From assembly GCA_022446905.1 (NCBI GenBank), contig JAKVBT010000005.1, positions 531,239 to 595,238 of the forward strand: a stretch of DNA of 64,000 bases, read 5' to 3'. Below, one piece after another: positions 1 to 64,000 of the stretch. Within the stretch, counting starts at the first letter, position 1; every line of letters starts with the position of its first letter. A program made the translations under genes and the position numbers. The notes beneath the pieces were generated by a model that had not been told where the DNA came from, did no database searches, and saw only the letters and a program-made list of their open reading frames with translations. This DNA comes from Phycisphaerales bacterium. GTDB lineage: Bacteria; Planctomycetota; Phycisphaerae; Phycisphaerales; SM1A02.

Positions 1-31
1 CGGCCTTCCGTCGGGGTCGTGTTGTTTTTGC

Positions 32-553
32 TCATTGACGTGAGGTGGTTTGTATCCAGCAACGGCGTCCGATTTCAAGGCCGATCAGTACGGCAGCAAC
101 AGTGATGAGTAAAGACATCGACATATTGATGATTGCCGTGGTCAGTTCTCCGTGTACAAGCAGGTTGACCGTATCAAGTGACCATGAACTCACAGTCGTC
201 AGGCCGCCCATCAAACCAGTCATATAAAAGCCGGATTCGAGTTGTAGTCTGTGATGGAATCGAGCAAGTTCAGTTGGGGGAAGCGTGAGGTCAGGTTGAA
301 GCAGCCCGGGGCGAGCGCTCAGGTGCTGCTTCATCGGGTGTTGTTCGAGACGACTGCCGCCACTGCGGCGCAGACGCACATCCAGCCAGACCAGCAGGAA
401 CCCGATGAGGCCACTGCCAATCACATTGATGATCAGAACGGCAGCCCAGGCAGGCATCTCGGCCATGTGTCCTACTTTTTCGCCGCCATGTCGAATCAGC
501 GCGCCGATGCCGCCCCCAAGTGCCACCGCGATGATGATCTGTACAGACCTCAT
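32..553 (-). CDS. crcB: Fluoride channel FluC/CrcB, first paralogue
   Basis: FluC (CrcB) proteins are small dual-topology membrane channels that export fluoride from the cytoplasm. The 173-residue product has the family's GGGIGALIRH start, the NVIGSGLIG segment in the second membrane helix, and the GLMGGLTTVSSWS motif in the third helix that lines the pore. It is longer than the usual ~125 residues because of a hydrophilic insertion of about 40 residues between helices 2 and 3, which is rich in Arg, His and Pro. Its ATG overlaps the stop of the second crcB copy by 4 bp (ATGA). Adjacent crcB pairs often encode a heterodimer. Assignment is firm; the role of the insertion is unknown. Confidence 0.88.
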   Translation of the reverse strand: MRSVQIIIAVALGGGIGALIRHGGEKVGHMAEMPAWAAVLIINVIGSGLIGFLLVWLDVRLRRSGGSRLEQHPMKQHLSARPGLLQPDLTLPPTELARFHHRLQLESGFYMTGLMGGLTTVSSWSLDTVNLLVHGELTTAIINMSMSLLITVAAVLIGLEIGRRCWIQTTSRQ

Positions 554-924
554 CCGACGGTGTGTCCCAGTTCATGGGCTAGCTGCCAGCCTAGCCAGGT
601 CAAAATCGGTCCTGCGATCATGGTGAAACCGACACAAATCAAGACGGAACGCCATGCGCGAACCATGATGAGTAAGGCCACATCCAATGCAAAACTACTG
701 AACGTCGTCAAAGCACCGCAGAATCCGGTCATTGCCAAAGCATGCATCCATCCAGCGTGACCAATGGCGCCAGCACCGATGCCAATGAGCATGCAGCCAA
801 TCAGGTTGACCAGCACGATGGCGACCCAGCCCGGCCAGCGCTCGTGGCGCGCCATGACAGTGATGGCGCCAAAGCGGCTGAGCGCACCCAGCGCGCCTCC
901 AAGTACGACCCATCCGGCAATCAA
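550..924 (-). CDS. crcB: Fluoride channel FluC/CrcB, second paralogue
   Basis: This is the compact 124-residue partner of the adjacent crcB gene. It shows GGALGALSRF near the N terminus, VNLIGCMLIG in helix 2 and GFCGALTTFSSF in helix 3, the last being the conserved pore and Na+-site segment of FluC. The start is a TTG at 924; no ATG lies in frame near it, and an AGGG sits about 10 nt upstream. It lies 25 nt after the superoxide dismutase gene and overlaps the other crcB by ATGA, so the three genes are probably one transcript. I saw no fluoride riboswitch-like sequence ahead of it. Confidence 0.88.
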   Translation of the reverse strand: MIAGWVVLGGALGALSRFGAITVMARHERWPGWVAIVLVNLIGCMLIGIGAGAIGHAGWMHALAMTGFCGALTTFSSFALDVALLIMVRAWRSVLICVGFTMIAGPILTWLGWQLAHELGHTVG

Positions 925-949
925 CTTGCAGCCCTATGTGGGATCAATA

Positions 950-1588
950 TCAGCCACTGCATCCGCAGGTATTGGTGGCACAGCCGTAGCGGGATGCCAC
1001 TGCTGACCAGTCAACCACATTCCAGAATGCGCTGATGTAATCAGGGCGGCGATTCTGGTAATTCAGGTAGTAGGCGTGCTCCCACACATCAAGGCCGAGA
1101 AGTGGTGTGCAGCAGGATTCTTCGCAGATCAGTGGGTTGTCCTGATTTGGGCTTGAGCAGATGCAAAGGCCATCGTTGCAGGCGCACAGCCATGCCCATC
1201 CTGAACCAAAGCGTCCAGCAGCCTCGGCGGCGAACTTCTCTTTCATGGCATCAAGACTGCCGAAACTAGTATCGATGGCTGCAGCAAGATCACCATCTGG
1301 TGTGCCGCCACCATTTGGGCTCATGCTTGTCCAAAACAGGCTGTGATTGAAGTGCCCGCCACCATTGTTGCGTACAGCAGTGCGAATCGACTCCGGCACT
1401 CGATTGAGCCCGCGGCAGAGATCCGCAATGTCCATGCCAGCGAGATCATCATGTCCTTCAAGGGCCGCATTGAGTTTGGCCACATAGCCTGCATGATGTT
1501 TCCCATGGTGAATCTCCATGGTGCGGGCATCAATGTGAGGCTCGAGGGCGTCAAATGCATATGGGAGATCAGGCAGGGTGAAACTCAT
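950..1588 (-). CDS. sodA: Superoxide dismutase (Mn/Fe type), Cys-rich variant
   Basis: Converts superoxide to oxygen and hydrogen peroxide. The ATG at 1588 is preceded by CGGAGGAG at good spacing, giving 212 residues; a longer frame to 1663 has no such site. Metal ligands are visible: the first His in the [15 protein letters not shown] region, His in [11 protein letters not shown], and Asp and His in [14 protein letters not shown] and NQDNPL favour the Mn or cambialistic subtype over strict Fe-SOD. Unusually the protein carries about eleven cysteines, including a [10 protein letters not shown] cluster, ICEESCC just before the metal-ligand motif, and a CATNTCGC tail. Most family members have none or one. 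It heads a likely operon with the two crcB genes. Confidence 0.92.
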
Positions 1589-1628
1589 AGTGGGGCTCCT
1601 CCGAGGGGTTCTTTGATGAATACCTCGC

Positions 1629-1634
1629 AGGATA
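1629..1634 (-). promoter_or_regulatory. Putative -10 box of sodA
   Basis: TATCCT on the minus strand, about 40 nt before the sodA ATG. It leaves a short leader that contains the GGAGG site. No convincing -35 is seen. The match follows the TANNNT pattern found at other starts in this window. Confidence 0.4.
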
Positions 1635-1709
1635 CCGTCTTTGGGTTCATCGCTTGACGGCACGCGTGGACTGCTCCATCATCCACATCATGAACTGGGA
1701 GTGGCCAAG

Positions 1710-1841
1710 ATGAGTGAAGAGCCTGTCATTGAAACGCAGCAGGACGCGGGCCATGGTCGTGGCTGTTGGACCATCGTCTTGGTCACCATCATCCTGCTCT
1801 TTGCCTTGCTGACAGCTTTCTTGGTGCTCACTGGAGGCTGA
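1710..1841 (+). CDS. Small single-pass membrane protein
   Basis: A 43-residue product beginning MSEEPVIETQQ, with a polar N-terminal 20 residues, then Gly-Cys-Trp and a hydrophobic run of about 20 residues (TIVLVTIILLFALL) that forms one membrane helix up to the C terminus. The ATG at 1710 has GGGAG about 8 nt upstream; the longer frame from 1641 has no site. It ends just before the convergent esterase gene. No family is recognised. The composition is that of a real tail-anchored microprotein rather than a random frame, but there is no independent support. Confidence 0.5.
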   Translation: MSEEPVIETQQDAGHGRGCWTIVLVTIILLFALLTAFLVLTGG

Positions 1842-1846
1842 AGCAA

Positions 1847-2524
1847 TCAGGTGCTGGCCCGTGGCGCAGCTAGTGCGGAAAACCACTCCTGAAGCGATTG
1901 CAGCATGGCAGGGCCAATGCCATGACCAATCTGCTCCGGGCACCAGGTGACGTCTGCGGCGGTCTGCGCTTGGTAGAAGGCAGCAATCTCTTCGCCGGAT
2001 CGATAGGGAATGATTTCGTCCAGGGTTCCATGGGAGAGGAACACAGGGATGTCAATCTGCTGATCTGGGGTCATGTGAAACAACTCTGGAACCATCCGCC
2101 CGCTGCAGGCAGCCAAGCCCTGCATCGACAGTCCGGCTTGAAGCAGCATGGCATGTCCGAGCATCGCGCCCTGGCTGAAACCAAGAATCACGCTGTCCTG
2201 CATGTGCCCACCGGCGGCCTGGACTGCTGAGGGGATGTCTTGTTGCAATCTCGCGGCAGCGTCCATGGCGCCTGCAAGGTCATATTGCAGATCGCCGGTC
2301 GGGGTTGGGTGGATGTGAAACCATGCGTATCCACCTGGCATGCCCATCGGGCCAAGATCGATGGGCGCTTCAATGGCGATGGCGACTCGATCTGGAGCGA
2401 CGGCATCGCGCAGGCCAATCAGATCTTGCGCGTTGGCGCCATAGCCATGCAGCAGGACCAGTGGGCGCACGTGTGATTGCTCGTGTTGCGGTGGAAGTGT
2501 CAGGGTGTTGAGCGTGGATGCCAT
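1847..2524 (-). CDS. Alpha/beta-hydrolase, carboxylesterase/phospholipase family
   Basis: A 225-residue serine esterase of the cytosolic carboxylesterase/lysophospholipase (Abhydrolase_2, YpfH-like) type. Visible are LLHGYGANAQD near residue 25 for the oxyanion region, the nucleophile elbow GFSQG with Ser at about 117, an Asp in HGTLDEIIP, and a His in IGHGIGP near the C terminus, so the triad is complete. There is no signal peptide, which suggests a cytoplasmic enzyme acting on small acyl esters; the substrate cannot be told from sequence. It starts 9 nt after the beta-CASP nuclease gene on the same strand, so the two are likely cotranscribed. Confidence 0.85.
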   Translation of the reverse strand: MASTLNTLTLPPQHEQSHVRPLVLLHGYGANAQDLIGLRDAVAPDRVAIAIEAPIDLGPMGMPGGYAWFHIHPTPTGDLQYDLAGAMDAAARLQQDIPSAVQAAGGHMQDSVILGFSQGAMLGHAMLLQAGLSMQGLAACSGRMVPELFHMTPDQQIDIPVFLSHGTLDEIIPYRSGEEIAAFYQAQTAADVTWCPEQIGHGIGPAMLQSLQEWFSALAAPRAST

Positions 2525-2533
2525 CAGCGCAGC

Positions 2534-3913
2534 CTACAGTTCCAGTGGTTCACCTTGGGCGGGGAGACAGACTTCCCAGCCAGCATTTTGCAGACGCCCG
2601 GCAAAGGTGCGACGAGGTTCTGCATCACCGTGATGGAGGCACACCAGTGGGCGTGCTGAAGGCATGGCCTCGAGCCATGATTGGAGGCCAGAGGCATCAG
2701 CGTGTCCTGAGAATCCTTCAAGTTGATCAATGGACGCTTGAACCTCATGCCAGCGACCGTCGATGCGCACCCTTGGCGGGTCTTGTGCGAGGCGACCGCC
2801 AAGTGACTGGGGGTGCATGAACCCAACCAGAGCGATACGGGCCCTTGGGCTGGGGAGCCACTTCTTGAGATGCGACAAGATCGCGCCCCCTTCAGCAAAT
2901 CCATGGCCTGCCATGACCAAAGCGGGGCCAGTGAGATCGCGGATAAACCTGGCTTCCTGTTTGGAGCGTGCGATTTGCAGGGAGGGCGGTCGAAGTGGGT
3001 CCAGCCCCTGTTGGATCAGTTGTTGCGCATCATCACTGAGTTCGTGCATATGACGCGTATGAATCGAAGTCAGTTGAGCGCCCGCCTTAGAGTCAAGCAC
3101 GATTGGCATGTTCAGCGGATCAACTGCGTCGAGTTGAGCAAGGCGATGAAGGAGAGACTGAGTTCGGCCCAATGCAAATACGGGGGCGAGGATGATTTGT
3201 TTGCTAGCGTGGGCGTGCCGTATGCATGTGTTCAGAGACTCAAGCGGCGTTTTAGTCTGGTGTGTGTCGATGTCTCCACGCGTGCATTCCATGATGACCA
3301 GATCAGCATCTGGTGGGGCATGTGGTGGGGGAATGGGACTGCTGTGTGTCGGGCCGATGTCTCCAGAAATGAGAATGCGCCGCGATCGCTGCTGGTCTTG
3401 ACAATGCAGTAGTACGGATGCTGCACCAAGCACATGGCCAGATGGAATCAAGGTCATCTGGATGTTCGGTGTGATGGCTATCTCTTGGTGCCATGGAATG
3501 GGTACCACCGAGTCAAGAGTGGCATTGACTTCGGGCTGGTCGTACAGCATGGGTGGTCGATCCATGTCGCCAGTAATTGGTCCATAATGAAGTCGCCGCT
3601 GTACGCGTGCAGAGGCCGTCCACACCGTGTCCAGCAGATCTGCTGTTGGTGATGAGGTGAAAATCGAGCCCTGGTATCCGTGACGGGCAAGCATGGGCAT
3701 TCGCCCGCAGTGGTCTATATGAGCATGGGTCAGAATGACCCCGTCCAGCCAATCAAGGCGGTCCACGGGAAGTTTGGTATTGTCCGGTGGAGGGTCGTGA
3801 TCGCCCTGAATCAGGCCAAGATCCACCAATACGCGGCTGGAGCCTGCTTCGACCAGCGTGCAGGCGCCAGTGACCCGATCAACGGCACTGAGCAAGGTGA
3901 TTTGAATACTCAT
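2534..3913 (-). CDS. Metallo-beta-lactamase/beta-CASP RNA nuclease
   Basis: A 459-residue protein of the CPSF73/YsiA-like beta-CASP group, zinc-dependent nucleases that process or degrade RNA. The HAHIDH metal motif lies at residues 63-68, followed by GHVLGAASVLL and ISGDIG for the remaining metallo-lactamase motifs, and the beta-CASP insert with APVFALGRTQ. GHADASGL and a late CLHHGDAEP complete the metal and phosphate site. I take the ATG at 3913 (MSIQITLLSAVD); the frame extends to a TTG at 3985, which adds 24 residues outside the fold. It leads the esterase gene. An exonuclease role in RNA turnover is the best guess. Confidence 0.85.
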   Translation of the reverse strand: MSIQITLLSAVDRVTGACTLVEAGSSRVLVDLGLIQGDHDPPPDNTKLPVDRLDWLDGVILTHAHIDHCGRMPMLARHGYQGSIFTSSPTADLLDTVWTASARVQRRLHYGPITGDMDRPPMLYDQPEVNATLDSVVPIPWHQEIAITPNIQMTLIPSGHVLGAASVLLHCQDQQRSRRILISGDIGPTHSSPIPPPHAPPDADLVIMECTRGDIDTHQTKTPLESLNTCIRHAHASKQIILAPVFALGRTQSLLHRLAQLDAVDPLNMPIVLDSKAGAQLTSIHTRHMHELSDDAQQLIQQGLDPLRPPSLQIARSKQEARFIRDLTGPALVMAGHGFAEGGAILSHLKKWLPSPRARIALVGFMHPQSLGGRLAQDPPRVRIDGRWHEVQASIDQLEGFSGHADASGLQSWLEAMPSARPLVCLHHGDAEPRRTFAGRLQNAGWEVCLPAQGEPLEL

Positions 3914-4091
3914 GGGTCTGATTCGAGCAGAAGCGGGATCCAAAGGGTGCTTTGAGGGGTATAGAACCTTGATTGTGGTGCTCAAGGCTTGGCATTAGCT
4001 GATCGGAGAGTACCTTGATTGCATTGTGTCAAACAACTGGGATTACCCAGGGAGCAGGATCGCCCGTCACTCGGGCCGGAGAGGATTAACG

Positions 4092-6533
4092 ATGAACATC
4101 TTTGGGACCATGACAGTCACCACCGCAATCATTGCGAGCGTTGCTGGAGCCGGTGAACTTGACGCCAACCTGGCTGATCAGATGGATCGAGCTGCAGAAG
4201 GAGAGCGGATCAGTGCGCTGATCTATCTCAACCATCAGGTCGATGCCAAGCAACTTGAACGTGACTTGATTGCAGATCGCTCAACACGTCATGATCGTCA
4301 TGTGGCTGTCGTCACTGCCTTGCAAGATGCTGCCGACTTTGGACAGCAGGATGTGCTTGCTTGGCTGGACACACTGCCCGGGAAATCTGTATCTGATGTG
4401 CAGGCCTATTGGATCTCAAGCATTATTAGTCTCGATGCCACCGCCGATGTATTAGAGGCGGCAGCAGAGCGGACTGATGTGGCGCTGGTGGCATTTGACT
4501 ATCCCATTGAGTTGACCGCACCAACCGCAGGTGACGGTCAGCCTGACACAACGACCCGCTCTGGCGGTCCTGAGGCTGGTGTTGTTGCTGTTCGCGCCCC
4601 GGAAGTGTGGGCCATGGGATACACCGGTCAAAATGTCGTGGTGTCCAATATGGATACCGGCGTTGAGGGCAATCATGAAGCACTTGCCAGTCGGTGGCGT
4701 GGCCTCAATCCGTTGTACTCGGGCAACCCACAGTGGGCGTTCTATGACCCATACACCGGAAACAACAACTTCCCCTTTGATGGTGGTTCTCACGGGACCC
4801 ACTGCATGGGTAGTGTGGTTGGTGGCGCCCCTGGTCTGCAGATCGGTGTGGCTCCAGATTCAGAATGGATTGCGGCAGCATCCATTGATCGTGGCGGAGG
4901 CATTCCGCAGACCGTGGCCGACGCCATCTTGTCTTTTCAATGGCTCGCCAATCCAGATGGCAATCCGCTCACCAGTTTTGATGTCCCGCACACCAACTCC
5001 AATTCATGGGGATTGGTGACAGCGCACGGATACCCCGAGTGTGATCAGACATTCTGGTCGTTCATCGACAACTGCGAAGCAGCTGGTGTGATTGTTTTGT
5101 TCTCAGCTGGCAATGAAGGCAGTTCTGGACTTCGTCGTCCTGGCGACCGTGCCCTTGATGACTTCCGCAACATGGCTGTGGCCGCAACAGACCCCTATAA
5201 CGGCAACTCCATCGCGAGTTTCTCCTCACGTGGTCCCACGAATTGCACGGCCAGCGGAACTTCGGCGATCAAGCCTGATATCGCAGCACCTGGAGTGAAT
5301 ACCTATTCGAGCGTCCCTGGTGGATACTCGTCCTATAGCGGTACCTCCATGGCTTCCCCGCACGTCAATGGTGTCATGGCACTCATGCTGTCAGCCAACC
5401 CTGATCTGACAAGTGACCAGGTCAAGACCATCATTTATGACACCGCGACGGATCTTGGATCCAGCGGCAAGGACAATGACTACGGGCATGGACTGATTGA
5501 TGCGGTTGACTGTGTTGAGGCAGCACTGGAAACAGTCAGCCTGACCATTTCATTCCCCAGTGGTCGTCCTGAATGGGTTGATCCGCTCGGTGGGACACTC
5601 ATCGAGATTGCATGCGGCGGCAACGTCGCTGAGGATCCAAATACGGTCACGTTGCACTGGAGTGCCGATGGCGTTTCTGATGAAGTCCAGATGACACCCT
5701 ATTTGGTCGGATATCGAGGAGCATTGCCCTCATTCAGTTGTGGTGCCGAGGTCAGTTACTGGATCTCGGTAGAGAGCGTCGAGGGCGATTACATCACCAG
5801 TCCATATAGCGCTCCAAGCGATACCTACCTTGCTGAGGCGTGGAGTGGCGAGAACATTTCCTTTGAAGATGACTTCAATAGTGATCTGGGCTGGACTGTG
5901 GACGCAGGAGCTGGCACAGGCAACTGGGTCAGGGCAACGCCCTCTGGAAATGGTGCACGCTGTGACGCCCCGTCTGATCAGGATGGCTCTGGTCTTTGTT
6001 TCGTATCAGGAAATGGTGCTGACGAAGACGTCGATGATGGTTCCACAACGCTGACTAGCCCAGTCATGGATGCCACGGACGGTGGCGTGCTTTCGTACGC
6101 CCGTTGGTATAGCAACGGCAGTAATTGTGCTGGTGCTGATCCCTTGAATGATGTCTTCGTGGTGGAAATCAGCGATGATGGTGGCCTGACCTGGGGCAAC
6201 TTGGAAACCGTGGGTCCTGGCGGTGATGAAGTCAATGGCGGCTGGTACGTATTGGAATGGGATGTGGATGACATCCCAGGATTCACACCCACCGATAGCG
6301 TCCGTGTTCGCTTCACCGTGTCCGATCTCAATGATGGCTCCATTGTTGAGGCGGCTGTGGATGCAGTCAGTATTTCAGGCAAGTTCTGCGACGAACTTCC
6401 TTGTGAAGGAGATGTCACGGGCGATGGCGTAGTAGATGTCAATGATGTCCTTGCTGCAGTCGCCGGCTTTGGCACTGACTACAGTGTCGATGACATTCTT
6501 CTAATTCTGAAGAACTTCGGCTCCACCTGCTGA
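4092..6533 (+). CDS. Secreted S8 (subtilisin-like) protease with dockerin-like tail
   Basis: An exported serine endopeptidase of 813 residues. The ATG at 4092 follows GGAGAGGATT; an upstream GTG at 4026 would bury the signal peptide. Residues 1-20 form a signal ending in VAGAGE. The propeptide runs to about 160. The triad is Asp188 in SNMDTG, His234 in SHGTHC and Ser419 in GTSMASPH. A C-terminal region of beta-sandwich character (530-765) follows, then a final 45 residues with one EF-hand-like loop (DVTGDGVVDVNDV) and a second half-motif ending in Cys. Related tails end two other exoproteins nearby (13218-14183 and 14434-17139). Its probable job is extracellular protein degradation. Confidence 0.93.
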   Translation: MNIFGTMTVTTAIIASVAGAGELDANLADQMDRAAEGERISALIYLNHQVDAKQLERDLIADRSTRHDRHVAVVTALQDAADFGQQDVLAWLDTLPGKSVSDVQAYWISSIISLDATADVLEAAAERTDVALVAFDYPIELTAPTAGDGQPDTTTRSGGPEAGVVAVRAPEVWAMGYTGQNVVVSNMDTGVEGNHEALASRWRGLNPLYSGNPQWAFYDPYTGNNNFPFDGGSHGTHCMGSVVGGAPGLQIGVAPDSEWIAAASIDRGGGIPQTVADAILSFQWLANPDGNPLTSFDVPHTNSNSWGLVTAHGYPECDQTFWSFIDNCEAAGVIVLFSAGNEGSSGLRRPGDRALDDFRNMAVAATDPYNGNSIASFSSRGPTNCTASGTSAIKPDIAAPGVNTYSSVPGGYSSYSGTSMASPHVNGVMALMLSANPDLTSDQVKTIIYDTATDLGSSGKDNDYGHGLIDAVDCVEAALETVSLTISFPSGRPEWVDPLGGTLIEIACGGNVAEDPNTVTLHWSADGVSDEVQMTPYLVGYRGALPSFSCGAEVSYWISVESVEGDYITSPYSAPSDTYLAEAWSGENISFEDDFNSDLGWTVDAGAGTGNWVRATPSGNGARCDAPSDQDGSGLCFVSGNGADEDVDDGSTTLTSPVMDATDGGVLSYARWYSNGSNCAGADPLNDVFVVEISDDGGLTWGNLETVGPGGDEVNGGWYVLEWDVDDIPGFTPTDSVRVRFTVSDLNDGSIVEAAVDAVSISGKFCDELPCEGDVTGDGVVDVNDVLAAVAGFGTDYSVDDILLILKNFGSTC

Positions 6534-6554
6534 GGCGTATCTGTGCTTTCATTC

Positions 6555-6588
6555 AGGAGGCCTGCGGTCAAAAGATCGCAGGCCTCCT
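6555..6588 (+). terminator. Intrinsic-type terminator after the subtilase gene
   Basis: A perfect 12-bp stem (arms 6555-6566 and 6577-6588) with a 10-nt loop, 21 nt past the protease stop. The downstream T-run is weak (GTTCATT). Confidence 0.75.
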
Positions 6589-6635
6589 GTTCATTACAAG
6601 GTAAATGGCCTGGTCCCTTGCTCCAATGCACTTGA

Positions 6636-6641
6636 TACGCT
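6636..6641 (+). promoter_or_regulatory. Putative -10 box of mogA
   Basis: TACGCT lies 7 nt before the mogA ATG, which would make the transcript leaderless. It belongs to the TANNNT pattern described in the findings. Confidence 0.4.
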
Positions 6642-6648
6642 GATCGGT

Positions 6649-7179
6649 ATGAGCATTCGCATCGGTGTCGTAACTGTGTCAGACCGCGCCTTTCGTGGCG
6701 AGTATGAAGATCGAGGCGGCCCCGCGGTGATCGCCTGGCTGCAAGCTGCGTTGCAATCAGATTGGACAGCGGTGCCAGCACTTGTGCCCGATGAGATCGA
6801 TCGTGTGGATGCCGTACTGCGGCGATTATGTGACGAGGAGCGATGTCCGCTGGTGTTGACCACTGGTGGAACAGGGCCTGCCCGGCGCGATATCACCCCA
6901 GAGGCCACCGCCCAAGTTTGTCATCGAGTGCTCGATGGTTTTGGCGAACAGATGCGTTCCGCATCACTCCAAGTGGTACCGACAGCAATTCTTTCTCGCC
7001 AGATTGCCGGTACGCGTGGCTCATCCCTCATCATCAACCTGCCTGGGAATCCCTCCGCTGTCGCAGACTGTCTTGATGCAGTTTTTTCCGCTGTGCCGTG
7101 GTGCATCGAGTTATTGGAAGGGCCGCGGATTGAGACGAACCCGGAAGTCTGCTCGGCATATCGACCGCCACAGGCATGA
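6649..7179 (+). CDS. mogA: Molybdopterin adenylyltransferase MogA
   Basis: MogA activates molybdopterin with ATP to give adenylyl-molybdopterin, which then accepts molybdate. The 176-residue protein shows the family core: GVVTVSDRAFRGEYEDRGG at the N terminus, LTTGGTGPARRDITPEA in the substrate loop, and EQMR with VPTAILSRQIAG, closely matching MogA rather than the shorter MoaB. NLPGNPSAV forms the C-terminal substrate loop. No other molybdenum cofactor gene lies in the window. It sits just after the protease terminator and just before sufE. Confidence 0.9.
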   Translation: MSIRIGVVTVSDRAFRGEYEDRGGPAVIAWLQAALQSDWTAVPALVPDEIDRVDAVLRRLCDEERCPLVLTTGGTGPARRDITPEATAQVCHRVLDGFGEQMRSASLQVVPTAILSRQIAGTRGSSLIINLPGNPSAVADCLDAVFSAVPWCIELLEGPRIETNPEVCSAYRPPQA

Positions 7180-7184
7180 CGCGC

Positions 7185-7190
7185 TACCAT
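7185..7190 (+). promoter_or_regulatory. Putative -10 box of sufE
   Basis: TACCAT, exactly 7 nt before the ATG at 7198, with TCGACC 18 nt further upstream as a possible -35. It overlaps the alternative ATG at 7189, so favours a leaderless start at 7198. Confidence 0.5.
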
Positions 7191-7197
7191 GGGGCCT

Positions 7198-7635
7198 ATG
7201 GCTGACCAGTTGCCAGAGATCAGTGAGGTCCAAGAGGCCTTTGCCTTCCTTGAGGATTGGGAAGATCGCTATCGCTACATCATGGATCTCGGTGAGAAAT
7301 TGCCGCCGATGCCTGAGCGGGAACGGGCCGATCGCAATCTCATCCATGGATGCCAGAGCACGGTGTGGGTGTGTATGAGTCAGTGTGGTGAGGCTGTGGT
7401 CTTGTCAGCTGATAGTGACAGTAAATTGGTCAAGGGCCTTGCGGCCATCGTGGTCATCGCGGTGTCTGGGCAGGGGGCGGCGAAGATTGCCCGCTCTGAC
7501 TTAGAAGGCCTGTTTGATGGACTGCATTTGCATGAACATCTCAGTCCAACACGCAGCAATGGTCTACATGGCATGATTCAGCAGGTGCGTGGCCGGGCTG
7601 CTGAACTGGTGGCCGCAGGCGATACGAACTCCTGA
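7198..7635 (+). CDS. sufE: SufE-type cysteine desulfurase activator
   Basis: SufE accepts persulfide sulfur from the SufS cysteine desulfurase and passes it to the SUF iron-sulfur scaffold. The 145-residue protein matches the family along its length: an N-terminal helix, LEDWEDRYRYIMDLG near residue 20, and the sulfur-accepting Cys in LIHGCQSTVWV at about 55. A TANNNT box 7 nt upstream supports the ATG at 7198 rather than the one at 7189. No other suf gene is nearby, so its partner must be encoded elsewhere. Confidence 0.9.
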   Translation: MADQLPEISEVQEAFAFLEDWEDRYRYIMDLGEKLPPMPERERADRNLIHGCQSTVWVCMSQCGEAVVLSADSDSKLVKGLAAIVVIAVSGQGAAKIARSDLEGLFDGLHLHEHLSPTRSNGLHGMIQQVRGRAAELVAAGDTNS

Positions 7636-7675
7636 AACATCTTTCGGTGATCGCCACGGCATCAAGTGCATCCGC

Positions 7676-7681
7676 TACCGT
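7676..7681 (+). promoter_or_regulatory. Putative -10 box of the permease gene
   Basis: TACCGT, 7 nt before the ATG at 7689, suggesting a leaderless transcript that begins at the start codon. Confidence 0.4.
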
Positions 7682-7688
7682 GACCACT

Positions 7689-9146
7689 ATGCACGGCAAT
7701 CAGCAGCGACCGCATCGTGCGATCTCCCGTTTTGTTCTGGCGATGATGACCACCGCTGTTGTGGTCGGTCTGGAAGGACTGCCAGAGGTGGGATCATTTG
7801 GATTGCCGCTGGTTGTCTACTACGCTTTATTCACACTCATCTTCTTTCTGCCGGTGGGATTGGTCTCGGCCGAGTTGGGCGTCGGGTGGCCTCATGATGG
7901 CGGTGTATATCGTTGGATCCGAGAGGCCATGGGGCCACGCTGGGCTTTCCTTGGCATCTGGTGCCAGTGGATGCAGATTCTCATCTGGTATCCGACCGTC
8001 TTAGCAGTATGCGCGGTGTCCTTGGCCTATGCCATCGATCCGCAACTTCGCGATGTCGGTTGGTTTGTGTTGTTGATTAGTCTCGGTGTGTTCTGGGGGG
8101 CAACCATCATCAACTTCAAGGGCATTCACGCAAGCGGCGTATTGACCACAATCTTCCTCTATGCAGGCACGCTCTTACCAGTGGGTCTTGCGATTGTCCT
8201 AGCCGTGTGGTGGCTTGGAGATGGGCGGACATCGGCAATTGAATTGTCATGGTCTGCCATGGTGCCGCGCATCGATTCCATCGGTGAGGTTGTCGGGGTC
8301 TGCGCCATTTTCTCTTTCCTCTCTGGACTTGAAGTCAATGCTGTGCACTTTCGCCACGTGCGTGATCCGCAGCGATCTATTCCCATTGCTTTGCTGATTA
8401 GCGGGGCATTGGTGTTGATCATTTCAGTACTTGGAGCTCTCAGTGTGGCGGTGTTGGTCCCGGTGCATGACATCGATCTTGCAGCAGGCACGCTGCAGGT
8501 CTTTGCGGTTGTTCTAGATCCGATGGGTCTGCGCTGGCTGGTTCCTGTGCTGGCAGTACTCGCGTTGGCCGGTATGGTTGGGCACATCATGGTGTGGGTC
8601 ATCGGCCCGACCGAATCGCTTCGTGTTGCTGCCGATGACGGTTTGATTCCACCAAGTTTTCAGCGCACTACTGCCGGCGGTGCGCCTCGCAATGTCATGC
8701 TGCTGCAAGCAGTCATCGTTTCAGTCATCTGTCTGCTGATGCTGCTTGTCGATCTGAATCGCGTGTTTTACTTTCTGACCATTGCCTCAGCCCAGATCTA
8801 CCTCATCATGTATGTGCTGATGTTTCTTTCGGTCATCATCCTGCGCTATCGCCGCCCTGATGTAGTCAGAGCGTTTGTGATCCCCGGAGGCCGGCCTGGG
8901 CTTTGGCTTGTGGCAGGTGGTGGGGCGCTAGCCTGTGTGGCAGGCATCCTGCTCATGTTCTGGCCGCCGAGCACTGAGGACATGGCTATGGATGCAATTT
9001 GGTTCACAGTGCCACTGGTGCTGACCTTTGTCGTGCTGGTGTCGGCACCCTTAGTGTTGTACGTCTTCCGTGATCCTTCATGGCAGGGCAAGCCGGGGAT
9101 GCCTGGGGCAAGCGATACCGACACGATCTGGAAGCGATCGGACTGA
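7689..9146 (+). CDS. APC-superfamily amino acid permease/antiporter
   Basis: A 485-residue integral membrane protein with about 12 hydrophobic helices. Its opening helix, with VGLEGLPEVGSFGLP, and the AELGVGWPHDGGVYRWI segment match the amino acid-polyamine-organocation superfamily and the glutamate:GABA-antiporter-like branch. It would move amino acids or amines across the inner membrane; the substrate cannot be read from the sequence. The ATG at 7689 is preferred over an upstream GTG at 7647 because of the TACCGT box 7 nt ahead. The sulfotransferase-like gene begins 4 nt after its stop, so the two, and the aminotransferase after them, are probably one operon. Confidence 0.88.
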   Translation: MHGNQQRPHRAISRFVLAMMTTAVVVGLEGLPEVGSFGLPLVVYYALFTLIFFLPVGLVSAELGVGWPHDGGVYRWIREAMGPRWAFLGIWCQWMQILIWYPTVLAVCAVSLAYAIDPQLRDVGWFVLLISLGVFWGATIINFKGIHASGVLTTIFLYAGTLLPVGLAIVLAVWWLGDGRTSAIELSWSAMVPRIDSIGEVVGVCAIFSFLSGLEVNAVHFRHVRDPQRSIPIALLISGALVLIISVLGALSVAVLVPVHDIDLAAGTLQVFAVVLDPMGLRWLVPVLAVLALAGMVGHIMVWVIGPTESLRVAADDGLIPPSFQRTTAGGAPRNVMLLQAVIVSVICLLMLLVDLNRVFYFLTIASAQIYLIMYVLMFLSVIILRYRRPDVVRAFVIPGGRPGLWLVAGGGALACVAGILLMFWPPSTEDMAMDAIWFTVPLVLTFVVLVSAPLVLYVFRDPSWQGKPGMPGASDTDTIWKRSD

Positions 9147-9149
9147 CCA

Positions 9150-9884
9150 ATGCCCTGCACCCGTATCGCTATGTGGTCTGGGCCACGCAATATCTCCACT
9201 GCGATGATGCGATCTTGGGAGCACCGAGCAGACGCCCAAGTGTGGGATGAACCGCTGTATCCGCGATGGCTTTCCCGCAACAGCATCGCTCATCCAGGGC
9301 GTGAGGAAGTGCTGCAGGCGCATCAGGAAGATCTGGATGCTGAAGATTTGAAGCGGCGGCTGGCAGGTTCGCCTCCTGAGTCATCCATCTTCTATCAAAA
9401 GCACATGGCCCATCACTTGTGCCCTGACACTGTTGGTGATTGGATGGCAAAGTGCAGGCATGCGTTTTTGGTCCGCCGGCCCGATCGAGTGCTGTGTTCA
9501 TTGGCTGCGCGGTATCCAGAGGCTGGCCTTGAAGACACCGGTCTGCCCCAGCAGGTGGGCCTGCTGAACCTGCTTGATTCGATGGGTCTGCCGGCGCCAC
9601 CGGTGATTGATGCGGATGATGTCTTGTCTGCCCCCGAGTCGATGCTCCGAGCCCTCTGCGATGCGTTACAGGTGCCCTGGGATCGGGCGATGCTCTCGTG
9701 GCCGCCAGGGCCACGCGTATCGGACGGTGCGTGGGCCCCGTGGTGGTATGACAAGGTGGAAACATCAACGGGATTTGGTCCACCGCGTGATGACACGCCG
9801 GAGGTGCCTCAGGCTCAGCAGACTGTGCTTGCGGAGTGTCAACAGTTGTACGATCAACTTTGCGAGTTTCGCATTCGACTTTGA
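9150..9884 (+). CDS. Sulfotransferase-like protein paired with aminotransferase
   Basis: A 244-residue protein of the P-loop sulfotransferase type. The N terminus has MWSGPRNISTAMMRSW, which matches the 5'-phosphosulfate binding loop that holds PAPS. WDEPLYPRWL and FLVRRPDRVLCSLAARYP (residues ~108-125) match the 3'-phosphate loop region. It is 4 nt after the permease and 10 nt before the class IV aminotransferase homologue. From memory of the family, plants carry the two domains fused in branched-chain-aminotransferase-like proteins, so the adjacency here suggests a joint function. The acceptor is unknown, and sulfonation has not been shown. Confidence 0.75.
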   Translation: MPCTRIAMWSGPRNISTAMMRSWEHRADAQVWDEPLYPRWLSRNSIAHPGREEVLQAHQEDLDAEDLKRRLAGSPPESSIFYQKHMAHHLCPDTVGDWMAKCRHAFLVRRPDRVLCSLAARYPEAGLEDTGLPQQVGLLNLLDSMGLPAPPVIDADDVLSAPESMLRALCDALQVPWDRAMLSWPPGPRVSDGAWAPWWYDKVETSTGFGPPRDDTPEVPQAQQTVLAECQQLYDQLCEFRIRL

Positions 9885-9894
9885 GGAAATTCCC

Positions 9895-10794
9895 ATGCTC
9901 CAGCAATATGACCAGCGTAATGCGGACATTTTGATCAACATCAATGGCGATCTTGTCCATCGCAACCAAGCTGGTGTCTCGCCCTTTGATTCGCTGGTGC
10001 AGGGAGGCGACGGCGTATGGGAAGGCTTGCGGCTCTACCAGAACGGCATCTTCCGGCTTGAAGCTCATCTTGATCGTCTACACAAGTCAGCCAAGGCAAT
10101 TGCGATCGAGGATGTGCCGAGCCATCAAAAGTTGAAGCATGAAATCGCTCGTACGCTTGATGCCAACGACATGACTGACGGTGTGCATATTCGCTTGACG
10201 CTGTCTCGAGGCCTCAAGATCACCAGCGGCATGGATCCTCGACTAAACCAATCAGGGCCAACGCTTATCGTCTTGGCTGAATACAAAGCTCCGGTGTATG
10301 ACCGTGCTGGTCTTTCATTGGCCACCAGCAGCATCCGCCGCTTTCGAGCCGACATGCTTGATCCAGTCATTCATCACAACAATCTACTGCAGTCGATTAT
10401 GGCCAAGATTGAAGCCAATGCCGCTGGTGCCGATGATGCACTGATGCTTGATGATCGTGGTTTTATTGCTGAAACCAATGCCACTCATCTCTTCTTCGTT
10501 CATGGCGGAGTAGTGTCTACCAGCCGCGTGCTGGCCTGCCCGGATGGGATTACTCGCAGCGTGGTCATCAACTTGTGCCAGAACAACGGCATTGCCCTCA
10601 CAGTTCGCGATATCGGTTTGGCTGAGGCCTATCAGGCAGATGAGTGTTTCTGTACTGGGACCATGGGCGAATTGGCTAGCGTGACCAAGATTGATGGGCG
10701 CAGTATTGGCGATGGTGGGGTCGGCCCGGTGACAAGGCAGTTGCAGGAGTTGTTTGCTGCCGAGGTGAGAGCATGCTGTGAACCGGTGCTCTGA
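9895..10794 (+). CDS. Class IV aminotransferase homologue lacking the catalytic lysine
   Basis: A 299-residue protein with the PLP fold-type IV layout of branched-chain and D-amino acid aminotransferases: SPFDSLVQGGDGVWEG at 29-44, ADDALMLDDRGFIAETNATHLFFV at about 179-202, and a GTMGEL phosphate-site segment near 255. Where D-amino acid aminotransferase has IKSLNLL with the Schiff-base lysine, this protein reads IHHNNLL, so the lysine is His160 (codon CAT at 10372-10374). The following AKIEA aligns without gaps, which makes misalignment unlikely. The start at 9895 follows GAGGAAAT. It probably works with the sulfotransferase-like gene upstream. Transamination is doubtful. Confidence 0.82.
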   Translation: MLQQYDQRNADILININGDLVHRNQAGVSPFDSLVQGGDGVWEGLRLYQNGIFRLEAHLDRLHKSAKAIAIEDVPSHQKLKHEIARTLDANDMTDGVHIRLTLSRGLKITSGMDPRLNQSGPTLIVLAEYKAPVYDRAGLSLATSSIRRFRADMLDPVIHHNNLLQSIMAKIEANAAGADDALMLDDRGFIAETNATHLFFVHGGVVSTSRVLACPDGITRSVVINLCQNNGIALTVRDIGLAEAYQADECFCTGTMGELASVTKIDGRSIGDGGVGPVTRQLQELFAAEVRACCEPVL

Positions 10795-10845
10795 TTATGC
10801 AGCATGCGGCTACCATCGTGACCCCACCACGGAGGAGTCAGCATC

Positions 10846-11841
10846 ATGTCCAGACCAGTCACTTTGTTCTCCGGCCAATGGGCCGATCTGCCGTTTGACC
10901 AGATGGTCGAATTGGCTGCCAATCTTGGATTTGATGGATTGGAATTGCCTTGTTGGGGTGATCACTTTGATGTCACAGCAGCAATTGACGACTCGTCCTA
11001 TTGCGACAATAGGCATTCAAAGTTGGCTCAGCATGGCCTCAAGTGCTGGGCGATTTCCAATCATCTTGTCGGGCAGGCTGTTTGTGATCGAATTGATTCG
11101 CGGCATCATCAGATACTGCCTGAGCATGTCTGGGGACATGGAGATGCGGAGGGGGTTCGAGCCCGCGCTGCTGAGGAAATGATGAACACGGCTCGCGCTG
11201 CTGCAGCGCTTGGCGTACCGGTGGTCAATGGGTTTACGGGCTCCTCGATCTGGCCTGATTTGTACTTCTTTCCTCCTACCTCTGCGGAGCATGTCAAGCA
11301 GGGCTACGAAGATTTTGCAGCTCGGTGGGGTCCGATTCTTGATGTCTTTGCGGAAGTGGGCGTCAAATTTGCGCTTGAAGTTCACCCTTCCGAAATTGCC
11401 TACGACACAGTGACCGCCGAGGCTGCTCTTGAGGCAGTAGATCATCATCCAGCATTTGGTTTCAACTTTGACCCGAGTCATCTTGTGTGGCAGGGGGTCG
11501 ATCCAGCCCGTTTCATTGATGTGTTTCCAGATCGAATCTTTCATTGTCATATGAAAGATGTGAAGGTGAATCTCAATGGAGACGGAGGCATCTTGGGCTC
11601 GCATCTGCAGTTTGGAGATCCACGGCGAGGCTGGGACTTTGTCAGCGTTGGCCGTGGGGATGTTGACTTCGATGCCATTATTCGGGCCTTGAATCGTGCA
11701 GGTTACGAGGGGCCACTCTCAGTCGAATGGGAAGACAGTGGTATGGATCGTTGCCAGGGGGCCCGTGAGAGTTGTCAGTATGTGCGCGACATTGACATCA
11801 CCCCGCCGGGGCGTGGTTTTGAAGACGCCTTTGGTGATTGA
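10846..11841 (+). CDS. Sugar phosphate isomerase/epimerase (TIM barrel)
   Basis: A 331-residue protein of the xylose isomerase-like TIM-barrel family (AP endonuclease 2 fold). It begins with [27 protein letters not shown], the usual first strand and helix. Metal ligands probably include Glu in [10 protein letters not shown], Asp in [12 protein letters not shown], His in [10 protein letters not shown] and Glu in [14 protein letters not shown] lies about 11 nt before the ATG. Planctomycetes have many such enzymes next to ThuA or DUF1080 genes, as here, pointing to catabolism of keto-sugars or inositol-like compounds. The exact substrate is not evident. Confidence 0.87.
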
Positions 11842-11862
11842 CACGAAGTTGGAGATCTGACA

Positions 11863-13212
11863 ATGTTGACGCTCTGTCTTGGCGCGGTTTTATCTTTGCC
11901 ATCTTCGCCAATTGATGTGGTGGTGTTTACTCGAACTGAGGGCTTTAGTCACGGCAATATTGCCCGTGGAGTTGAGGTGCTGCAGGAGATGGCCCAGGGG
12001 CGGTGGAATCTCAAAGTCACAGATGATTCTGCTGATCTTGGCTCGGACAATCTTGAGGAAGTCGAGGTCGTGGTCTTCTTCAACACGACGATGGATGTGC
12101 TTGACAAACCTGAAGAAGCGAGTTTTCAGCGCTGGCTTGAGGCAGGTGGTGGTTGGGTGGGTATTCATGCGGCTGCTGATACAGAGTATGAATGGCCTTT
12201 CTATGGCGCTTTGCTCGGAGGCGCTTACTTTGTCGATCATCCTCATATCCAGGAGGCCACGATTCGGCTCGAGGACCCAAGTCATCCATCAGTGCGCCAC
12301 CTTCTGACCAACAATACAAACGAGAAGCCGCCAGTCTGGACTCGAACGGACGAGTGGTTCAATTACAGAGTGTCGCCTCGCGCCGCAGTTCATGTTGTGG
12401 CATCGCTCGATGAGTCAACCTATGAAGGAGGTTCGATGGGCGATGACCATCCCATCGTCTGGACGACGGCCCCAGGCAAAGGTGCGGGGATCTATACCGG
12501 GCTTGGGCATACCAATGAAAGTTGGGATGAGCCGGCCTTTCGTTCGCACATTGCAGGAGCCATTCAGTGGGCATCGTCAGGTGGTTGGATTCCGCTTGGC
12601 AATCTTGCTGGGGGTGGCTGGGCAGAACATCGGGGCTGGTCTGATGTTGGGTCTGCAACTGCCATAGACCGAAAGTTAAAGACCACACCAGGCACTGGAG
12701 TGCTGGTCAATGGCATAGGTGGTCATGCTGGCGAATTGCTCAGCGATGCGACCTTTGGAGATTGTGATCTTCACATTGAATTCATGGTCCCCGCTGGAAG
12801 TAACTCGGGTGTGTATATCCAGGGGCGGTACGAGATTCAGATTCTTGACAGTCATGGAGTGGAGTCGCCAGCCTCCAGTGATTGCGGGGGCATCTACGAG
12901 CGGTGGGATGAGGAGCGAACGCCAAAGGGCTGGCAGGGGCATTCACCGACAGTGAATGCTGCAGCGCTGCCCGGGGTCTGGCAAAGCTATGACATCCGCT
13001 TTCGCGCTCCACGTTTCGATGCACAGGGGCGAAAAGTATCCAATGCCGTTATGGAGCGGGTAATGCACAACGGTCAACTCATTCACGAGGATGTCGAATT
13101 GTTCGGACCAACGCGGGGGGGGCTTGAGCCTGAGGCAATGACCGGTCCGATACGTCTTCAGGGAGACCACGGCCCAGTGGCCTATCGCAATATCCGGATC
13201 CGTCGTTTGTAG
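11863..13212 (+). CDS. Secreted ThuA domain fused to DUF1080 (3-keto-disaccharide hydrolase)
   Basis: A 449-residue two-domain protein with a short hydrophobic N terminus likely acting as a signal peptide. Residues ~18-235 form a ThuA-like trehalose-utilisation domain (VVVFTRTEGFSHGN, GWVGIHAAADTEYEWPFY, GKGAGIYTGLGH). Residues ~245-449 form a DUF1080 lectin-like domain (SNSGVYIQGRYEIQILDS, CGGIYERW, GPIRLQGDHGPVAYRNIRIR). DUF1080 members include hydrolases that cleave 3-keto-glycosides, and ThuA proteins relate to 3-keto-disaccharide metabolism, so the fusion fits one pathway. It begins 21 nt after the sugar isomerase gene and is probably coexpressed with it. Confidence 0.88.
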   Translation: MLTLCLGAVLSLPSSPIDVVVFTRTEGFSHGNIARGVEVLQEMAQGRWNLKVTDDSADLGSDNLEEVEVVVFFNTTMDVLDKPEEASFQRWLEAGGGWVGIHAAADTEYEWPFYGALLGGAYFVDHPHIQEATIRLEDPSHPSVRHLLTNNTNEKPPVWTRTDEWFNYRVSPRAAVHVVASLDESTYEGGSMGDDHPIVWTTAPGKGAGIYTGLGHTNESWDEPAFRSHIAGAIQWASSGGWIPLGNLAGGGWAEHRGWSDVGSATAIDRKLKTTPGTGVLVNGIGGHAGELLSDATFGDCDLHIEFMVPAGSNSGVYIQGRYEIQILDSHGVESPASSDCGGIYERWDEERTPKGWQGHSPTVNAAALPGVWQSYDIRFRAPRFDAQGRKVSNAVMERVMHNGQLIHEDVELFGPTRGGLEPEAMTGPIRLQGDHGPVAYRNIRIRRL

Positions 13213-13217
13213 CGTGC

Positions 13218-14183
13218 TCAGTCGCCGCCGTCGCAAGTGCCCCAGTCAGCAAGCACAATGAGAAGGTCATCTGTGCTGACTACCGAATCACCATTGATAT
13301 CCTCGACACAGACGCAGCCGCCCCAAGCACTGACGATGGCGAGTATGTCGTCTACTGACACCATGCCGTCAGCTGTGACATCACTCGAGCAGACTGGGCA
13401 CAGTTCATTGCCACCTTGGTCGTTCCATGTGCCAAGGATGTGGTCTGGGATGTTCAGGCAGAGTGATGTATCAGTCAGCGAGGAGTTTGAGCAGTCGCAG
13501 GTTTTGGCGATACCTCCACCTCGGATACCGGCGGAGTTGGCAGAAATATCGCAATTCTCAATCAGGCCATTGCTGTCATTGCCATAGGCAATGCCGCCGC
13601 CAAAGACGCCACACTCATTTTGAGTAATGACACAGTCCATGATGCTGGGGTAGCTGAAATGGTGGATGCGAAAGCCACCGCCATCCAGTTCGGCGGTGTT
13701 GCCAGATACAAGGACAGTGGTGAACACTGGACTGCCCTCAAAAACACTGACGCCGCCCCCGATGAAAGCAGCGTTGCCAGTGATGATGCACTGGTCGATT
13801 ATGGGTGAAGTTTGCTTGATGAAAAGGCCGCCGCCACAGGACACGCCTTCGATATCGATGCCGCCATTGCCCCCCGTGAGTGTGAACCCGCGCAGCGTGG
13901 TGCTGGGGCCCTCCCCGGTGGCGATCACCACTGCGGTTGGGAATCCTGTGGCATCGATCGTGGTCGCTTCTGGGCCATCAGTGCTCTCTAGGGTGATGGT
14001 TCGGCCTCTGAAATTGACCCACCCGTTCCAGACCCCTGGGGCTACCAGAACTCGATCGCCATCGACGGCCATATTGACCGCTTCTTGAATAGAGGGGGCG
14101 TCTCCGGGCACCATCAAATCCGCACCAGAAGCGGTAGAGACCACAGTCAGGCCGGCCAAAATGAGTTTTGAGGGCATTTTCAC
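13218..14183 (-). CDS. Secreted right-handed beta-helix protein with dockerin-like tail
   Basis: A 321-residue exported protein. Residues 1-20 are a signal peptide ending near ASGA. SIQEAVNMAVDGDRVLVAPGVW is the typical opening of a pectate-lyase-like parallel beta-helix, followed by repeating rungs (LRGFTLTGG, IIDQCIITGN, IMDCVITQN, LIENCDISAN) with GGG turns. The last ~60 residues hold two EF-hand-like loops, DVTADGMVSVDDILAI and DINGDSVVSTDDLLIV, each followed by a WG motif. No catalytic residues can be assigned; such proteins can bind or cleave polysaccharides or act as surface proteins. It converges with the ThuA-DUF1080 gene, 5 nt apart. Confidence 0.88.
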   Translation of the reverse strand: MKMPSKLILAGLTVVSTASGADLMVPGDAPSIQEAVNMAVDGDRVLVAPGVWNGWVNFRGRTITLESTDGPEATTIDATGFPTAVVIATGEGPSTTLRGFTLTGGNGGIDIEGVSCGGGLFIKQTSPIIDQCIITGNAAFIGGGVSVFEGSPVFTTVLVSGNTAELDGGGFRIHHFSYPSIMDCVITQNECGVFGGGIAYGNDSNGLIENCDISANSAGIRGGGIAKTCDCSNSSLTDTSLCLNIPDHILGTWNDQGGNELCPVCSSDVTADGMVSVDDILAIVSAWGGCVCVEDINGDSVVSTDDLLIVLADWGTCDGGD

Positions 14184-14433
14184 GGGTTCGGCTCCTAGTC
14201 AGATATTGCTGACCGCCCTCAGTATGGCCTGATGGGGTGGTGTTTGGCAAGGAAACTCAGGCAGAAGAATCGTAGATATTGAGTCAGAATTGGGCATGTT
14301 CATCGAAACCGGGCTTGCTGGTGGGTCGAAGAGTTGTACAGTTGAGAGTCATGATCAGCATCTGTTGACTGTTGTGTATGACCCAATGGGTTCAGAACCA
14401 CTGGCCGTCATGGCCTCCGAAGGAGAGATCAGC

Positions 14434-17139
14434 GTGAGAGAGCGAACCATGTCCGTGTTCCTAACCGGGGCCGTTGTTCTGGCAGGAGCCACTATGCCAG
14501 CCCTAGCCAAGGATGAGTCTTTCGTGCAGACATCCGTGTTGTCAGATGACTTGGATGCCTCAGTGATTGAATTCTCAATTGAACGACCAGATTTTGGAAC
14601 GGTTCGGATCGATGGAAGTCCATGGACGACCGTCACTCTTGGCAATGAGAGTATCCCTCGTGAAGCTGGCGAGCCAGCCTTGCCGGACGTTCGCCGGTCA
14701 GTCATGATTGGTCCAGATGCAGCAGTTGAAGCTCGATTTGTTGGCGGTGACTATCAAGATTATCAAGGCATTCAGATGGCCCCTCATAAGGGCATCCTCT
14801 TGCGCACGGTCAATCCCCACGATGTGCCCTATACATTCGGCAAGGTCTATGACAGTGAAGGCTTTTGGCCACGTGAAGTAGTCACGATTGGCGATCCTTA
14901 CATCATGCGCAATACGCGTGGTGCAGTCGTACAGGTCAATGCCATTCAGTGGAACCCAGCCACTGACACACTCCGCGTCTGGAGCAACGTCAAGGTTGCG
15001 GTGGATCGTGTTGGGACAGCCACTGAGAATGTGCTGACGCAACGCTCCTTGACTACGCAGCGTGATAATGCTGCATGGGAAACCTTGTACGGCCGACGCT
15101 ATGTGAATTATCCCGATGAGCGTCGCTATGACCCACTGGATAACTCAGGAGACATGCTGATCATCTGCTATGACCAGTGGCTATCGAATATCCAGCCATT
15201 GGCTGATCACAAGAACAGCATCGGAATCAATACAACAGTGGTTCCGGTCTCGAGCATTGGCAATACTCCAAGTGCCATCTCCAGTTACATCAATGGCATG
15301 TACCTGAATCAAAGTCTTTCTTATGTACTTCTGGTCGGTGATGCGGCCCATATTTCGGCCTATACAGCTGCCGACAATGGTTTGTCTGATCCGACCTACT
15401 CAAAGATGACCGCGGACGACTACCCGGACATCTTTGTTGCTCGAATCAGCGCTGAAACAGCCGCACACGTAGATACGCAGGTTGAGCGCGTCATTGCCTA
15501 TGAGAATGATGCATGGACCGAGCGTCCGGAATACTTCCGCGCAGCAGGTATTGCTTCAACGCAAGGGCCTGGTGATGACAATGAGTATGACCATGAACAC
15601 GTGGCCAACATCATGACTGATCTCGAGGAGTATGGATTCACGTACACCACCGTCATCAGTGATAGTGGCGGCAGTGTGGCGCAGGGCGTTGCAGCGGTCA
15701 ATGATGGTCTTGGCGCTATTGCCTACTGCGGCCATGGCTCGACCACCTGCTGGGGCAATGGCGCTCCGCTTTGCAATAATGACGTTAACGGTCTGACTAA
15801 TACGCACATGCTGCCCTGGATCATGTCGGTCGCATGTGTGTGTGGTGAATACAACGCCGGTGATTGCTTCGCAGAAACATGGATGCGCGCTACCCACAAC
15901 GGGATGCCCGCGGGTTCTATTGGTCACTATGCCTCAACAATCAATCAATCATGGGCCCCGCCGATGTGTGCTGAGGATGAGACCTTCGATTGCTTTGTGG
16001 CAGAGCAATACGTCACACTTGGCGTACTCTTCTATGCTGGCTCATGCCAGATGATGGACGAGTACGGCTCTGGCGGTGTCGACATGTTTGATACCTGGAC
16101 TCACTTCGGTGAGCCATCCACGGTTGTAGTTGGTACAGCTGCTCCGCCGACAGGCATGCGTGTCTCCGGCAGTGGTTGGTTGGCAGAGGGCCCCAACGGC
16201 GGTCCATTTGAGCCTGTGCAGGGAACTTTCACGGTGAAGAACCATGAGGATTCCATGATCAATGTCTCTGTGTCCACTAGTGGCGGCAGTTGGGTCACGG
16301 TGTATCCGACCAACTTCAATCTGCTCGCTGGTGCCGAGGTTGAAGTCCAAGCAACCATCAATGTCGAGGCTGATAGTCTGGCAAACGGGACACATACCAT
16401 CGCGGTGGCATTCAGGAACAATACGACCTTTGATGGTGATGCCGACAAGGACATCACGTTGACCGTTGGTGTGCCTATTCCAGTCCTCGATTGGAATATG
16501 GACGAACATCCAGGTTGGACCATGGATGGCGAGTGGGCGTGGGGCGCTCCAACCGGTGGTGGTGGAGACAGCTTTGGCAATGCGGATCCCAACTCAGGGT
16601 CAATCGGCAATGCGGCTGTTGGTATTAACCTCGACGGCGACTACAGCTTGGCTGTGGGTGGCCCATATCACCTCACAACTGGGGCCATCGATTGTTCAAA
16701 CTATGCTCAAACGAGTCTGATGTTCGATCGCTGGCTAAATTGCGACTACCAGCCCTACGTTGAGAACTACATCGAAGTCAGCAATGACCTCGCAAACTGG
16801 ACCCGTGTATGGGAAAACTCCAGCAGCGCTGAAACTGCTGATAGTTCTTGGTCCACTGTCGAGTACGACATTTCCTCCATCGCTGATGGCCAACCAGCCG
16901 TGTATGTGCGTTGGGGGCATGCAGTGACCGACTTTGCCTGGGCCTATTCTGGCTGGAATCTTGACGAGATCAAAATCAAGGCCGTTGATAGTGGATCGAA
17001 TCCACCATGTGACGGCGACCTCAATGGTGATGGGGTGGTTGGAGTCGATGACATTCTTGAGGCCGTTGGTGGTTTCGGTGACATGTACGACGTCAACACC
17101 ATCCTTGAGGTCTTGGAGAATTTTGGTACTGATTGCTGA
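14434..17139 (+). CDS. Gingipain-type (C25) cysteine protease with dockerin-like tail
   Basis: A 901-residue exported peptidase. I take the GTG at 14434 because AGGAGAG lies 8-14 nt upstream; it yields MRERTMSVFLTGAVVLAG, a proper signal peptide (an internal ATG lies at 14449). The catalytic His is in AIAYCGHGS (~434) and the Cys in SVACVCGEYN (~468), matching gingipain's His/Cys dyad. An N-terminal propeptide-like region precedes it, and Ig-like and beta-sandwich segments follow. The tail (last ~45 residues) has an EF-hand-like loop DLNGDGVVGVDDI and ends in Cys, like the subtilase. It likely degrades external protein. Confidence 0.9.
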   Translation: MRERTMSVFLTGAVVLAGATMPALAKDESFVQTSVLSDDLDASVIEFSIERPDFGTVRIDGSPWTTVTLGNESIPREAGEPALPDVRRSVMIGPDAAVEARFVGGDYQDYQGIQMAPHKGILLRTVNPHDVPYTFGKVYDSEGFWPREVVTIGDPYIMRNTRGAVVQVNAIQWNPATDTLRVWSNVKVAVDRVGTATENVLTQRSLTTQRDNAAWETLYGRRYVNYPDERRYDPLDNSGDMLIICYDQWLSNIQPLADHKNSIGINTTVVPVSSIGNTPSAISSYINGMYLNQSLSYVLLVGDAAHISAYTAADNGLSDPTYSKMTADDYPDIFVARISAETAAHVDTQVERVIAYENDAWTERPEYFRAAGIASTQGPGDDNEYDHEHVANIMTDLEEYGFTYTTVISDSGGSVAQGVAAVNDGLGAIAYCGHGSTTCWGNGAPLCNNDVNGLTNTHMLPWIMSVACVCGEYNAGDCFAETWMRATHNGMPAGSIGHYASTINQSWAPPMCAEDETFDCFVAEQYVTLGVLFYAGSCQMMDEYGSGGVDMFDTWTHFGEPSTVVVGTAAPPTGMRVSGSGWLAEGPNGGPFEPVQGTFTVKNHEDSMINVSVSTSGGSWVTVYPTNFNLLAGAEVEVQATINVEADSLANGTHTIAVAFRNNTTFDGDADKDITLTVGVPIPVLDWNMDEHPGWTMDGEWAWGAPTGGGGDSFGNADPNSGSIGNAAVGINLDGDYSLAVGGPYHLTTGAIDCSNYAQTSLMFDRWLNCDYQPYVENYIEVSNDLANWTRVWENSSSAETADSSWSTVEYDISSIADGQPAVYVRWGHAVTDFAWAYSGWNLDEIKIKAVDSGSNPPCDGDLNGDGVVGVDDILEAVGGFGDMYDVNTILEVLENFGTDC

Positions 17140-17168
17140 TTCACTTGCCGCTGATATTTGCGTGACCC

Positions 17169-17198
17169 AGCCTCCTCCTGCTATTGCGGGGGGAGGCT
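17169..17198 (+). terminator. Intrinsic-type terminator after the C25 protease gene
   Basis: A GC-rich stem of about 10 bp (arms 17169-17178 and 17188-17198, with one G-T pair) and a 9-nt loop, 30 nt past the stop, followed by GTCTTTTGG. Confidence 0.7.
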
Positions 17199-17300
17199 GT
17201 CTTTTGGGTGGTGAGATCGCTTGCGCAGATGCGAGCGAAAGAAGCCGAAGATCTCTTGCTGGCGTTGAACTCGCCCGCTCATGTAGGTAGGGTCACGTCT

Positions 17301-17660
17301 GTGAAAACAATTGATCTCAGTGAGAAGTTGGCAAAAGTACAGGAGGCTTGGCGTCCTGGCATTATCGCTCAGGCCAATGGTCAGCACGTCAAACTTGCGC
17401 GGTTTCTCGGGTCCTACCCTTGGCATGCACATGCAGATGCAGATGAGGTGTTTCTTGCCATCGAGGGTTCATTCACTATGGAATTTCGCAGCCATTGCAC
17501 CGAAGTAAAACAAGGCCAGTTAATTGTTGTACCTCGAGGTGTAGAGCATCGTCCTGTCGCAGCGTCCGAGTGTTGCGTACTTCTTTTTGAACCTGCAGGC
17601 ACGGTGAGCACCGGTGATGGGCAAGCAATCGAACTGACAACATCCGGCGATTGGATTTAA
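17301..17660 (+). CDS. Small cupin-domain protein
   Basis: A 119-residue single-domain cupin. PWHAHADADEVFLAIEGSFTMEF gives cupin motif 1 (His, His, Glu) and GQLIVVPRGVEHRPVA gives motif 2 with the fourth ligand, so a metal site is likely. The start is uncertain: the GTG at 17301 gives a typical N terminus (KTIDLSEKLAKV) but only a weak GTAGG upstream, and an ATG at 17229 is possible. Similar stand-alone cupins often serve as sugar or small-molecule binding enzymes; nothing here fixes the substrate. Confidence 0.75.
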   Translation: MKTIDLSEKLAKVQEAWRPGIIAQANGQHVKLARFLGSYPWHAHADADEVFLAIEGSFTMEFRSHCTEVKQGQLIVVPRGVEHRPVAASECCVLLFEPAGTVSTGDGQAIELTTSGDWI

Positions 17661-17714
17661 ATGCATTCAGGGCTCTTACAATGATGTTGTTTTCTGGTGC
17701 TGCAGGAAGTCCTC

Positions 17715-18593
17715 ATGCCTGAACTTCCTGAGGTTGAAACTGTGCGGCGTGGACTCGATAAGCATGTCAGGGGCTGTGTCGTCAAATCGGCTCAAATACA
17801 CAGTTCAGGGCTGCGGTGGCCTTTTCAGGCTGACCTCGGCCGCAAATTGACCGGCTCGCAGATTGAGATCTGTGATCGGCGTGGCAAATACTTGCTCTTG
17901 CACCTGGACACAGGCAACACATGGGTGACCCATTTAGGTATGACCGGGGGATTCAGTATCGATGGCCGCCCAGCCAAAGGGCGCCAGGTCTATGAGCCTA
18001 AGCCGCATGTCAGATCCCGTCATGAGCATGTGACCTTGCTTCTCTGTGATGGAAGAGTGCTGTCTTTCTCCGACCCTCGTCGCTTTGGCAGTATGGAAGT
18101 GGTCGACACAAATGCACTAGCTTTGCATGCAGTGCTCTCCCGACTTGGGCCGGAGCCGATTGACTCAACATTTGACGCAGATCAGCTGGCAGGACAGTTG
18201 CATGGAAGGCGATGTTCGATCAAGGCTGCCATCATGAATCAGCAAATAGTTGCTGGTGTCGGGAATATATACGCCTGCGAAGCCCTGCATCGTGCACGAA
18301 TCTCACCGCGACGTATGGCTTGCACATTGGTCCGTGCTAGTGGCCAGCCGACGGATCGATGTCAGCGACTGGCTGTTTCGCTCACTGACATCTTGCAGCG
18401 GGCTATTGAAATCGGTGGCTCCACCCTCCGCGATTTTTCTGGAATCGATGGCGAAGTAGGTGGGTTCTCGCTTTCCTTCCGCGCCTATGATCGCGAGGAT
18501 CTTCGCTGTCGGCGAAGAAATTGCTTTGGTGTGATCCGTCGCTACGAGCAGGCCGGGCGGAGTACCTTTGCTTGTCCAGTGTGCCAGCGTTGA
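17715..18593 (+). CDS. mutM: Formamidopyrimidine-DNA glycosylase Fpg/MutM
   Basis: MutM removes 8-oxoguanine and other oxidised purines and nicks the abasic site. The mature N terminus PELPEVETVRRGL carries the catalytic Pro and Glu; NQQIVAGVGNIYACEALH is the classic helix-two-turn-helix region, and the C terminus is a zinc finger with Cys in LRCRRRNC and FACPVCQR. The first pair is spaced CX4C, an accepted variant. The ATG at 17715 must be the start because Pro has to follow Met directly. CAGGAAG precedes it, and a TACAAT box lies about 40 nt upstream. It leads the oxidative-damage cassette. Confidence 0.95.
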   Translation: MPELPEVETVRRGLDKHVRGCVVKSAQIHSSGLRWPFQADLGRKLTGSQIEICDRRGKYLLLHLDTGNTWVTHLGMTGGFSIDGRPAKGRQVYEPKPHVRSRHEHVTLLLCDGRVLSFSDPRRFGSMEVVDTNALALHAVLSRLGPEPIDSTFDADQLAGQLHGRRCSIKAAIMNQQIVAGVGNIYACEALHRARISPRRMACTLVRASGQPTDRCQRLAVSLTDILQRAIEIGGSTLRDFSGIDGEVGGFSLSFRAYDREDLRCRRRNCFGVIRRYEQAGRSTFACPVCQR

Positions 18594-18641
18594 TACGAGG
18601 TATGTGGGGTGGGTCCAATTGATTTGAAACAGGAGTGCGTC

Positions 18642-19130
18642 ATGCAGCCCACCATTGAAAGGACATCTGACGGGTTCAGGCTGTTTGCCAGCGCCAGAAT
18701 CCGCCAACCTCGGGCTCGGGTGTTTGGCTTCTTCTCAGATGCCCGCAATCTCGAGCGAATAACGCCGCCGCTGCTTAAATTCTCGATCCTCACGGAGGGG
18801 CCAATCGACATGTGTGTCGGGGCGCTGATTGACTATCGCCTTCGAATACGGGGCCTTCCCCTCCGGTGGCGGACTGAGATCACCGCGTGGGATCCACCGC
18901 ATCGCTTTGAAGATACACAACTCAAGGGGCCATACAGGCAATGGATTCATGAGCATCGATTTCACGACGAAGGTGAGTGGACTCGAATGGAGGACACTGT
19001 TCACTATCGTGTGCTTGGAGGCCGATTGGTTAATCGCCTCTTTGTAGCTCCTGACGTATTGAAGATCTTTACCTATCGAAATGCAATGCTGCAGTCGATC
19101 TTTGGCGATGCCGATGGTGGGGATGTATGA
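18642..19130 (+). CDS. SRPBCC-family ligand-binding protein
   Basis: A 162-residue protein of the START/Bet v1-like SRPBCC superfamily, close to the bacterial group with VFGFFSDARNLERITPP and YRLRIRGLPLRWRTEI. These cytosolic helix-grip proteins enclose hydrophobic ligands; the ligand is unknown. CAGGAG ahead of the ATG at 18642 supports the start. The stop overlaps the next gene by ATGA, opening a run of five genes with 4-bp overlaps. In other bacteria this group often lies near photolyase and redox genes, which fits the context here of MutM, glutathione peroxidase and CIA30. Confidence 0.82.
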   Translation: MQPTIERTSDGFRLFASARIRQPRARVFGFFSDARNLERITPPLLKFSILTEGPIDMCVGALIDYRLRIRGLPLRWRTEITAWDPPHRFEDTQLKGPYRQWIHEHRFHDEGEWTRMEDTVHYRVLGGRLVNRLFVAPDVLKIFTYRNAMLQSIFGDADGGDV

Positions 19131-19597
19131 CGCTTGCGGATCTATTGCTCGTGCAGTTAGTGGCGAGTTCAGGTATGGCGGCGGTTATCTGGTTTGTGCA
19201 GATCGCCCACTACCCACTCCATGCCCTTGTTCCTGAAGGTTCTTTTTTTGTCTACCACGCCGCCCATCTGTATCGAGTGAGCTTTATCGTTGGTCCCTTG
19301 ATGCTGGTTGAGACTGCCGCGGCATCATGGATCCTCTTCATGCCATTGACGCATGTTTTGGCAACTCTTGCCTGGGTTGGCTTCGGATTGATTTTGATGC
19401 TCTGGCTGTCAACAGCCCTTCTGCAAGTGCCATGTCATCGTCGGCTCGAGCAAGGGTATGATTTGCAGGCATTGCGTCGTCTGGTGGCGACGAATTGGAT
19501 TCGGACGGTGCTTTGGACTGGGCGTTTGCTAATCGCAGTAATGATGTGTGCTGAGATCTGGCAATCTGCTCATGAATTGCAAGGACAGGTGAGATGA
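19127..19597 (+). CDS. Four-helix membrane protein, unknown function
   Basis: A 156-residue integral membrane protein with four predicted helices (around 5-25, 47-67, 75-97 and 128-145). It contains WFVQIAHYPLHALV, YHAAHLYRVSFIVGPLMLVE and LQVPCHRRLEQG, with several His residues near the membrane edges that could bind haem or metal, though this is only a guess. I recognise it as a conserved uncharacterised family but cannot name it. It is linked to its neighbours by ATGA overlaps at both ends, so its level is tied to the SRPBCC protein and the lipoprotein. Confidence 0.75.
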   Translation: MTLADLLLVQLVASSGMAAVIWFVQIAHYPLHALVPEGSFFVYHAAHLYRVSFIVGPLMLVETAAASWILFMPLTHVLATLAWVGFGLILMLWLSTALLQVPCHRRLEQGYDLQALRRLVATNWIRTVLWTGRLLIAVMMCAEIWQSAHELQGQVR

Positions 19598-20154
19598 CTC
19601 GCATCGTGATGGCGACTTCTATTTTGGGCTCGGTTCTGCTATCGCTGGCCCTCATGGCTGGTTGTGGAGCAGGAAATATCGTGGCGTCAGGCCCACTGGT
19701 AGGCAAGCTATTCCCAACAGTGACTGGCACATCACTGATGGATGAGCAGGTGACTCTTCCAAAAGAGTTTGAGGGGGGTGTGGCGATCTACATGATTGGC
19801 TATGTCCAGCAGACCCAGTTCGATATAGATCGCTGGACCATTGGCCTGCTCCAGGTAGGTCCTGAGGCAAGTATTGTTGAAATTCCAACGATCTCTGGGC
19901 TGGTACCAACCTTCATGAGTGGATGGATAGATGATGGGATGCGATCGGGCATTCCCAAAGAGGATTGGCCCTCTGTGATCACCCTGTATGGAAATGGGGC
20001 TGGAGTCGTCGCCTCTCTGACAGGAACAGAGAATCCTCAGAACGCACGAGTTCTTGTTGTAGACGGCAATGGCGTCATTCGCTGGTTCTGGGATCAGGGC
20101 TTTAGCGCCAAGCGGCTGCTCGAACTCAACTCGATTGTGGATCAGTGCCAATGA
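19594..20154 (+). CDS. Lipoprotein with thioredoxin-like layout, no active cysteines
   Basis: A 186-residue predicted lipoprotein. The N terminus has a signal with the lipobox LMAGC at about residues 20-24. The body has LVGKLFPTVTGTSLMDEQVTLPKEFEGGVAIYMIGYVQQTQFDIDRW, the strand-helix order of a thioredoxin-fold redox protein, but where a CXXC would stand there is VQQTQ, so it cannot act as a thiol oxidoreductase. RVLVVDGNGVIRWFWDQGF near the C terminus suits that fold as well. The family is not certain. It overlaps the flanking genes by 4 bp on each side. Confidence 0.7.
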   Translation: MTRIVMATSILGSVLLSLALMAGCGAGNIVASGPLVGKLFPTVTGTSLMDEQVTLPKEFEGGVAIYMIGYVQQTQFDIDRWTIGLLQVGPEASIVEIPTISGLVPTFMSGWIDDGMRSGIPKEDWPSVITLYGNGAGVVASLTGTENPQNARVLVVDGNGVIRWFWDQGFSAKRLLELNSIVDQCQ

Positions 20155-20762
20155 GCATTATGCAATCAATTTGGCGTGTATTGAGCCGAGTGGTATTGGC
20201 GGTGCCAATGCTCTTGTCGGCATGTGACTTTCGAACGGTAACTCGCGGCCAAGAAAAAGAGGGTGTTGCTATCGATATTTATGGGCATTCAGTACATGAC
20301 TTAGGTGGCGAATTAGTCCCACTTGAACAGTACCGGGGACAGGTAGTACTCGTAGTCAATCTTGCAAGTAAGTGTGGATACACCGGGCAATACGCCAATC
20401 TGCAAAGCCTGCAAAAAGACTATGTCGACAAGCCGTTTACTGTGCTTGGCTTCCCATGCAATGATTTTGGTGGGCAAGAGCCAGGGGGCCGGGAGAGCAT
20501 TGAGGCTTGCGCTGCTGGCTACGGCGCAGATTTTCCAATCATGGCTAAGGTGCAAGTAAAAACGGGTGATGCCCAGTCGCCTGTGTATCGGGATCTTGCT
20601 GCCGCCATGGATGTAGGGCCAAAATGGAACTTTGGGAAGTTCCTCGTCGGCCCAGATGGAGCCCCTGTGGCTTTCTTTGGATCATCCGTCAAGCCTGACA
20701 GTGCTGAGGTGCGAGCAGCTATTGATGGGGCGATGTCTTCTCGGGCTGGAGGTGCTTTATGA
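20151..20762 (+). CDS. Glutathione peroxidase-family lipoprotein
   Basis: A 203-residue thiol peroxidase of the glutathione peroxidase family. The N terminus has a lipobox LLSAC, so it is probably anchored in the envelope, which is unusual for the family. The peroxidatic Cys is in NLASKCGYTGQYANLQ, followed by GFPCNDFGGQEPG with the resolving-Cys region and KWNFGKFLVGPDG with the conserved Trp and Asn of the active site. It uses Cys, not selenocysteine. It would reduce lipid or hydrogen peroxides, most likely with thioredoxin-like donors. The ATG at 20151 shares ATGA with the upstream stop. Confidence 0.9.
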   Translation: MSIMQSIWRVLSRVVLAVPMLLSACDFRTVTRGQEKEGVAIDIYGHSVHDLGGELVPLEQYRGQVVLVVNLASKCGYTGQYANLQSLQKDYVDKPFTVLGFPCNDFGGQEPGGRESIEACAAGYGADFPIMAKVQVKTGDAQSPVYRDLAAAMDVGPKWNFGKFLVGPDGAPVAFFGSSVKPDSAEVRAAIDGAMSSRAGGAL

Positions 20763-21664
20763 GTCCATTTCGCTTTGTTTTTGTCATGTGCCTGGCCCTG
20801 AGTGTGACCGCAATTGGATTGGCTGAAGACAAAGAATCCAAGTCTCAGCCACCAGAAGGGCAAGCGCTCGCCATACTGCTCGCAAATGCGATTGAGCGAG
20901 GCGTCCCACGGTTTAACCAAGGCGATGTCGATGCCTGCGCTGAAATCTACGCTACGGCTATTGATGCGGTTGTACTTGGTCGCCAGTGGGGTCTCAGTGA
21001 TGATGAGCGAGTCATATTGACGCAAGGGGCGAAAGAGGCGGGGGCCATCTCAGATGCATCTGAGCGTGCTTGGGCCTACCGCAGCCTGATGGATACACTT
21101 TTGATCCCGCGTATGTCATTGCTTCCACCACCCCCAGAAGTTCAGATGGTCTTTGGATTTGATTCCGACATCGAGACTCGTCCATGGCGCGTGGTTGTGG
21201 ATGGAGTCATGGGAGGCCTTTCAACAGGCACGGTGGAATGGTCCAAGGGCACCATGATTTTCCGAGGCGCTACCTCGCTGGAAAACAACGGCGGATTCTC
21301 ATCAATTCGTGTGCCAGTTCCCCAAGGGTCGTTGTTCGGGTATGACACGATGCGCATTCGGGTACGTGGTGATGGAAGGACCTACATCATTGGCGCCAGA
21401 GCGCGTAGTGGCATGGGTGGTGACAGTTTCTGGCATCGATTCAAGACTGTGGCAGATGAGTGGGTAACCATCGAGGTTCCTATTTCTGAGATGGAACGAC
21501 ACTTCTTCGGTGAACGGCTCGCTGGACGGATCGATGCAAGTCAGATTGCCGGTCTTGAGTTTTACATTTATGACAAGAAGGCTGGTCCGTTCCAACTCGA
21601 AGTGGACTCCATTGAAGTCTTGAGATCCTCGGGGAATCAACAGTCCAGTGGCGATCTGGTGTAG
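20759..21664 (+). CDS. Secreted CIA30-domain protein
   Basis: A 301-residue exported protein with a signal peptide ending near IGLAED. Residues ~25-115 are helical with no match. Residues ~135-295 form the CIA30 domain (named for complex I intermediate-associated protein 30), a carbohydrate-binding-module-like fold: WRVVVDGVMGGLSTG, GATSLENNGGFSSIR, IRVRGDGRTYIIGARA and LEFYIYDKKAGPFQLEVDSI. In bacteria such proteins lie near redox and photolyase genes, but their role is open. It is the last of the overlapping cassette (ATGA with the peroxidase) and is followed by a hairpin. Confidence 0.85.
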   Translation: MSPFRFVFVMCLALSVTAIGLAEDKESKSQPPEGQALAILLANAIERGVPRFNQGDVDACAEIYATAIDAVVLGRQWGLSDDERVILTQGAKEAGAISDASERAWAYRSLMDTLLIPRMSLLPPPPEVQMVFGFDSDIETRPWRVVVDGVMGGLSTGTVEWSKGTMIFRGATSLENNGGFSSIRVPVPQGSLFGYDTMRIRVRGDGRTYIIGARARSGMGGDSFWHRFKTVADEWVTIEVPISEMERHFFGERLAGRIDASQIAGLEFYIYDKKAGPFQLEVDSIEVLRSSGNQQSSGDLV

Positions 21665-21673
21665 ATGGGTGAT

Positions 21674-21697
21674 TGGCTGCGTTTTTGAGCGCAGCCA
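21674..21697 (+). terminator. Possible terminator hairpin after the CIA30 gene
   Basis: An 8-bp perfect stem (arms 21674-21681 and 21690-21697) with an 8-nt loop containing a run of five T, 9 nt after the stop. There is no T-run after the stem, so termination is uncertain. Confidence 0.45.
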
Positions 21698-21743
21698 GAA
21701 CTTTCAATGGGGCATCGATCCCAGTGAGGAGACCACGCAGAGG

Positions 21744-21953
21744 ATGTTGGTATTCAGATTGATCATGGTTGTGGGCAGCCTGCTCATTGGTGGATTTTGC
21801 CTATTCGGCTTCTTGGCAACCTTTGAGCCACTAGACGGTTCGGTCATGGCACTCCGCATTGTCTATGTCATTGTCGGAGTCGCCAGTGTGATCTTCAGTG
21901 CAGTGCAATTAATCACGCTATGCAAAGGGGCCTTTGGCGGGCCTGAGGATTGA
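21744..21953 (+). CDS. Small two-helix membrane protein
   Basis: A 69-residue protein with two hydrophobic helices (around 4-24 and 34-58) separated by a short acidic turn (FEPLDGS), and a polar tail GAFGGPED. The ATG at 21744 has GAGGAG about 13 nt ahead. An in-frame upstream start at 21648 would overlap the CIA30 stop region and add a polar segment of no clear character. No family is recognised. It may be cotranscribed with the cassette before it if the intervening hairpin is leaky. Confidence 0.55.
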   Translation: MLVFRLIMVVGSLLIGGFCLFGFLATFEPLDGSVMALRIVYVIVGVASVIFSAVQLITLCKGAFGGPED

Positions 21954-21984
21954 CAACCTATTGAGCAGTCATCTTGATGCGCAT

Positions 21985-22287
21985 TCACAATGCGCGTGTC
22001 ACCTGAGATGGACCTTCAAGAATGCCAAAGTCGCGCACTTGCATGTTGATGAAGTGCTCGTTGGCTGCCAGCCCAGCGCACAAATCTGAATTGAGGTAGT
22101 TCTGTGTTGCCTGCTTGCTTTCAAATACATAGACGCCGCCGTAGGTGTTGGTGTCCTCGTTTGACAGGAAGTGCTTGGAGATGAGCCCAGGAATCTCCGC
22201 AAAGGCAGGTGCGGCTTCAGTGGCAACTGCTTGAAAATCCTCATGGCTGAGTTCATGAAGTTCAAAGTTGATGACCAGAATGTGCAT
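21985..22287 (-). CDS. YdhR-like monooxygenase-family (dimeric alpha-beta barrel) protein
   Basis: A 100-residue protein of the ferredoxin-like dimeric barrel group similar to YdhR and antibiotic-biosynthesis monooxygenases. It starts with HILVINFELHELSHEDF, contains IPGLISKHFLSNEDTNTYGGVYVFESKQ and ends with a loosely ordered tail. Such proteins bind or oxidise small aromatic compounds without cofactors; a function cannot be assigned. The ATG at 22287 has AAGGAA 6-11 nt upstream, which decides it against a longer frame to 22347. It lies on the opposite strand to the gene before it and 86 nt from the repeat protein gene upstream. Confidence 0.75.
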   Translation of the reverse strand: MHILVINFELHELSHEDFQAVATEAAPAFAEIPGLISKHFLSNEDTNTYGGVYVFESKQATQNYLNSDLCAGLAANEHFINMQVRDFGILEGPSQVTRAL

Positions 22288-22373
22288 CTCGGTTCCTTTC
22301 TGTGCCTCTTGTATGCATTGCCACGCCCCACGTTGACCGCGAGGCATGGCATGAATTCAGAGTGCGAGTGGAT

Positions 22374-23522
22374 CTAGCGACCGCTCGAGGTCATGCGATG
22401 AGCGAGTCGAACCACACGCTGGATTTGGGCATCAGACAGTTCCAGCGTTCCGTGCAGGTAGGTCTGCATTCTTGGGCTCAATTCGAACTGGTCACCCTCA
22501 GTTTTGATCTCATGAACAATCCGGTCCATGGCAGCCATGACGTCACCAATGACCTTTCGCTTGATCCCGGCGTCTGCTAAGGCCTTGGTGATTCGACGAT
22601 TCATCCCATCAGCGGCTTTGGATGCTTGATCCTGGTGGACATCAGTCTGCTGGTGATCTGCGGCAATGCGGTGTGCCAGTCGCACAAACCGTTTGATCTG
22701 GCCATCGCCGAGTTGCACAGTCTCATGCAGATAGGCATGCATTCTTGGGCTTAGTTTGAATTGATCGCCCTCGATGTTGATCTCATGCACGATCCGTTGC
22801 ATGGCGACTATGGCATCACCGGTTGCGGAGCGTTTGATGTTATCTGCAAGCCCTGAATCAACTAGGGCCTGGGCAATCTGACGATTCATCCCAGTGGAAT
22901 CATGTGCATCTTGAGTTTGCTTGGCTTCAGCCTCACGGTAGCGTTCCCACATGCTGCGCGAGGCAGTCTCATATTGTTGTTTCGCGTCTGCCTCCGACAA
23001 TGTGCCATCAGCCACGCTCGCACGCAGTGATTCGCCAAGTTTGCGTAGTCGCTGCTCAATGCCAGCTTTGATGGCATCAAGCGATTCATTGGAAGGCTTC
23101 GCAGAGACCTTGGTCTCCTTGGATTGACCACTTTCGGCCTTCTTCATTCGCTCCCACATGCCTTTCTCAGCACGTTGGAATCTTGCCTTGGCCTGTTCCT
23201 CTGTCATCTCACCAGCAGCGACTTGTTCTTTCAGGCCTGTGGCAAGTTGTTGTAGACGCGATTCCATATCTATTTTGCGTTGCGCCATAGCGTTGTCTTT
23301 GGCATCGACGCCGATCTTGTCTTTGGAGTCGCCTTGCCGTAGCACGGTCATCATGGCACGGGCTTGTTCTCCGGTGATTTCGCCAGCTGCAACAGCTTCT
23401 CGAAGTCGTTTGCCAATGCCATCTAAGCTTTGTCCAGATGCTTGTCCCAGTGGCAACAGGCCGATCAGAAGCGTGATCGCGAGAAGCAGGCAGGTCGAGT
23501 GCGAGGTCAGTCGTGAGATCAT
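22374..23522 (-). CDS. Secreted helical repeat protein, unknown function
   Basis: A 382-residue exported protein, signal peptide ending near GQASGQS. Three helical units (about 33-62, 89-125 and 155-196) share the pattern RL...L...VA-G-x-(I/M/L)-(T/S)-(G/E)-E-x-A, two of them ending in MWER. Then come two ~75-residue repeats (212-288 and 307-378), each starting MNR(Q/R)I, with R-IVHEI, EGDQF-LSPRM and YLH, and ending VRLAHR. The charged helical units resemble short-linker motifs such as SHOCT, but I cannot assign a family. The ATG at 23522 gives a proper signal peptide; the 5' extension to 23639 does not. Confidence 0.72.
   Translation of the reverse strand: MISRLTSHSTCLLLAITLLIGLLPLGQASGQSLDGIGKRLREAVAAGEITGEQARAMMTVLRQGDSKDKIGVDAKDNAMAQRKIDMESRLQQLATGLKEQVAAGEMTEEQAKARFQRAEKGMWERMKKAESGQSKETKVSAKPSNESLDAIKAGIEQRLRKLGESLRASVADGTLSEADAKQQYETASRSMWERYREAEAKQTQDAHDSTGMNRQIAQALVDSGLADNIKRSATGDAIVAMQRIVHEINIEGDQFKLSPRMHAYLHETVQLGDGQIKRFVRLAHRIAADHQQTDVHQDQASKAADGMNRRITKALADAGIKRKVIGDVMAAMDRIVHEIKTEGDQFELSPRMQTYLHGTLELSDAQIQRVVRLAHRMTSSGR
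22389..22604 (-). repeat. Second copy of ~75-residue coding repeat
   Basis: Encodes residues 307-378 of the helical repeat protein. It is similar to 22659-22889 at both protein and DNA level, with R-IVHEI, EGDQF and RLAHR in the same order. Confidence 0.75.
22659..22889 (-). repeat. First copy of ~75-residue coding repeat
   Basis: Encodes residues 212-288 of the helical repeat protein. The two copies are divided by about 18 residues rich in Gln, Asp and His. Confidence 0.75.
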
Positions 23523-23726
23523 GACACGTGTCTCCAATTGATGATGGTCCAAATGATCTTGTATGTGTGATCCAGGCGTTCTCACGCCCAACAAGTTCCG
23601 GGCAATCACTGCATGATACGTCGAGCGTCCCAAGCTCATCCCCTTTGAGCAGGAGGCTTTTATGGCTGTTTCACGCTTCTTATGGCCTTTGGGAATGCAC
23701 TACGATGCCCACGCAGGGAGGTATCC

Positions 23727-24182
23727 ATGGGATCAAAATTCACACATGCCCGAATTTCTATGGGGATCATTGCCCTCATAGCCCTTTCCCAAACAATGCT
23801 TGGGTGCGCATCCAACCGCGCTGTGACCTCGGTCACCACGCGTCAGGTGGAGCTGCTGAAACAAGAAACGTTGGCTGAGGAAATTGCACCTGGCCGTGAA
23901 GTCGTTGTGACCTCAGTTGAAAGCCCGCCCAACATGGTTGGCAAGTGGCACTGGCATCCATCGGAGACCTTCCACTACTACCTTGCAGGCCGCGTCGAGA
24001 TTGAGTTTCGTGATGGATCGAGGATTGTTGGGGTCCCTGGTCGGGTCAACCATGTGCCTTACGGCGCATGGCATCGCGCCAGCACTGGAGAAGAGGGTGT
24101 GCGACTGATCATCTTCCGTGTTCACCAAAGTGGTGAGCCGGTGCGCCATCTCGAGCATCATTCACCAACAGATACAGAATGA
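23727..24182 (+). CDS. Cupin-domain lipoprotein
   Basis: A 151-residue protein with a signal and lipobox TMLGC, so anchored in the envelope. The body is a small cupin: HWHPSETFHYYLAGRVEIEF holds the first metal motif (His, His, Glu-like) and PGRVNHVPYGAWHRASTG the second. The ATG at 23727 has GGAGG 8 nt upstream. The lipoprotein nature is unusual for a cupin; no substrate can be given. It ends 31 nt before a strong hairpin that may serve as its terminator. Confidence 0.8.
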   Translation: MGSKFTHARISMGIIALIALSQTMLGCASNRAVTSVTTRQVELLKQETLAEEIAPGREVVVTSVESPPNMVGKWHWHPSETFHYYLAGRVEIEFRDGSRIVGVPGRVNHVPYGAWHRASTGEEGVRLIIFRVHQSGEPVRHLEHHSPTDTE

Positions 24183-24213
24183 AATGATGGGCTCACAAGC
24201 ACTCCATTGAAAC

Positions 24214-24239
24214 AGCCCTCTCTGTAGTCAGAGAGGGCT
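24214..24239. terminator. Bidirectional terminator hairpin
   Basis: A perfect 11-bp stem (arms 24214-24224 and 24229-24239) with a TAGT loop between the cupin lipoprotein gene (plus) and the tRNA gene (minus). On the minus strand it is followed by GTTTC, so it may end both transcripts. Confidence 0.7.
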
Positions 24240-24253
24240 TGCTTCGGAGCCAA

Positions 24254-24327
<74 letters not shown>

Positions 24328-24438
24328 GTCGAATGGGGCATGCTAGCGCCCCATGGAGAAGCCGTCAAGATGTGGTCACTCTGAGCACCTGTATGGACAT
24401 TTTGGCCCGCATGCCTCTGGGCGTCCGATAGTGCAGAC

Positions 24439-25005
24439 ATGCCCGCTACTGAAATCTCATCCAATCAGGTCCAGCCGTGGGTCACGCTGGCTCGACAACT
24501 TGGAACATGGAGCCTCCTGGTCGCTGGGCTGACCCTTGTGGCAGCAGTGGTGCTCATTCCAGCCTGGCGTGATGTGCAGCAATCTCGCTATGAGCAGGTG
24601 CAACTCAAGGCAGCGGCCCAGTGGACCGCTGAACAAGTGGATGCGGCGCGGCGGATGGTGCGAACCTTAGATGAGCAGGATCCAGACCTCCAGCAGCGAC
24701 TGATCGCCTGGCAGCTCAATCTGGTCCCTGAAGGTGTCACGCCGATTGCCAGGGCCACGTACGAGAACGGTGTGCTTGGGTGGGTGGAGTCAACGGTCCC
24801 CAAACCAGCGATGGCGCCCGAGCCACTGGGCGTCACCACCCTTGAGGCAATGGTCACTGGCCCGTGGCGACTCTGGTTGCTGGCAATTGGAGTGCTCTGT
24901 GTCTTCGCTGGGGTCATTGGTGTTGGCTCGGCCTCTCCCCGAACAACCAATCAAGAGCAGCCCAAGCGGCCAAATTCTCCTCGCCTTTCCGCGCACAACT
25001 CCTAG
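24439..25005 (+). CDS. Two-pass membrane protein, unknown function
   Basis: A 188-residue protein with a first membrane helix at about 23-43 (TWSLLVAGLTLVAAVVLIPA), a periplasmic helical and mixed region (residues 44-135; a helix rich in Gln, Glu and Arg that may form a coiled coil), and a second helix at about 143-165. The C-terminal tail is polar. This layout suits a scaffold or regulatory membrane protein. GATAGT lies 6 nt before the ATG, and no ribosome site is visible. No family is recognised. The dprA gene follows by about 50 nt. Confidence 0.65.
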   Translation: MPATEISSNQVQPWVTLARQLGTWSLLVAGLTLVAAVVLIPAWRDVQQSRYEQVQLKAAAQWTAEQVDAARRMVRTLDEQDPDLQQRLIAWQLNLVPEGVTPIARATYENGVLGWVESTVPKPAMAPEPLGVTTLEAMVTGPWRLWLLAIGVLCVFAGVIGVGSASPRTTNQEQPKRPNSPRLSAHNS

Positions 25006-25055
25006 ATCTCGGTTCTACCTCTCTACGCTTGGGCGTGGATGGTTCGCAATCACAA

Positions 25056-26222
25056 ATGGATTGGCTGCAACTCACCGCAGCAGAAGGGATCGGACCACGG
25101 ACGATCCGCGCATTGCTGCATGTATACGACAATGCCACAGAGGTGATTAAAGCCGCATCGCCAAGCGGCGCTACAGTCCTTGGGGAGGCCATCGAACTAC
25201 CAGAAACTACTCGGCGATCGCTCGCTGCCGCTATCCATGCCAGTCGACCAAGTGATGAGTTGGAGCGGCTGCGCGTTATTGGAGGCCATCTGATTGCGTA
25301 TAACGATTCCCGGTATCCACCACTTTTGATGCAGATTCCAGATCCACCAGCACTCTTGCGTGTTGGTGGAGATCCTGCAGCGATCACAGCATCTGCAGTG
25401 GCAGTGGTGGGCACTCGACAATGCTCGCCAGATGGACTGGTACAAGCAGGCCGCTTTGCAAGTGGATTGGCAGAATGTGGTGTGACCGTATGTTCTGGTG
25501 GCGCTCGAGGCATTGATGCAGAAGCCCATCGGTCGTGCATGAGAAGCAAAGGAAGGACTGTTGTGGTGTTGGGAAGTGGACTGAGCCAGCCCTATCCCTG
25601 GGAGCACAGACGACTTTTCGATGATGTTCGGGCCTGTGGTGGTGCCATTGTCAGCGAATACCCAATGGGCCGACCTCCACGGCCATCGCAGTTTCCACGT
25701 CGCAATCGAATCATCAGCGGATTGTCACAAGGCGTGCTCGTTGTGGAAGCGCCTGTCCGAAGCGGCGCCATGCTGACCCTCAAGATGGCAGTTGAAGCCC
25801 ATGGTCGAGCCAGTTGGGCGCTCCCTTGGCCCGTAGGACATCGCACTGGCCGTGGTGGAAACGAAGCCATTCGAGATGGCTGGAGTGCCATGGCTTTGGA
25901 CGTATCCGATGTGCTTGGCGATTTGCCAGAACTCATCCGAAGAACGGATCTGGGCACAAGTGCGAATGATGCGTCCATAACGTCCACGTTTTCTCAGGTA
26001 CAACTTCAGGTAGTCACATCGCTGCGGCGGGGTGGTCGGAGCGTTTCTCAATTAGTGGAAGGGATACACGCCGCCCCAGTAGACGTCATGCGGGCACTCA
26101 CCAGTCTTGAGATGCTCGGCATCATTGCCCGGCGTGACAAACGAGTCACCCTTACCCCTGCAGGGGTAGCAGCCATGGTGCCGATTGCACGTGATCAATC
26201 ACAAAGCACTGAGGCTGAGTAA
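25056..26222 (+). CDS. dprA: DNA-processing protein DprA/Smf
   Basis: DprA loads RecA on incoming single-stranded DNA in natural transformation. The 388-residue protein has an N-terminal SAM/helix-hairpin-helix part (LQLTAAEGIGPRTIRALL), the Rossmann core with AVVGTRQCSPDG, VCSGGARGIDAEAHR, LGSGLSQPYPWEH and FPRRNRIISGLSQGVLVVEA, and a C-terminal winged-helix-like domain. The start is uncertain: the ATG at 25056 gives the standard N terminus, and a GTG at 25035 is possible. It converges with lexA. It is a marker of possible competence, though other com genes are not in view. Confidence 0.92.
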   Translation: MDWLQLTAAEGIGPRTIRALLHVYDNATEVIKAASPSGATVLGEAIELPETTRRSLAAAIHASRPSDELERLRVIGGHLIAYNDSRYPPLLMQIPDPPALLRVGGDPAAITASAVAVVGTRQCSPDGLVQAGRFASGLAECGVTVCSGGARGIDAEAHRSCMRSKGRTVVVLGSGLSQPYPWEHRRLFDDVRACGGAIVSEYPMGRPPRPSQFPRRNRIISGLSQGVLVVEAPVRSGAMLTLKMAVEAHGRASWALPWPVGHRTGRGGNEAIRDGWSAMALDVSDVLGDLPELIRRTDLGTSANDASITSTFSQVQLQVVTSLRRGGRSVSQLVEGIHAAPVDVMRALTSLEMLGIIARRDKRVTLTPAGVAAMVPIARDQSQSTEAE

Positions 26223-26255
26223 TGCTGGCGTAGTCTGTCTTCGATTGGGTGATGA

Positions 26256-26885
26256 TCAGTGCTGGTAGTTGCGAAGCACACCAACAACCACCCCTTGGAT
26301 TGTGCAGTTGGACACAATGATGGGGTCAAAGTCCTCATTGGCTGGCTGCAGTCGAATGCGTCCATCAGGCTCTTTATAGAACGTCTTGAGCGTTGTTTCG
26401 CCATCTGGGAGCAGGGCCACCACACGCTGCCCATTACTGGCAGCGCTTGTTTGCCGCACGATGACATAGTCACCATCCAGAATGCCTTCATCCTGCATGG
26501 ATAAGCCAGTCACTTGGAGGGCAAAGGTAGTTCCTGAAGTTCCGATCCGAGGTCCGAAGACTGACTCGAGGTCAAGCGTGTCATTCTGCTCGTATTGCTC
26601 AATGGGATGTCCCGCGGCGATACGTCCAACCAGAGGAAAGGCTAGGGGGTTGTGCTGGTCTGGAAGATCAACGCCTTCAGCAACCGACAAAGAGCGTGCC
26701 TTGTGTGGCTCGCGCTGGAGCACACCTTTTTTGATCAGCACACCCACGTGTTCGAAGACCGTGACTTTGGCGACGCCGACTTCGTCGGCGATTTCCTGAA
26801 TCGTCGGCGAACAACCCGTGGCGATTCGAGTGTCGCGTACGAACTGAGCGATTCTGAGTTGTCGAGGAGTGAGGTTCAATGGCAT
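26256..26885 (-). CDS. lexA: LexA SOS repressor
   Basis: LexA represses DNA-damage genes and cleaves itself when RecA is activated. In 209 residues it shows the winged helix-turn-helix (SPTIQEIADEVGVAKVTVFEH at about 26-46), the Ala91-Gly92 cleavage bond in GRIAAGHP, the nucleophile Ser129 in GLSMQDEG and the general base Lys167 in TTLKTFY. GGAGG lies 12 nt before the ATG. Upstream I find no canonical SOS box of the proteobacterial (CTGT-N8-ACAG) or Bacillus (GAAC-N4-GTTC) type, so the operator may be of another kind. Confidence 0.95.
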   Translation of the reverse strand: MPLNLTPRQLRIAQFVRDTRIATGCSPTIQEIADEVGVAKVTVFEHVGVLIKKGVLQREPHKARSLSVAEGVDLPDQHNPLAFPLVGRIAAGHPIEQYEQNDTLDLESVFGPRIGTSGTTFALQVTGLSMQDEGILDGDYVIVRQTSAASNGQRVVALLPDGETTLKTFYKEPDGRIRLQPANEDFDPIIVSNCTIQGVVVGVLRNYQH

Positions 26886-27510
26886 GGGTTAACGGAGCCT
26901 CCATCAGGGTGTCAGTCATCGCAGCATTGATTCGTAGAACACAGCGTGGTGCTGCTGTTGGCTGCAAGTGAACAAGTCGGTGGGGGTTAGGTCGATGGGC
27001 ATGAATCAGTGTTAGTAGTGATTCCAGTTGTGCATCGTCTGGAGTGGGCTGGCCAGCGAGGGTCGATGGAATGCCATCGGCTGAACGGTGGAGTTCCTGA
27101 AGATCGAACGCAGCTGTGACATGGCGTCGGATGAGTTGCCCATCCTCGTCATGGATCGCCGCTCGGAAATCGCCTCCAGGTCCGCTCAGCACTAATGGCA
27201 TACTCATCGAATTCCTCGCTTCCTTCCCGGTTCGTGAGACTGTGGTCGACCCACCAGAGCCCACACCCCGTATCCGTTGGATGGTGGAAGCCATCAGGCA
27301 CAAGATGTTGTGGGTTCTGTTCATTGCTCAGGGCATCTCGACCACCCATCTCAATGGGCTTGAGGATTTCATCGGCCAATCTGGTTGGGTTACGTTAGGG
27401 GAACAGAACCCGACTTTCAAGGGGCTTTGCTGGGATTGTTTCTAGGACCTTCGATATATGGGCTATTTCAGCCAGTATTCCAATGACAGCCCCTGGGGCT
27501 GCTCTCTCGC
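26886..27510. other. 625-bp stretch upstream of lexA without a convincing gene
   Basis: Two overlapping minus-strand frames lie here. One (27149-27379, TTG start, 76 codons) begins MADEILKPIEMGG. The other opens with ATG at 27207 (MSMPLVLSGPGGDFRAA) and stays open through the 5' half of lexA to 26677; its first ~100 residues read like a soluble protein. Neither has a good ribosome site or recognised domain. They could be the remains of one gene with a frameshift near 27200, or a true short gene. The plus strand shows nothing convincing. I see no terminator for lexA's upstream side. Confidence 0.4.
27149..27379 (-). CDS. Doubtful short ORF upstream of lexA
   Basis: A 76-codon frame from a TTG at 27379 (internal ATG at 27349) encoding a polar, His- and Glu-rich peptide (NPQHLVPDGFHHP, EGSEEFDEYAIS). 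It overlaps the second frame that starts at 27207 by about 60 nt. No domain or signal is recognised, and the start is weak. It is listed only because the stretch lacks any better candidate. Confidence 0.25.
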   Translation of the reverse strand: MADEILKPIEMGGRDALSNEQNPQHLVPDGFHHPTDTGCGLWWVDHSLTNREGSEEFDEYAISAERTWRRFPSGDP

Positions 27511-27516
27511 TAAGGT
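27511..27516 (+). promoter_or_regulatory. Putative -10 box of class V aminotransferase gene
   Basis: TAAGGT, 7 nt before the ATG at 27524, consistent with a leaderless start. Confidence 0.35.
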
Positions 27517-27523
27517 GCTCGCC

Positions 27524-28711
27524 ATGCATGATCTCGCACCAGCACCGCTCAGGGGCTTTGAGGACCGCTCAGCATGGGCGGTCAATCATGATTGGATCTT
27601 CCTCAATGCAGGCAGCTTCGGGATGCGACTGCGGGCTGTAGCAGCTGCTCGGGCTGATTTGCTCCAGACCTACGAACAGCAGCCGGTTGATTTTCTTGAG
27701 CGGCATGCTGAGCAGGCCGTTCATGCCGCCCGCGAAGTGATTGCCTCCTTTGTTGGGGCTGACCCCTTGGGACTTGCCTGTGTGACCAATGCCACCGAGG
27801 CCATTGATGCCGTGCTGGCGTCTATGCGGCATCTCTCAGGAGATATCCTCATTGGCTCAGAGGCCTATGGGGCAGTGCAGCAGGCTTCACTCTGGGAGGC
27901 TGCTGCCAGCAATCATCGTCAGGTACGAGTCGTTGATACCCCATTGCCCGCCATGCAGGCCAGTGACATTGTCAATGCGTGGGATGCAGCGCTTGCTCAA
28001 GGAACGCCCGCGCTGGCCATCGTTGATCACATCACCTCGCCCACTGGTGTGGTGCAACCTGTAGAGGGCATCATCGCCTGCTGCCGCGCCCATGGTGTAG
28101 CGGTCCTCATCGATGGTGCACATGCACCAGGCATGTTGCCCCTTGAGATTGATGCCTTGGGGGTTGACTGGTATGCCGGCAATCTGCACAAGTGGGTGGG
28201 GGCTCCAACTGGCGCAGGTTTCCTTTGGACCTCAGCGGCCTACCGGGACATCACCAGACCGGTCATCCCCAGCCACTTTATTCATGATGGTTACCTGGAA
28301 TCATTTGATTGGCAGGGGACGCGTGACATCACCCCCTGGCTCATGGCCCCAGTGGCCATTGAAGCTGTAGAGCAACGCAGTGGGTGGCAGGCACTCCGTG
28401 ACTGGCAGCAGGAGATGTGCGCATGGTGCGGTCCACAACTTGCAGATGCGCTAGGGACCATGCTGGCATCACCGCCGGATTGTCCCCATGGCGCGATGGT
28501 GGCCGCAAAATTGCCTGAAGCTACCCTCGCGGCCTATGACGGTCACTTTGCATTTCGCGATGAAGTTGCCAAGCGGCATCGTGTCGAAGTGGCGATGAGT
28601 GAGGTTGCAGGCTCTTGGTGGGTTCGATTTTCCATGGGCCCTTGGCTTTGTCCGGCCGATCTCGAAGTTGCTATCGACGCTGTTCAGGACTGTGCGCTGC
28701 AGCCGTCCTGA
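27524..28711 (+). CDS. Class V aminotransferase (isopenicillin-N-epimerase/cysteine-desulfurase-like)
   Basis: A 395-residue PLP enzyme of fold type I, aminotransferase class V. FLNAGSFGM near the N terminus, CVTNATEAIDAVL, VLIDGAHAPG with the PLP-binding Asp, and WYAGNLHKWVGAPTGAGFL with the Schiff-base Lys are all visible, so it is probably active. It most resembles the isopenicillin-N epimerase-like subgroup, whose true substrates in bacteria are usually unknown. The upstream ATG at 27458 would add 22 residues before the fold; the one at 27524 has a TANNNT box 7 nt ahead. Its 3' end overlaps the convergent SPOR gene by 41 bp. Confidence 0.87.
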   Translation: MHDLAPAPLRGFEDRSAWAVNHDWIFLNAGSFGMRLRAVAAARADLLQTYEQQPVDFLERHAEQAVHAAREVIASFVGADPLGLACVTNATEAIDAVLASMRHLSGDILIGSEAYGAVQQASLWEAAASNHRQVRVVDTPLPAMQASDIVNAWDAALAQGTPALAIVDHITSPTGVVQPVEGIIACCRAHGVAVLIDGAHAPGMLPLEIDALGVDWYAGNLHKWVGAPTGAGFLWTSAAYRDITRPVIPSHFIHDGYLESFDWQGTRDITPWLMAPVAIEAVEQRSGWQALRDWQQEMCAWCGPQLADALGTMLASPPDCPHGAMVAAKLPEATLAAYDGHFAFRDEVAKRHRVEVAMSEVAGSWWVRFSMGPWLCPADLEVAIDAVQDCALQPS

Positions 28712-29429
28712 CCACAATAAAATCATCAGCACCAAGCGTGCGTCGCGCGGCTGCCGCACTACGCCGGGTCTCGTACGCGCCGCCTTGTACCAGCCACATC
28801 GTGCCGCTGGGGCCCGTGCGCCCGCGAACCACAATGGGCTGTAACCGTCCACCATGTGAGTGACGAAGCCGAGTGGCATGCTGCTCAGCCCCCGTGCGAC
28901 TTTGATACGCCCCGGCCTGAAGTGCAAAGGATGAGGATGCCATCGTGACATCGCTGGGCTGTCCGGCAAGACGACGCTTCCAAGATGCCGCGGCAGTGGT
29001 ATCACGATCGCGTTGCGCCGCTGCAATGGCGTGGAGTGCTACCTGTCTGCGGTCTGGGCCACGAAGATCAGTCCACGCCTGCTCATAGTGCTTCATTGCC
29101 GCAGTTGTATCGGCGCGTTGCTGGGCAAGTTGGCCAAGCATCGATTCAGCACCTCCAGCAATAGCAGGGGTTGGGCTGGTAGCTGCCTGCTCGAAGAAGC
29201 GCCGCGCAGCAGCGGCGTGACCTTGGCGATATTCAGCAAGCCCGCCATACCAGGCAGCTGTGGTCGCATCCTGCCCACCCTGACGAACCACCATGGCAGC
29301 AGTCGAGGCCGCAGAGGCATCGAGGCCTTCTTGGTAAAGCGTGGCTACGCGATCAAGCGAGGCTGTAGATTGGGTCGCCTCTTGGCAGCCTGCACAGAGC
29401 AGCAACATCAGGACAATGGCAGTTCGCAT
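28671..29429 (-). CDS. Lipoprotein with TPR-like repeats and SPOR domain
   Basis: A 252-residue predicted lipoprotein: signal and lipobox LLLCAGC. Residues ~25-150 are Ala-rich helices with a TPR-like look (WYGGLAEYRQGHAAAARRFFEQA). Residues ~165-240 form a SPOR domain with two half-repeats, SFALQAGAYQSRTGAEQHATRLR and MWLVQGGAYETRRSAAAARRTL. SPOR domains bind denuded septal peptidoglycan, so this protein may sit at division sites or in the periplasm. The ATG at 29429 gives the signal; an earlier frame start at 29489 would overlap the divergent ligase gene. Confidence 0.78.
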   Translation of the reverse strand: MRTAIVLMLLLCAGCQEATQSTASLDRVATLYQEGLDASAASTAAMVVRQGGQDATTAAWYGGLAEYRQGHAAAARRFFEQAATSPTPAIAGGAESMLGQLAQQRADTTAAMKHYEQAWTDLRGPDRRQVALHAIAAAQRDRDTTAAASWKRRLAGQPSDVTMASSSFALQAGAYQSRTGAEQHATRLRHSHGGRLQPIVVRGRTGPSGTMWLVQGGAYETRRSAAAARRTLGADDFIVVRTAAAHSPEQRR

Positions 29430-29470
29430 GTGCATCAGACTAGCGAGCCCTGCTACCCTGCGCGCTGGCA

Positions 29471-30961
29471 ATGCGGCTGCTTGATCCAATCATTCGAAAC
29501 TGGTGGCGTCATCCGCTGTCCGTCTTTGCGGAGGATGATCAGCGTGCGTGGAAGGGGTTGACGGCTCTGATCGCTAGTCGGCACATTGCCAAAGCAGTAT
29601 CTGATCACACGGATGCACCGAACATTGGCATTCTGCTCCCCACCAGTGGAGCCTTCCCAGTGGCCCTGGCCGCTTCATGGATGCTTGGGCGAACGGTTGT
29701 TCCAATCAACTATCTCTTGAGCCGAGAAGAACAGGATTACATCATTGGACATGCTGGGCTTGACCTTGTGCTTACCGCTGGACCAATGCTCGATCGATTC
29801 GGGCCGCTGCCCGATGGCGTCACGCCTCTGAAGCTTGAGACGCTGAATATGAAGCGGCTACCGCCGCGGATCAAACGCATCCGCCGAGAGGACGATCATG
29901 TCGCCGTCATTCTCTATACATCCGGCACTTCAGGACGCCCCAAGGGCGTGCAGTTGACTGCCGGGAACCTCGCAGCCAATGTGCAGCAATGCATTGACTG
30001 GGCGAATTTCACCAGGCAGGATCGCTTCATCGGACTGCTGCCACAGTTCCACAGCTTTGGATTCACAGTGACGACCGTATTGCCATTGGTGTTGGGGTGT
30101 CGAAGTGTCTACACAGCCAGATTTGCAGTGGCCCGTGTCCTCGATCTCTTGCGCACGCATCAGCCAACAGCCTTTCTGGCCATCCCATCGATGTACAACG
30201 CATTGCTTCAATCGAAAGCAGCCAAGGCAGATGACCTCAAGTCAGTACGTTTCATCGTTTCTGGTGGTGAACCACTCCCGGATGCGGTGTACGAGGGTTT
30301 CTATGAGCGGTTTGGAGTTCGCATCTGTGAGGGCTACGGGCTGACTGAGACCGCCCCGGTGACTAACTGGACACGTCCCGAAGAAGAACGGCGCGGCGTT
30401 GTCGGCCGAGCACTCGATGGTGTTGACGAGATCATTGTCGATGAGTCCACTGGAGAGCGACTTGGTCCTGGCCATGATGGGGAAGTACGCATTCGCGGCG
30501 CCAACGTCATGAAGGGCTATTACAAGGACGAATCCGCAACCAAAGCAGCCTTTGATGAAGATGGCTTTTTCCGAACTGGAGACATGGGTCGTTTTAGTGA
30601 TGATGGCTTTCTCTCCATTACAGGTCGAATTAAAGAGATGCTCATCATTGGCGGCGAGAATGTTTTCCCACGTGAGATTGAAGAAGTCTTAGTACGGCAT
30701 CCTGCGGTATTGGATGCCGCTGTGATCGGCCAGGCAGATCCAATGCGCGGCGAGGTGCCCTTGGCGTTTGTAGAGTTGGTGGAGGGCGGCGACGTCGACC
30801 CATCAGAGCTTCGTTCCTTCTGCAATGGTCCACTACCGAGCTTTAAAGTGCCACGTGGCGTGCGCATCCTCGAAGCACTGCCTCGAAATCCCACTGGCAA
30901 AATTCAGCGTCGGGCATTGTCGGTTGACGTGCCATGCATCAAAGCATCGAACCATGCCTGA
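29471..30961 (+). CDS. AMP-dependent acyl-CoA synthetase/ligase
   Basis: A 496-residue member of the adenylate-forming family. It has the P-loop YTSGTSGRPKGVQLT (residues ~149-163), GYGLTETAP, the hinge region FFRTGDMGRFSDDGFLSITGR and the late Lys in NPTGKIQRRAL, so the full adenylation and thiolation cycle is possible. It would link a carboxylate, probably a fatty or aromatic acid, to coenzyme A. Its stop overlaps mqnD, and an ACT-domain gene follows. The three may be one operon. The substrate is not evident from sequence. Confidence 0.88.
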   Translation: MRLLDPIIRNWWRHPLSVFAEDDQRAWKGLTALIASRHIAKAVSDHTDAPNIGILLPTSGAFPVALAASWMLGRTVVPINYLLSREEQDYIIGHAGLDLVLTAGPMLDRFGPLPDGVTPLKLETLNMKRLPPRIKRIRREDDHVAVILYTSGTSGRPKGVQLTAGNLAANVQQCIDWANFTRQDRFIGLLPQFHSFGFTVTTVLPLVLGCRSVYTARFAVARVLDLLRTHQPTAFLAIPSMYNALLQSKAAKADDLKSVRFIVSGGEPLPDAVYEGFYERFGVRICEGYGLTETAPVTNWTRPEEERRGVVGRALDGVDEIIVDESTGERLGPGHDGEVRIRGANVMKGYYKDESATKAAFDEDGFFRTGDMGRFSDDGFLSITGRIKEMLIIGGENVFPREIEEVLVRHPAVLDAAVIGQADPMRGEVPLAFVELVEGGDVDPSELRSFCNGPLPSFKVPRGVRILEALPRNPTGKIQRRALSVDVPCIKASNHA

Positions 30962-31874
30962 GTCCATCGAACTTACCCTTGCCCATAGTCCAGACCCAGA
31001 CGATGCGTTTATGTGGTGGCCACTTGTCGGCTTGGGGGAGTCAGGGCCCCGCATCGATACTGCAGGGTTCAAGTTTGAACTGATCATGGATGACATTGAG
31101 TCGCTCAATCAAAATGCAGAGTCGCGCCGCTATGACGTGACAGCCGTGAGTGTGGCGCACTATCCAAGGATCCGTTCGGACTACATCTTCACCGCATGTG
31201 GCGCATCAATTGGCGATGGCTATGGACCAAAGTTGATTGCTCCATCAGGTACAGCATTGGACTCCATTCGCACGCGGATGCCAGTGATTGCGGTGCCCGG
31301 TGAGCGGACTACGGCACTGGCATGTGCCCGGCTCATGCTCGGACCAACAATGCGCTGGGAGGCGATGCCTTTTGATCAAATCGAAGATGCGGTGGAGTCT
31401 GGGGCTTATGAAGCAGGCGTGGTGATCCACGAGGGACAGTTGACCTGCGAAACGCGTGGATTTGTCATTCTGGCTGATCTTGGAGCTTGGTGGCGGGATA
31501 CGCGTCATCTCATATTGCCTCTTGGGGGCAATGTGGCGGCCCGGGATCTAGAAAAACGAGTTGGCCCTGGCACCTTGGCTCGCTTAAGTGGAGTCCTCCG
31601 GGCCAGTGTGGCCTATGCGATGGCCAACAGAGCCGAATCCCTGGCGTGGGCCCTGAAGTTCGGCCGTGGCATCAATGCCGCTCAGGCGGATCAGTTCGTC
31701 GAGATGTATGTCAATTCATGGACCCTTGATTTTGGGGACGATGGCCAGATGGCGGTCCAGCGCTTTCTTGATGAAGCGCACCACGCACGGCTGGTGCCTT
31801 CGCCGGGTATGGTGGACTTTGCCAGGCCAGAAACGGCTGGAGAGTCTGAAGTCGATTGTGGAGCGACTGTGTGA
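30954..31874 (+). CDS. mqnD: Menaquinone biosynthesis protein MqnD
   Basis: MqnD makes 1,4-dihydroxy-6-naphthoate from cyclic dehypoxanthine futalosine in the alternative menaquinone route. The 306-residue protein opens with ELTLAHSPDPDDAFMWW, a version of the family's SPCPND motif, and contains the periplasmic-binding-like fold with VTAVSVAHYP, VPGERTTALACARLMLG and VVIHEGQLTCETRGF. The ATG at 30954 overlaps the ligase stop by 8 nt. The ACT-domain gene overlaps its stop by GTGA. Other mqn genes are not in the window. Confidence 0.85.
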   Translation: MPESIELTLAHSPDPDDAFMWWPLVGLGESGPRIDTAGFKFELIMDDIESLNQNAESRRYDVTAVSVAHYPRIRSDYIFTACGASIGDGYGPKLIAPSGTALDSIRTRMPVIAVPGERTTALACARLMLGPTMRWEAMPFDQIEDAVESGAYEAGVVIHEGQLTCETRGFVILADLGAWWRDTRHLILPLGGNVAARDLEKRVGPGTLARLSGVLRASVAYAMANRAESLAWALKFGRGINAAQADQFVEMYVNSWTLDFGDDGQMAVQRFLDEAHHARLVPSPGMVDFARPETAGESEVDCGATV

Positions 31875-32392
31875 GCAGCTTTGAGGATGATGCAGGCGGG
31901 GGCTTTGGTGAAGGCGCCGATGGTGGCTTTGCGGCCGGGACTGCTGCTGGATACAACGCGCCATCAGTTCGACAGTTCAGCATCTTCTTGGAAAACCGTG
32001 TGGGACGGCTGCTCGATGTGCTCACCAGCTTTGATGATGCACCTGATCTGCAACTCCATGCACTCGCTGTACTCGAGGCAACTGACTTTGCGGTTGTACG
32101 GCTTATTCCAGACAATGCAGATGCGACACGGATCTTGCTGCGAGAGCGATCAATGGCCTTTTCCGAAATTGACATCAATGTGGTTGAGCTTGATGATGAG
32201 GATCACACGCTTTCCAGGATGTGCCTCTGTCTACTTGGCGCCGAACTAAATATCCAGTTCATGTATCCCATTATGGGTGATCAGCCAGTGGCAGGCCCGC
32301 GACTGGCGATTTGCTGTGATGACAATGTGTTTGGTGGGCAGGTACTGCTACGCAAGGGCTACCGGATGCTCGGCGCCGGCGATCTGCGCTAA
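31871..32392 (+). CDS. ACT-domain-like protein
   Basis: A 173-residue protein starting at a GTG that overlaps the mqnD stop by 4 bp. After a Gly-rich N-terminal 30 residues it reads FSIFLENRVGRLLDVLTSF, a typical ACT-domain strand-helix, then FAVVRLIPDNADATRILL and, in a second unit, a segment with CLCLLGAELNIQFMYPIM. Tandem ACT domains usually bind amino acids and regulate an enzyme. As there is no catalytic domain here, it may bind a partner such as the ligase upstream. The ligand is unknown. Confidence 0.78.
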   Translation: MSSFEDDAGGGFGEGADGGFAAGTAAGYNAPSVRQFSIFLENRVGRLLDVLTSFDDAPDLQLHALAVLEATDFAVVRLIPDNADATRILLRERSMAFSEIDINVVELDDEDHTLSRMCLCLLGAELNIQFMYPIMGDQPVAGPRLAICCDDNVFGGQVLLRKGYRMLGAGDLR

Positions 32393-32399
32393 GGACCGA

Positions 32400-33971
32400 T
32401 CAGGAAATCGGGGAGTTGGCCGCCGGTTCAGCAGCTGGCTTGGACGCCGGAGCCAGATGAGGTTCCACCAACATGTACAAGGGCATGCTCGTGCCACTGT
32501 TGTCCAGAATCCACGCTTCATAAGCGTCTTTGGGGGGGCGAATAATTTCGACCCGATCCAGCGTGTCGCCCTGCTTCATTTCACGAATCACATCCAAGCC
32601 TGAGACGACGTGTCCGAATGCGGTCCGCGCCCCGTTGAGGTGTGGTGCAGGAAAGTGAAGGATGTAGAAACGCGTGTCCGAAGAGTGGGGCTGCGCTTCA
32701 CGATAGGCGACCAATGTGCCCGCATAGAAATCTCGATGGTCTGGATGCTCATGCTCATCTTCGATGTTCCACGTTGGAATCGGGTCGCCTTCTTCCCGGT
32801 CACCGAAGATTGTTCGGAAGCCGGTGTGCACTTGGCCGGCTTCATGACCGTCATAGATACCCAGTTGGGCTGCGGTTAGAAATGAACCGACCGTATTCGG
32901 TGCAGAGTCGGCATAGAGTTCGACAGTCACTGGACGGCCACTGATTGTCAGTTTCGCGATGGGATTCGTGCCTGCGGCGGAGTCAGTTTTGCGGCGCTCA
33001 AATTCCGCAGGCCACCGCTCGTACGCGGTCTTGCGTAAAGGAATCATCACCGAGAGTCGTCGGTGCAGCCCAGGGCGGGTCTTTTCAATAGAGGCCATGT
33101 CAATGCGCTGTAGTAGTTCATAGGCGGCGCCAAAGTCGTGATCGGCGTAGCAGGTGTCAGACCAGAGGTAGAGGTGCCCCGGATCGGTGATGGCTCCTTC
33201 CGGAAAAGTATCAAGGACAGCTCTGGCCTGGGCAAACTGGTTATTCATTCTCAGAGAACGTGCTGCTGCAACTGCCAGGGGAATGTTGGTCATCATGGCC
33301 GCTTCAATCGAGGGCAGTGTGCGAGTCAATGCAACAGCACGTGGCGCATCATTGCGGGCTGTAGCCTCCAGCATGAGCGCGGCCTGCTCCCAGTTCTCAT
33401 CGGCAACTAAAGTTTCCAAGCGTCGATCGAGCCCCTCTGGGTCGACAAGAAGCAGCGCCTTGACCCGGGCTCCGTGGTAGATCAAGCTCTCAGGCCGCAT
33501 GCTGATTAACTCATCCAGAATCATCAGTGCCCGTTCGGAGTCCCGATTGGCCCAGTAGGCCGCCCAGGTCAGGCCAGCCTGGGTGTCCTCAGGCGTCAAT
33601 TGAAGCAATTCGGAAAATGCCTGATCCATGGTTGATGCGCTATCGAGTGACATAGAGACCCGTGCCAGGAGTCCTAGGGCCTCCACATCCATGGGCCAAT
33701 TTCCATTGAAGGTCACCAGTTGGGCTTCCAGTGCCACCAGTTCCTCGCGAAGAGGTCCTTCCAGGGTGTTTGCTTGGACTTTCGAGAGGCGTTCGTGCAG
33801 CTCAGCGGCCGTTGCTGAAAGTGCCTCCCAGTCAGAGGCTCGTGTCGGTTCAGGCTGGATAAGCGTATGGCCCTGGGCGATCGAAGCGAAGCCGGAAAGA
33901 ATCAGGGCGATTGTGGCGAGTAGATGGTGGGCGTGAACAGGGATTAGCACAATGTGGCTCTTTCGAAACAA
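32400..33971 (-). CDS. Secreted TPR and cyclophilin-like protein
   Basis: A 523-residue exported protein; signal peptide from a TTG at 33971 (no ATG lies near; a GTG at 33950 is an alternative) ending near ASIAQGH. Residues ~45-300 are helical TPR-like repeats. Residues ~335-490 match the cyclophilin fold: VTVELYADSAPNTVGSFL, FYILHFPAPHLNGARTAFGHVV and IREMKQGD. The active-site Arg/Phe region FHR reads VHTGFRTIF, so peptidyl-prolyl isomerase activity may be altered. It is probably a periplasmic folding or scaffold factor. Confidence 0.82.
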   Translation of the reverse strand: MFRKSHIVLIPVHAHHLLATIALILSGFASIAQGHTLIQPEPTRASDWEALSATAAELHERLSKVQANTLEGPLREELVALEAQLVTFNGNWPMDVEALGLLARVSMSLDSASTMDQAFSELLQLTPEDTQAGLTWAAYWANRDSERALMILDELISMRPESLIYHGARVKALLLVDPEGLDRRLETLVADENWEQAALMLEATARNDAPRAVALTRTLPSIEAAMMTNIPLAVAAARSLRMNNQFAQARAVLDTFPEGAITDPGHLYLWSDTCYADHDFGAAYELLQRIDMASIEKTRPGLHRRLSVMIPLRKTAYERWPAEFERRKTDSAAGTNPIAKLTISGRPVTVELYADSAPNTVGSFLTAAQLGIYDGHEAGQVHTGFRTIFGDREEGDPIPTWNIEDEHEHPDHRDFYAGTLVAYREAQPHSSDTRFYILHFPAPHLNGARTAFGHVVSGLDVIREMKQGDTLDRVEIIRPPKDAYEAWILDNSGTSMPLYMLVEPHLAPASKPAAEPAANSPIS

Positions 33972-33991
33972 ATCCTAGAGAAGGGCAATGC

Positions 33992-34019
33992 CGGCTTGCA
34001 ACACATGCTGTTCAAGCCG
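33992..34019 (-). promoter_or_regulatory. Hairpin ahead of the cyclophilin-like gene
   Basis: An inverted repeat with 7-bp outer arms (33992-33998 and 34013-34019), a one-base bulge and 4-bp inner arms (34000-34003 and 34009-34012), lying 21 nt upstream of the TTG start. It may be a leader hairpin or a terminator without a T-run. No function can be fixed. Confidence 0.4.
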
Positions 34020-34090
34020 CCGGAATTGATATTGTCGGCTCGAACAGGAGGACAACCTATCAGTTGAATTCTCGTAATTGTTAGAGAATA

Positions 34091-34230
34091 GTGGGTATAG
34101 GGATCTTGACTCATGGCCCTTTGACTATAGGATTCCCACCCTGCCATTTGGCCAAAGGGCCAGATTGGCAACTCAAATGACCCCCGGAAGGGCTCGGTAT
34201 GCGGCTTTGCCGCTACCGGGCCTTTTTCTT
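34091..34230 (+). ncRNA. Candidate structured small RNA with intrinsic terminator
   Basis: Three stem-loops lie in a row on the plus strand where no plus-strand gene exists. Stem 1 pairs 34091-34100 with 34125-34129 plus 34135-34139 (10 bp with a 5-nt bulge). Stem 2 pairs 34142-34146 with 34066-type arms at 34166-34170 and 34149-34153 with 34158-34162. Stem 3 is a 14-bp terminator at 34191-34222 followed by TTTTTCTT. The T-run orientation shows that the transcript runs to the right, so it cannot belong to the minus-strand genes on either side. The 5' end is unknown; TTGAAT at 34064 with AATAGT at 34087 may be the promoter. Confidence 0.5.
34191..34230 (+). terminator. Strong intrinsic terminator of the candidate small RNA
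   Basis: A stem of 9 plus 5 bp with one bulged T and a TTT loop, followed directly by TTTTTCTT. It is the best intrinsic terminator in the window, and on the plus strand it ends no known gene. Confidence 0.8.
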
Positions 34231-34254
34231 TGACCGACGGGTGATGATGGTGGA

Positions 34255-34785
34255 TCAGGCGTTCGCATGCCGCCCAGCAGCCGCAATAGCAATTGCCAAG
34301 GCATCGGCTGCATCAGGCTGGTCGATCGGGGCGCTCATGCTGAGAATCGATGCTACGGCATGCTGGATCTGTTCCTTGGTCGCCCGGCCATGACCAGCAA
34401 CGGCGGCCTTGATCTCTGCGGGGCTGAGTTCGGTCATCGCAATCGGGGGGCCTTGGCCGCACTGGGCAGAGGCTTGGTATTGGGCGGCGGCCAGAAGAAT
34501 GACTCCGCGGCCATGCCCCATCTGAAGCGCAGTTTGCCCTCGTGTGCGATGCACGAAAGCCGATTCCACAACAATCAGTTCAGGTTTGAGTTCGCGCAGA
34601 ATTTCGGTCACACCAGCATGAAGATGCGCCAGTCGCTCATGCAATGGGGGATTACTTGGAATGCGGATCACCCCTGCTTCGACAATCTGCATCGTGGTGC
34701 CATGGTGTGATGCAGTGATGCATCCATAGCCTGTTAAGTTCAAACCCGGATCAATGCCGAGCACTCGTGTTTGATCGTTTGTCAT
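34255..34785 (-). CDS. ruvC: Holliday junction resolvase RuvC
   Basis: RuvC is the nuclease that cuts Holliday junctions with RuvAB. The 176-residue protein has the catalytic acids Asp12 in GIDPGLNLTGYG, Glu74 in IVVESAFV, and the Asp pair at 158 and 161 in QPDAADALAIA. The helix with RTRGQTALQMGHGRG is also conserved. Its ATG overlaps the stop of the LolD-like ATPase gene by 4 bp, so they are probably cotranscribed. No ruvA or ruvB lies near. Confidence 0.95.
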   Translation of the reverse strand: MTNDQTRVLGIDPGLNLTGYGCITASHHGTTMQIVEAGVIRIPSNPPLHERLAHLHAGVTEILRELKPELIVVESAFVHRTRGQTALQMGHGRGVILLAAAQYQASAQCGQGPPIAMTELSPAEIKAAVAGHGRATKEQIQHAVASILSMSAPIDQPDAADALAIAIAAAGRHANA

Positions 34786-35495
34786 GCAGACGACCCTGTG
34801 GCAGTGTCGGATTCAATCAGTCCGTCACGCAGACGAATCACCCGCTCACAGCGTCTGGCCATATCTTCATCGTGGGTGACCATGATGATGGTGCGCCCTT
34901 CATTGTGCAGTTCGTCTAGAAGCGCAAGGATCGCATCGCCAGTACTGGTGTCGAGATTCCCCGTGGGCTCATCAGCAAGCAAAATGGCTGGATCACCAAC
35001 CAGCGATCGGGCAATAGCAACGCGTTGCTGCTGACCGCCAGAGAGCTGGTTTGGGCGATGATCCAATCGATCTGCAAGGCCGACCCGCTGAAGAACATGC
35101 TCAGACATCTTCTTGCGATCATCGTGATGAATGCCACGATAAAACAGAGGCACTTCAACATTCTCCAGAACGGTCAGTTCGGGAATGAGGTTGAAGGATT
35201 GGAAGACAAAGCCAATTCGCTCGTTGCGGACACGGCTCAGTGATGCATCGTCCATACTTGATACATCCCGCCCTTCGAGCAGATACTTGCCAGCTGTTGG
35301 GCGATCGAGGCATCCGATGACATTCATCATGGTGCTCTTGCCCGATCCGCTTTGGCCCATGATGCAGACATATTGGCCTTGAGTGATCGTGCAGTCCACG
35401 CCGGCAAGGGCGCGGACCGTAGCGGAGACCTCATGGTGGCCATAGACACGCTCAACACCCAGAAGTTCAATGACCGGCGCAGCGTCAGCAATCAT
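34782..35495 (-). CDS. LolD/MacB-type ABC transporter ATPase
   Basis: A 237-residue nucleotide-binding subunit. Walker A GQSGSGKST at 47-55, Q-loop FQSFNLIPELTVLENV, signature LSGGQQQR at 151-158, Walker B LLADEPTGNLD and the H-loop THD are all present. The LIPELTVLENVEVPL stretch is typical of the LolD, FtsE and MacB group, which act on lipoproteins or peptides. Its membrane partner is not in the window. The ATG at 35495 has TATCAT 7 nt upstream. It is followed by ruvC. Confidence 0.9.
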   Translation of the reverse strand: MIADAAPVIELLGVERVYGHHEVSATVRALAGVDCTITQGQYVCIMGQSGSGKSTMMNVIGCLDRPTAGKYLLEGRDVSSMDDASLSRVRNERIGFVFQSFNLIPELTVLENVEVPLFYRGIHHDDRKKMSEHVLQRVGLADRLDHRPNQLSGGQQQRVAIARSLVGDPAILLADEPTGNLDTSTGDAILALLDELHNEGRTIIMVTHDEDMARRCERVIRLRDGLIESDTATGSSA

Positions 35496-35502
35496 GCCTG
35501 TG

Positions 35503-35508
35503 ATGATA
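35503..35508 (-). promoter_or_regulatory. Putative -10 box of lolD-like gene
   Basis: TATCAT on the minus strand 7 nt before the ATG at 35495, consistent with a leaderless start. Confidence 0.45.
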
Positions 35509-35519
35509 CGTGGCCGGGG

Positions 35520-35525
35520 TACTAT
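35520..35525 (+). promoter_or_regulatory. Putative -10 box of trpE
   Basis: TACTAT, 8 nt before the trpE ATG. The two divergent -10 boxes lie within the 38-bp gap between lolD-like and trpE genes. Confidence 0.45.
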
Positions 35526-35533
35526 GGCCCACC

Positions 35534-37087
35534 ATGACGGATACAACCCGTGCCTTCTTTCTTGAGCAGGCAGCAAATTTTGACCTAGTTCCAGTTACTC
35601 GTCGGATCCTCAGCGATTTTCTGACGCCAGTGCTGGCCTATCGGCGGTTAGTCAGTGCTGATCAGCGGACCGATACAAGTTTTCTTCTTGAGTCGGTCGA
35701 AACCGGTGGACGGGTTGGTCGATACAGCATTCTTGCCGCTGGCCCGAGCATGGAATTGACAGCCCGTGGCGGATCGGTTCATTGCATTGAGCATGCATCT
35801 GGCAAAGAACTGGTCCGCACAGATGCTGACCCCATCGCGCTGATGCGTGACATGACCTCGAATCTCCGCATCGCCCCTGAGCCACCCGGGCAACGTCCAT
35901 TCTGTGGCGGCTGGGCAGGCTGGCAGGGCTATGACTGTGTCCGGCGATTGGAACCTGAGGCATTGCCGATCGAAGGGGCCCCGCCAGAGGATCGTGACCT
36001 GCCTGATCTTCATATGGCTCGATATGACTCTGCTGTTGTCTTTGATCATGTGGACAAAACCATTGAATTGACCGTGTGGGTGGCTACCAGTTCCGGTGAT
36101 GCGCCTGCGCTGTGGGACAAGGCTCAACAATCGATTGATGCCTTGCTTGCGACGCTGCGCTCTGATTCAGTTGCGCTCCGCCCCGGGCATGTAGCGATCG
36201 ACACTGCCGCACACGCTGGTCTTCCCGGCACACCGGTGATTGCCCAGGAGGCGTTCGAGTCTGTTGTCCAGCGCTGTGTGGAGTACATCCGTGCTGGTGA
36301 TGTGTTTCAGGTTGTGCCCTCGCAACGCTTCGACCGTACGAGTCAAGTCGATCCTTTTGCGGTCTACCGCGCACTTCGGGTGGTCAATCCCAGCCCTTAC
36401 ATGATCTACATGCAGTCCCCCGATGTCATGCTCATGGCCTCAAGTCCTGAAATCCTCTGCCGGGTACGCGGAAATGAGGTTGTCAGCCGGCCGCTGGCGG
36501 GAACGCGGCAAAGAGGCATGAATGCAACACAGGATGCTGCACTTGAGACAGAACTTCTTGAGGATCAAAAGGAACGATCTGAGCATGCAATGCTCGTTGA
36601 CCTTGCGCGTAATGACCTTGGCACCGTCTGTGCCCCCGGTACTGTGACAGTAGATCGGCTGATGGATGTTGAGCGGTACAGTCATGTCATGCACCTGAGT
36701 TCAACAGTTACAGGCACACTTCGGCCGGGCATGGACTGCTGGGATGCATTGGCCCACACACTTCCAGTTGGTACGGTGAGTGGTGCGCCGAAGATTCGAG
36801 CGATGCAAATCATCGATGAATGCGAAACGGTGCGTCGTGGACCATACGCTGGTGGAATTGGCTATGTGTCCTATCACGGGGATATGGACATGGCGATCGC
36901 CCTACGAACAATCGTGACACCAGTTCGTGCAGGAAGCGCGCCTTGGACGTATCACCTCCAGGCTGGTGCTGGCGTTGTTATTGATTCAGACCCACATCGT
37001 GAATATTTGGAAACTGTCAACAAAGCCGCTGCGCTGGGGCGCGCCCTTGATCTTGCCGAATCAATGTGCTCGCCATCTCAAGACTGA
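35534..37087 (+). CDS. trpE: Anthranilate synthase component I (TrpE)
   Basis: Makes anthranilate from chorismate, the first step to tryptophan, using ammonia from a glutaminase partner. The 517-residue protein has the N-terminal regulatory part with LLESVETGGRVGRYSILA (feedback site LLES) and the chorismate-binding C-terminal domain with FQVVPSQRFDR, SPEILCRVRGNEVVSRPLAGTR, RSEHAMLVDLARNDLG and GTVSGAPKIRAMQIIDE. It stands alone without trpG or trpD. TrpE was chosen over PabB because of the LLES motif and overall fit. Confidence 0.9.
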   Translation: MTDTTRAFFLEQAANFDLVPVTRRILSDFLTPVLAYRRLVSADQRTDTSFLLESVETGGRVGRYSILAAGPSMELTARGGSVHCIEHASGKELVRTDADPIALMRDMTSNLRIAPEPPGQRPFCGGWAGWQGYDCVRRLEPEALPIEGAPPEDRDLPDLHMARYDSAVVFDHVDKTIELTVWVATSSGDAPALWDKAQQSIDALLATLRSDSVALRPGHVAIDTAAHAGLPGTPVIAQEAFESVVQRCVEYIRAGDVFQVVPSQRFDRTSQVDPFAVYRALRVVNPSPYMIYMQSPDVMLMASSPEILCRVRGNEVVSRPLAGTRQRGMNATQDAALETELLEDQKERSEHAMLVDLARNDLGTVCAPGTVTVDRLMDVERYSHVMHLSSTVTGTLRPGMDCWDALAHTLPVGTVSGAPKIRAMQIIDECETVRRGPYAGGIGYVSYHGDMDMAIALRTIVTPVRAGSAPWTYHLQAGAGVVIDSDPHREYLETVNKAAALGRALDLAESMCSPSQD

Positions 37088-37986
37088 GCATCCTGCCCCA
37101 TCAGCGCATGCAGTGATCTCAGGTGGGACTCAATGCCGTCCCATCCACGTGTCCATTTAAAACCAAGATCCCGCTCAAGGTCGCTTGTGTCGAACATGTT
37201 CTTTGGAGCGATCGGACTGCCGTGATCGATTTCGACACTGCGGCCCGTGATCTCACAACAACAGGCAGCCCAGTCACACCAGCGTGCATAACACTCTGCG
37301 AGATGGTAGATGTGACCACCTGAGTGATTCTTGCGTGCAGATCTTGCAACCGTCTCGGCCACGTCTTCGACATGGACGAACTTGCCTCCGCCAGCACGTC
37401 GGTAAGGCTTTCCTTCGGCGACATCCCTGAGGATGGGGTACCCAATTGATCGGGTGATGACTGGGTCGATGCCATAAATCGCGGCAGGGCGAAGAATCGT
37501 AAAGGGATGACCATGCATGTCATGAAGCGCCCAGAGGTGAGCTTCAATGGCAGCTTTACTGGCACCATAGAAGCCGCCAGGTCGAGTGGGGTGCGTTGCG
37601 TCGATCTGGCCGTTCCACTGCTCAAGCATGTGATGATGGGTTGCAACACTGCTGATAAAGATGATTGGTATGCCGCGTTGGGCCGCATCAGTGAGCACTT
37701 CGATTGGCCGAACCAGATTGACCTGATGGTGGGCCTGCATATCCCCACTTCGGAGTGTCTTCCAGTCGACGGCGTTGTGCACCAGACAATCCGCCCCCTC
37801 CAGCAGTGAGCGACAGGCATCCTTGTCGGAGAGATCTCCCGAAATCGTGCTTGAAAGCCATGGTTCCACATGATCCCGCTTGCTGGAATCTCGGAGCAAT
37901 CCAACGACCTCATCGCCATCCTGCGTGAGTTGCTTGGCAATATGCAGTCCGAGAAATCCACTGGCGCCAGTCAATGCAATCTTCAT
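37078..37986 (-). CDS. NAD-dependent epimerase/dehydratase (extended SDR)
   Basis: A 302-residue Rossmann protein beginning MKIALTGASGFLGLHIAKQL, the GXXGXXG dinucleotide site. FISSVATHHH holds the catalytic Ser, and GGFYGASKAA the Tyr-X3-Lys pair, so it should be active. The C-terminal part (LGFKWTRGWDGIESHL) is typical of sugar nucleotide epimerases or dihydroflavonol-reductase-like enzymes. The substrate is not known. It overlaps trpE by 10 bp tail to tail. Confidence 0.88.
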   Translation of the reverse strand: MKIALTGASGFLGLHIAKQLTQDGDEVVGLLRDSSKRDHVEPWLSSTISGDLSDKDACRSLLEGADCLVHNAVDWKTLRSGDMQAHHQVNLVRPIEVLTDAAQRGIPIIFISSVATHHHMLEQWNGQIDATHPTRPGGFYGASKAAIEAHLWALHDMHGHPFTILRPAAIYGIDPVITRSIGYPILRDVAEGKPYRRAGGGKFVHVEDVAETVARSARKNHSGGHIYHLAECYARWCDWAACCCEITGRSVEIDHGSPIAPKNMFDTSDLERDLGFKWTRGWDGIESHLRSLHALMGQDAQS

Positions 37987-38095
37987 GATCTGTGCAGGCT
38001 AACAGGCCATGGTGTGGCATCTGCTATCCTCGTCTGGCCGCAATTGAGGTCGATTGCGACTGGAGCATCCAACTGTTCATGTTCGGCGCACGTGC

Positions 38096-41000
38096 ATGTT
38101 GAAGTGGGTTCGCCGCTGGTGGCTCTGGGTGCCAACCCTTGTGGTGTTGCTGGTTGCGGCCATCCCATTGGTCTTATGGAAGAATCCAGATTACCTGCGG
38201 GCCATGGTCGAGCAGCGGCTATCTGACGAGATTGGTGGAGAGGTCCAGATTGGCCGGCTTACATGGTCTGGTCGCTGGCTGCTTGATGTAGAAGAGCTCA
38301 CTATCCGAGTGCCAGACATGGAAGGGCCTGCTGGCGAGGTCCTATCAGTTGATCGGATGTCACTTCAGTTGGGACCATTTGATCGTGGATGGGTGCGTGA
38401 TGTGACCATCCATGAAGCTACGATTAACTTGGTTGAATCACGGTCTGAAACGTGGTCGCTCACCCTGAACCAACTGCATCCAGACATTGAGCCAGCAAGT
38501 GGAACTGGGGGGGTGACTCGGTCATCTTCGGCCCCTGTTCAACTTCCTTCGATCACCATCCAATCGCTCAATGTGATCAATGCACGAATGGAGCGAGGTG
38601 CACTCTCCACCATGGGATCAGGAACCTTTGCGGGTTCCTTGGTGCAGGCCACTGAGTCTGGAGATTTGGTATTTGATCTTCGCGAAACCGGAGATGGATC
38701 CGCTGCCCTGGTTGGGCAATGGCAGACTGATACAGGCGATCTTCAAATCGATATCACCGGGCTGGCTGTAGGGCCGCGCATGAGTGAGCTCATCCCATTT
38801 CGTGTCGTCCGCGCCTACATGCGACAGCTTGATATCGAAGCCGATATTGACCTCGTGACCCTTCAGGTCAGACAAGGCGAATCGCCATCAGTATCGATGT
38901 GGCTTGATCGCGCATCAATGTTGCTCGACCCCACTTTACTGGGCATTGGCAAGGACACATTTTGGGAACGCTATCCATCCGGCGGTGTGGTAGACGGTGT
39001 TCCGAGACTGATTGCAACAGATGGCTGGATGCAGTTTCAGGACGACCAATTCCAAGTCATGGGATTGGAGGGTGTGCTTGCAGGAGCAGAGGGTGAGCAA
39101 GATGTCATTAGTGTGCCGTACCGGGTCAGCCTGACCATTAGTGAGTTGCCGCGTCTTGGAGATCTTGATCAATTAGCAGATCTTCAATCAGCGATTGCTG
39201 ATCGACCATTTTCATTCGATGTGACCGGCTGGGACATTCGCCTGAGTCCTCAGACTCATGCGGATCTTCCAGCTGATGTAGCCCGCATTCTTCATCTATT
39301 TGAAGTGCGTCAGTGCACAGTGCAAACTGGAATTGCATTGCAACGTGATCAAATCGGTGGGCCTGTCAAAATGTCAGGATGGCTTGAAATTGAGGATGGT
39401 CTCGGAGCGTATGCCCGCTTCCCATATGACTTGCGTGATCTTGAGGCTGACATCCGACTTGAGGACGAGGACATCAAGGTTCGATCGCTCTTTGCTCGCG
39501 GCAGTGGCGACTCGACCGTGTCGATTACTGGCCGGGTCGAGTCATCGATGGGGCGGGAGCTCCAGGTCCAGATCAATGCTCGTGATGTTCCGCTTGATGC
39601 AGACATGCTTCAGGCAATGCAATTGCGTCCAAGAGCACAGGCAACCTTGAAGGACATCTTTAGCGAACAGAACATTGAATCTTCCTGGGATCCACAGCTC
39701 GGCCAGCAGATCGTTGATCTCAACCTGCTCATTACTCAAGATCAGCAAGAGAATCTCACAATCAAAGGTGAAATCCCATTCAGCCAACTTGAGATCACGT
39801 GGTCAGAGTTCCCCTTGCTATTGCATCTTGGGCAGGGGCGTATTCGATGGGATGATCGGCTCTATCTAGAGGGTTCTGATGGCATGCCGGTGAGCGCGCG
39901 GACTGATTCTCGCGGCGTTGGCACGCTCGCGGGGGCAATCGAGATCCCTGATGGAGACGGCCCTGCTGGTGGCCGCATTGACTTTGATCTGAAAGATGAG
40001 GAGATTGGCCCGGCGCTTTTGAGCGCGCTAGACACGGTTTCCAATGGGGCCCTGATCGCGCTGGCAGAAGGACATTGCACTGGCGAATTGTCTACCACAG
40101 GGCATGTTGCGATTTCTGGTCCTGATACGACATACAACCTAAATGCCACAATTAGAGGTGGTCAGTTGCAGCCTACGCCTTCTCTTGATGAATTAGTGGG
40201 CATTGAAATCGCTGGCGCAACTGGCGGTGAGCATGTACTTGCATTTGACTGCGATCTTGAGGCGAGCACCTCATCACTCGATTTTCACCATCTCTCCTTG
40301 CGCAGTGGCAATCTTGAGGCAAGTGTCACCGGACGTGTTCGCGCAGTAGATGGGCCAGTGGACATGCATGTCAGCGCATCGGGAGTTCAGGTGGCACCTT
40401 GGATCCTCAGTGAGTTGCATGGCAAGGTCAAAGCACATGCAGAAGCGCTTTGGGCACGGTGGCATCCCACAGGACTGTTTTCCGGTGCCATCAGCATTCA
40501 AGGTCAACCACCGATGGTCAAAGAAGCCACGATCAGAGATTGTGACCTGATGTTGAATGAATCTCAGCGGCTTCGCATTGAAGGCGGGCATTTGCTCATG
40601 ACCCGCACTTCCAATGTCTTTCAGGCATTGCAACTCTCAGCAGAGTCGCCAGGGGGACTTTCTACGGTGTTGCTGCAGGGTGATATTCATAGTGGCGATG
40701 TCAGGGGCCGCCTCGAATTTGATGCTTCACCGCTGCAATTGGACCTTGGTCTTATGGAATCCGTGCTCGAATTCACAGCCGGCCCTGAGGCAGCTCAGTG
40801 GTGGGAGGAGTTGGATCTGGCTGGCGAAGTCACAGCACAGGGTCGCTGGCAGCAAGGAGTTCAGCCGGACTGGTCAATTCTGGTCGAGCCCCATGCCGTA
40901 GAAGCCACATGGCGTTCACAGCGTGTGTCATTTGTAGATGACGGAAGTAGTCAAGTTGCTATTGGGCCATCAGGAATGATGTGTACTCCAATTCAGGGCA

Positions 41001-42088
41001 GTATTGATGGCACTGGACAACTGCAGGCAAATGGACAGATTTCCCTGGATCCTGGTGGCGTTGATCTTCGGCTGTCCTATCAGGGCGGCCTGCGTGATTC
41101 CTTGCCGCTTGCTGCTGGGGGCAATGGCTGGCAACGGGTGCTTGATGCCACGGAGTTAGAAGATTCCCGTCGGACCCGAATTGAGGATGCCCGAATTCAA
41201 TTGGAGGAAGACCAAGGTATCTGGACAGGTGATGTTCAGGGCCGTGTGTTGCTTCAGGAGGCAACACTTCAGGCTGGAGTGACCTTTGAATCAATCAGTG
41301 CAGTTTTGGATGTTGATCTCAACATCAATCCTGAAGCAGCGCTGGTTGACATTGACATCTCTGGCGCCTCGGCAACCGCAAAGAAGATTGCCCTCTCTGG
41401 ATTGCATGGTCGGATTGTGAGTGACCCGTATCCCGCAGCTCCAGACATGATCCGCATCGAGGATCTCAAAGGGTATGCAGGTGGTGGCCACGTGCTGGCC
41501 AATGCAGTAGTTGGAGGGGTTGAGGATGCTTGGACTGCAGAGATCCTGCTTGCTGATGCGCGACTGACTCAACTATTCCCGAAGACCACAGATGCATCTG
41601 ATGAAACAATTACAGGCGTTGTAGATGCATCGTTGTATCTCACGGGCGGCGGAGATGATTCTCCCGCACCAGTTGGAGTTGGTGGGTTTCGGGTTACGCA
41701 TGGACATCTTGCACGACTGCCGATGCTGATTGCAGTGCAACAACTGCTTCACCTGTCATCCCCTGTGGTTGGAGCCCTGGCATTTGTCGATGTTGACTTT
41801 TCCATCCGTGGCCATGAAGCGATGCTTTCGGAGATCGTGCTTGCCAGTGGCCCTGAGGGTGGAGGTGGCTTCCGATTGCAGGGAGATGGTGTCCTGGACG
41901 TGGACTCCATGATGATCGATGCCCGTCTTCGCCCCAGAGGCAATTGGCCGATTGTCAGCGATGTGATCGGTCTCTTTCAGGACCACCTGTACGAGTTTGC
42001 GGTCACAGGGGCCATTGGCTCCCCAGAGACCGAATTGGTGCCACTTCCAGGCCTCTCTTCTCGGCGTGCCGGGGCAGATTCGCGATAA
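38096..42088 (+). CDS. Very large AsmA/TamB-like envelope protein
   Basis: A 1330-residue protein with a single N-terminal membrane helix (~8-28, WLWVPTLVVLLVAAIPLVLW) and a long periplasmic body of repetitive beta-strands (for example VTIHEATINLVESR, ARMERGALSTMG). The early KNPDYLRAMVEQRLSDEIGGEVQIGRLTW matches the AsmA N-terminal motif, and the last ~300 residues resemble the AsmA_2/DUF3971 type C terminus (LARLPMLIAVQQLLHLSSPV, VDVDFSIRGHEAMLSEI). Such proteins bridge inner and outer membranes for phospholipid transfer. The ATG at 38096 is used; a TTG at 38054 gives 14 more residues. Confidence 0.82.
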   Translation: MLKWVRRWWLWVPTLVVLLVAAIPLVLWKNPDYLRAMVEQRLSDEIGGEVQIGRLTWSGRWLLDVEELTIRVPDMEGPAGEVLSVDRMSLQLGPFDRGWVRDVTIHEATINLVESRSETWSLTLNQLHPDIEPASGTGGVTRSSSAPVQLPSITIQSLNVINARMERGALSTMGSGTFAGSLVQATESGDLVFDLRETGDGSAALVGQWQTDTGDLQIDITGLAVGPRMSELIPFRVVRAYMRQLDIEADIDLVTLQVRQGESPSVSMWLDRASMLLDPTLLGIGKDTFWERYPSGGVVDGVPRLIATDGWMQFQDDQFQVMGLEGVLAGAEGEQDVISVPYRVSLTISELPRLGDLDQLADLQSAIADRPFSFDVTGWDIRLSPQTHADLPADVARILHLFEVRQCTVQTGIALQRDQIGGPVKMSGWLEIEDGLGAYARFPYDLRDLEADIRLEDEDIKVRSLFARGSGDSTVSITGRVESSMGRELQVQINARDVPLDADMLQAMQLRPRAQATLKDIFSEQNIESSWDPQLGQQIVDLNLLITQDQQENLTIKGEIPFSQLEITWSEFPLLLHLGQGRIRWDDRLYLEGSDGMPVSARTDSRGVGTLAGAIEIPDGDGPAGGRIDFDLKDEEIGPALLSALDTVSNGALIALAEGHCTGELSTTGHVAISGPDTTYNLNATIRGGQLQPTPSLDELVGIEIAGATGGEHVLAFDCDLEASTSSLDFHHLSLRSGNLEASVTGRVRAVDGPVDMHVSASGVQVAPWILSELHGKVKAHAEALWARWHPTGLFSGAISIQGQPPMVKEATIRDCDLMLNESQRLRIEGGHLLMTRTSNVFQALQLSAESPGGLSTVLLQGDIHSGDVRGRLEFDASPLQLDLGLMESVLEFTAGPEAAQWWEELDLAGEVTAQGRWQQGVQPDWSILVEPHAVEATWRSQRVSFVDDGSSQVAIGPSGMMCTPIQGSIDGTGQLQANGQISLDPGGVDLRLSYQGGLRDSLPLAAGGNGWQRVLDATELEDSRRTRIEDARIQLEEDQGIWTGDVQGRVLLQEATLQAGVTFESISAVLDVDLNINPEAALVDIDISGASATAKKIALSGLHGRIVSDPYPAAPDMIRIEDLKGYAGGGHVLANAVVGGVEDAWTAEILLADARLTQLFPKTTDASDETITGVVDASLYLTGGGDDSPAPVGVGGFRVTHGHLARLPMLIAVQQLLHLSSPVVGALAFVDVDFSIRGHEAMLSEIVLASGPEGGGGFRLQGDGVLDVDSMMIDARLRPRGNWPIVSDVIGLFQDHLYEFAVTGAIGSPETELVPLPGLSSRRAGADSR

Positions 42089-42100
42089 AGTGCGTGGCTC

Positions 42101-43153
42101 ATGGATCACACACCGATACGTCCTGATTTTCAGCGTGAAGGTCTTCGCCGGCAGGTGGAGGCGTTTCTATCAGATTTGGCACCTGAGATCCCTGCCGATC
42201 GAAGGCGACATGCTGAGGATGTCATGCGCATTGCAATTCGGCTCCTCGACGACCCTACAGATGAGGGCCAACTGCGGCTGGTGACACGCGCCATTCGCGA
42301 ACTCCGCCATTCATGGGCGGTGTTCAATCAGTATCGCACTGATCAGAAGGTGACCATCTATGGCTCTGCACGAACCCCTGAAGATCATCCCGACTACATC
42401 GCCGCGCGTGATTTCAGTGAGTTGATGTCTCGGCACGATTGGATGACCATTACCGGCGCCGGTGATGGGATTATGAAAGCGGGGCATGAGGGGCCAAGCC
42501 GCGAGTCAATCTTTGGATTGCGAATCAAACTTCCGTTTGAAACAGCCGCGAACGATGTCATTGAAGGTGATCCGAAACTGGTCAGTTTCAAGTACTTCTT
42601 CACACGGAAGTTGATGTTCATGGCGCATGCAGATGCGATTGCCGTATTCCCAGGTGGCTTTGGAACCATGGATGAACTTTTCGAATGCCTGACCCTGATT
42701 CAGACAGGAAAGTCCAACATTGTCCCTGTCGTTCTGCTTGAAGGTGAAGGCCGCACCTACTGGGAGGACTGGTGGACGTTTATCTCTAATCACCTTGGTG
42801 ATAATGGATGGATCAGCGATGAGGATCTTTCTCTGTTGCACAACGCATCAAGCCCTGAAGATGCCTGCAACCACATCCGCCAGTTCTATCGCCGTTATCA
42901 CTCGGCAAGATATGTTGGTGCGACTTATGTCATCCGACTCAAGACTCCATTGACTCAATCTCAGGTCACGACGCTGAATGAAACTTATGGCGATCTTGTG
43001 GATGGGGGCACAATGAAACTTTGCGGAGCCCTACAGGGCGAAACGGATCATCTTGACCTTCCTCGTCTGGCCTTCGTGCATACGCGGCGTGGATGGGGCC
43101 GAATGCGAGAATTGATCGACGCCATCAATGAACTCCCGGAAGAAACGGCGTGA
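42101..43153 (+). CDS. LOG-family nucleoside monophosphate phosphoribohydrolase
   Basis: A 350-residue protein of the LOG/YgdH family, which hydrolyses nucleotide 5'-monophosphates to base and ribose phosphate. Motifs include VTIYGSARTPEDHPDY, TGAGDGIMKAGHEG, the signature FPGGFGTMDELFE and a Glu-rich C-terminal part. It is longer than simple LOG proteins by an N-terminal ~80 residues (helical, no match) and a C-terminal ~90. It lies 12 nt after the AsmA-like gene and overlaps the next lipoprotein gene by GTGA, so the three are likely cotranscribed. Confidence 0.87.
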   Translation: MDHTPIRPDFQREGLRRQVEAFLSDLAPEIPADRRRHAEDVMRIAIRLLDDPTDEGQLRLVTRAIRELRHSWAVFNQYRTDQKVTIYGSARTPEDHPDYIAARDFSELMSRHDWMTITGAGDGIMKAGHEGPSRESIFGLRIKLPFETAANDVIEGDPKLVSFKYFFTRKLMFMAHADAIAVFPGGFGTMDELFECLTLIQTGKSNIVPVVLLEGEGRTYWEDWWTFISNHLGDNGWISDEDLSLLHNASSPEDACNHIRQFYRRYHSARYVGATYVIRLKTPLTQSQVTTLNETYGDLVDGGTMKLCGALQGETDHLDLPRLAFVHTRRGWGRMRELIDAINELPEETA

Positions 43154-43803
43154 TTCGAGCAGCTTTGGTGCTCCTCCTGGGCATGGGCAGCTGCGCCAGT
43201 TCATCTCAATCGCCAGCGCCCATCCAACCACTTGGCACGGATGTGCCCATCCCCTTAGCACCGGTCATTCGTGGTGAGGGCGTTGAGGTGCGACATGTCC
43301 GAGGGCAGGCCAATATTGAGGACGTCCATCGAGCACTGATTGCTGCATCGGGACGCCGAGTGACCAATGAAGCTCTTCAAGCGGCGGGCTATGAGGTACA
43401 TGCGGTTGATCTCCAGGTGATCGATGCGGTCTCACGGAGTTTTCTTCCAACATCTATGCCCAACATTGGCTGGCTTGGTATGCCAGTGATCTGGAGACAG
43501 TTAGCTGGAAATGAGCGTGGACAACTCCTGGTGCGCACGTGGCCGATGCTGACCGAACTTGGACCACGCATTGTGGTTGAATTGATTGCTCAGCAACCTG
43601 AAGAGAATGCAGTAGTTCGTACCGAATACCTCTTGCCGCCTGGAGATGGCTTAATCGTGGCGCCATCAAGAGGTCGCTGGCCAGAGCAAGGGCTTGGCAG
43701 ACCTCAGACGGTTGGCTCACAAGTCCTCACTTGGACTGAACCAGATGCAGAAGTGACGACAGGATCGCTCATTGTGCTGTTGTTGCCACGGCTGGGTGAG
43801 TGA
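43150..43803 (+). CDS. Predicted lipoprotein, unknown function
   Basis: A 217-residue protein starting at a GTG that overlaps the LOG-gene stop by 4 bp. Residues 1-15 form a signal with the lipobox GMGSC. The body is rich in Pro, Val and Arg with no recognised domain. It alternates short strands (VEVRHVRGQANIEDVHRAL, GQLLVRTWPMLTELGPRIVVELI), so a compact beta fold is likely. It has no repeats or metal motifs. It is probably an envelope protein coexpressed with the LOG protein. Confidence 0.62.
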   Translation: MIRAALVLLLGMGSCASSSQSPAPIQPLGTDVPIPLAPVIRGEGVEVRHVRGQANIEDVHRALIAASGRRVTNEALQAAGYEVHAVDLQVIDAVSRSFLPTSMPNIGWLGMPVIWRQLAGNERGQLLVRTWPMLTELGPRIVVELIAQQPEENAVVRTEYLLPPGDGLIVAPSRGRWPEQGLGRPQTVGSQVLTWTEPDAEVTTGSLIVLLLPRLGE

Positions 43804-43836
43804 ATGGCCGCTCCAAGGGGGAACTGCTGCTGACGA

Positions 43837-43842
43837 TACAAT
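43837..43842 (+). promoter_or_regulatory. Putative -10 box of pssA
   Basis: TACAAT, 6 nt before the ATG at 43849. It would give a leaderless start for the four-gene overlapping run. Confidence 0.45.
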
Positions 43843-43848
43843 GCGTCG

Positions 43849-44829
43849 ATGCGCTGGCGTCAGACCGCTCATCTCGAAGAAGTTGAAGATGTGCCGATGG
43901 ACAATGCCAATGTCCAGACATCAAGTGGCCGAGGCGGCCGCGCAACCCTGGCAAAACTGCGTCAGGTAGGCCCAACAGGGGCATGGCCGGCACTGTTTAC
44001 GCTGGGCAATCTCGTAGTCGGTTTTGCTGCGATTCACTTTGCAACCAAGCCTGCCTCGATTGCGGCAGACCCATCCACCTATGTTGGGCCTTGGGGATGG
44101 AGCACCTTGACGATGGCTGCATCGCTGGTGCTGCTGGGCATTCTGCTTGACAGTGTTGATGGCTCCGTGGCCCGATTAACTGACAGTGTTACTGAACTTG
44201 GCGGTCAACTTGATTCGCTGTCGGACTTAGTGACATTTGGCGTTGCGCCGGCATTCATCATGCTCAATCTCCTCAGCCAATACATTGCCGGCACTGAGGG
44301 AATGCCCATGGTCGGTCCTGACACCGGGCTTGCCCTAGGCAAGTTGTGCTGGGGGGTGGCAGCCATCTTTGTCTGCTGCGCAGCACTGCGCCTTGCCAGA
44401 TTTAATGTTGAAACAGCAAGTGGTCAGCTCGGAGATCACATGGTCTTTCGCGGACTGCCAACCCCAGGAGCGGCGGGGGCCGTTGTTGGTCCCGTGCTCT
44501 TGCACGAGCATCTGCTGGCTCTTCAGGTTGGCGATCCTTCTTCGATACTTGGTGTGCTTGCAGGCGCGATGGTGCTTCTCCTTCCATTGGTCGCGCTGCT
44601 AGCGGCAATCATGATGGTCTCGAATGTGCCTTATCGACATTTGGCGAATCGTTATCTGCGTGTGTCGGTGAGTTTTCCCTATCTTGTTGGTGTCGCAGCA
44701 ATTCTGTGCGTCGCCATCTGGTGGTTACAAGAAACGCTTGCCATCGTCTTTTTGTGGTACCTGCTCTCTGGACCAGCAGGCATTTTCAAACATCGTTTGT
44801 CAGCTGAAGGTCAGGAGGAAGCCGCATGA
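43849..44829 (+). CDS. pssA: CDP-diacylglycerol-serine O-phosphatidyltransferase
   Basis: Makes phosphatidylserine from CDP-diacylglycerol and serine in the inner membrane. The 326-residue protein has the CDP-alcohol phosphotransferase motif spread over LLDSVDGSVARLTDSV and ELGGQLDSLSDLVTFGVAP, with the DG...AR...G...D...D residues in order. About eight membrane helices follow. The N-terminal 40 residues are polar. Its stop overlaps gltX by ATGA. The PssA subtype is inferred from length and from the DSLSDLVTFGVAP stretch. Confidence 0.88.
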   Translation: MRWRQTAHLEEVEDVPMDNANVQTSSGRGGRATLAKLRQVGPTGAWPALFTLGNLVVGFAAIHFATKPASIAADPSTYVGPWGWSTLTMAASLVLLGILLDSVDGSVARLTDSVTELGGQLDSLSDLVTFGVAPAFIMLNLLSQYIAGTEGMPMVGPDTGLALGKLCWGVAAIFVCCAALRLARFNVETASGQLGDHMVFRGLPTPGAAGAVVGPVLLHEHLLALQVGDPSSILGVLAGAMVLLLPLVALLAAIMMVSNVPYRHLANRYLRVSVSFPYLVGVAAILCVAIWWLQETLAIVFLWYLLSGPAGIFKHRLSAEGQEEAA

Positions 44830-46505
44830 CTTCGGAGAGTCGTGTTCGCACGCGATTTGCCCCCAGCCCAACAGGGCATTTGCACGTTGGAGGCGCACGA
44901 TCAGCCCTTTTCTGCTGGGCCTTCGCCCGTCGCTACCAAGGGAAGTTTCTGCTTCGAATTGAAGACACGGACCAAAAGCGATCAAGCGTGGATGCGAGCC
45001 AGGGTTTTCTGGAAGACCTCAGCTGGCTTGGAATTGATTGGGATGAGGGTCCGAAGTGGAAATCCTGTGGCGGCGGAGACACCGGCCCCTACGAACAATC
45101 ACAGCGCCTGGACATCTATGATCGCTATATGCAACAGTTGCTCAATAGTGGCGCTGCATACCGTGCTTTTGAAACGCCTGATGAACTGGATGCTGCTCGC
45201 CGCCAAGCACGCGCCGAGAAACGAGCCTACAAGTACAACCGAGCATCGCTATCGCTCGATGAGGCAACGATCAAGTCCTATCTTGACCAGGGACGCCCGT
45301 ATGTGATTCGATTCAGGATTCCTGATGATCAGCCCGTCGTAGTTCAGGATGCGGTCTTGGGTGAAGTCCGTGTAGAAGCTGGAGAACTTGAGGACTTTGT
45401 TATTCGCAAGGCTGATGGTTTTCCAACCTATCACTTTGCAGTCGTCGTTGATGATGAACTAATGGGCGTAACGCATGTGATTCGTGGTCAGGAGCACCTG
45501 GCAAACACACCAAAGCACGCGCTGCTTCAGGATGCACTTGGTTTCACTCGGCCCGTATGGGCTCATGTATCGCTGATTTTTAACCCTGATGGCTCCAAAA
45601 TGTCTAAGCGGGACAAGGACAAGGCGCTTCGTTCAGAAGTGCGCGCACGCGGGCTCACGGCACCACCTGACGATTCGGATATTGATACCGCATCCTTTGA
45701 GCATTGGCTCGCAGACAAGCACGCGCAACTTGATACCGATACCGCCACCCGATTGGCCCAAGCACTTGGCGTCACGCTTCCAGAAATTAATGTGGATGAC
45801 TTTCGGCGCGCGGGCTACCTCCCTGAAGTACTCCTGAATTATTTGGCCCTGCTTGGCTGGTCGCCTGGTGGCGATCTTGAACAGTTTGATCGCGCTTTCC
45901 TTGCCGATCACTTTGATCTGGATCGCATCGTCAAGAGTCCCGCTAAATTTGATCGAGCAAAATTACTGGCATTCAACCTCGACGCGATCCAGGACATGGA
46001 AGCAGTCCACTTTGTGGACTGCCTGCGCGAATTCTGCAAGGTCTATGAGCCATCCTTTCTTGACATGATGACACCAGAGCAGTTTGACTGCTTTGCGCTT
46101 TCAAACAAAGAGCGGTGCAAAACTCTTCGTGACCCGGTAGATTCTGGCCGCTTCTTTATTCTGGATGATTTGGCCATTGAATGGCCTGATAGCAAGCCAA
46201 TCCGCAAGGCTTTGTGCAAGGGATCACCCTCGGGATTTGACCGACTCGAAGCTGTGCGTGAAACTCTGGAAGCCTTGCAGAACTGGAATGCCGACAGCCT
46301 TGAGACTTGCCTAACGGAATGGGCGGCATCTCATTGCGAAGAACAGATTGGCAAGATTGCGCAGCCTTTGCGCGTCGCGGTCAGTGGTGGACCTGTGAGT
46401 CCGCCCATCTTTGACACGCTGGCGATACTTGGTCGCGAATCGACCTTGGCTCGTCTTGACCGCTGCATTGCCTCCCGATCTGCACTGGAAGGGGCGGCGA
46501 CATGA
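44826..46505 (+). CDS. gltX: Glutamyl-tRNA synthetase with an insertion after KMSKR
   Basis: Charges tRNA-Glu with glutamate. At 559 residues it is 70-90 longer than typical. RFAPSPTGHLHVGGARSALF holds the HIGH-type motif (HLHV), RIEDTDQKRSS follows, GDTGPYEQSQRL and VTHVIRGQEHLANTPKH mark the active site, and SKMSKRDKD the KMSKS loop. Just after it comes an insertion of about 75 residues (ALRSEVRARG ... LPEINVDDF) before GYLPEVLLNYLALLGW, a conserved element. The C-terminal anticodon domain is normal. It overlaps both neighbours by 4 bp. Confidence 0.94.
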   Translation: MTSESRVRTRFAPSPTGHLHVGGARSALFCWAFARRYQGKFLLRIEDTDQKRSSVDASQGFLEDLSWLGIDWDEGPKWKSCGGGDTGPYEQSQRLDIYDRYMQQLLNSGAAYRAFETPDELDAARRQARAEKRAYKYNRASLSLDEATIKSYLDQGRPYVIRFRIPDDQPVVVQDAVLGEVRVEAGELEDFVIRKADGFPTYHFAVVVDDELMGVTHVIRGQEHLANTPKHALLQDALGFTRPVWAHVSLIFNPDGSKMSKRDKDKALRSEVRARGLTAPPDDSDIDTASFEHWLADKHAQLDTDTATRLAQALGVTLPEINVDDFRRAGYLPEVLLNYLALLGWSPGGDLEQFDRAFLADHFDLDRIVKSPAKFDRAKLLAFNLDAIQDMEAVHFVDCLREFCKVYEPSFLDMMTPEQFDCFALSNKERCKTLRDPVDSGRFFILDDLAIEWPDSKPIRKALCKGSPSGFDRLEAVRETLEALQNWNADSLETCLTEWAASHCEEQIGKIAQPLRVAVSGGPVSPPIFDTLAILGRESTLARLDRCIASRSALEGAAT

Positions 46506-47431
46506 CTATGCCTGCATCCATGAGCCTACTGCTGGATGGTTTGATCGACTATGCCGGGTTGTTTCCACCTGCCAAGTTGGACATGCAGCCCATGGTGGAG
46601 ACATACCGCCGGGTGATGCTTGATGCCCGTGGGTGGATGGTCGGGCGGGTGATTGTGCCCGTTGGCCAACTTGAGGAGTTTGAACTTGCAAGTCGTACCC
46701 TGCTGCCAGATGAGGAAGATGTCGACCCCTGGTGCCTCAGTGTCCTCGTGAGTGCATGTGGCGACGATGCACTTGCGAGCGATCTGGAATCGATTGCCTT
46801 GTTTAATCAGCGGCACGCATCACATGCACAAGGCCGTGCAGTGATTGATGTGGTTGAAATGCGAGGCGACAATGCCGAGGCCATTGAACATGCGCTGGAT
46901 CTTCTTCCAGATGACTTATTCCCATTTGTGGAATTGCCCTTGGCTGATGATGTCCGTGGCATGCTCGCAGTGCTCTCTGGAAGTGAAGCAGCAGCAAAAA
47001 TTCGCACTGGCGGGGTCACGCCCGATCTGTATCCCGGCGCCGAATCTGTAGCCTCATTCATCGTCCAGGCCGCTGCTGCTGGGGTGCCATTTAAAGCGAC
47101 AGCTGGAATGCATCATCCGCTTCCGAACAACCATCCATCCCTAGGTGTGCGTCAATTAGGTTTTCTCAACGTCTTTCTAGCCGCCGCTGCAGCAATGGCC
47201 TCGCCGCTTGATGTCCAGGCGGTGATCGACATGCTCGATATTGATGATCAATCTGTGATGTACTGGGGGGATGACAAGGCTCGTATCGGCGATGTCGAGG
47301 TGCACACAGATGACATTGAAGAGGCGCGACTCGCCTTTGCCATTTCCTACGGCTCCTGCAGCGTAGATGAGCCATGGGATGATCTTGCAGCGCTGGGCTG
47401 GCTTGATGTGATATCGGAGACAACGAAGTGA
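46502..47431 (+). CDS. Conserved protein of unknown function, between gltX and fahA
   Basis: A 309-residue soluble protein beginning with LLDGLIDYAGLFPPAKLDM, a sequence I know from uncharacterised proteins of several phyla, then WMVGRVIVPVGQLEEFE, GGVTPDLYPGAESVASFI and FKATAGMHHPLP. These look like a TIM-barrel-type enzyme with strand-end motifs, but no catalytic residues can be assigned. It overlaps gltX by ATGA and fahA by GTGA. The link to fahA suggests a part in aromatic amino acid breakdown, but that is inference from position only. Confidence 0.8.
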   Translation: MTMPASMSLLLDGLIDYAGLFPPAKLDMQPMVETYRRVMLDARGWMVGRVIVPVGQLEEFELASRTLLPDEEDVDPWCLSVLVSACGDDALASDLESIALFNQRHASHAQGRAVIDVVEMRGDNAEAIEHALDLLPDDLFPFVELPLADDVRGMLAVLSGSEAAAKIRTGGVTPDLYPGAESVASFIVQAAAAGVPFKATAGMHHPLPNNHPSLGVRQLGFLNVFLAAAAAMASPLDVQAVIDMLDIDDQSVMYWGDDKARIGDVEVHTDDIEEARLAFAISYGSCSVDEPWDDLAALGWLDVISETTK

Positions 47432-48717
47432 CCCTGAATGCAACCCATGATCCGAGCAGGCAGAGTTGGGTCGAGAGCGCCAATACAGCGACTTGCGACT
47501 TTCCTATCCAGAATTTGCCCTTTGGCGTGTTTGAAGATGATGGGCGTGGTCGAATCGGTGTTGCCATTGGCGATCAGATTCTTGATGTTGCAGCCGCAAT
47601 TGAAACAGAGTCCCTCGAACTTGAAGGAACGGTGGCTTGCGCTTTGTGCAGCGAAACACTGAATCAATTCATGGGGCTTGGCAGTTCTGCTTGGCATGCA
47701 GCGCGAGTCGGCATTGGCGATCTACTCAGTGCAGATGCTGCACGCCAAGATCGTCTTTTGCGTCCGATGGGGGACATGACCATGCGGCTGCCCGCAGCGA
47801 TTGGGGACTACACAGACTTTTATGCCGCTCGTCATCACGCAACCAATGTCGGTCGCATGTTTCGTCCTGATGGTGAGCCCTTGATGCCCAATTGGTTGCA
47901 TTTGCCAGTTGGATATCACGGGCGTGCCAGTAGCGTGGTCGTTTCGGGAACAGAAATTCGACGTCCAAATGGTCAGTTGAAGCCCGAAGATGGGCCACCG
48001 ATTCATGGTCCGTGCAAATTGCTTGATCACGAACTCGAGTTCGGGGCCTTTACTGGACCGGCCAACCCCATGGGCAATGCAATTGCCATTGCTGAGGCCA
48101 TGAATCACCTATTTGGCGTGGTGATTCTCAATGACTGGTCTGCCCGTGACATTCAAAAATGGGAATATCAACCACTTGGCCCATTCAATGCCAAGAACTT
48201 TGCCAGTTCGATATCACCGTGGGTAGTCACGATGGAGGCGCTGGCGCCCTATCGCAGCATGGGCCCTGCGCGACAAGCAGATGATCCGCCACTCTTGGAC
48301 TACCTCACTCCGACACCGGGAAGTGCCGATGCCATTGATGTGACTGCAGAGGTCACGTTGTGCTCGGCCGCCATGCGTGAATCAGGTATCGAGCCGATGC
48401 GTATCAGCCGCGGTTCGCTGAGTGATCTATCGTGGAGTTTTGCTCAAATGCTGGCACATCACACCAGTACAGGTTGCCCGATGCGACCTGGGGACCTGCT
48501 TGGCAGTGGTACCGTCAGTGGTCCAGAGAAGGACGCTCGTGGATGCCTCTTGGAACTGACCTGGCGTGGCACCGAGCCCATCGAACTCCCTGATGGATCT
48601 CAGCGGAAATTCTTGATGGATGGCGATGAACTCACGATCAATGCATGGTGCGAACGCCAGGGCGCCGCTCGGGTCGGCTTTGGCTCATGTACTGGCAAGA
48701 TTCTGCCAGCGCTTTGA
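47428..48717 (+). CDS. fahA: Fumarylacetoacetase
   Basis: Hydrolyses fumarylacetoacetate to fumarate and acetoacetate, the last step of tyrosine and phenylalanine catabolism. The 429-residue protein, from a GTG that overlaps the upstream stop, shows LPFGVFEDD, DYTDFYAARHHATNVGRMFR with the catalytic His and metal ligands, WLHLPVGYHGRASSVVVSG, LDHELEFGAF with metal Glu, and LNDWSARDIQKWEYQPLGPF. The C-terminal LTINAWCER and GKI stretch is usual. HmgA and HppD genes lie just beyond. It is a complete gene. Confidence 0.95.
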   Translation: MTLNATHDPSRQSWVESANTATCDFPIQNLPFGVFEDDGRGRIGVAIGDQILDVAAAIETESLELEGTVACALCSETLNQFMGLGSSAWHAARVGIGDLLSADAARQDRLLRPMGDMTMRLPAAIGDYTDFYAARHHATNVGRMFRPDGEPLMPNWLHLPVGYHGRASSVVVSGTEIRRPNGQLKPEDGPPIHGPCKLLDHELEFGAFTGPANPMGNAIAIAEAMNHLFGVVILNDWSARDIQKWEYQPLGPFNAKNFASSISPWVVTMEALAPYRSMGPARQADDPPLLDYLTPTPGSADAIDVTAEVTLCSAAMRESGIEPMRISRGSLSDLSWSFAQMLAHHTSTGCPMRPGDLLGSGTVSGPEKDARGCLLELTWRGTEPIELPDGSQRKFLMDGDELTINAWCERQGAARVGFGSCTGKILPAL

Positions 48718-48721
48718 GCTG

Positions 48722-49957
48722 CTACCAGGTGTCTTGAGTCTCGCTGTCGTTTCCATTGCTGGGAACCTGGTCAGGTTTCCAGTCGGCCCATGACTGCGGA
48801 TAGTGCGGATCATCCATTTCCAAAGCAGCCTTGGTGGGGTGCAGTGGTCGGAATGTATCGCACATCACGGCCAGTTCATCCGTCCAGGTCGCACCGATAC
48901 TTTTCTCAACTGTGCCGGGATGTGGCCCGTGTGGAATGCCTTGGGGGTGGAGACTGAATGAGCCTTGCTCGATTCCCCGTCGTGCTTTGTAGTTGCCCTC
49001 AACGTAGTAGAGCACTTCATCACTATCCAGATTGCTGTGGTTGTAGGGAACCACGATTGCTTCTGGGTGGAAGTCGAGGACGCGCGGGCAGAACGAGCAG
49101 ATCACAAAGTTGTGCCCCTCGAATGTCTGGTGAGTCGGCGGCGGCATGTGGTGCTTGCCAACGATCGGAGAGAAGTCATCGATGTTGAAGCAGTAGGGGT
49201 AATAGCAGCCATCCCAGCCAACCACATCAAGTGGGTGATAGTCGTAGATATAGGAGTGCACTGAATCTCGTGCTTTGATCCGCACTTCAAACTCGCCTGC
49301 TTCATCCCAGGTCATGGGTTCCTCGGGAAGGCGGAGATCGCGTTCGCAGTAGGGAGCATGCTCTAGAAACTGGCTGGTCTTCTTCGAGATGTATCTTGGA
49401 GGCGGGAGAATATGGCTTGTGTTCATCGTCTCAAAGCAGAGAAAGCGTGCTGGCGGCTCACCATCAGGCTGCTTGTCAAAGATCATCTTGTAGGTCACGC
49501 CCTTGGGAATAACGATGTAATCCTTCTTGCCAAACGGCAGTGTGCCCATCGAGGTTTGGAGTGTTCCCGAGCCAAAATGCACAAATAGGCACTCATCTCC
49601 ACTGCCATTCTTATAGAAGTAGTCCATCGGCTCAGCTGGCACACAAATGCTCATTTCGACATCTGCATTTCCAAGAACGACTGTTCGGCCGGTGACTGGA
49701 TCACCATGTGGGGCGCGGCCCCATGATTTCAGGTGCCGCATGCGCATCACGTCAGTTTCCAAAAACTCTGCACGCGTGCTGTAGAGCTGCTTCCATCCAG
49801 TGACCTGCGTTGGAGGATGGATGTGATAGAGCGTAGATGTAGGGCCCACAAAGCCCTCGGTGCCGAAGACTTCTTCCGAGTACAGGCCGCCATCTGGGCG
49901 CCGGAACTGGATGTGTCGCTTGGGCGGGATCTGACCGAGGCTGGTGTAGTAGGGCAT
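48722..49957 (-). CDS. hmgA: Homogentisate 1,2-dioxygenase family protein
   Basis: Opens the homogentisate ring to maleylacetoacetate with Fe(II). The 411-residue protein fits the family: PYYTSLGQIPPKRHIQFRRP at the N terminus, a central cupin, HPQGIPHGPHPG with the active-site His and iron ligands, and FSPIVGKHHMPPPTHQTFEGHNFVICSFCPR. It is a little shorter than eukaryotic enzymes. GGAGGT lies 6 nt before the ATG at 49957, with TACAAT 20 nt upstream as -10. It converges with fahA, 4 nt apart. Confidence 0.92.
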   Translation of the reverse strand: MPYYTSLGQIPPKRHIQFRRPDGGLYSEEVFGTEGFVGPTSTLYHIHPPTQVTGWKQLYSTRAEFLETDVMRMRHLKSWGRAPHGDPVTGRTVVLGNADVEMSICVPAEPMDYFYKNGSGDECLFVHFGSGTLQTSMGTLPFGKKDYIVIPKGVTYKMIFDKQPDGEPPARFLCFETMNTSHILPPPRYISKKTSQFLEHAPYCERDLRLPEEPMTWDEAGEFEVRIKARDSVHSYIYDYHPLDVVGWDGCYYPYCFNIDDFSPIVGKHHMPPPTHQTFEGHNFVICSFCPRVLDFHPEAIVVPYNHSNLDSDEVLYYVEGNYKARRGIEQGSFSLHPQGIPHGPHPGTVEKSIGATWTDELAVMCDTFRPLHPTKAALEMDDPHYPQSWADWKPDQVPSNGNDSETQDTW

Positions 49958-49977
49958 ATGAGACCTCCAGACATGGA

Positions 49978-49983
49978 TTGTAC
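49978..49983 (-). promoter_or_regulatory. Putative -10 box of hmgA
   Basis: TACAAT on the minus strand, 20 nt before the ATG. The leader would be about 14 nt and contains GGAGGT. Confidence 0.45.
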
Positions 49984-50011
49984 GGCGGTCGCCTCAAGCG
50001 AGGAGTGTGGC

Positions 50012-50017
50012 TATCGT
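50012..50017 (+). promoter_or_regulatory. Putative -10 box of the UDP-GlcNAc 2-epimerase gene
   Basis: TATCGT, 6 nt before the ATG at 50024. It supports this start over the ATGs at 49958 and 49973. Confidence 0.4.
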
Positions 50018-50023
50018 TGGGTG

Positions 50024-51178
50024 ATGCATGTCGCTGCCATGACCACATCACGAGCTGACTGGGGGCATATTGAGCCAGTTCTCCGAGTTCTGCAGGACCA
50101 GTGCAGGCTGTCGCTGATGGTGGGAGGAGCACATTTAGAGACTCGGTTTGGCTTGACCGTCGATGCCATTGCTGCTGCTGGTTATCCAATTACTGCAGAG
50201 ATTCCCTTTTTGGCTTCGGACGATTCTCGCCGTGGCATGGGCGAGGGCATTGGGCGTGCGGTGCTGGGGTGTACGGAGGCTTTGGATCAACTCAAGCCAG
50301 ACATTCTGCTCTTGATCGCTGACCGCTTTGAAATGCTTGCCCCAGCGGCTGCGGCCATGGCCCTGCGGATTCCCATTGCCCATATTGAAGGCGGAGAGAT
50401 TAGCGAAGGGGCTGTTGACCAACAGGTCCGCGATGCACTGACCAAGATGAGTCATCTGCATCTGGTGCCCACCCAGGAGGCCGCAGACCGGGTAATCGCG
50501 ATGGGCGAGGCGCCCTGGCGGGTGCACATCACTGGCGCTCCCTCGCTTGATCATCTTCGCCGGGATGCGATTCCGTCACGGGCTGAGGTTGAAGCGGCCG
50601 TCGGTCTGTCCTTAGATCCCGCTCCAATCGTCGTCGCCTTTCACCCGACCACATTGCGTGAAGACACAGTGGACGAAGCAGAGGTGTTCTTTGCCGCCAT
50701 GGGTGCGTGCCCACGTCCAATGGTGTTCTGTTTTCCAAATGCTGATGCTGGATATTCCCGCATCATTGAACTTGCGGAAGCAATTTGTGAAACGCGAAAT
50801 GACGCGGTCCTTCGCGTCAATCTTGACCATCTGCATTACTGGGGCTTGCTTGGGCATGCGTCGTGCCTAGCTGGTAACTCCAGCAGTGGCATTATGGAAG
50901 CGGCCTCACTGGAACTGCCGGTAGTAAATGTTGGCATGCGTCAGCAGGGGCGAACGCGGGCTGCAAACATCATTGATGCGCCAGCAGCGCATCACGACAT
51001 TGGTGAGGCGCTTGAGCTTGCATGCAGCCCGACCTTTCGGGCAGGGCTCCGAGGGCTACGGAATCCCTACGGCGATGGTCATGCCGCAGACGCGATCGCA
51101 TCGGCAATCATATCGATCGACCTCAATGCGGAGTTTGTAATCAAGCAGCAGGTCAGCATCACCCCGACCTGCAACTGA
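50024..51178 (+). CDS. UDP-N-acetylglucosamine 2-epimerase, hydrolysing type (NeuC-like)
   Basis: A 384-residue GT-B fold enzyme that converts UDP-GlcNAc to ManNAc with release of UDP, feeding sialic-acid-like sugars. It shows MTTSRADWGHIEPVLRVL at the start, LLLIADRFEMLAPAAAAMALRIPIAHIEGGEISEG, SHLHLVPTQEAADRVIAMGE and AGNSSSGIMEAASLELPVVNVGMRQQGR (UDP-binding), with IADRFE in place of the usual VLGDRFE. Earlier ATGs at 49958 and 49973 are rejected because they overlap the hmgA ribosome site and lack their own. No other sialic acid gene is nearby. Confidence 0.88.
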   Translation: MHVAAMTTSRADWGHIEPVLRVLQDQCRLSLMVGGAHLETRFGLTVDAIAAAGYPITAEIPFLASDDSRRGMGEGIGRAVLGCTEALDQLKPDILLLIADRFEMLAPAAAAMALRIPIAHIEGGEISEGAVDQQVRDALTKMSHLHLVPTQEAADRVIAMGEAPWRVHITGAPSLDHLRRDAIPSRAEVEAAVGLSLDPAPIVVAFHPTTLREDTVDEAEVFFAAMGACPRPMVFCFPNADAGYSRIIELAEAICETRNDAVLRVNLDHLHYWGLLGHASCLAGNSSSGIMEAASLELPVVNVGMRQQGRTRAANIIDAPAAHHDIGEALELACSPTFRAGLRGLRNPYGDGHAADAIASAIISIDLNAEFVIKQQVSITPTCN

Positions 51179-51182
51179 TCAA

Positions 51183-51479
51183 TCAGTTCTTTGATTCCGC
51201 GATTCGAGCGCAGTTCACTGCAATAGCGCGAATGGCTTGCAGGACTCCGCCAGCTGCCGACAGCACCACTCCCCACAGGAGCATGGTCACACCAGCCACT
51301 GTGGCCTGCAGGCCAAACATTGGGCTGCTCATGGCGACTTCGCGGAACTCTGAGATGATCCCAAAGACCATCGAGAATGCGCCAAGCAATGCTACGGCCA
51401 CACCAAGGCCGGTCAGAATTTGCCCGAGTACTGAAAGGGTTCCTGTCCGCTTGTCCACTGTTTTTGAGTCAAATGACAT
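51183..51479 (-). CDS. Small three-helix membrane protein
   Basis: A 98-residue protein with hydrophobic helices at about 19-43 and 56-83 (VAGVTMLLWGVVLSAAGGVLQAI) and a weaker third segment. Starts at ATG 51479, directly after a GTG at 51482. GGAATGA sits upstream. No family is recognised. It lies on the minus strand between the epimerase gene (tail to tail) and hppD, 71 nt after the hppD stop, so may be coexpressed with hppD. Confidence 0.55.
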   Translation of the reverse strand: MSFDSKTVDKRTGTLSVLGQILTGLGVAVALLGAFSMVFGIISEFREVAMSSPMFGLQATVAGVTMLLWGVVLSAAGGVLQAIRAIAVNCARIAESKN

Positions 51480-51549
51480 CACTCATTCCAATCATCTAAA
51501 AAGGTTGAACATCAAAGATCCGCCGACTTGACGTTAGGCCGGTTGTCTT

Positions 51550-52743
51550 TCACAGATTGCCGCGTCGCTCTTGCTCGATTTCCAAAGCCTCAAACAGCGC
51601 TTTGAAGTTGCCCTTGCCAAATGACTGGCTGCCACGGCGGCCAATGATTTCGAAGAAGAGCGTCGGGCGATCTTGCAGGGGCTTGGTGAACAGCTGCAGC
51701 AGGTAGCCCTCATCATCGGCATCGACAAGGATGCCAAGATCACGAATGCGCTCGTGATCTTCTCGCACTGCCTTATGACCGTTCTCCGTGAGAATGCGAT
51801 CGACGCGCTGCCAGACGGTTTCGTAGTAGGCCTCGGGAATGGTGAGGAAGTCCACGCCGCGCCGCCGCAGTTCTGCTACTGACTCCATGCAGTCATTGGT
51901 GCGGAAGGCAAGGTGTTGGACACCTGCCGTCATATCGTGCCACTCCAGATATTCCTGGATCTGACTCTTGCGCTTCCCGGGAGCAGGCTCATTGATGGGG
52001 AACTTGATGAGATTATTGCCTGAGGCCATGACCTTGGACATCAGCGCTGAGTATTCAGTGGAAATATCAGCATCATCAAAGTGCTTGAACATGGCAAAGC
52101 CAAGCACGTTCTCATACCAGTCCACCCAGTAGTTCATCTTGCCGTCATCGACATTGCCAACGCAGTGGTCTAAAAACATCAACCCGCATGGATTGTCTCG
52201 GTTGAAATCATTGATGGAAAGATGTCCCACTCGCTTAAAGCCGGGCTCAAAATCTCCGCCTTTCTTGACCCGATCAATCGCATAATCACCCGTTCGGCTG
52301 ACAAATGAATGCACTGCTCGGCCATAGGTCTTGATGCCTGCAGTAGTGACTGTGCCCGCTTCATCAGACAAGGTCATGGGCTCATAGGCCACTTCGCCGC
52401 CATTGGCGACCGCCTGCTTCCAGGCCGCTTCGGCATCCTCGACGGTGAAGGCTACGTCCTTGACGCCATCGCCAAATCGGCGGAGTTCATCAGCAGCAGG
52501 GTCATCCTTGGACAGCGGTGTCTCCAAGAGCATCCGAATATTGCCCTGAGTGAGCAGGTATCGGGATCGATCTCGACTGCCAGTGGTGAGGTCCGCCATC
52601 TGCTCAATGGTGAAGCCAAAGGTGTAGGCATAGAAGAACGCCGCCTGCTTGGCATTGCCCACAAAGAAGCGAATGTGGTCCACATCGATCAGTGCGAGTG
52701 GGTCAGTGCTCGTGGTGGATTGCGGAAGATTGGCAGTCGTCAT
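51550..52743 (-). CDS. hppD: 4-Hydroxyphenylpyruvate dioxygenase
   Basis: Turns 4-hydroxyphenylpyruvate into homogentisate with Fe(II). The 397-residue protein has two vicinal-oxygen-chelate halves. Iron ligands are His in FLDHCVGNV, His in GVQHLAFRT and Glu in LFFEIIGRRGSQSFGKGNF. C-terminal FKALFEALEIEQERRGNL is standard. GAGGAG lies 8-13 nt before the ATG, with TATCAT at 52785-52790 as the -10. With hmgA and fahA it completes tyrosine breakdown save for maleylacetoacetate isomerase. Confidence 0.95.
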   Translation of the reverse strand: MTTANLPQSTTSTDPLALIDVDHIRFFVGNAKQAAFFYAYTFGFTIEQMADLTTGSRDRSRYLLTQGNIRMLLETPLSKDDPAADELRRFGDGVKDVAFTVEDAEAAWKQAVANGGEVAYEPMTLSDEAGTVTTAGIKTYGRAVHSFVSRTGDYAIDRVKKGGDFEPGFKRVGHLSINDFNRDNPCGLMFLDHCVGNVDDGKMNYWVDWYENVLGFAMFKHFDDADISTEYSALMSKVMASGNNLIKFPINEPAPGKRKSQIQEYLEWHDMTAGVQHLAFRTNDCMESVAELRRRGVDFLTIPEAYYETVWQRVDRILTENGHKAVREDHERIRDLGILVDADDEGYLLQLFTKPLQDRPTLFFEIIGRRGSQSFGKGNFKALFEALEIEQERRGNL

Positions 52744-52784
52744 GGATTCGTCTCCTCAGCACATCATTCTCGGGCCAAACGACC

Positions 52785-52790
52785 ATGATA
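52785..52790 (-). promoter_or_regulatory. Putative -10 box of hppD
   Basis: TATCAT on the minus strand about 41 nt before the ATG. The leader contains GAGGAG. Confidence 0.45.
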
Positions 52791-52879
52791 CTGCACGAAG
52801 ATGCTTTGCCAGCACCATCCAATCGGCCTATCTCCAGCGCAATTTGGTCTTTGCTGCATGGATGCGGATAGAACCTTCG

Positions 52880-53398
52880 TCAATAGGTCAGCACGCTATG
52901 GACCGTGCGGGGCGCCAATTTCGCAGCACCATCCAGCCCTTCAAGTTCGATCAGCACTGAGATGCCTACCAATTCACCGCCGAGCGCTTCAATGAGCTGA
53001 CAACTGGCTTCCATCGTGCCGCCTGTAGCGATCAAGTCATCGACCAGCAAAACGCGTTGTCCTGCCTGAATGGCGTCATCGTGAATCTCAAGGCGGTCGC
53101 TGCCATACTCCAAGTCGTAATCGCGCGCAATGGTTGACCACGGCAACTTGCCAGGCTTGCGGATGGGGATGAAGCCAGCATTCAGTGAGCGTGCCAGCAG
53201 GGTGCCAAAGATGAAGCCGCGGGACTCCGCACCGACAACCACATCAACGTTCTGGTGACGGAATGGATTAACCATCGACTCGGCGGCAAGCGCAAGACCA
53301 GCGCGATCAGCCAGCAGCGGGGTGATGTCCCGAAACACAATCCCCTCCGAGGGATAATCGTGGATGTCGCGGATCAGCGAGCGAAGTCGTTCGGGCAT
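52880..53398 (-). CDS. apt: Adenine phosphoribosyltransferase
   Basis: Salvages adenine to AMP with PRPP. The 172-residue protein begins PERLRSLIRDIHDYPSEGIVFRDITPLL, and has VVGAESRGFIFGTLLA, the PRPP loop VLLVDDLIATGGTMEA and the hood KPGKLPWSTIARDYDLEYG. AAAGGAGA lies 7-14 nt before the ATG at 53398, ruling out the longer frame to 53560. TAGCAT at 53424-53429 is a likely -10. The gene is divergent from the GroES-like gene. Confidence 0.95.
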   Translation of the reverse strand: MPERLRSLIRDIHDYPSEGIVFRDITPLLADRAGLALAAESMVNPFRHQNVDVVVGAESRGFIFGTLLARSLNAGFIPIRKPGKLPWSTIARDYDLEYGSDRLEIHDDAIQAGQRVLLVDDLIATGGTMEASCQLIEALGGELVGISVLIELEGLDGAAKLAPRTVHSVLTY

Positions 53399-53440
53399 AC
53401 GCGTGTCTCCTTTGGACATGCGGATGCTAGCAGGGCCGGA

Positions 53441-53446
53441 TACCAT
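53441..53446 (+). promoter_or_regulatory. Putative -10 box of the GroES-like gene
   Basis: TACCAT, 7 nt before the ATG at 53454. It overlaps an earlier ATG at 53445 and favours the later one. Confidence 0.45.
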
Positions 53447-53453
53447 GCTCGAT

Positions 53454-53774
53454 ATGCCCGCCAAGAAGTCATCAACCAAGCAAATCGAGGTTGTCGAGCC
53501 CGTCGGCATGCGGGTGCTTTTGCGCAAGGATGAGGACCGCAAGACCACCAAGGCCGGCATTCATCTCCCCGACAAGATTGAGATCCCAACCCTCACAGGA
53601 CGCATCGTGGCAGTCAGTTACCAGATCGAACACGATGATGAATGGCCGATTGCTCGCTACGACAAGGTGCTGTTTAACCCCAAGCACGCTGTGCCAGTCG
53701 ATTTTGAAGGCGACAACCGGCTCTTCGTCGTGCCAATCGAGGACATCGTGGCGGTTTTTCGGCGAGAGTCATGA
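53454..53774 (+). CDS. GroES-like co-chaperonin, orphan and divergent
   Basis: A 106-residue protein with the GroES beta-barrel: VEPVGMRVLLRKDEDRKTTKAGIHLPD (mobile loop), TLTGRIVAVSYQIEHDDEWPIARYDKVLFNPKHAVPV, and IEDIVAVF. It is longer than GroES by a basic N-terminal tail (PAKKSSTKQIE) and has a mobile loop TTKAGIHLP in place of the usual GGIVLP. No groEL follows; aroA overlaps its stop by ATGA. It may be a specialised co-chaperone. The family call is sound; an actual GroEL partner is not shown. Confidence 0.82.
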   Translation: MPAKKSSTKQIEVVEPVGMRVLLRKDEDRKTTKAGIHLPDKIEIPTLTGRIVAVSYQIEHDDEWPIARYDKVLFNPKHAVPVDFEGDNRLFVVPIEDIVAVFRRES

Positions 53775-55099
53775 GCGGGGCGCCACACCCAGTGGCGGCT
53801 ATCGAGACGCCACCCACGGCCACCATTCACATACCCGGCTCCAAGAGTGTGTCGTGTAGGGCCATCATGCTTGGTGCCATTGCTTCAGGCCCATCAACCC
53901 TGCGTGGCCTGCTCATGTCAGATGACACCGCTGCACTCCTAGCAGGCGTGGAAGCACTTGGCGTGGGCATCGCTGTCAGCGCTAATCAGGTGTGCATGAC
54001 GCCGCCGGATACGTTGGGTGCGCAGCCAGAAGCGCAGGTCAATCTAGGGCACGGTGGAACACCCGCACGCTTCATGATGGCACTGGCCAGCCTTGGACGA
54101 GGCGAGGTGTTGATTGATGGCTCGGCACGCCTGCGTGAACGACCGATGGGCGACGGGCTTGATCTGCTCGCGCAGGTCGGTATTGCCGGTACCTGGCAAG
54201 GCGAGGATGGCAACTTGCCAGTGACTATTCATGGTGGCCCCTGGAACACACCAAGGCTGGAAGTGGGAGAAGCCGCCTCCAGTCAGTTTGTATCCGCCAT
54301 GCTGCTGGCCGCACCTGCAACCGAGCAGGGCATTTGCGTGACCTTCCAAGAACCCGTGGTCAGCGAATCCTATGTGCGGCTGACGGTCCACGAACTCCAG
54401 TCATGGGGGCTCGATGCCAGGCTTCAAGAGCAAGACGGCCAACTGCATGTCATCGAGGTACCTCCTGGTCGCCCAGCGCCACAGATGCGTGAGGTACCTC
54501 CAGATGCCAGTTCGGCACTGTTCTGGGCTGCTGCAGCTGCGATCCTTCCGGGAAGTTCCATCACACTGACGGGAGTGACGCTGGAGGACGATCAGCCCGA
54601 TAGCGCTGCGATTGGCGTGCTTGCATCGATGGGCATGACTACTGAGCAGACAGAACATGGGCTTCGTTGTCTTGGGCCGGATCAGTTGAGTTCACCAGGC
54701 ACCATCGACTGCGCCCTGATGCCGGATGCGGCTCCAGCGCTGGCAGTGGCCTGCTGCTGGGCCAGTAGTCAAACCCGCCTGACTGGACTGAGTACGCTGC
54801 GCGCCAAAGAATCCGACCGTGTCTCGACCATTGCTGGAGAACTCAACCGGGCGGGCTTTGATGTCACCATCGATGGTGACGACCTCATCGTCGTCCCATC
54901 TGACCCTGAAGCAACCCCAGTCACACTGCAGACCTGGGATGACCACCGCATTGCTATGGCAATGGCCGTGATGGGCCTTAGGCGTGGGCAGGTTGAGATT
55001 GCAGATCCAGAGGTGACCAGCAAGAGTTATCCGGGTTTCTGGGTGGATTTAGGCCGACTGTACGGATCCACCGAGAGTGGAGATACTGCGCCCCAATGA
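53771..55099 (+). CDS. aroA: 3-Phosphoshikimate 1-carboxyvinyltransferase (EPSP synthase)
   Basis: Joins shikimate 3-phosphate and PEP in the route to chorismate. The 442-residue protein has IPGSKSVSCRAIMLGAIASG, GHGGTPARFMMALASLG, DGSARLRERPMGDGLDLL and the late STLRAKESDRVSTIAGELNRAGF, with DDHRIAMAMAV near the C terminus. The catalytic Lys is in the N-terminal GSKS and KESDR motifs. It follows the GroES-like gene and overlaps the ABC exporter gene by ATGA, though they are functionally unrelated. Confidence 0.95.
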   Translation: MSGAPHPVAAIETPPTATIHIPGSKSVSCRAIMLGAIASGPSTLRGLLMSDDTAALLAGVEALGVGIAVSANQVCMTPPDTLGAQPEAQVNLGHGGTPARFMMALASLGRGEVLIDGSARLRERPMGDGLDLLAQVGIAGTWQGEDGNLPVTIHGGPWNTPRLEVGEAASSQFVSAMLLAAPATEQGICVTFQEPVVSESYVRLTVHELQSWGLDARLQEQDGQLHVIEVPPGRPAPQMREVPPDASSALFWAAAAAILPGSSITLTGVTLEDDQPDSAAIGVLASMGMTTEQTEHGLRCLGPDQLSSPGTIDCALMPDAAPALAVACCWASSQTRLTGLSTLRAKESDRVSTIAGELNRAGFDVTIDGDDLIVVPSDPEATPVTLQTWDDHRIAMAMAVMGLRRGQVEIADPEVTSKSYPGFWVDLGRLYGSTESGDTAPQ

Positions 55100-56910
55100 A
55101 GCCCTTCTGGACGATGGCCAAACTTCTGCTTGAGCACCGCGCGATTCTGTGCATCGCGGTGATCATGGCCTTTGTGTCCGCCCTTGGACTTGGCGCCGGA
55201 TTGCTCAGCCTTGGGCCGATGATGGAGCAGATCCTTGGAACAGATGGAGGCGCTGGACTGCATACCATGGCTGTGCAGCACAATGCTGCAGGTGGATGGC
55301 AGATACCTTCATGGCTCGTCGAGTGGCTCCCTGATGATCGCTACGACGGTGTCCAGCTTCTGATCTTTTGCATCTGGGGGCTGACATTGCTTGGTGCCAG
55401 CGCGAACTTCTTGCATCAGTACCTCAGCCAAACATTGGCGATTCGGACCATTGCCACTGTCCGCCAACGTTTGTTCGCCCATGTCCTCACGCTGCCACTG
55501 TCGCAAGTTGTTCAGCGGGGGCCCAGTGAGTATGTCTCGCGCATTATTCGCGACGCTGCAGCACTTGAGTCTGGCTTTATTTCATTGCTGGGCAAATCCG
55601 TAGCTCAACTGACCAAGGGTTTGGCTGCGCTGGGCGCAGCCCTGATCTTCGATTGGCAGATCGTCCTCGCTGCCATTGTGGTGGGGCCGGTGCTGGCTGT
55701 GGTCATTCGCAAACTTGCCAAGCGAATTCGAAGAGGTAGTCGTGGATCGCTCAATGCCCAGCAGGAGTTGCTGCAGCTTGCCACAGAACGCGTCCAAGGA
55801 TTGCGCGCAATCAAGACAAGTGGAGGCGAGCCCGCTGCTCGCCAACGCTTTGATGGCATCAACGCGGATGTCATTCGCTACGAACTCAAGATGCGCACAG
55901 CCAAAGCCATGAGCAGCCCGATTGTCGAAACCCTTGCCATTCTCGTGCTTGGCGGATTGGCGCTTCTTGCCGCCCAAAAGATTCTGGACGGCTCGATGCC
56001 CTTTGATGACTTCATCCTGTCGATTGGCTCCCTGGCTGTCGCTGGAGCAAGCCTGCGTCCGCTTACCGGCATCGTCAATGAACTCAATGCTGCAGCCCCG
56101 CCAGCACAACGCATTCTTGATGTCTTGACTGAAGCGGGCGAAGATGCACAGGGGCAAGAACTCTCTCGTCATGCACAGACCATCCGATTTGATGGCGTGA
56201 GTTACACCTATCCCAACGCGGATGATCCAGCGCTCCATGACATCACGCTTGATGTGGACTTTGGATCACACGTGGCAATTGTTGGCCCCAATGGCTCTGG
56301 CAAAACCACACTGCTGGCCCTTTTGCCACGACTGCTCAAGCCAGATCAGGGATCGGTATCAATTGATGGAGTCAACATTGCCGATGCGTCGCTGAGCTCA
56401 CTTCGCGCGCAGATTGGCGTGGTGACTCAGGATGCCTTTATCGTGCAAGGGACCATTCTTGACAACCTCACGCTTGGTCGCCCAGATGCCACGCGCGAGC
56501 AAGCAATTGAAGCTGCAAAGGCCGCTCATGCCGATGGGTTTATTGAATCGATGCCAGGCAACTGGGATGCGCCTGTAAGTGAACAAGGCGCATCACTATC
56601 AGGTGGTCAACGGCAACGCCTATCAATTGCGCGGGCCTTGCTCCGCGAGCCGTCCATTCTGATATTGGACGAGGCAACCTCACAGGTCGATAGTGAATCC
56701 GAAGCTGCCATTGCCTCAGCCATTGGCGCCATAAAGGGCCGTACTGTGCTGGTCATCGCGCACCGACTCGCCACAGTCCTGGATTGCGATCGTATTGTCG
56801 TCATGGATCAGGGTCGCATTGTGGATGTCGGACGCCATGAGGAACTGCTGGGGCGTTGCCCACTCTATGAACGGTTGATCAGTACGCAGTTGGTATCGGT
56901 TGAATCGTGA
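55096..56910 (+). CDS. ABC exporter (MsbA-like), fused membrane and ATPase domains
   Basis: A 604-residue half-transporter. The first ~330 residues hold six membrane helices with the exporter coupling motif TERVQGLRAIKTSGGE. Residues ~360-600 form the ATPase: Walker A IVGPNGSGKTT at about 397, Q-loop GVVTQDAFIVQGTILDN, signature LSGGQRQRLSIARALL and Walker B ILILDEATSQVD, then the H-loop IAHRL. It is closest to lipid A/multidrug exporters, but the cargo is not evident. ATGA overlap with aroA and GTGA with the iron permease gene. Confidence 0.92.
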   Translation: MKPFWTMAKLLLEHRAILCIAVIMAFVSALGLGAGLLSLGPMMEQILGTDGGAGLHTMAVQHNAAGGWQIPSWLVEWLPDDRYDGVQLLIFCIWGLTLLGASANFLHQYLSQTLAIRTIATVRQRLFAHVLTLPLSQVVQRGPSEYVSRIIRDAAALESGFISLLGKSVAQLTKGLAALGAALIFDWQIVLAAIVVGPVLAVVIRKLAKRIRRGSRGSLNAQQELLQLATERVQGLRAIKTSGGEPAARQRFDGINADVIRYELKMRTAKAMSSPIVETLAILVLGGLALLAAQKILDGSMPFDDFILSIGSLAVAGASLRPLTGIVNELNAAAPPAQRILDVLTEAGEDAQGQELSRHAQTIRFDGVSYTYPNADDPALHDITLDVDFGSHVAIVGPNGSGKTTLLALLPRLLKPDQGSVSIDGVNIADASLSSLRAQIGVVTQDAFIVQGTILDNLTLGRPDATREQAIEAAKAAHADGFIESMPGNWDAPVSEQGASLSGGQRQRLSIARALLREPSILILDEATSQVDSESEAAIASAIGAIKGRTVLVIAHRLATVLDCDRIVVMDQGRIVDVGRHEELLGRCPLYERLISTQLVSVES

Positions 56911-57908
56911 ATGCAGCAACGCGTCTTGGCTTGCTTGCCACTGCTTTGGTGCTCGCTGCCGTAGCGCGGCTACTTATTGGAGTTGACCCCGCCACTGGAG
57001 AACTCGAATTCAGCTGGCCTGCCTCTGACTGGATCACGTTTCGATTCACTGCCGCAATCATCGCTGTCTTGGTTGGTGCAGGACTATCCCTCAGTGGACT
57101 CCTACTCCAAACATCCTTGCGCAATCCACTTGCAGCCCCTTCCGTACTCGGGGTCAGCAGTGGAGCAGGCCTTGGTGTCATGGTTGCCCTGCTCATTGCG
57201 CATCACGCGGGCATTGAAACGGTTCCATGGTTTGCCCCGGCAATCATCGGCGCCCTGATAGCCGTTGGCATTGTGCTTGTGCTTGGGCGTCGCGATGGCT
57301 GGCCTGATCCAGTAACGACCATTCTGGCTGGAGTCATTGTCGCCACCATGGCCGGTGCCGGCATGGTTCTGATGCAGTCCATGCTGCCAGCAGATACCCG
57401 TGGGCGCTTTCTCGCCTGGGCAATGGGCACGATTCCCGATCTCGCCGCACCCGGACCACTCTGGGGCCTCACTGCGCTGGTCCTTGCAGCGACCAGTTGG
57501 GCTTGGATCAGTGCTCGGCGTCTTGATGCCCTCCGACTCGATGAAGCATCAGCCCAGACCATTGGCGCTGGCCCAGAGCCGCTGCGACTGGTGTGCTTAG
57601 TGCTGGCCGGTGTAGTGACCGCGATGACCGTGGCAATCTGTGGGCCACTGGGTTTTGTTGGCTTGCTTGGGCCACACGTAGCAAGACTGCTTGTGGGCCC
57701 ATCGCATCGCCTGCTTGTACCAGCAGCAGTTCTTACTGGTGGCATGGTGCTGGTTGGGGCTGATGTATTCCGTCAACTTATTTCACTTGAAACGGGTCGT
57801 TTGCCAGTTGGTGTTGTCACTACGCTTGCCGGTGGCCCATTCTTTCTTTGGCTGCTGACGACCAGCCGAACGGGCGAGTGGAGAGGAGACTCAAATGCTT
57901 CGGTGTGA
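56907..57908 (+). CDS. FecCD-family ABC permease (iron/cobalamin-type uptake)
   Basis: A 333-residue integral membrane protein with about ten helices, beginning at a GTG that overlaps the exporter stop by 4 bp. LSLSGLLLQTSLRNPLAAPSVLGVSSGAGLGVM is the family signature, and PLGFVGLLGPHVARLLVGPSHRLLVPAAVLTGG follows near the C terminus. FecCD permeases pair with an ATPase and a periplasmic binding protein to import siderophores, haem or vitamin B12. The ATPase gene follows, overlapping by 14 bp. No binding protein is found beside them. Confidence 0.92.
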   Translation: MNAATRLGLLATALVLAAVARLLIGVDPATGELEFSWPASDWITFRFTAAIIAVLVGAGLSLSGLLLQTSLRNPLAAPSVLGVSSGAGLGVMVALLIAHHAGIETVPWFAPAIIGALIAVGIVLVLGRRDGWPDPVTTILAGVIVATMAGAGMVLMQSMLPADTRGRFLAWAMGTIPDLAAPGPLWGLTALVLAATSWAWISARRLDALRLDEASAQTIGAGPEPLRLVCLVLAGVVTAMTVAICGPLGFVGLLGPHVARLLVGPSHRLLVPAAVLTGGMVLVGADVFRQLISLETGRLPVGVVTTLAGGPFFLWLLTTSRTGEWRGDSNASV

Positions 57909-58689
57909 AGGTCTTCAGCACCACTACGCAGGCTTCACGCTTGGTCCAGTCGATGTCACAATTGATCGCGGACGTCTGGCTGTGCTTGTGGGCCCCAACG
58001 CAAGCGGAAAGACAACCCTGCTTAACCTTTTAGCTGGACTCAAGTCGCCATCAATGGGAAGCATCTGCTTGGATGGAGTCAATCTAAGCAACACAGGCCG
58101 CCGAGAGCGCGCTGGGAAACTGGTTGCGCTTCCACAGCGACCTTGGGCGGGTGAAGGAATGACTGTCATCGAATTGGTTCGCTTAGGACGCTTGCAACTT
58201 GGGCGTGATGATGAAGCCATTGAATCTGCACTTGATCAAATGGGGCTGCTTACACATCAATCCACGCCACTTGGCGCTTTGTCCATTGGGCAGCGGCAAC
58301 GTGCCCACTTTGCACGGGTGCTTGCCCAAGCAGAACCCAAATCGATGCTGGTCCTAGATGAACCCACAGCACCGCTCGATCCCGTATGGGCCCAGCGCGC
58401 CTGGGCCGTGCTCCGTGAGCATGTTGCCAGCGGCGGCGGGGCAGTACTTGCTGTGCATGACATTGCGATTGCATCAGCGATGGCTGATGATGCCTGGATG
58501 TTGCATGAAGGCCAGGTCAGATGCAGTGGAGTTGCCAGCGAAGTGCTCGCCCCAGACGCGTTGTGTGAGGCCTTTGGCCAACGATATGAGTGGGCTATTC
58601 GATCAGACGGCAGTCGCTGGCTCGTGCCTGCACCTTGCAGTGAGACCTCGGATGCACACCTGAAGCGGCCAGGCCAATCCTCAGAATGA
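57895..58689 (+). CDS. FecE/BtuD-type ABC ATPase
   Basis: A 264-residue ATPase of the iron and B12 uptake group. Walker A VGPNASGKTT, Q-loop ALPQRPWAGEGMTVIELVRLGR, signature LSIGQRQRAHFARVLAQ and Walker B LVLDEPTAPLD are visible. The signature reads LSIGQ instead of LSGGQ. It is encoded with a 14-bp overlap of the FecCD permease, so works with it. The C-terminal ~40 residues (WLVPAPCSETSDAHLK) are an extension with no match. Confidence 0.9.
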   Translation: MLRCEGLQHHYAGFTLGPVDVTIDRGRLAVLVGPNASGKTTLLNLLAGLKSPSMGSICLDGVNLSNTGRRERAGKLVALPQRPWAGEGMTVIELVRLGRLQLGRDDEAIESALDQMGLLTHQSTPLGALSIGQRQRAHFARVLAQAEPKSMLVLDEPTAPLDPVWAQRAWAVLREHVASGGGAVLAVHDIAIASAMADDAWMLHEGQVRCSGVASEVLAPDALCEAFGQRYEWAIRSDGSRWLVPAPCSETSDAHLKRPGQSSE

Positions 58690-58704
58690 TCCTCTCCAGT
58701 GCGG

Positions 58705-58710
58705 TAGGAT
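58705..58710 (+). promoter_or_regulatory. Putative -10 box of the small membrane protein gene
   Basis: TAGGAT, 6 nt before the ATG at 58717. Confidence 0.35.
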
Positions 58711-58716
58711 GGGCTC

Positions 58717-59112
58717 ATGGGCTTTGATGATCTGGTCATCTTGGGCGGTGTGATGCTGTATGTCGTGGGTGCGGTTGCTGGTGCGCTCAAAAAGGGCAAG
58801 GCCAAAACCAACACCCCCAAAGCCAAGAACAGCACCAAAGCACCTCAGGCCAAGACCATTCGCACCGGGGGTCGACGTGAGCCGGGCACAGGCCTCCGCA
58901 GAAAGTTCAAAGAAGAAAGCCCAGCTGCGCCACCGAAATTGCCCCCAGTAGCCAATCCAGCGGTTGTTCGGCGTATTTCCAATGACGAAGATCTGGTCAC
59001 AGTTCCTACCGAGTCACCGAACCCTGGATGGTCTCAGTGGCAGCAGGCAATTGTCCTCTCTGAGGTCCTTGGCCGACCCCGGGGAGATGTCGACCACGAA
59101 CCTGTGGCCTGA
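58717..59112 (+). CDS. Single-pass membrane protein with basic cytosolic region
   Basis: A 131-residue protein: a membrane helix at about 4-24 (DLVILGGVMLYVVGAVAGAL), then a Lys, Pro and Ala-rich disordered region to about 85 (KKGKAKTNTPKAKNSTKAP), and a C-terminal acidic segment with WSQWQQAIVLSEVLGRPRG. The last stretch looks like a short helix that could bind a partner. No family is recognised. A TANNNT box lies 6 nt before the ATG. Confidence 0.6.
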   Translation: MGFDDLVILGGVMLYVVGAVAGALKKGKAKTNTPKAKNSTKAPQAKTIRTGGRREPGTGLRRKFKEESPAAPPKLPPVANPAVVRRISNDEDLVTVPTESPNPGWSQWQQAIVLSEVLGRPRGDVDHEPVA

Positions 59113-59144
59113 GCGGGATCGACGCAAATCTCAGCGCGTTGGCG

Positions 59145-59165
59145 AACGATCGACCATAGATCGTT
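59145..59165 (+). promoter_or_regulatory. Operator-like inverted repeat at the pepQ promoter
   Basis: A perfect inverted repeat with 7-bp arms (59145-59151 and 59159-59165) and a 7-nt spacer. Its right arm shares a base with the -10 TATACT (59165-59170). A dimeric repressor bound here would block the promoter. Confidence 0.45.
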
Positions 59166-59170
59166 ATACT
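59165..59170 (+). promoter_or_regulatory. Putative -10 box of the Xaa-Pro peptidase gene
   Basis: TATACT, 8 nt before the ATG at 59179. It would make a leaderless transcript for the peptidase-accB-accC run. Confidence 0.5.
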
Positions 59171-59178
59171 CCCGCCCC

Positions 59179-60327
59179 ATGTCTGCACTTCCATGTGTTG
59201 ATACCTGCCTTGGGCAGGACCAGATCGTGCTTACTCGGCTCGCCGCAGCCCGCGCTGCCATGCACAACGCAGACATGGAGGCCCTGCTGATCACAGGAGA
59301 GCAGGACATACGCTATCTGGTCGGATGCCACGGACATGATGTCAAACTGCTGCTGACTCAGGATCTTGCTGGTCTGGTCTCAGACCGGCGATACGAAGAA
59401 TATCTCGATCCTTGGGGGCAGACAGGGCACTACCACGTCCACATCGACTCCAATCGTGCAGGGCAGTGGAAGTGGATGGCCTCCATGCTTGGCAACGCTG
59501 AGATCAGCACACTCCACGTGCAAGCGGCGCACACCACCCTGACGATGCAAACAACCATGGAAGAGGCCATGCCGGGGATCAAGATCACCTCAGGCACATC
59601 CATTTGCACGCCGCTGCGAATGAAAAAATCTGCTGATGAAGTGGACGCCATCCGCCGGGCCATTGATATTCAAGTTGAAGCGTTGCGGGCTATGCAAGCG
59701 GACCTCAGTCTGCAAATGACCGAAGGGCAAGCTTCGGCTCGGCTTATCTATGAGATGCGATGCCGTGGCGCTGAGTCTGAGAGTTTTGAACCTATTGTTG
59801 GCAGTGGTGCCAATGCCAGCATCATTCATCACGTCCCAGGCAATAGCCCGATCGTCCCTGGTGTCTTGTTGGTTGATTGGGGAGCGCGGGTCGATGGTCT
59901 TTGCAGTGACCTCACACGCACCTTTTTCCTTGGTTCGCCACCTGATGAACTGGCAAATGTGTATCAGGTCATCGACCAAGCCCGCCAATCGGCCATCGCG
60001 GTCTGCACTGCTGGTCGGCCGGTACAAGAAGTCGACGCCGCAGCCCGACAGGTCATCGAGTCTGCTGGTTACGGCGAACAATTTGGACACGGCGTTGGCC
60101 ATGGCCTGGGCCGTGATGTACATGAACAACCATTCATGGGACGCGCTGCCGCTGACACCGTTCTAGAAGAAGGCATGGTCGTGACCATTGAACCCGGGAT
60201 CTACCTGCCTGGCATTGGCGGGGTTCGACTTGAAGATGATGTGTTGATTACTGGCAGCGACCCTGTTGTGCTGTCGGCAGATCTAGAGACGAGTTTTGAG
60301 AGCGCTTGTTTGGCGCTCCCACATTGA
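59179..60327 (+). CDS. M24-family Xaa-Pro aminopeptidase/prolidase
   Basis: A 382-residue metallopeptidase that releases residues from Xaa-Pro peptides or cleaves Xaa-Pro dipeptides. The pita-bread fold ligands are Asp in VDWGARVDGLCSDLTRTFF (two Asp), His in FGHGVGHGLGRDVHEQP, Glu in TIEPGIYLP and Glu in VRLEDDVLIT, all present. The N-terminal ~140 residues form the creatinase-like domain. It lies 10 nt before accB; in many bacteria efp sits between these genes, and it is absent here. Confidence 0.92.
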   Translation: MSALPCVDTCLGQDQIVLTRLAAARAAMHNADMEALLITGEQDIRYLVGCHGHDVKLLLTQDLAGLVSDRRYEEYLDPWGQTGHYHVHIDSNRAGQWKWMASMLGNAEISTLHVQAAHTTLTMQTTMEEAMPGIKITSGTSICTPLRMKKSADEVDAIRRAIDIQVEALRAMQADLSLQMTEGQASARLIYEMRCRGAESESFEPIVGSGANASIIHHVPGNSPIVPGVLLVDWGARVDGLCSDLTRTFFLGSPPDELANVYQVIDQARQSAIAVCTAGRPVQEVDAAARQVIESAGYGEQFGHGVGHGLGRDVHEQPFMGRAAADTVLEEGMVVTIEPGIYLPGIGGVRLEDDVLITGSDPVVLSADLETSFESACLALPH

Positions 60328-60336
60328 GGACACCGC

Positions 60337-60837
60337 ATGATTGATATCCGAAAGCTCAAGGAACTGGTCAAGCTGATGGTGCAGAATGATCTCACAGAGA
60401 TGGATCTGCGCGATAGCGAGGAACAGGTGACGCTACAACGGCCCAATCAGTGGTCATCACCACACGTCCAACCGCAGGTGCCCATGGCAATCGCCCCGGC
60501 TCCAGTTGCAGCAGCCCCGCCATCAGTTGCAGAAGCACCTCCGCCGCAAACAATTACAGCGTCAGAGCCGGCAACGGCAGGTGCTGATCGAGCAGGACTG
60601 ATCGCCATTGAAAGTCCAATGGTCGGCACCTTTTACTCGGCTTCTTCTCCAGACTCTGACCCATTTGTGAAGGTAGGAGGCACAGTTTCAGATGGGTCCG
60701 TCGTCTGCCTTCTTGAGGCCATGAAGATCTTCAATGAGATCAAGTCTGAAATCAGCGGAACTGTGGAGCAGATTCTGGTCGAGAGCGGAGACGCCGTTGA
60801 GTTCGGCCAAGAACTCATGCTTGTCCGACCATCCTGA
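60337..60837 (+). CDS. accB: Biotin carboxyl carrier protein of acetyl-CoA carboxylase
   Basis: AccB carries carboxybiotin between biotin carboxylase and carboxyltransferase. The 166-residue protein has an N-terminal helical segment (IDIRKLKELVKLMVQNDLTEMDLRD), a Pro-Ala-rich linker (residues ~45-80) and the biotinyl domain ending with the biotin-accepting Lys130 in LLEAMKIFNEI. The thumb region GTFYSASSPDSDPFV is typical of true AccB rather than other carriers. It precedes accC by 8 nt. Confidence 0.96.
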   Translation: MIDIRKLKELVKLMVQNDLTEMDLRDSEEQVTLQRPNQWSSPHVQPQVPMAIAPAPVAAAPPSVAEAPPPQTITASEPATAGADRAGLIAIESPMVGTFYSASSPDSDPFVKVGGTVSDGSVVCLLEAMKIFNEIKSEISGTVEQILVESGDAVEFGQELMLVRPS

Positions 60838-60845
60838 GGCGACCA

Positions 60846-62228
60846 ATGTTTGACCGAATACTTATTGCAAACCGGGGCGAAATCGCGCTTCGAATTATCC
60901 GAGCAGCCCGTGAACTCGGATGCGAAAGTGTGTGTGTTTACTCGCAGGCAGATCGGGATGGCCCCTGGCTAGAACAAGCTGATGAAAAGGTCTGCATTGG
61001 ACCTGGCCCCGCGACTGAATCCTACCTCCGTGTCGATCGCATTATTTCAGCGGCTGAAACGACCCATGCAGATGCCATTCACCCGGGCTACGGCTTTCTT
61101 GCTGAGAACGCTCAGTTTGCAGAAGTATGCAGAGATTGCAATATCGAGTTCATTGGCCCCAGCCCGGAGGCCATGGCGCTGCTTGGCGACAAGATCTCAT
61201 GCAAACGTATGGCTCGTGAGGCTGGCACTCCCGTTTTCCCAGGTAGTGCAGAGGCGATCGAAGATCCCGAAGAAGCAATGTCCGTGGCCAAAGACATCGG
61301 ATACCCGGTCATTGTGAAGGCAGCGGCAGGCGGTGGGGGCCGCGGCATGCGCATTGCAAGAAATGATGATGAACTTGCTGAAGGCCTGGCGTCAGCACGC
61401 CAAGAGGCTGCTGCAGCGTTTGGCAATGGTGCTGTCTACGTTGAGAAGTTCCTTGAACATGCACGCCATGTCGAAGTGCAGTGTCTCGGAGACAAACATG
61501 GTGGAGCAGTTCACCTCTTTAACCGCGACTGCACATCCCAGAGACGCCATCAGAAACTCATCGAAGAAGGACCAGCACCAGGGGTGGATTCAGAGATTCG
61601 CGATCAAGTCTGTGAATCCGCCTCGACTCTGATCCGAAATGCCAACTATGCAGGTGCTGCGACCGTTGAATTTCTGATGGACCATGAGCAGAAGTTTTAC
61701 ATGCTGGAGGTCAATACCCGGGTACAAGTGGAACACCCGGTGACTGAGATGATTACTGGTGTTGATATTGTCAAAGAGTCCATCCGAGTCGCAGCCGGCG
61801 AGCCACTCAGCGTGACTCAGGATCAAATCTCCATCAACGGCCATGCCATTGAGTGTCGGGTCAACGCCGAGGATCCAGATCGTGGGTTCATGCCCCAGCC
61901 AGGCGTTGTTGAGCAATTTCAGATCCCCGGTGGGTTTGATGTTCGAGTCGATACCCATGTTCGATCGGGATATCGAATCCCACCCAACTACGACTCCATG
62001 ATCGGCAAATTGATCGTACATGGCCGAGATCGCACAGAAGCCATTGCTCGGATGCGTTCAGCTATCAGCGAATTCCATATTGGCCCAATCAAGACCACGC
62101 TTCCGCTGCACGCACGCCTCATTCAAGAGCCTGCGTTTACAACTCACGATGTCGAGCACCGGTACGACATTCACTGGGTTGAGCGGCTGCTCGACGCAGA
62201 TGCTGCAGAAGCTACCGCTTCGACTTGA
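60846..62228 (+). CDS. accC: Biotin carboxylase
   Basis: AccC carboxylates biotin with bicarbonate and ATP, the first half of acetyl-CoA carboxylation. The 460-residue protein has ILIANRGEIALRIIRAARELG, the ATP-grasp Gly-rich loop KAAAGGGGRGMR, the DCTSQRRHQKLIEE stretch with active-site residues and EVNTRVQVEHPVTEM. The C-terminal domain is normal. It overlaps the convergent CvpA-like gene by 17 bp. accA and accD are not in the window. Confidence 0.97.
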   Translation: MFDRILIANRGEIALRIIRAARELGCESVCVYSQADRDGPWLEQADEKVCIGPGPATESYLRVDRIISAAETTHADAIHPGYGFLAENAQFAEVCRDCNIEFIGPSPEAMALLGDKISCKRMAREAGTPVFPGSAEAIEDPEEAMSVAKDIGYPVIVKAAAGGGGRGMRIARNDDELAEGLASARQEAAAAFGNGAVYVEKFLEHARHVEVQCLGDKHGGAVHLFNRDCTSQRRHQKLIEEGPAPGVDSEIRDQVCESASTLIRNANYAGAATVEFLMDHEQKFYMLEVNTRVQVEHPVTEMITGVDIVKESIRVAAGEPLSVTQDQISINGHAIECRVNAEDPDRGFMPQPGVVEQFQIPGGFDVRVDTHVRSGYRIPPNYDSMIGKLIVHGRDRTEAIARMRSAISEFHIGPIKTTLPLHARLIQEPAFTTHDVEHRYDIHWVERLLDADAAEATAST

Positions 62229-63834
62229 CCGTGACGCCTTCGATGTATCCGACCGTCAAGTCATCCATCATCAACTCCACAGGTCGAATGCCTTCTGGCA
62301 CAACGAAGATCAGGTAGAGGAGATCGTCGGTGCCAGCACGTGGTCGCGCGCGAATATCGCTGAGTTTTTGGATGGTCTGATTGAACGAAATCGTGGCACC
62401 CCGATCACCAATCATCTCATAGCCAACTGGCTCGTAGGTCTTGTTCTGGTCATCGAGCAGGGCAAGGGCGCCATCGCCGCCAAGTTCGCGAGCAACAGCC
62501 ATGATGCTAGCGCCTGAGCCTGGTGACACGTTAATACGCACCACCACAGCATCCTCAGGTGACAAATATCCATTAACCGCCGTAGCCCCTCGGCCACTCT
62601 TTCGGCTCTTCTTGACCTTGGCAAAGGTGGCTTTGGCTAACTTCTTTGCCTTTCGATCGATATCAAAAGAGCCGCTGAAATCGTCAATGGTCGGTCGAAT
62701 CGTTCGATGGAAGCGCCCGCGAAGATCGACCAATTCAGTAATCACACCACCCCAGCCATCATTGATGCCGGCCCCAGTAGCGCCGGTTCGAGTGAAGTAC
62801 TCCTCCATCCCTTCAGTCTGGTCGGCCTCCTCAAGCATCAGCCTGAGATTCCGCACTTGAATAAAGCGTGGCTGGAATGACTCAGGAAGTGCAAAGACGA
62901 GTTTGATGTTTGCCTTGTCAATACCGTTGACATTGGATGCATATCGAGATGGGGCGTCAAAGCGGTAAAAGCCCGAGGTGTCATCCTTATCGACAGCTTG
63001 GCGCCAAGCAACTGGGTGATAGGTCGCTGTAGACCCATCGGCAAGATCTCCAACGAGCCGAGCCTGTGATGATGACAACATCAATATGCGCTCAAAGTCC
63101 AAGCCTGTGCGTTTGAAGTCAAGCGGTATGGTCAGGTAGTACCCGTTTTCTTCATCGGGATACCAAGCAACCGGCCGATCTACCGTGACGCTGCCAGGTG
63201 GCTGCATGAGTTGGCCGGTTTTGCTTTTGTTGGTGTGGCCAGTGTCACGAAGTAAGGTTGCTTGCCGATCAAGGTGCGGAGCCCATATAGCCATTGGCTG
63301 ACCGCCAACATCCGGATACAACGTGCTTACACTCAAGAACTCATAGAAGGAGGCTGTAATGCGGTCGACCGGCACCCAAAGGGATGATTCAGGTGCTGAC
63401 ACAGCCCCATTATCAAGCCGGGCCCAACCCTGGTAGCCCATGAATATGAGCGGGCGCTGGATAAATCCAGTGCCAATCAACAGTAGGCCCACAGTGAGTA
63501 CCCCAGCTGCTGCACCACAGCCTGCGCCGCCAATCATGTCGACCGTTTGTGGCACATTGACATGGTCCGGCGCCAAACGATCCGTCACCATCCGCATGAG
63601 GAGCAGTGCGACCGCAAAAGTGAGCAGCAACATAACCCCAGGAAGTAACTGGTCCCACCAAGAACCAGTGTGAACGAAGTCATAGATCAGTGGTTCCCAA
63701 AGCGCTAACGCAAATGCTCCAGCGCAAATGACACACACCAGATGCAAGAAACCGCTGACAAAACCTTGGGAGGACCACCAATACGCAATCAGGGCAACGA
63801 TTGCAACAACAAGAAGATTGAAGACGGCTTCCAT
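62212..63834 (-). CDS. CvpA-like membrane protein with long C-terminal region
   Basis: A 540-residue protein whose N-terminal ~170 residues hold four membrane helices in the CvpA (colicin V production) arrangement: FNLLVVAIVALIAYWWSSQGFVSGFLHLV and later VDMIGGAGCGAAAGVLTVGLLLIGTGFI. The remaining ~370 residues are soluble, with strand-rich stretches (GYYLTIPLDFKRTGLDFERIL, VSPGSGASIMAVARELGG, ISFNQTIQKLSDI). The last part resembles a CARDB/beta-sandwich region, but I cannot assign it. CvpA proteins help envelope integrity. It starts 3 nt after the GspE-like gene. Confidence 0.7.
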   Translation of the reverse strand: MEAVFNLLVVAIVALIAYWWSSQGFVSGFLHLVCVICAGAFALALWEPLIYDFVHTGSWWDQLLPGVMLLLTFAVALLLMRMVTDRLAPDHVNVPQTVDMIGGAGCGAAAGVLTVGLLLIGTGFIQRPLIFMGYQGWARLDNGAVSAPESSLWVPVDRITASFYEFLSVSTLYPDVGGQPMAIWAPHLDRQATLLRDTGHTNKSKTGQLMQPPGSVTVDRPVAWYPDEENGYYLTIPLDFKRTGLDFERILMLSSSQARLVGDLADGSTATYHPVAWRQAVDKDDTSGFYRFDAPSRYASNVNGIDKANIKLVFALPESFQPRFIQVRNLRLMLEEADQTEGMEEYFTRTGATGAGINDGWGGVITELVDLRGRFHRTIRPTIDDFSGSFDIDRKAKKLAKATFAKVKKSRKSGRGATAVNGYLSPEDAVVVRINVSPGSGASIMAVARELGGDGALALLDDQNKTYEPVGYEMIGDRGATISFNQTIQKLSDIRARPRAGTDDLLYLIFVVPEGIRPVELMMDDLTVGYIEGVTVKSKR

Positions 63835-63836
63835 GC

Positions 63837-64000
63837 TTACGCTCCCTGCGTCGTCTGGGCCTTCGCAGGCTTTTTCTTCTCGCCACCGCCGCCGAGCACC
63901 CGGGACATCTCCTCAATCGAAGTAATGCCAGCGGCAACTCGCTTGAGCGCGACTTCTTGCATGAGCACCATACGCATGCGGCGTGCATGCATCATGGCAG
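63837..64000 (-). CDS. GspE/PilB-type secretion ATPase, 3' end only
   Basis: The minus strand at the window edge encodes about 54 residues, ending with LMQEVALKRVAAGITSIEEMSRVL and then a Gly and Lys-rich tail (GGGGEKKKPAKAQTTQGA). The helix with VAAGITSIEE is the C-terminal motif of type II secretion and type IV pilus assembly ATPases (GspE, PilB). The rest of the gene lies past 64000. The stop is TAA, 2 nt before the CvpA-like ATG. I infer it is probably part of a pilus or type II secretion locus. Confidence 0.75.
   Translation of the reverse strand, partial: AMMHARRMRMVLMQEVALKRVAAGITSIEEMSRVLGGGGEKKKPAKAQTTQGA

Follow-up and report, generated by a model that had tools for sequence, protein, structure and literature searches.

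A sulfotransferase-family gene paired with a class IV aminotransferase homologue lacking the catalytic lysine in Planctomycetota

Within the clade of class IV aminotransferase homologues treated here, members without the PLP lysine are already known from one deposited structure, that of an aminotransferase-like protein from Variovorax paradoxus (PDB 7z79), and from its N174K mutant (9j32). More conventional relatives are the class IV branched-chain aminotransferases (BCATs; PDB 5mqz, PRK08320), which carry the lysine in a KSLNY-type motif. Replacement of this lysine by histidine has a precedent in two PMP-dependent enzymes with a conserved chemistry, the sugar dehydratases ColD and E1. Among sulfotransferases (STs) of solved structure, CurM and OLS (4gbm and 4gox) alone are related in sequence to the ST profile discussed here; they are domains of polyketide synthases that sulfonate a beta-hydroxyl and thereby turn it into a leaving group. 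In plants, proteins described as 'branched-chain-amino-acid aminotransferase-like' have an N-terminal ST-like domain.

The locus described here lies in a window of 64,000 nucleotides (the whole stretch of DNA analysed) and places both kinds of protein side by side (Table 1). The first-pass annotation had noted an ST-like gene 10 nt ahead of an aminotransferase homologue, and the open reading frames bear this out; the downstream gene begins with ATG at 9895, preceded by the ribosome-site-like sequence GAGGAA. The permease that had been noted ahead of the pair is also there, but its conservation is limited to close relatives. When the GTDB genome collection was searched with a profile, 571 relatives of the aminotransferase-like protein were confirmed and the best 80 retrieved; among these 80 loci the permease lies near the pair in five, apart from the close relatives, the TIM barrel in seven, and none of the other neighbours is conserved either. 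Outside close relatives, permease and TIM barrel were thus dropped as components of the system. Neither an Rfam element nor a sigma-70-like promoter was found between 7 and 12 kb of the window. As the host genome encodes a separate BCAT homologue with a normal KSLNY lysine, the aminotransferase-like gene is not the cell's sole member of this fold.

Table 1. Coordinates of the gene pair, its immediate neighbours and residues discussed in the text (positions in the window unless a locus is named)
Feature	Position	Strand	Remarks
Amino-acid permease (AA_permease_2)	7647..9146	+	PF13520; ends 3 nt ahead of ST; local partner only
Sulfotransferase (ST), Sulfotransfer_5 family (P0001)	9150..9884	+	244 aa; PF19798, 157 bits, E 6e-46
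ST, 5' phosphosulfate-binding-type loop SGPRNISTA, residues 10-18	9177..9203	+	Arg13, Ser16, Thr17 in 56/56
ST, Asp33-Glu34-Pro35	9246..9254	+	56/56; Glu34 candidate catalytic base, role inferred by analogy
ST, KHMAHH motif, Lys84 ... His89	9399..9416	+	Lys84 57/58, His89 58/58
ST, 3' phosphate-binding-type stretch Arg109-x-Pro111 ... Ser117	9474..9500	+	all three 58/58
Class IV aminotransferase-like protein (P0002), PLP lysine missing	9895..10794	+	299 aa; PF01063, 151 bits, E 6e-44
Arg61, PLP phosphate-binding position	10075..10077	+	81/81, also in Lys-bearing homologues; role from family
Lys108	10216..10218	+	His branch 81/81, Asn branch 11/11, Lys-bearing 0/9 (Gly there)
His160 codon (CAT), Schiff-base lysine position	10372..10374	+	His in 81/81 orthologues
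Asn163 codon (N of KSxN in Lys-bearing relatives)	10381..10383	+	Asn 81/81
Glu193, pyridine N1 position	10471..10473	+	81/81; Asn branch has Thr/Ser
Thr220, phosphate-binding position	10552..10554	+	81/81
Thr256, phosphate-binding position	10660..10662	+	81/81
Xylose-isomerase-like TIM barrel	10846..11841	+	PF01261; starts 51 nt past aminotransferase-like gene; local neighbour only
ST and Lys-less protein in one open frame	L185 1578-3194; L186 934-2550 (-); L187 1398-3014 (-)		three planctomycete genomes

The aminotransferase-like protein belongs to the class IV fold, both by its PF01063 match and by structural comparison with BCATs (Foldseek probability 1.00), and this fold type IV scaffold sets it apart from ColD and E1, which share the Lys to His change but are of fold type I, act on sugar nucleotides and have no ST. 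At the expected PLP lysine it reads DPVIHHNNLLQSIMAKIEA, in which IHHNN represents residues 159-163, and His160 aligns without a gap with the lysine of KSLNY in Lys-bearing paralogues and in PDB 5mqz. The earlier reading that the PLP lysine had become His160, followed by a second histidine, therefore stands, although the two differ in constancy: His160 is found in all of the best 80 of 571 relatives, or 81/81 with the window protein, whereas residue 161 is His in 69 and Ser in 12 of these and residue 162 is variable. Within the motif, only His160 and Asn163 are thus strict. Histidine also occupies the lysine position in every site-covering orthologue in 40 related genomes. The 80 records are labelled Planctomycetota, Verrucomicrobia, Gemmatimonadetes, Acidobacteria, Proteobacteria and others, bearing in mind that labels of metagenome bins can err. 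Invariance across phyla rules out sequencing error or decay as the source of His160. As the PLP phosphate and N1 residues (Arg61, Glu193, Thr220 and Thr256) are each equally invariant, the site is under selection; judged by this conservation, the lysine-less active site is preserved rather than decayed, and the predicted PLP cradle of the fold is intact apart from the lysine. Class IV BCATs share the fold and the phosphate and N1 residues (243 bits to PRK08320), and differ in having Lys, Tyr and Gly where the window protein has His160, His98 and Lys108, respectively. None of the class IV NCBIfam models listed gives the window protein a score that reaches its curated cut-off.

In a phylogenetic tree, the His-bearing proteins and a branch with Asn at the same position grouped together, apart from the Lys-bearing BCATs sampled (support 100/100), although closer Lys-bearing relatives may exist. 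Within this Lys-less clade, the His branch, including a divergent member (L192), and the Asn branch were each supported at 100/99. The Asn branch includes 7z79, so that lysine loss in the clade is not new in itself. Foldseek likewise placed 9j32 and 7z79 first among the structural matches to the window protein as modelled by AlphaFold2 (pLDDT 85.6, pTM 0.85). Trp42, His98, Lys108, Glu129, Asn195 and Thr197 set the Lys-less clade as a whole apart from its Lys-bearing relatives; of these, Lys108, Trp42, His98 and Asn195 are common to 7z79 and the window protein. Unlike the window protein, 7z79 has Asn for His, and the N1-binding Glu193 is replaced by Thr or Ser, as throughout its branch; with His160, Glu193 and a separate position in the tree, the window protein is not of the 7z79 type. 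The divergent member mentioned above (L192 1222-2244, minus strand) sits on a long tree branch and reads RSHDNNQ, with His at the lysine position and Lys in place of Arg61. Plasmid relatives lie beside amino-acid ABC transporters or other genes and have no ST, whereas planctomycete members of the Asn branch do pair with one. The plasmid and proteobacterial homologues examined belonged to the Asn branch and stood beside varied transporters, and they were set aside as a clue to function.

The residues that distinguish the clade bear on two other explanations of the missing lysine. Lys108, present throughout the His and Asn branches and absent from the Lys-bearing homologues (Table 1), could have taken over the Schiff base, in which case the protein would be a conventional transaminase. 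This is quite improbable, since the residue lies on a loop after the strand bearing the substrate-carboxylate residues, in a lower-confidence region of the model, and since the construction of an N174K mutant of 7z79 (9j32) suggests that the wild type has no lysine at the expected place. Alternatively, the fold may no longer use PLP and instead bind another phosphorylated or sulfated ligand, with the phosphate site and Lys108 recruited for this purpose. The pocket region has gained a positive residue, which would suit such a ligand, and loss of both the lysine and the N1-binding Glu in the sister Asn branch suggests a site drifting away from PLP. Retention of Glu193, which in this fold is specific to the pyridine nitrogen, in 81/81 proteins of the His branch nevertheless makes a change of ligand distinctly unlikely there.

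The upstream protein belongs to a recognised ST family, PF19798, and both nucleotide-binding elements, the 5' loop (PRxxST) and the 3' stretch (RxP...S), are invariant in the 56-58 STs aligned. Glu34 and His89 are invariant as well and are candidates for the catalytic base. A profile of the ST orthologues matched CurM (4gbm, E 1.4e-6) and OLS (4gox, E 4.8e-6), a remote likeness at about 1e-6 that covers the C-terminal half only. An APS kinase in the host's own genome (233.7 bits) could supply the PAPS donor. Based on the retained motifs, the profile match and this kinase, the ST looks active as a PAPS sulfotransferase. Other STs of the same family, at 29-31% identity, occur in biosynthetic clusters, namely on a cyanobacterial plasmid and in a Streptomyces NRPS cluster (L200); unlike the window ST, neither has a Lys-less aminotransferase partner. 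The plasmid gene (L199 7989-9917, Dolichospermum sp.) lies beside an APS kinase gene (cysC). No ST of this family was found in phages.

That the ST and the aminotransferase homologue form a conserved pair, as the first-pass annotation proposed, is supported in Planctomycetota by co-occurrence, adjacency and fusion. Across 392 Planctomycetota genomes, the ST was found in 82 and the His protein in 77, and all 77 genomes with the His protein also had the ST. Only 5 of the 315 genomes without the His protein contained the ST; four of these have an Asn-branch protein beside it and the fifth (L130) is broken by a contig end. Of the 77 planctomycete pairs, 54 have the ST upstream in the same orientation at a distance of at most 200 nt, six more have it within 3.5 kb, and 17 are unlinked. 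Beyond this phylum, 60 of the 80 loci (the best 80 of 571, from records labelled as several phyla) have an ST within 2 kb at the same locus; a genome-wide search for 19 of the remaining loci gave a strong ST elsewhere in eight, a weak match (E 4e-5) in one and none in ten.

In three genomes of one genus (G271, G290 and G384), ST and Lys-less protein share a single open frame, in which some ten residues link the two domains, the domain order being the same as in the plant proteins. AlphaFold2 modelled both domains of the 539-aa fusion with high confidence (mean pLDDT 89.0); with a pTM of 0.63 and a weak linker, no domain interface or arrangement is established by this model. Pairs of the Asn branch show the opposite of the two gene orders, with the ST downstream, and since the ST is of the same family, this suggests that the pairing was selected more than once. 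At the site, the planctomycete proteins of the Asn branch (L180-L184) read LNTHSKHN or LNSLSKHN, and four of the five adjoin an ST. Three observations ruled out chance adjacency: the co-occurrence (Fisher p 2e-76, uncorrected for phylogeny), families whose members have both genes or neither, and the fusions. Taken together, co-occurrence, adjacency and fusions make it likely that ST and Lys-less protein share a function. Two independent enzymes of the same pathway could simply be encoded in a common operon, with the Lys-less protein responsible for an unrelated step, and both the 17 unlinked planctomycete pairs and the Gemmatimonadota with a His protein and no ST, one lineage of which has it downstream of thrB-thrC, would agree with this. 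Perfect co-occurrence in Planctomycetota, adjacency and single-chain fusion, however, render such independence very improbable.

Gemmatimonadota represent an exception to the conserved pairing. Among 200 genomes of this phylum, 29 encode the His protein and six of these have the ST, always adjacent, but no ST match was found in the other 23, which include one closed chromosome. The ST is evidently not an obligatory partner everywhere, and the Lys-less protein must be able to act either without it or with an unrecognised substitute. In many genomes of one lineage (L217-L236, L048, L051 and L071) the gene for the His protein lies downstream of thrB-thrC in the same orientation, often at a distance of about 40-130 nt, with no ST. 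A link to the threonine pathway was not adopted, as the region is syntenic as a whole and other Gemmatimonadota have different neighbours. The occurrence of the Lys-less gene alone in many Gemmatimonadota could also mean that its product is not a catalyst but senses PLP/PMP or an amino acid, or acts as a scaffold, regulating the ST or something else where the ST is absent. Such a protein could arise by loss of the catalytic lysine with the cofactor residues retained, and ST co-occurrence and fusion would fit a regulatory subunit. A strictly invariant, polar His160, combined with the new invariant polar residues Lys108, His98 and Asn195 and a near-invariant Thr197, exceeds the usual needs of ligand binding, however, and a regulator of the ST only would fit poorly with a Lys-less protein that stands without one. 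A sensor or scaffold therefore seems rather unlikely.

We tentatively favour a catalytic unit, in which an active PAPS ST is joined by a fold-type IV protein that would still bind PLP or PMP, non-covalently, with His160 as acid/base in place of the Schiff-base lysine. With this substitution and a non-covalent cofactor, the protein would not be a transaminase of the normal kind. A small compound derived from an amino acid would most likely be its target. The ST would sulfonate a hydroxyl or an amino group of this compound with PAPS as the donor, and the Lys-less protein would act on either the substrate or the product through a PMP/PLP adduct, for example by deprotonation or elimination, as fold type I enzymes with His in place of Lys do; the order of the steps and the type of substrate are guesses. 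Precedents are the PMP-dependent sugar dehydratases of fold type I for the histidine and CurM for sulfate as a leaving group. Perhaps both activities, PAPS sulfonation and lysine-free PLP/PMP chemistry, even meet on the same substrate in a new kind of coupled enzyme, be it separate or fused, in bacteria and possibly in plants, so that the sulfate ester serves as the leaving group for a His160-driven elimination; such coupling we regard as unlikely.

In the open-licence papers searched, no paper was found on the ST/Lys-less pair, on 7z79, on two plant loci or on the ColD precedent, PF19798 appeared in lists only, and no description was found of an invariant His branch with an intact cradle, of its near-perfect partnership with PF19798, of the reversed pairing in the Asn branch or of the bacterial fusions. 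Absence from literature of this scope is weak evidence of novelty; the pair itself points to an undescribed two-part enzyme. Hundreds of bacterial genomes contain homologues (571 confirmed relatives, not necessarily all of the Lys-less clade), annotated as class IV or branched-chain aminotransferases, yet all close orthologues inspected lack the lysine that defines such enzymes. If the Lys-less proteins bind PLP or PMP and work, lysine-independent B6 chemistry would extend to fold type IV and be tied to sulfonation; if not, a large set of 'transaminase' annotations would be wrong. With natural fusions and a solved relative at hand, the question can be tested directly.

Elsewhere in the window, a ThuA domain is fused to a 3-keto-disaccharide hydrolase domain (11863-13212; PF06283 and PF06439). 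Three further genes (4026-6533, 13218-14183 and 14290-17139) encode large predicted exported proteins with dockerin-like repeats at the end (GDVTGDGVVDVNDVL... and similar), one of which appears subtilisin-like by eye.
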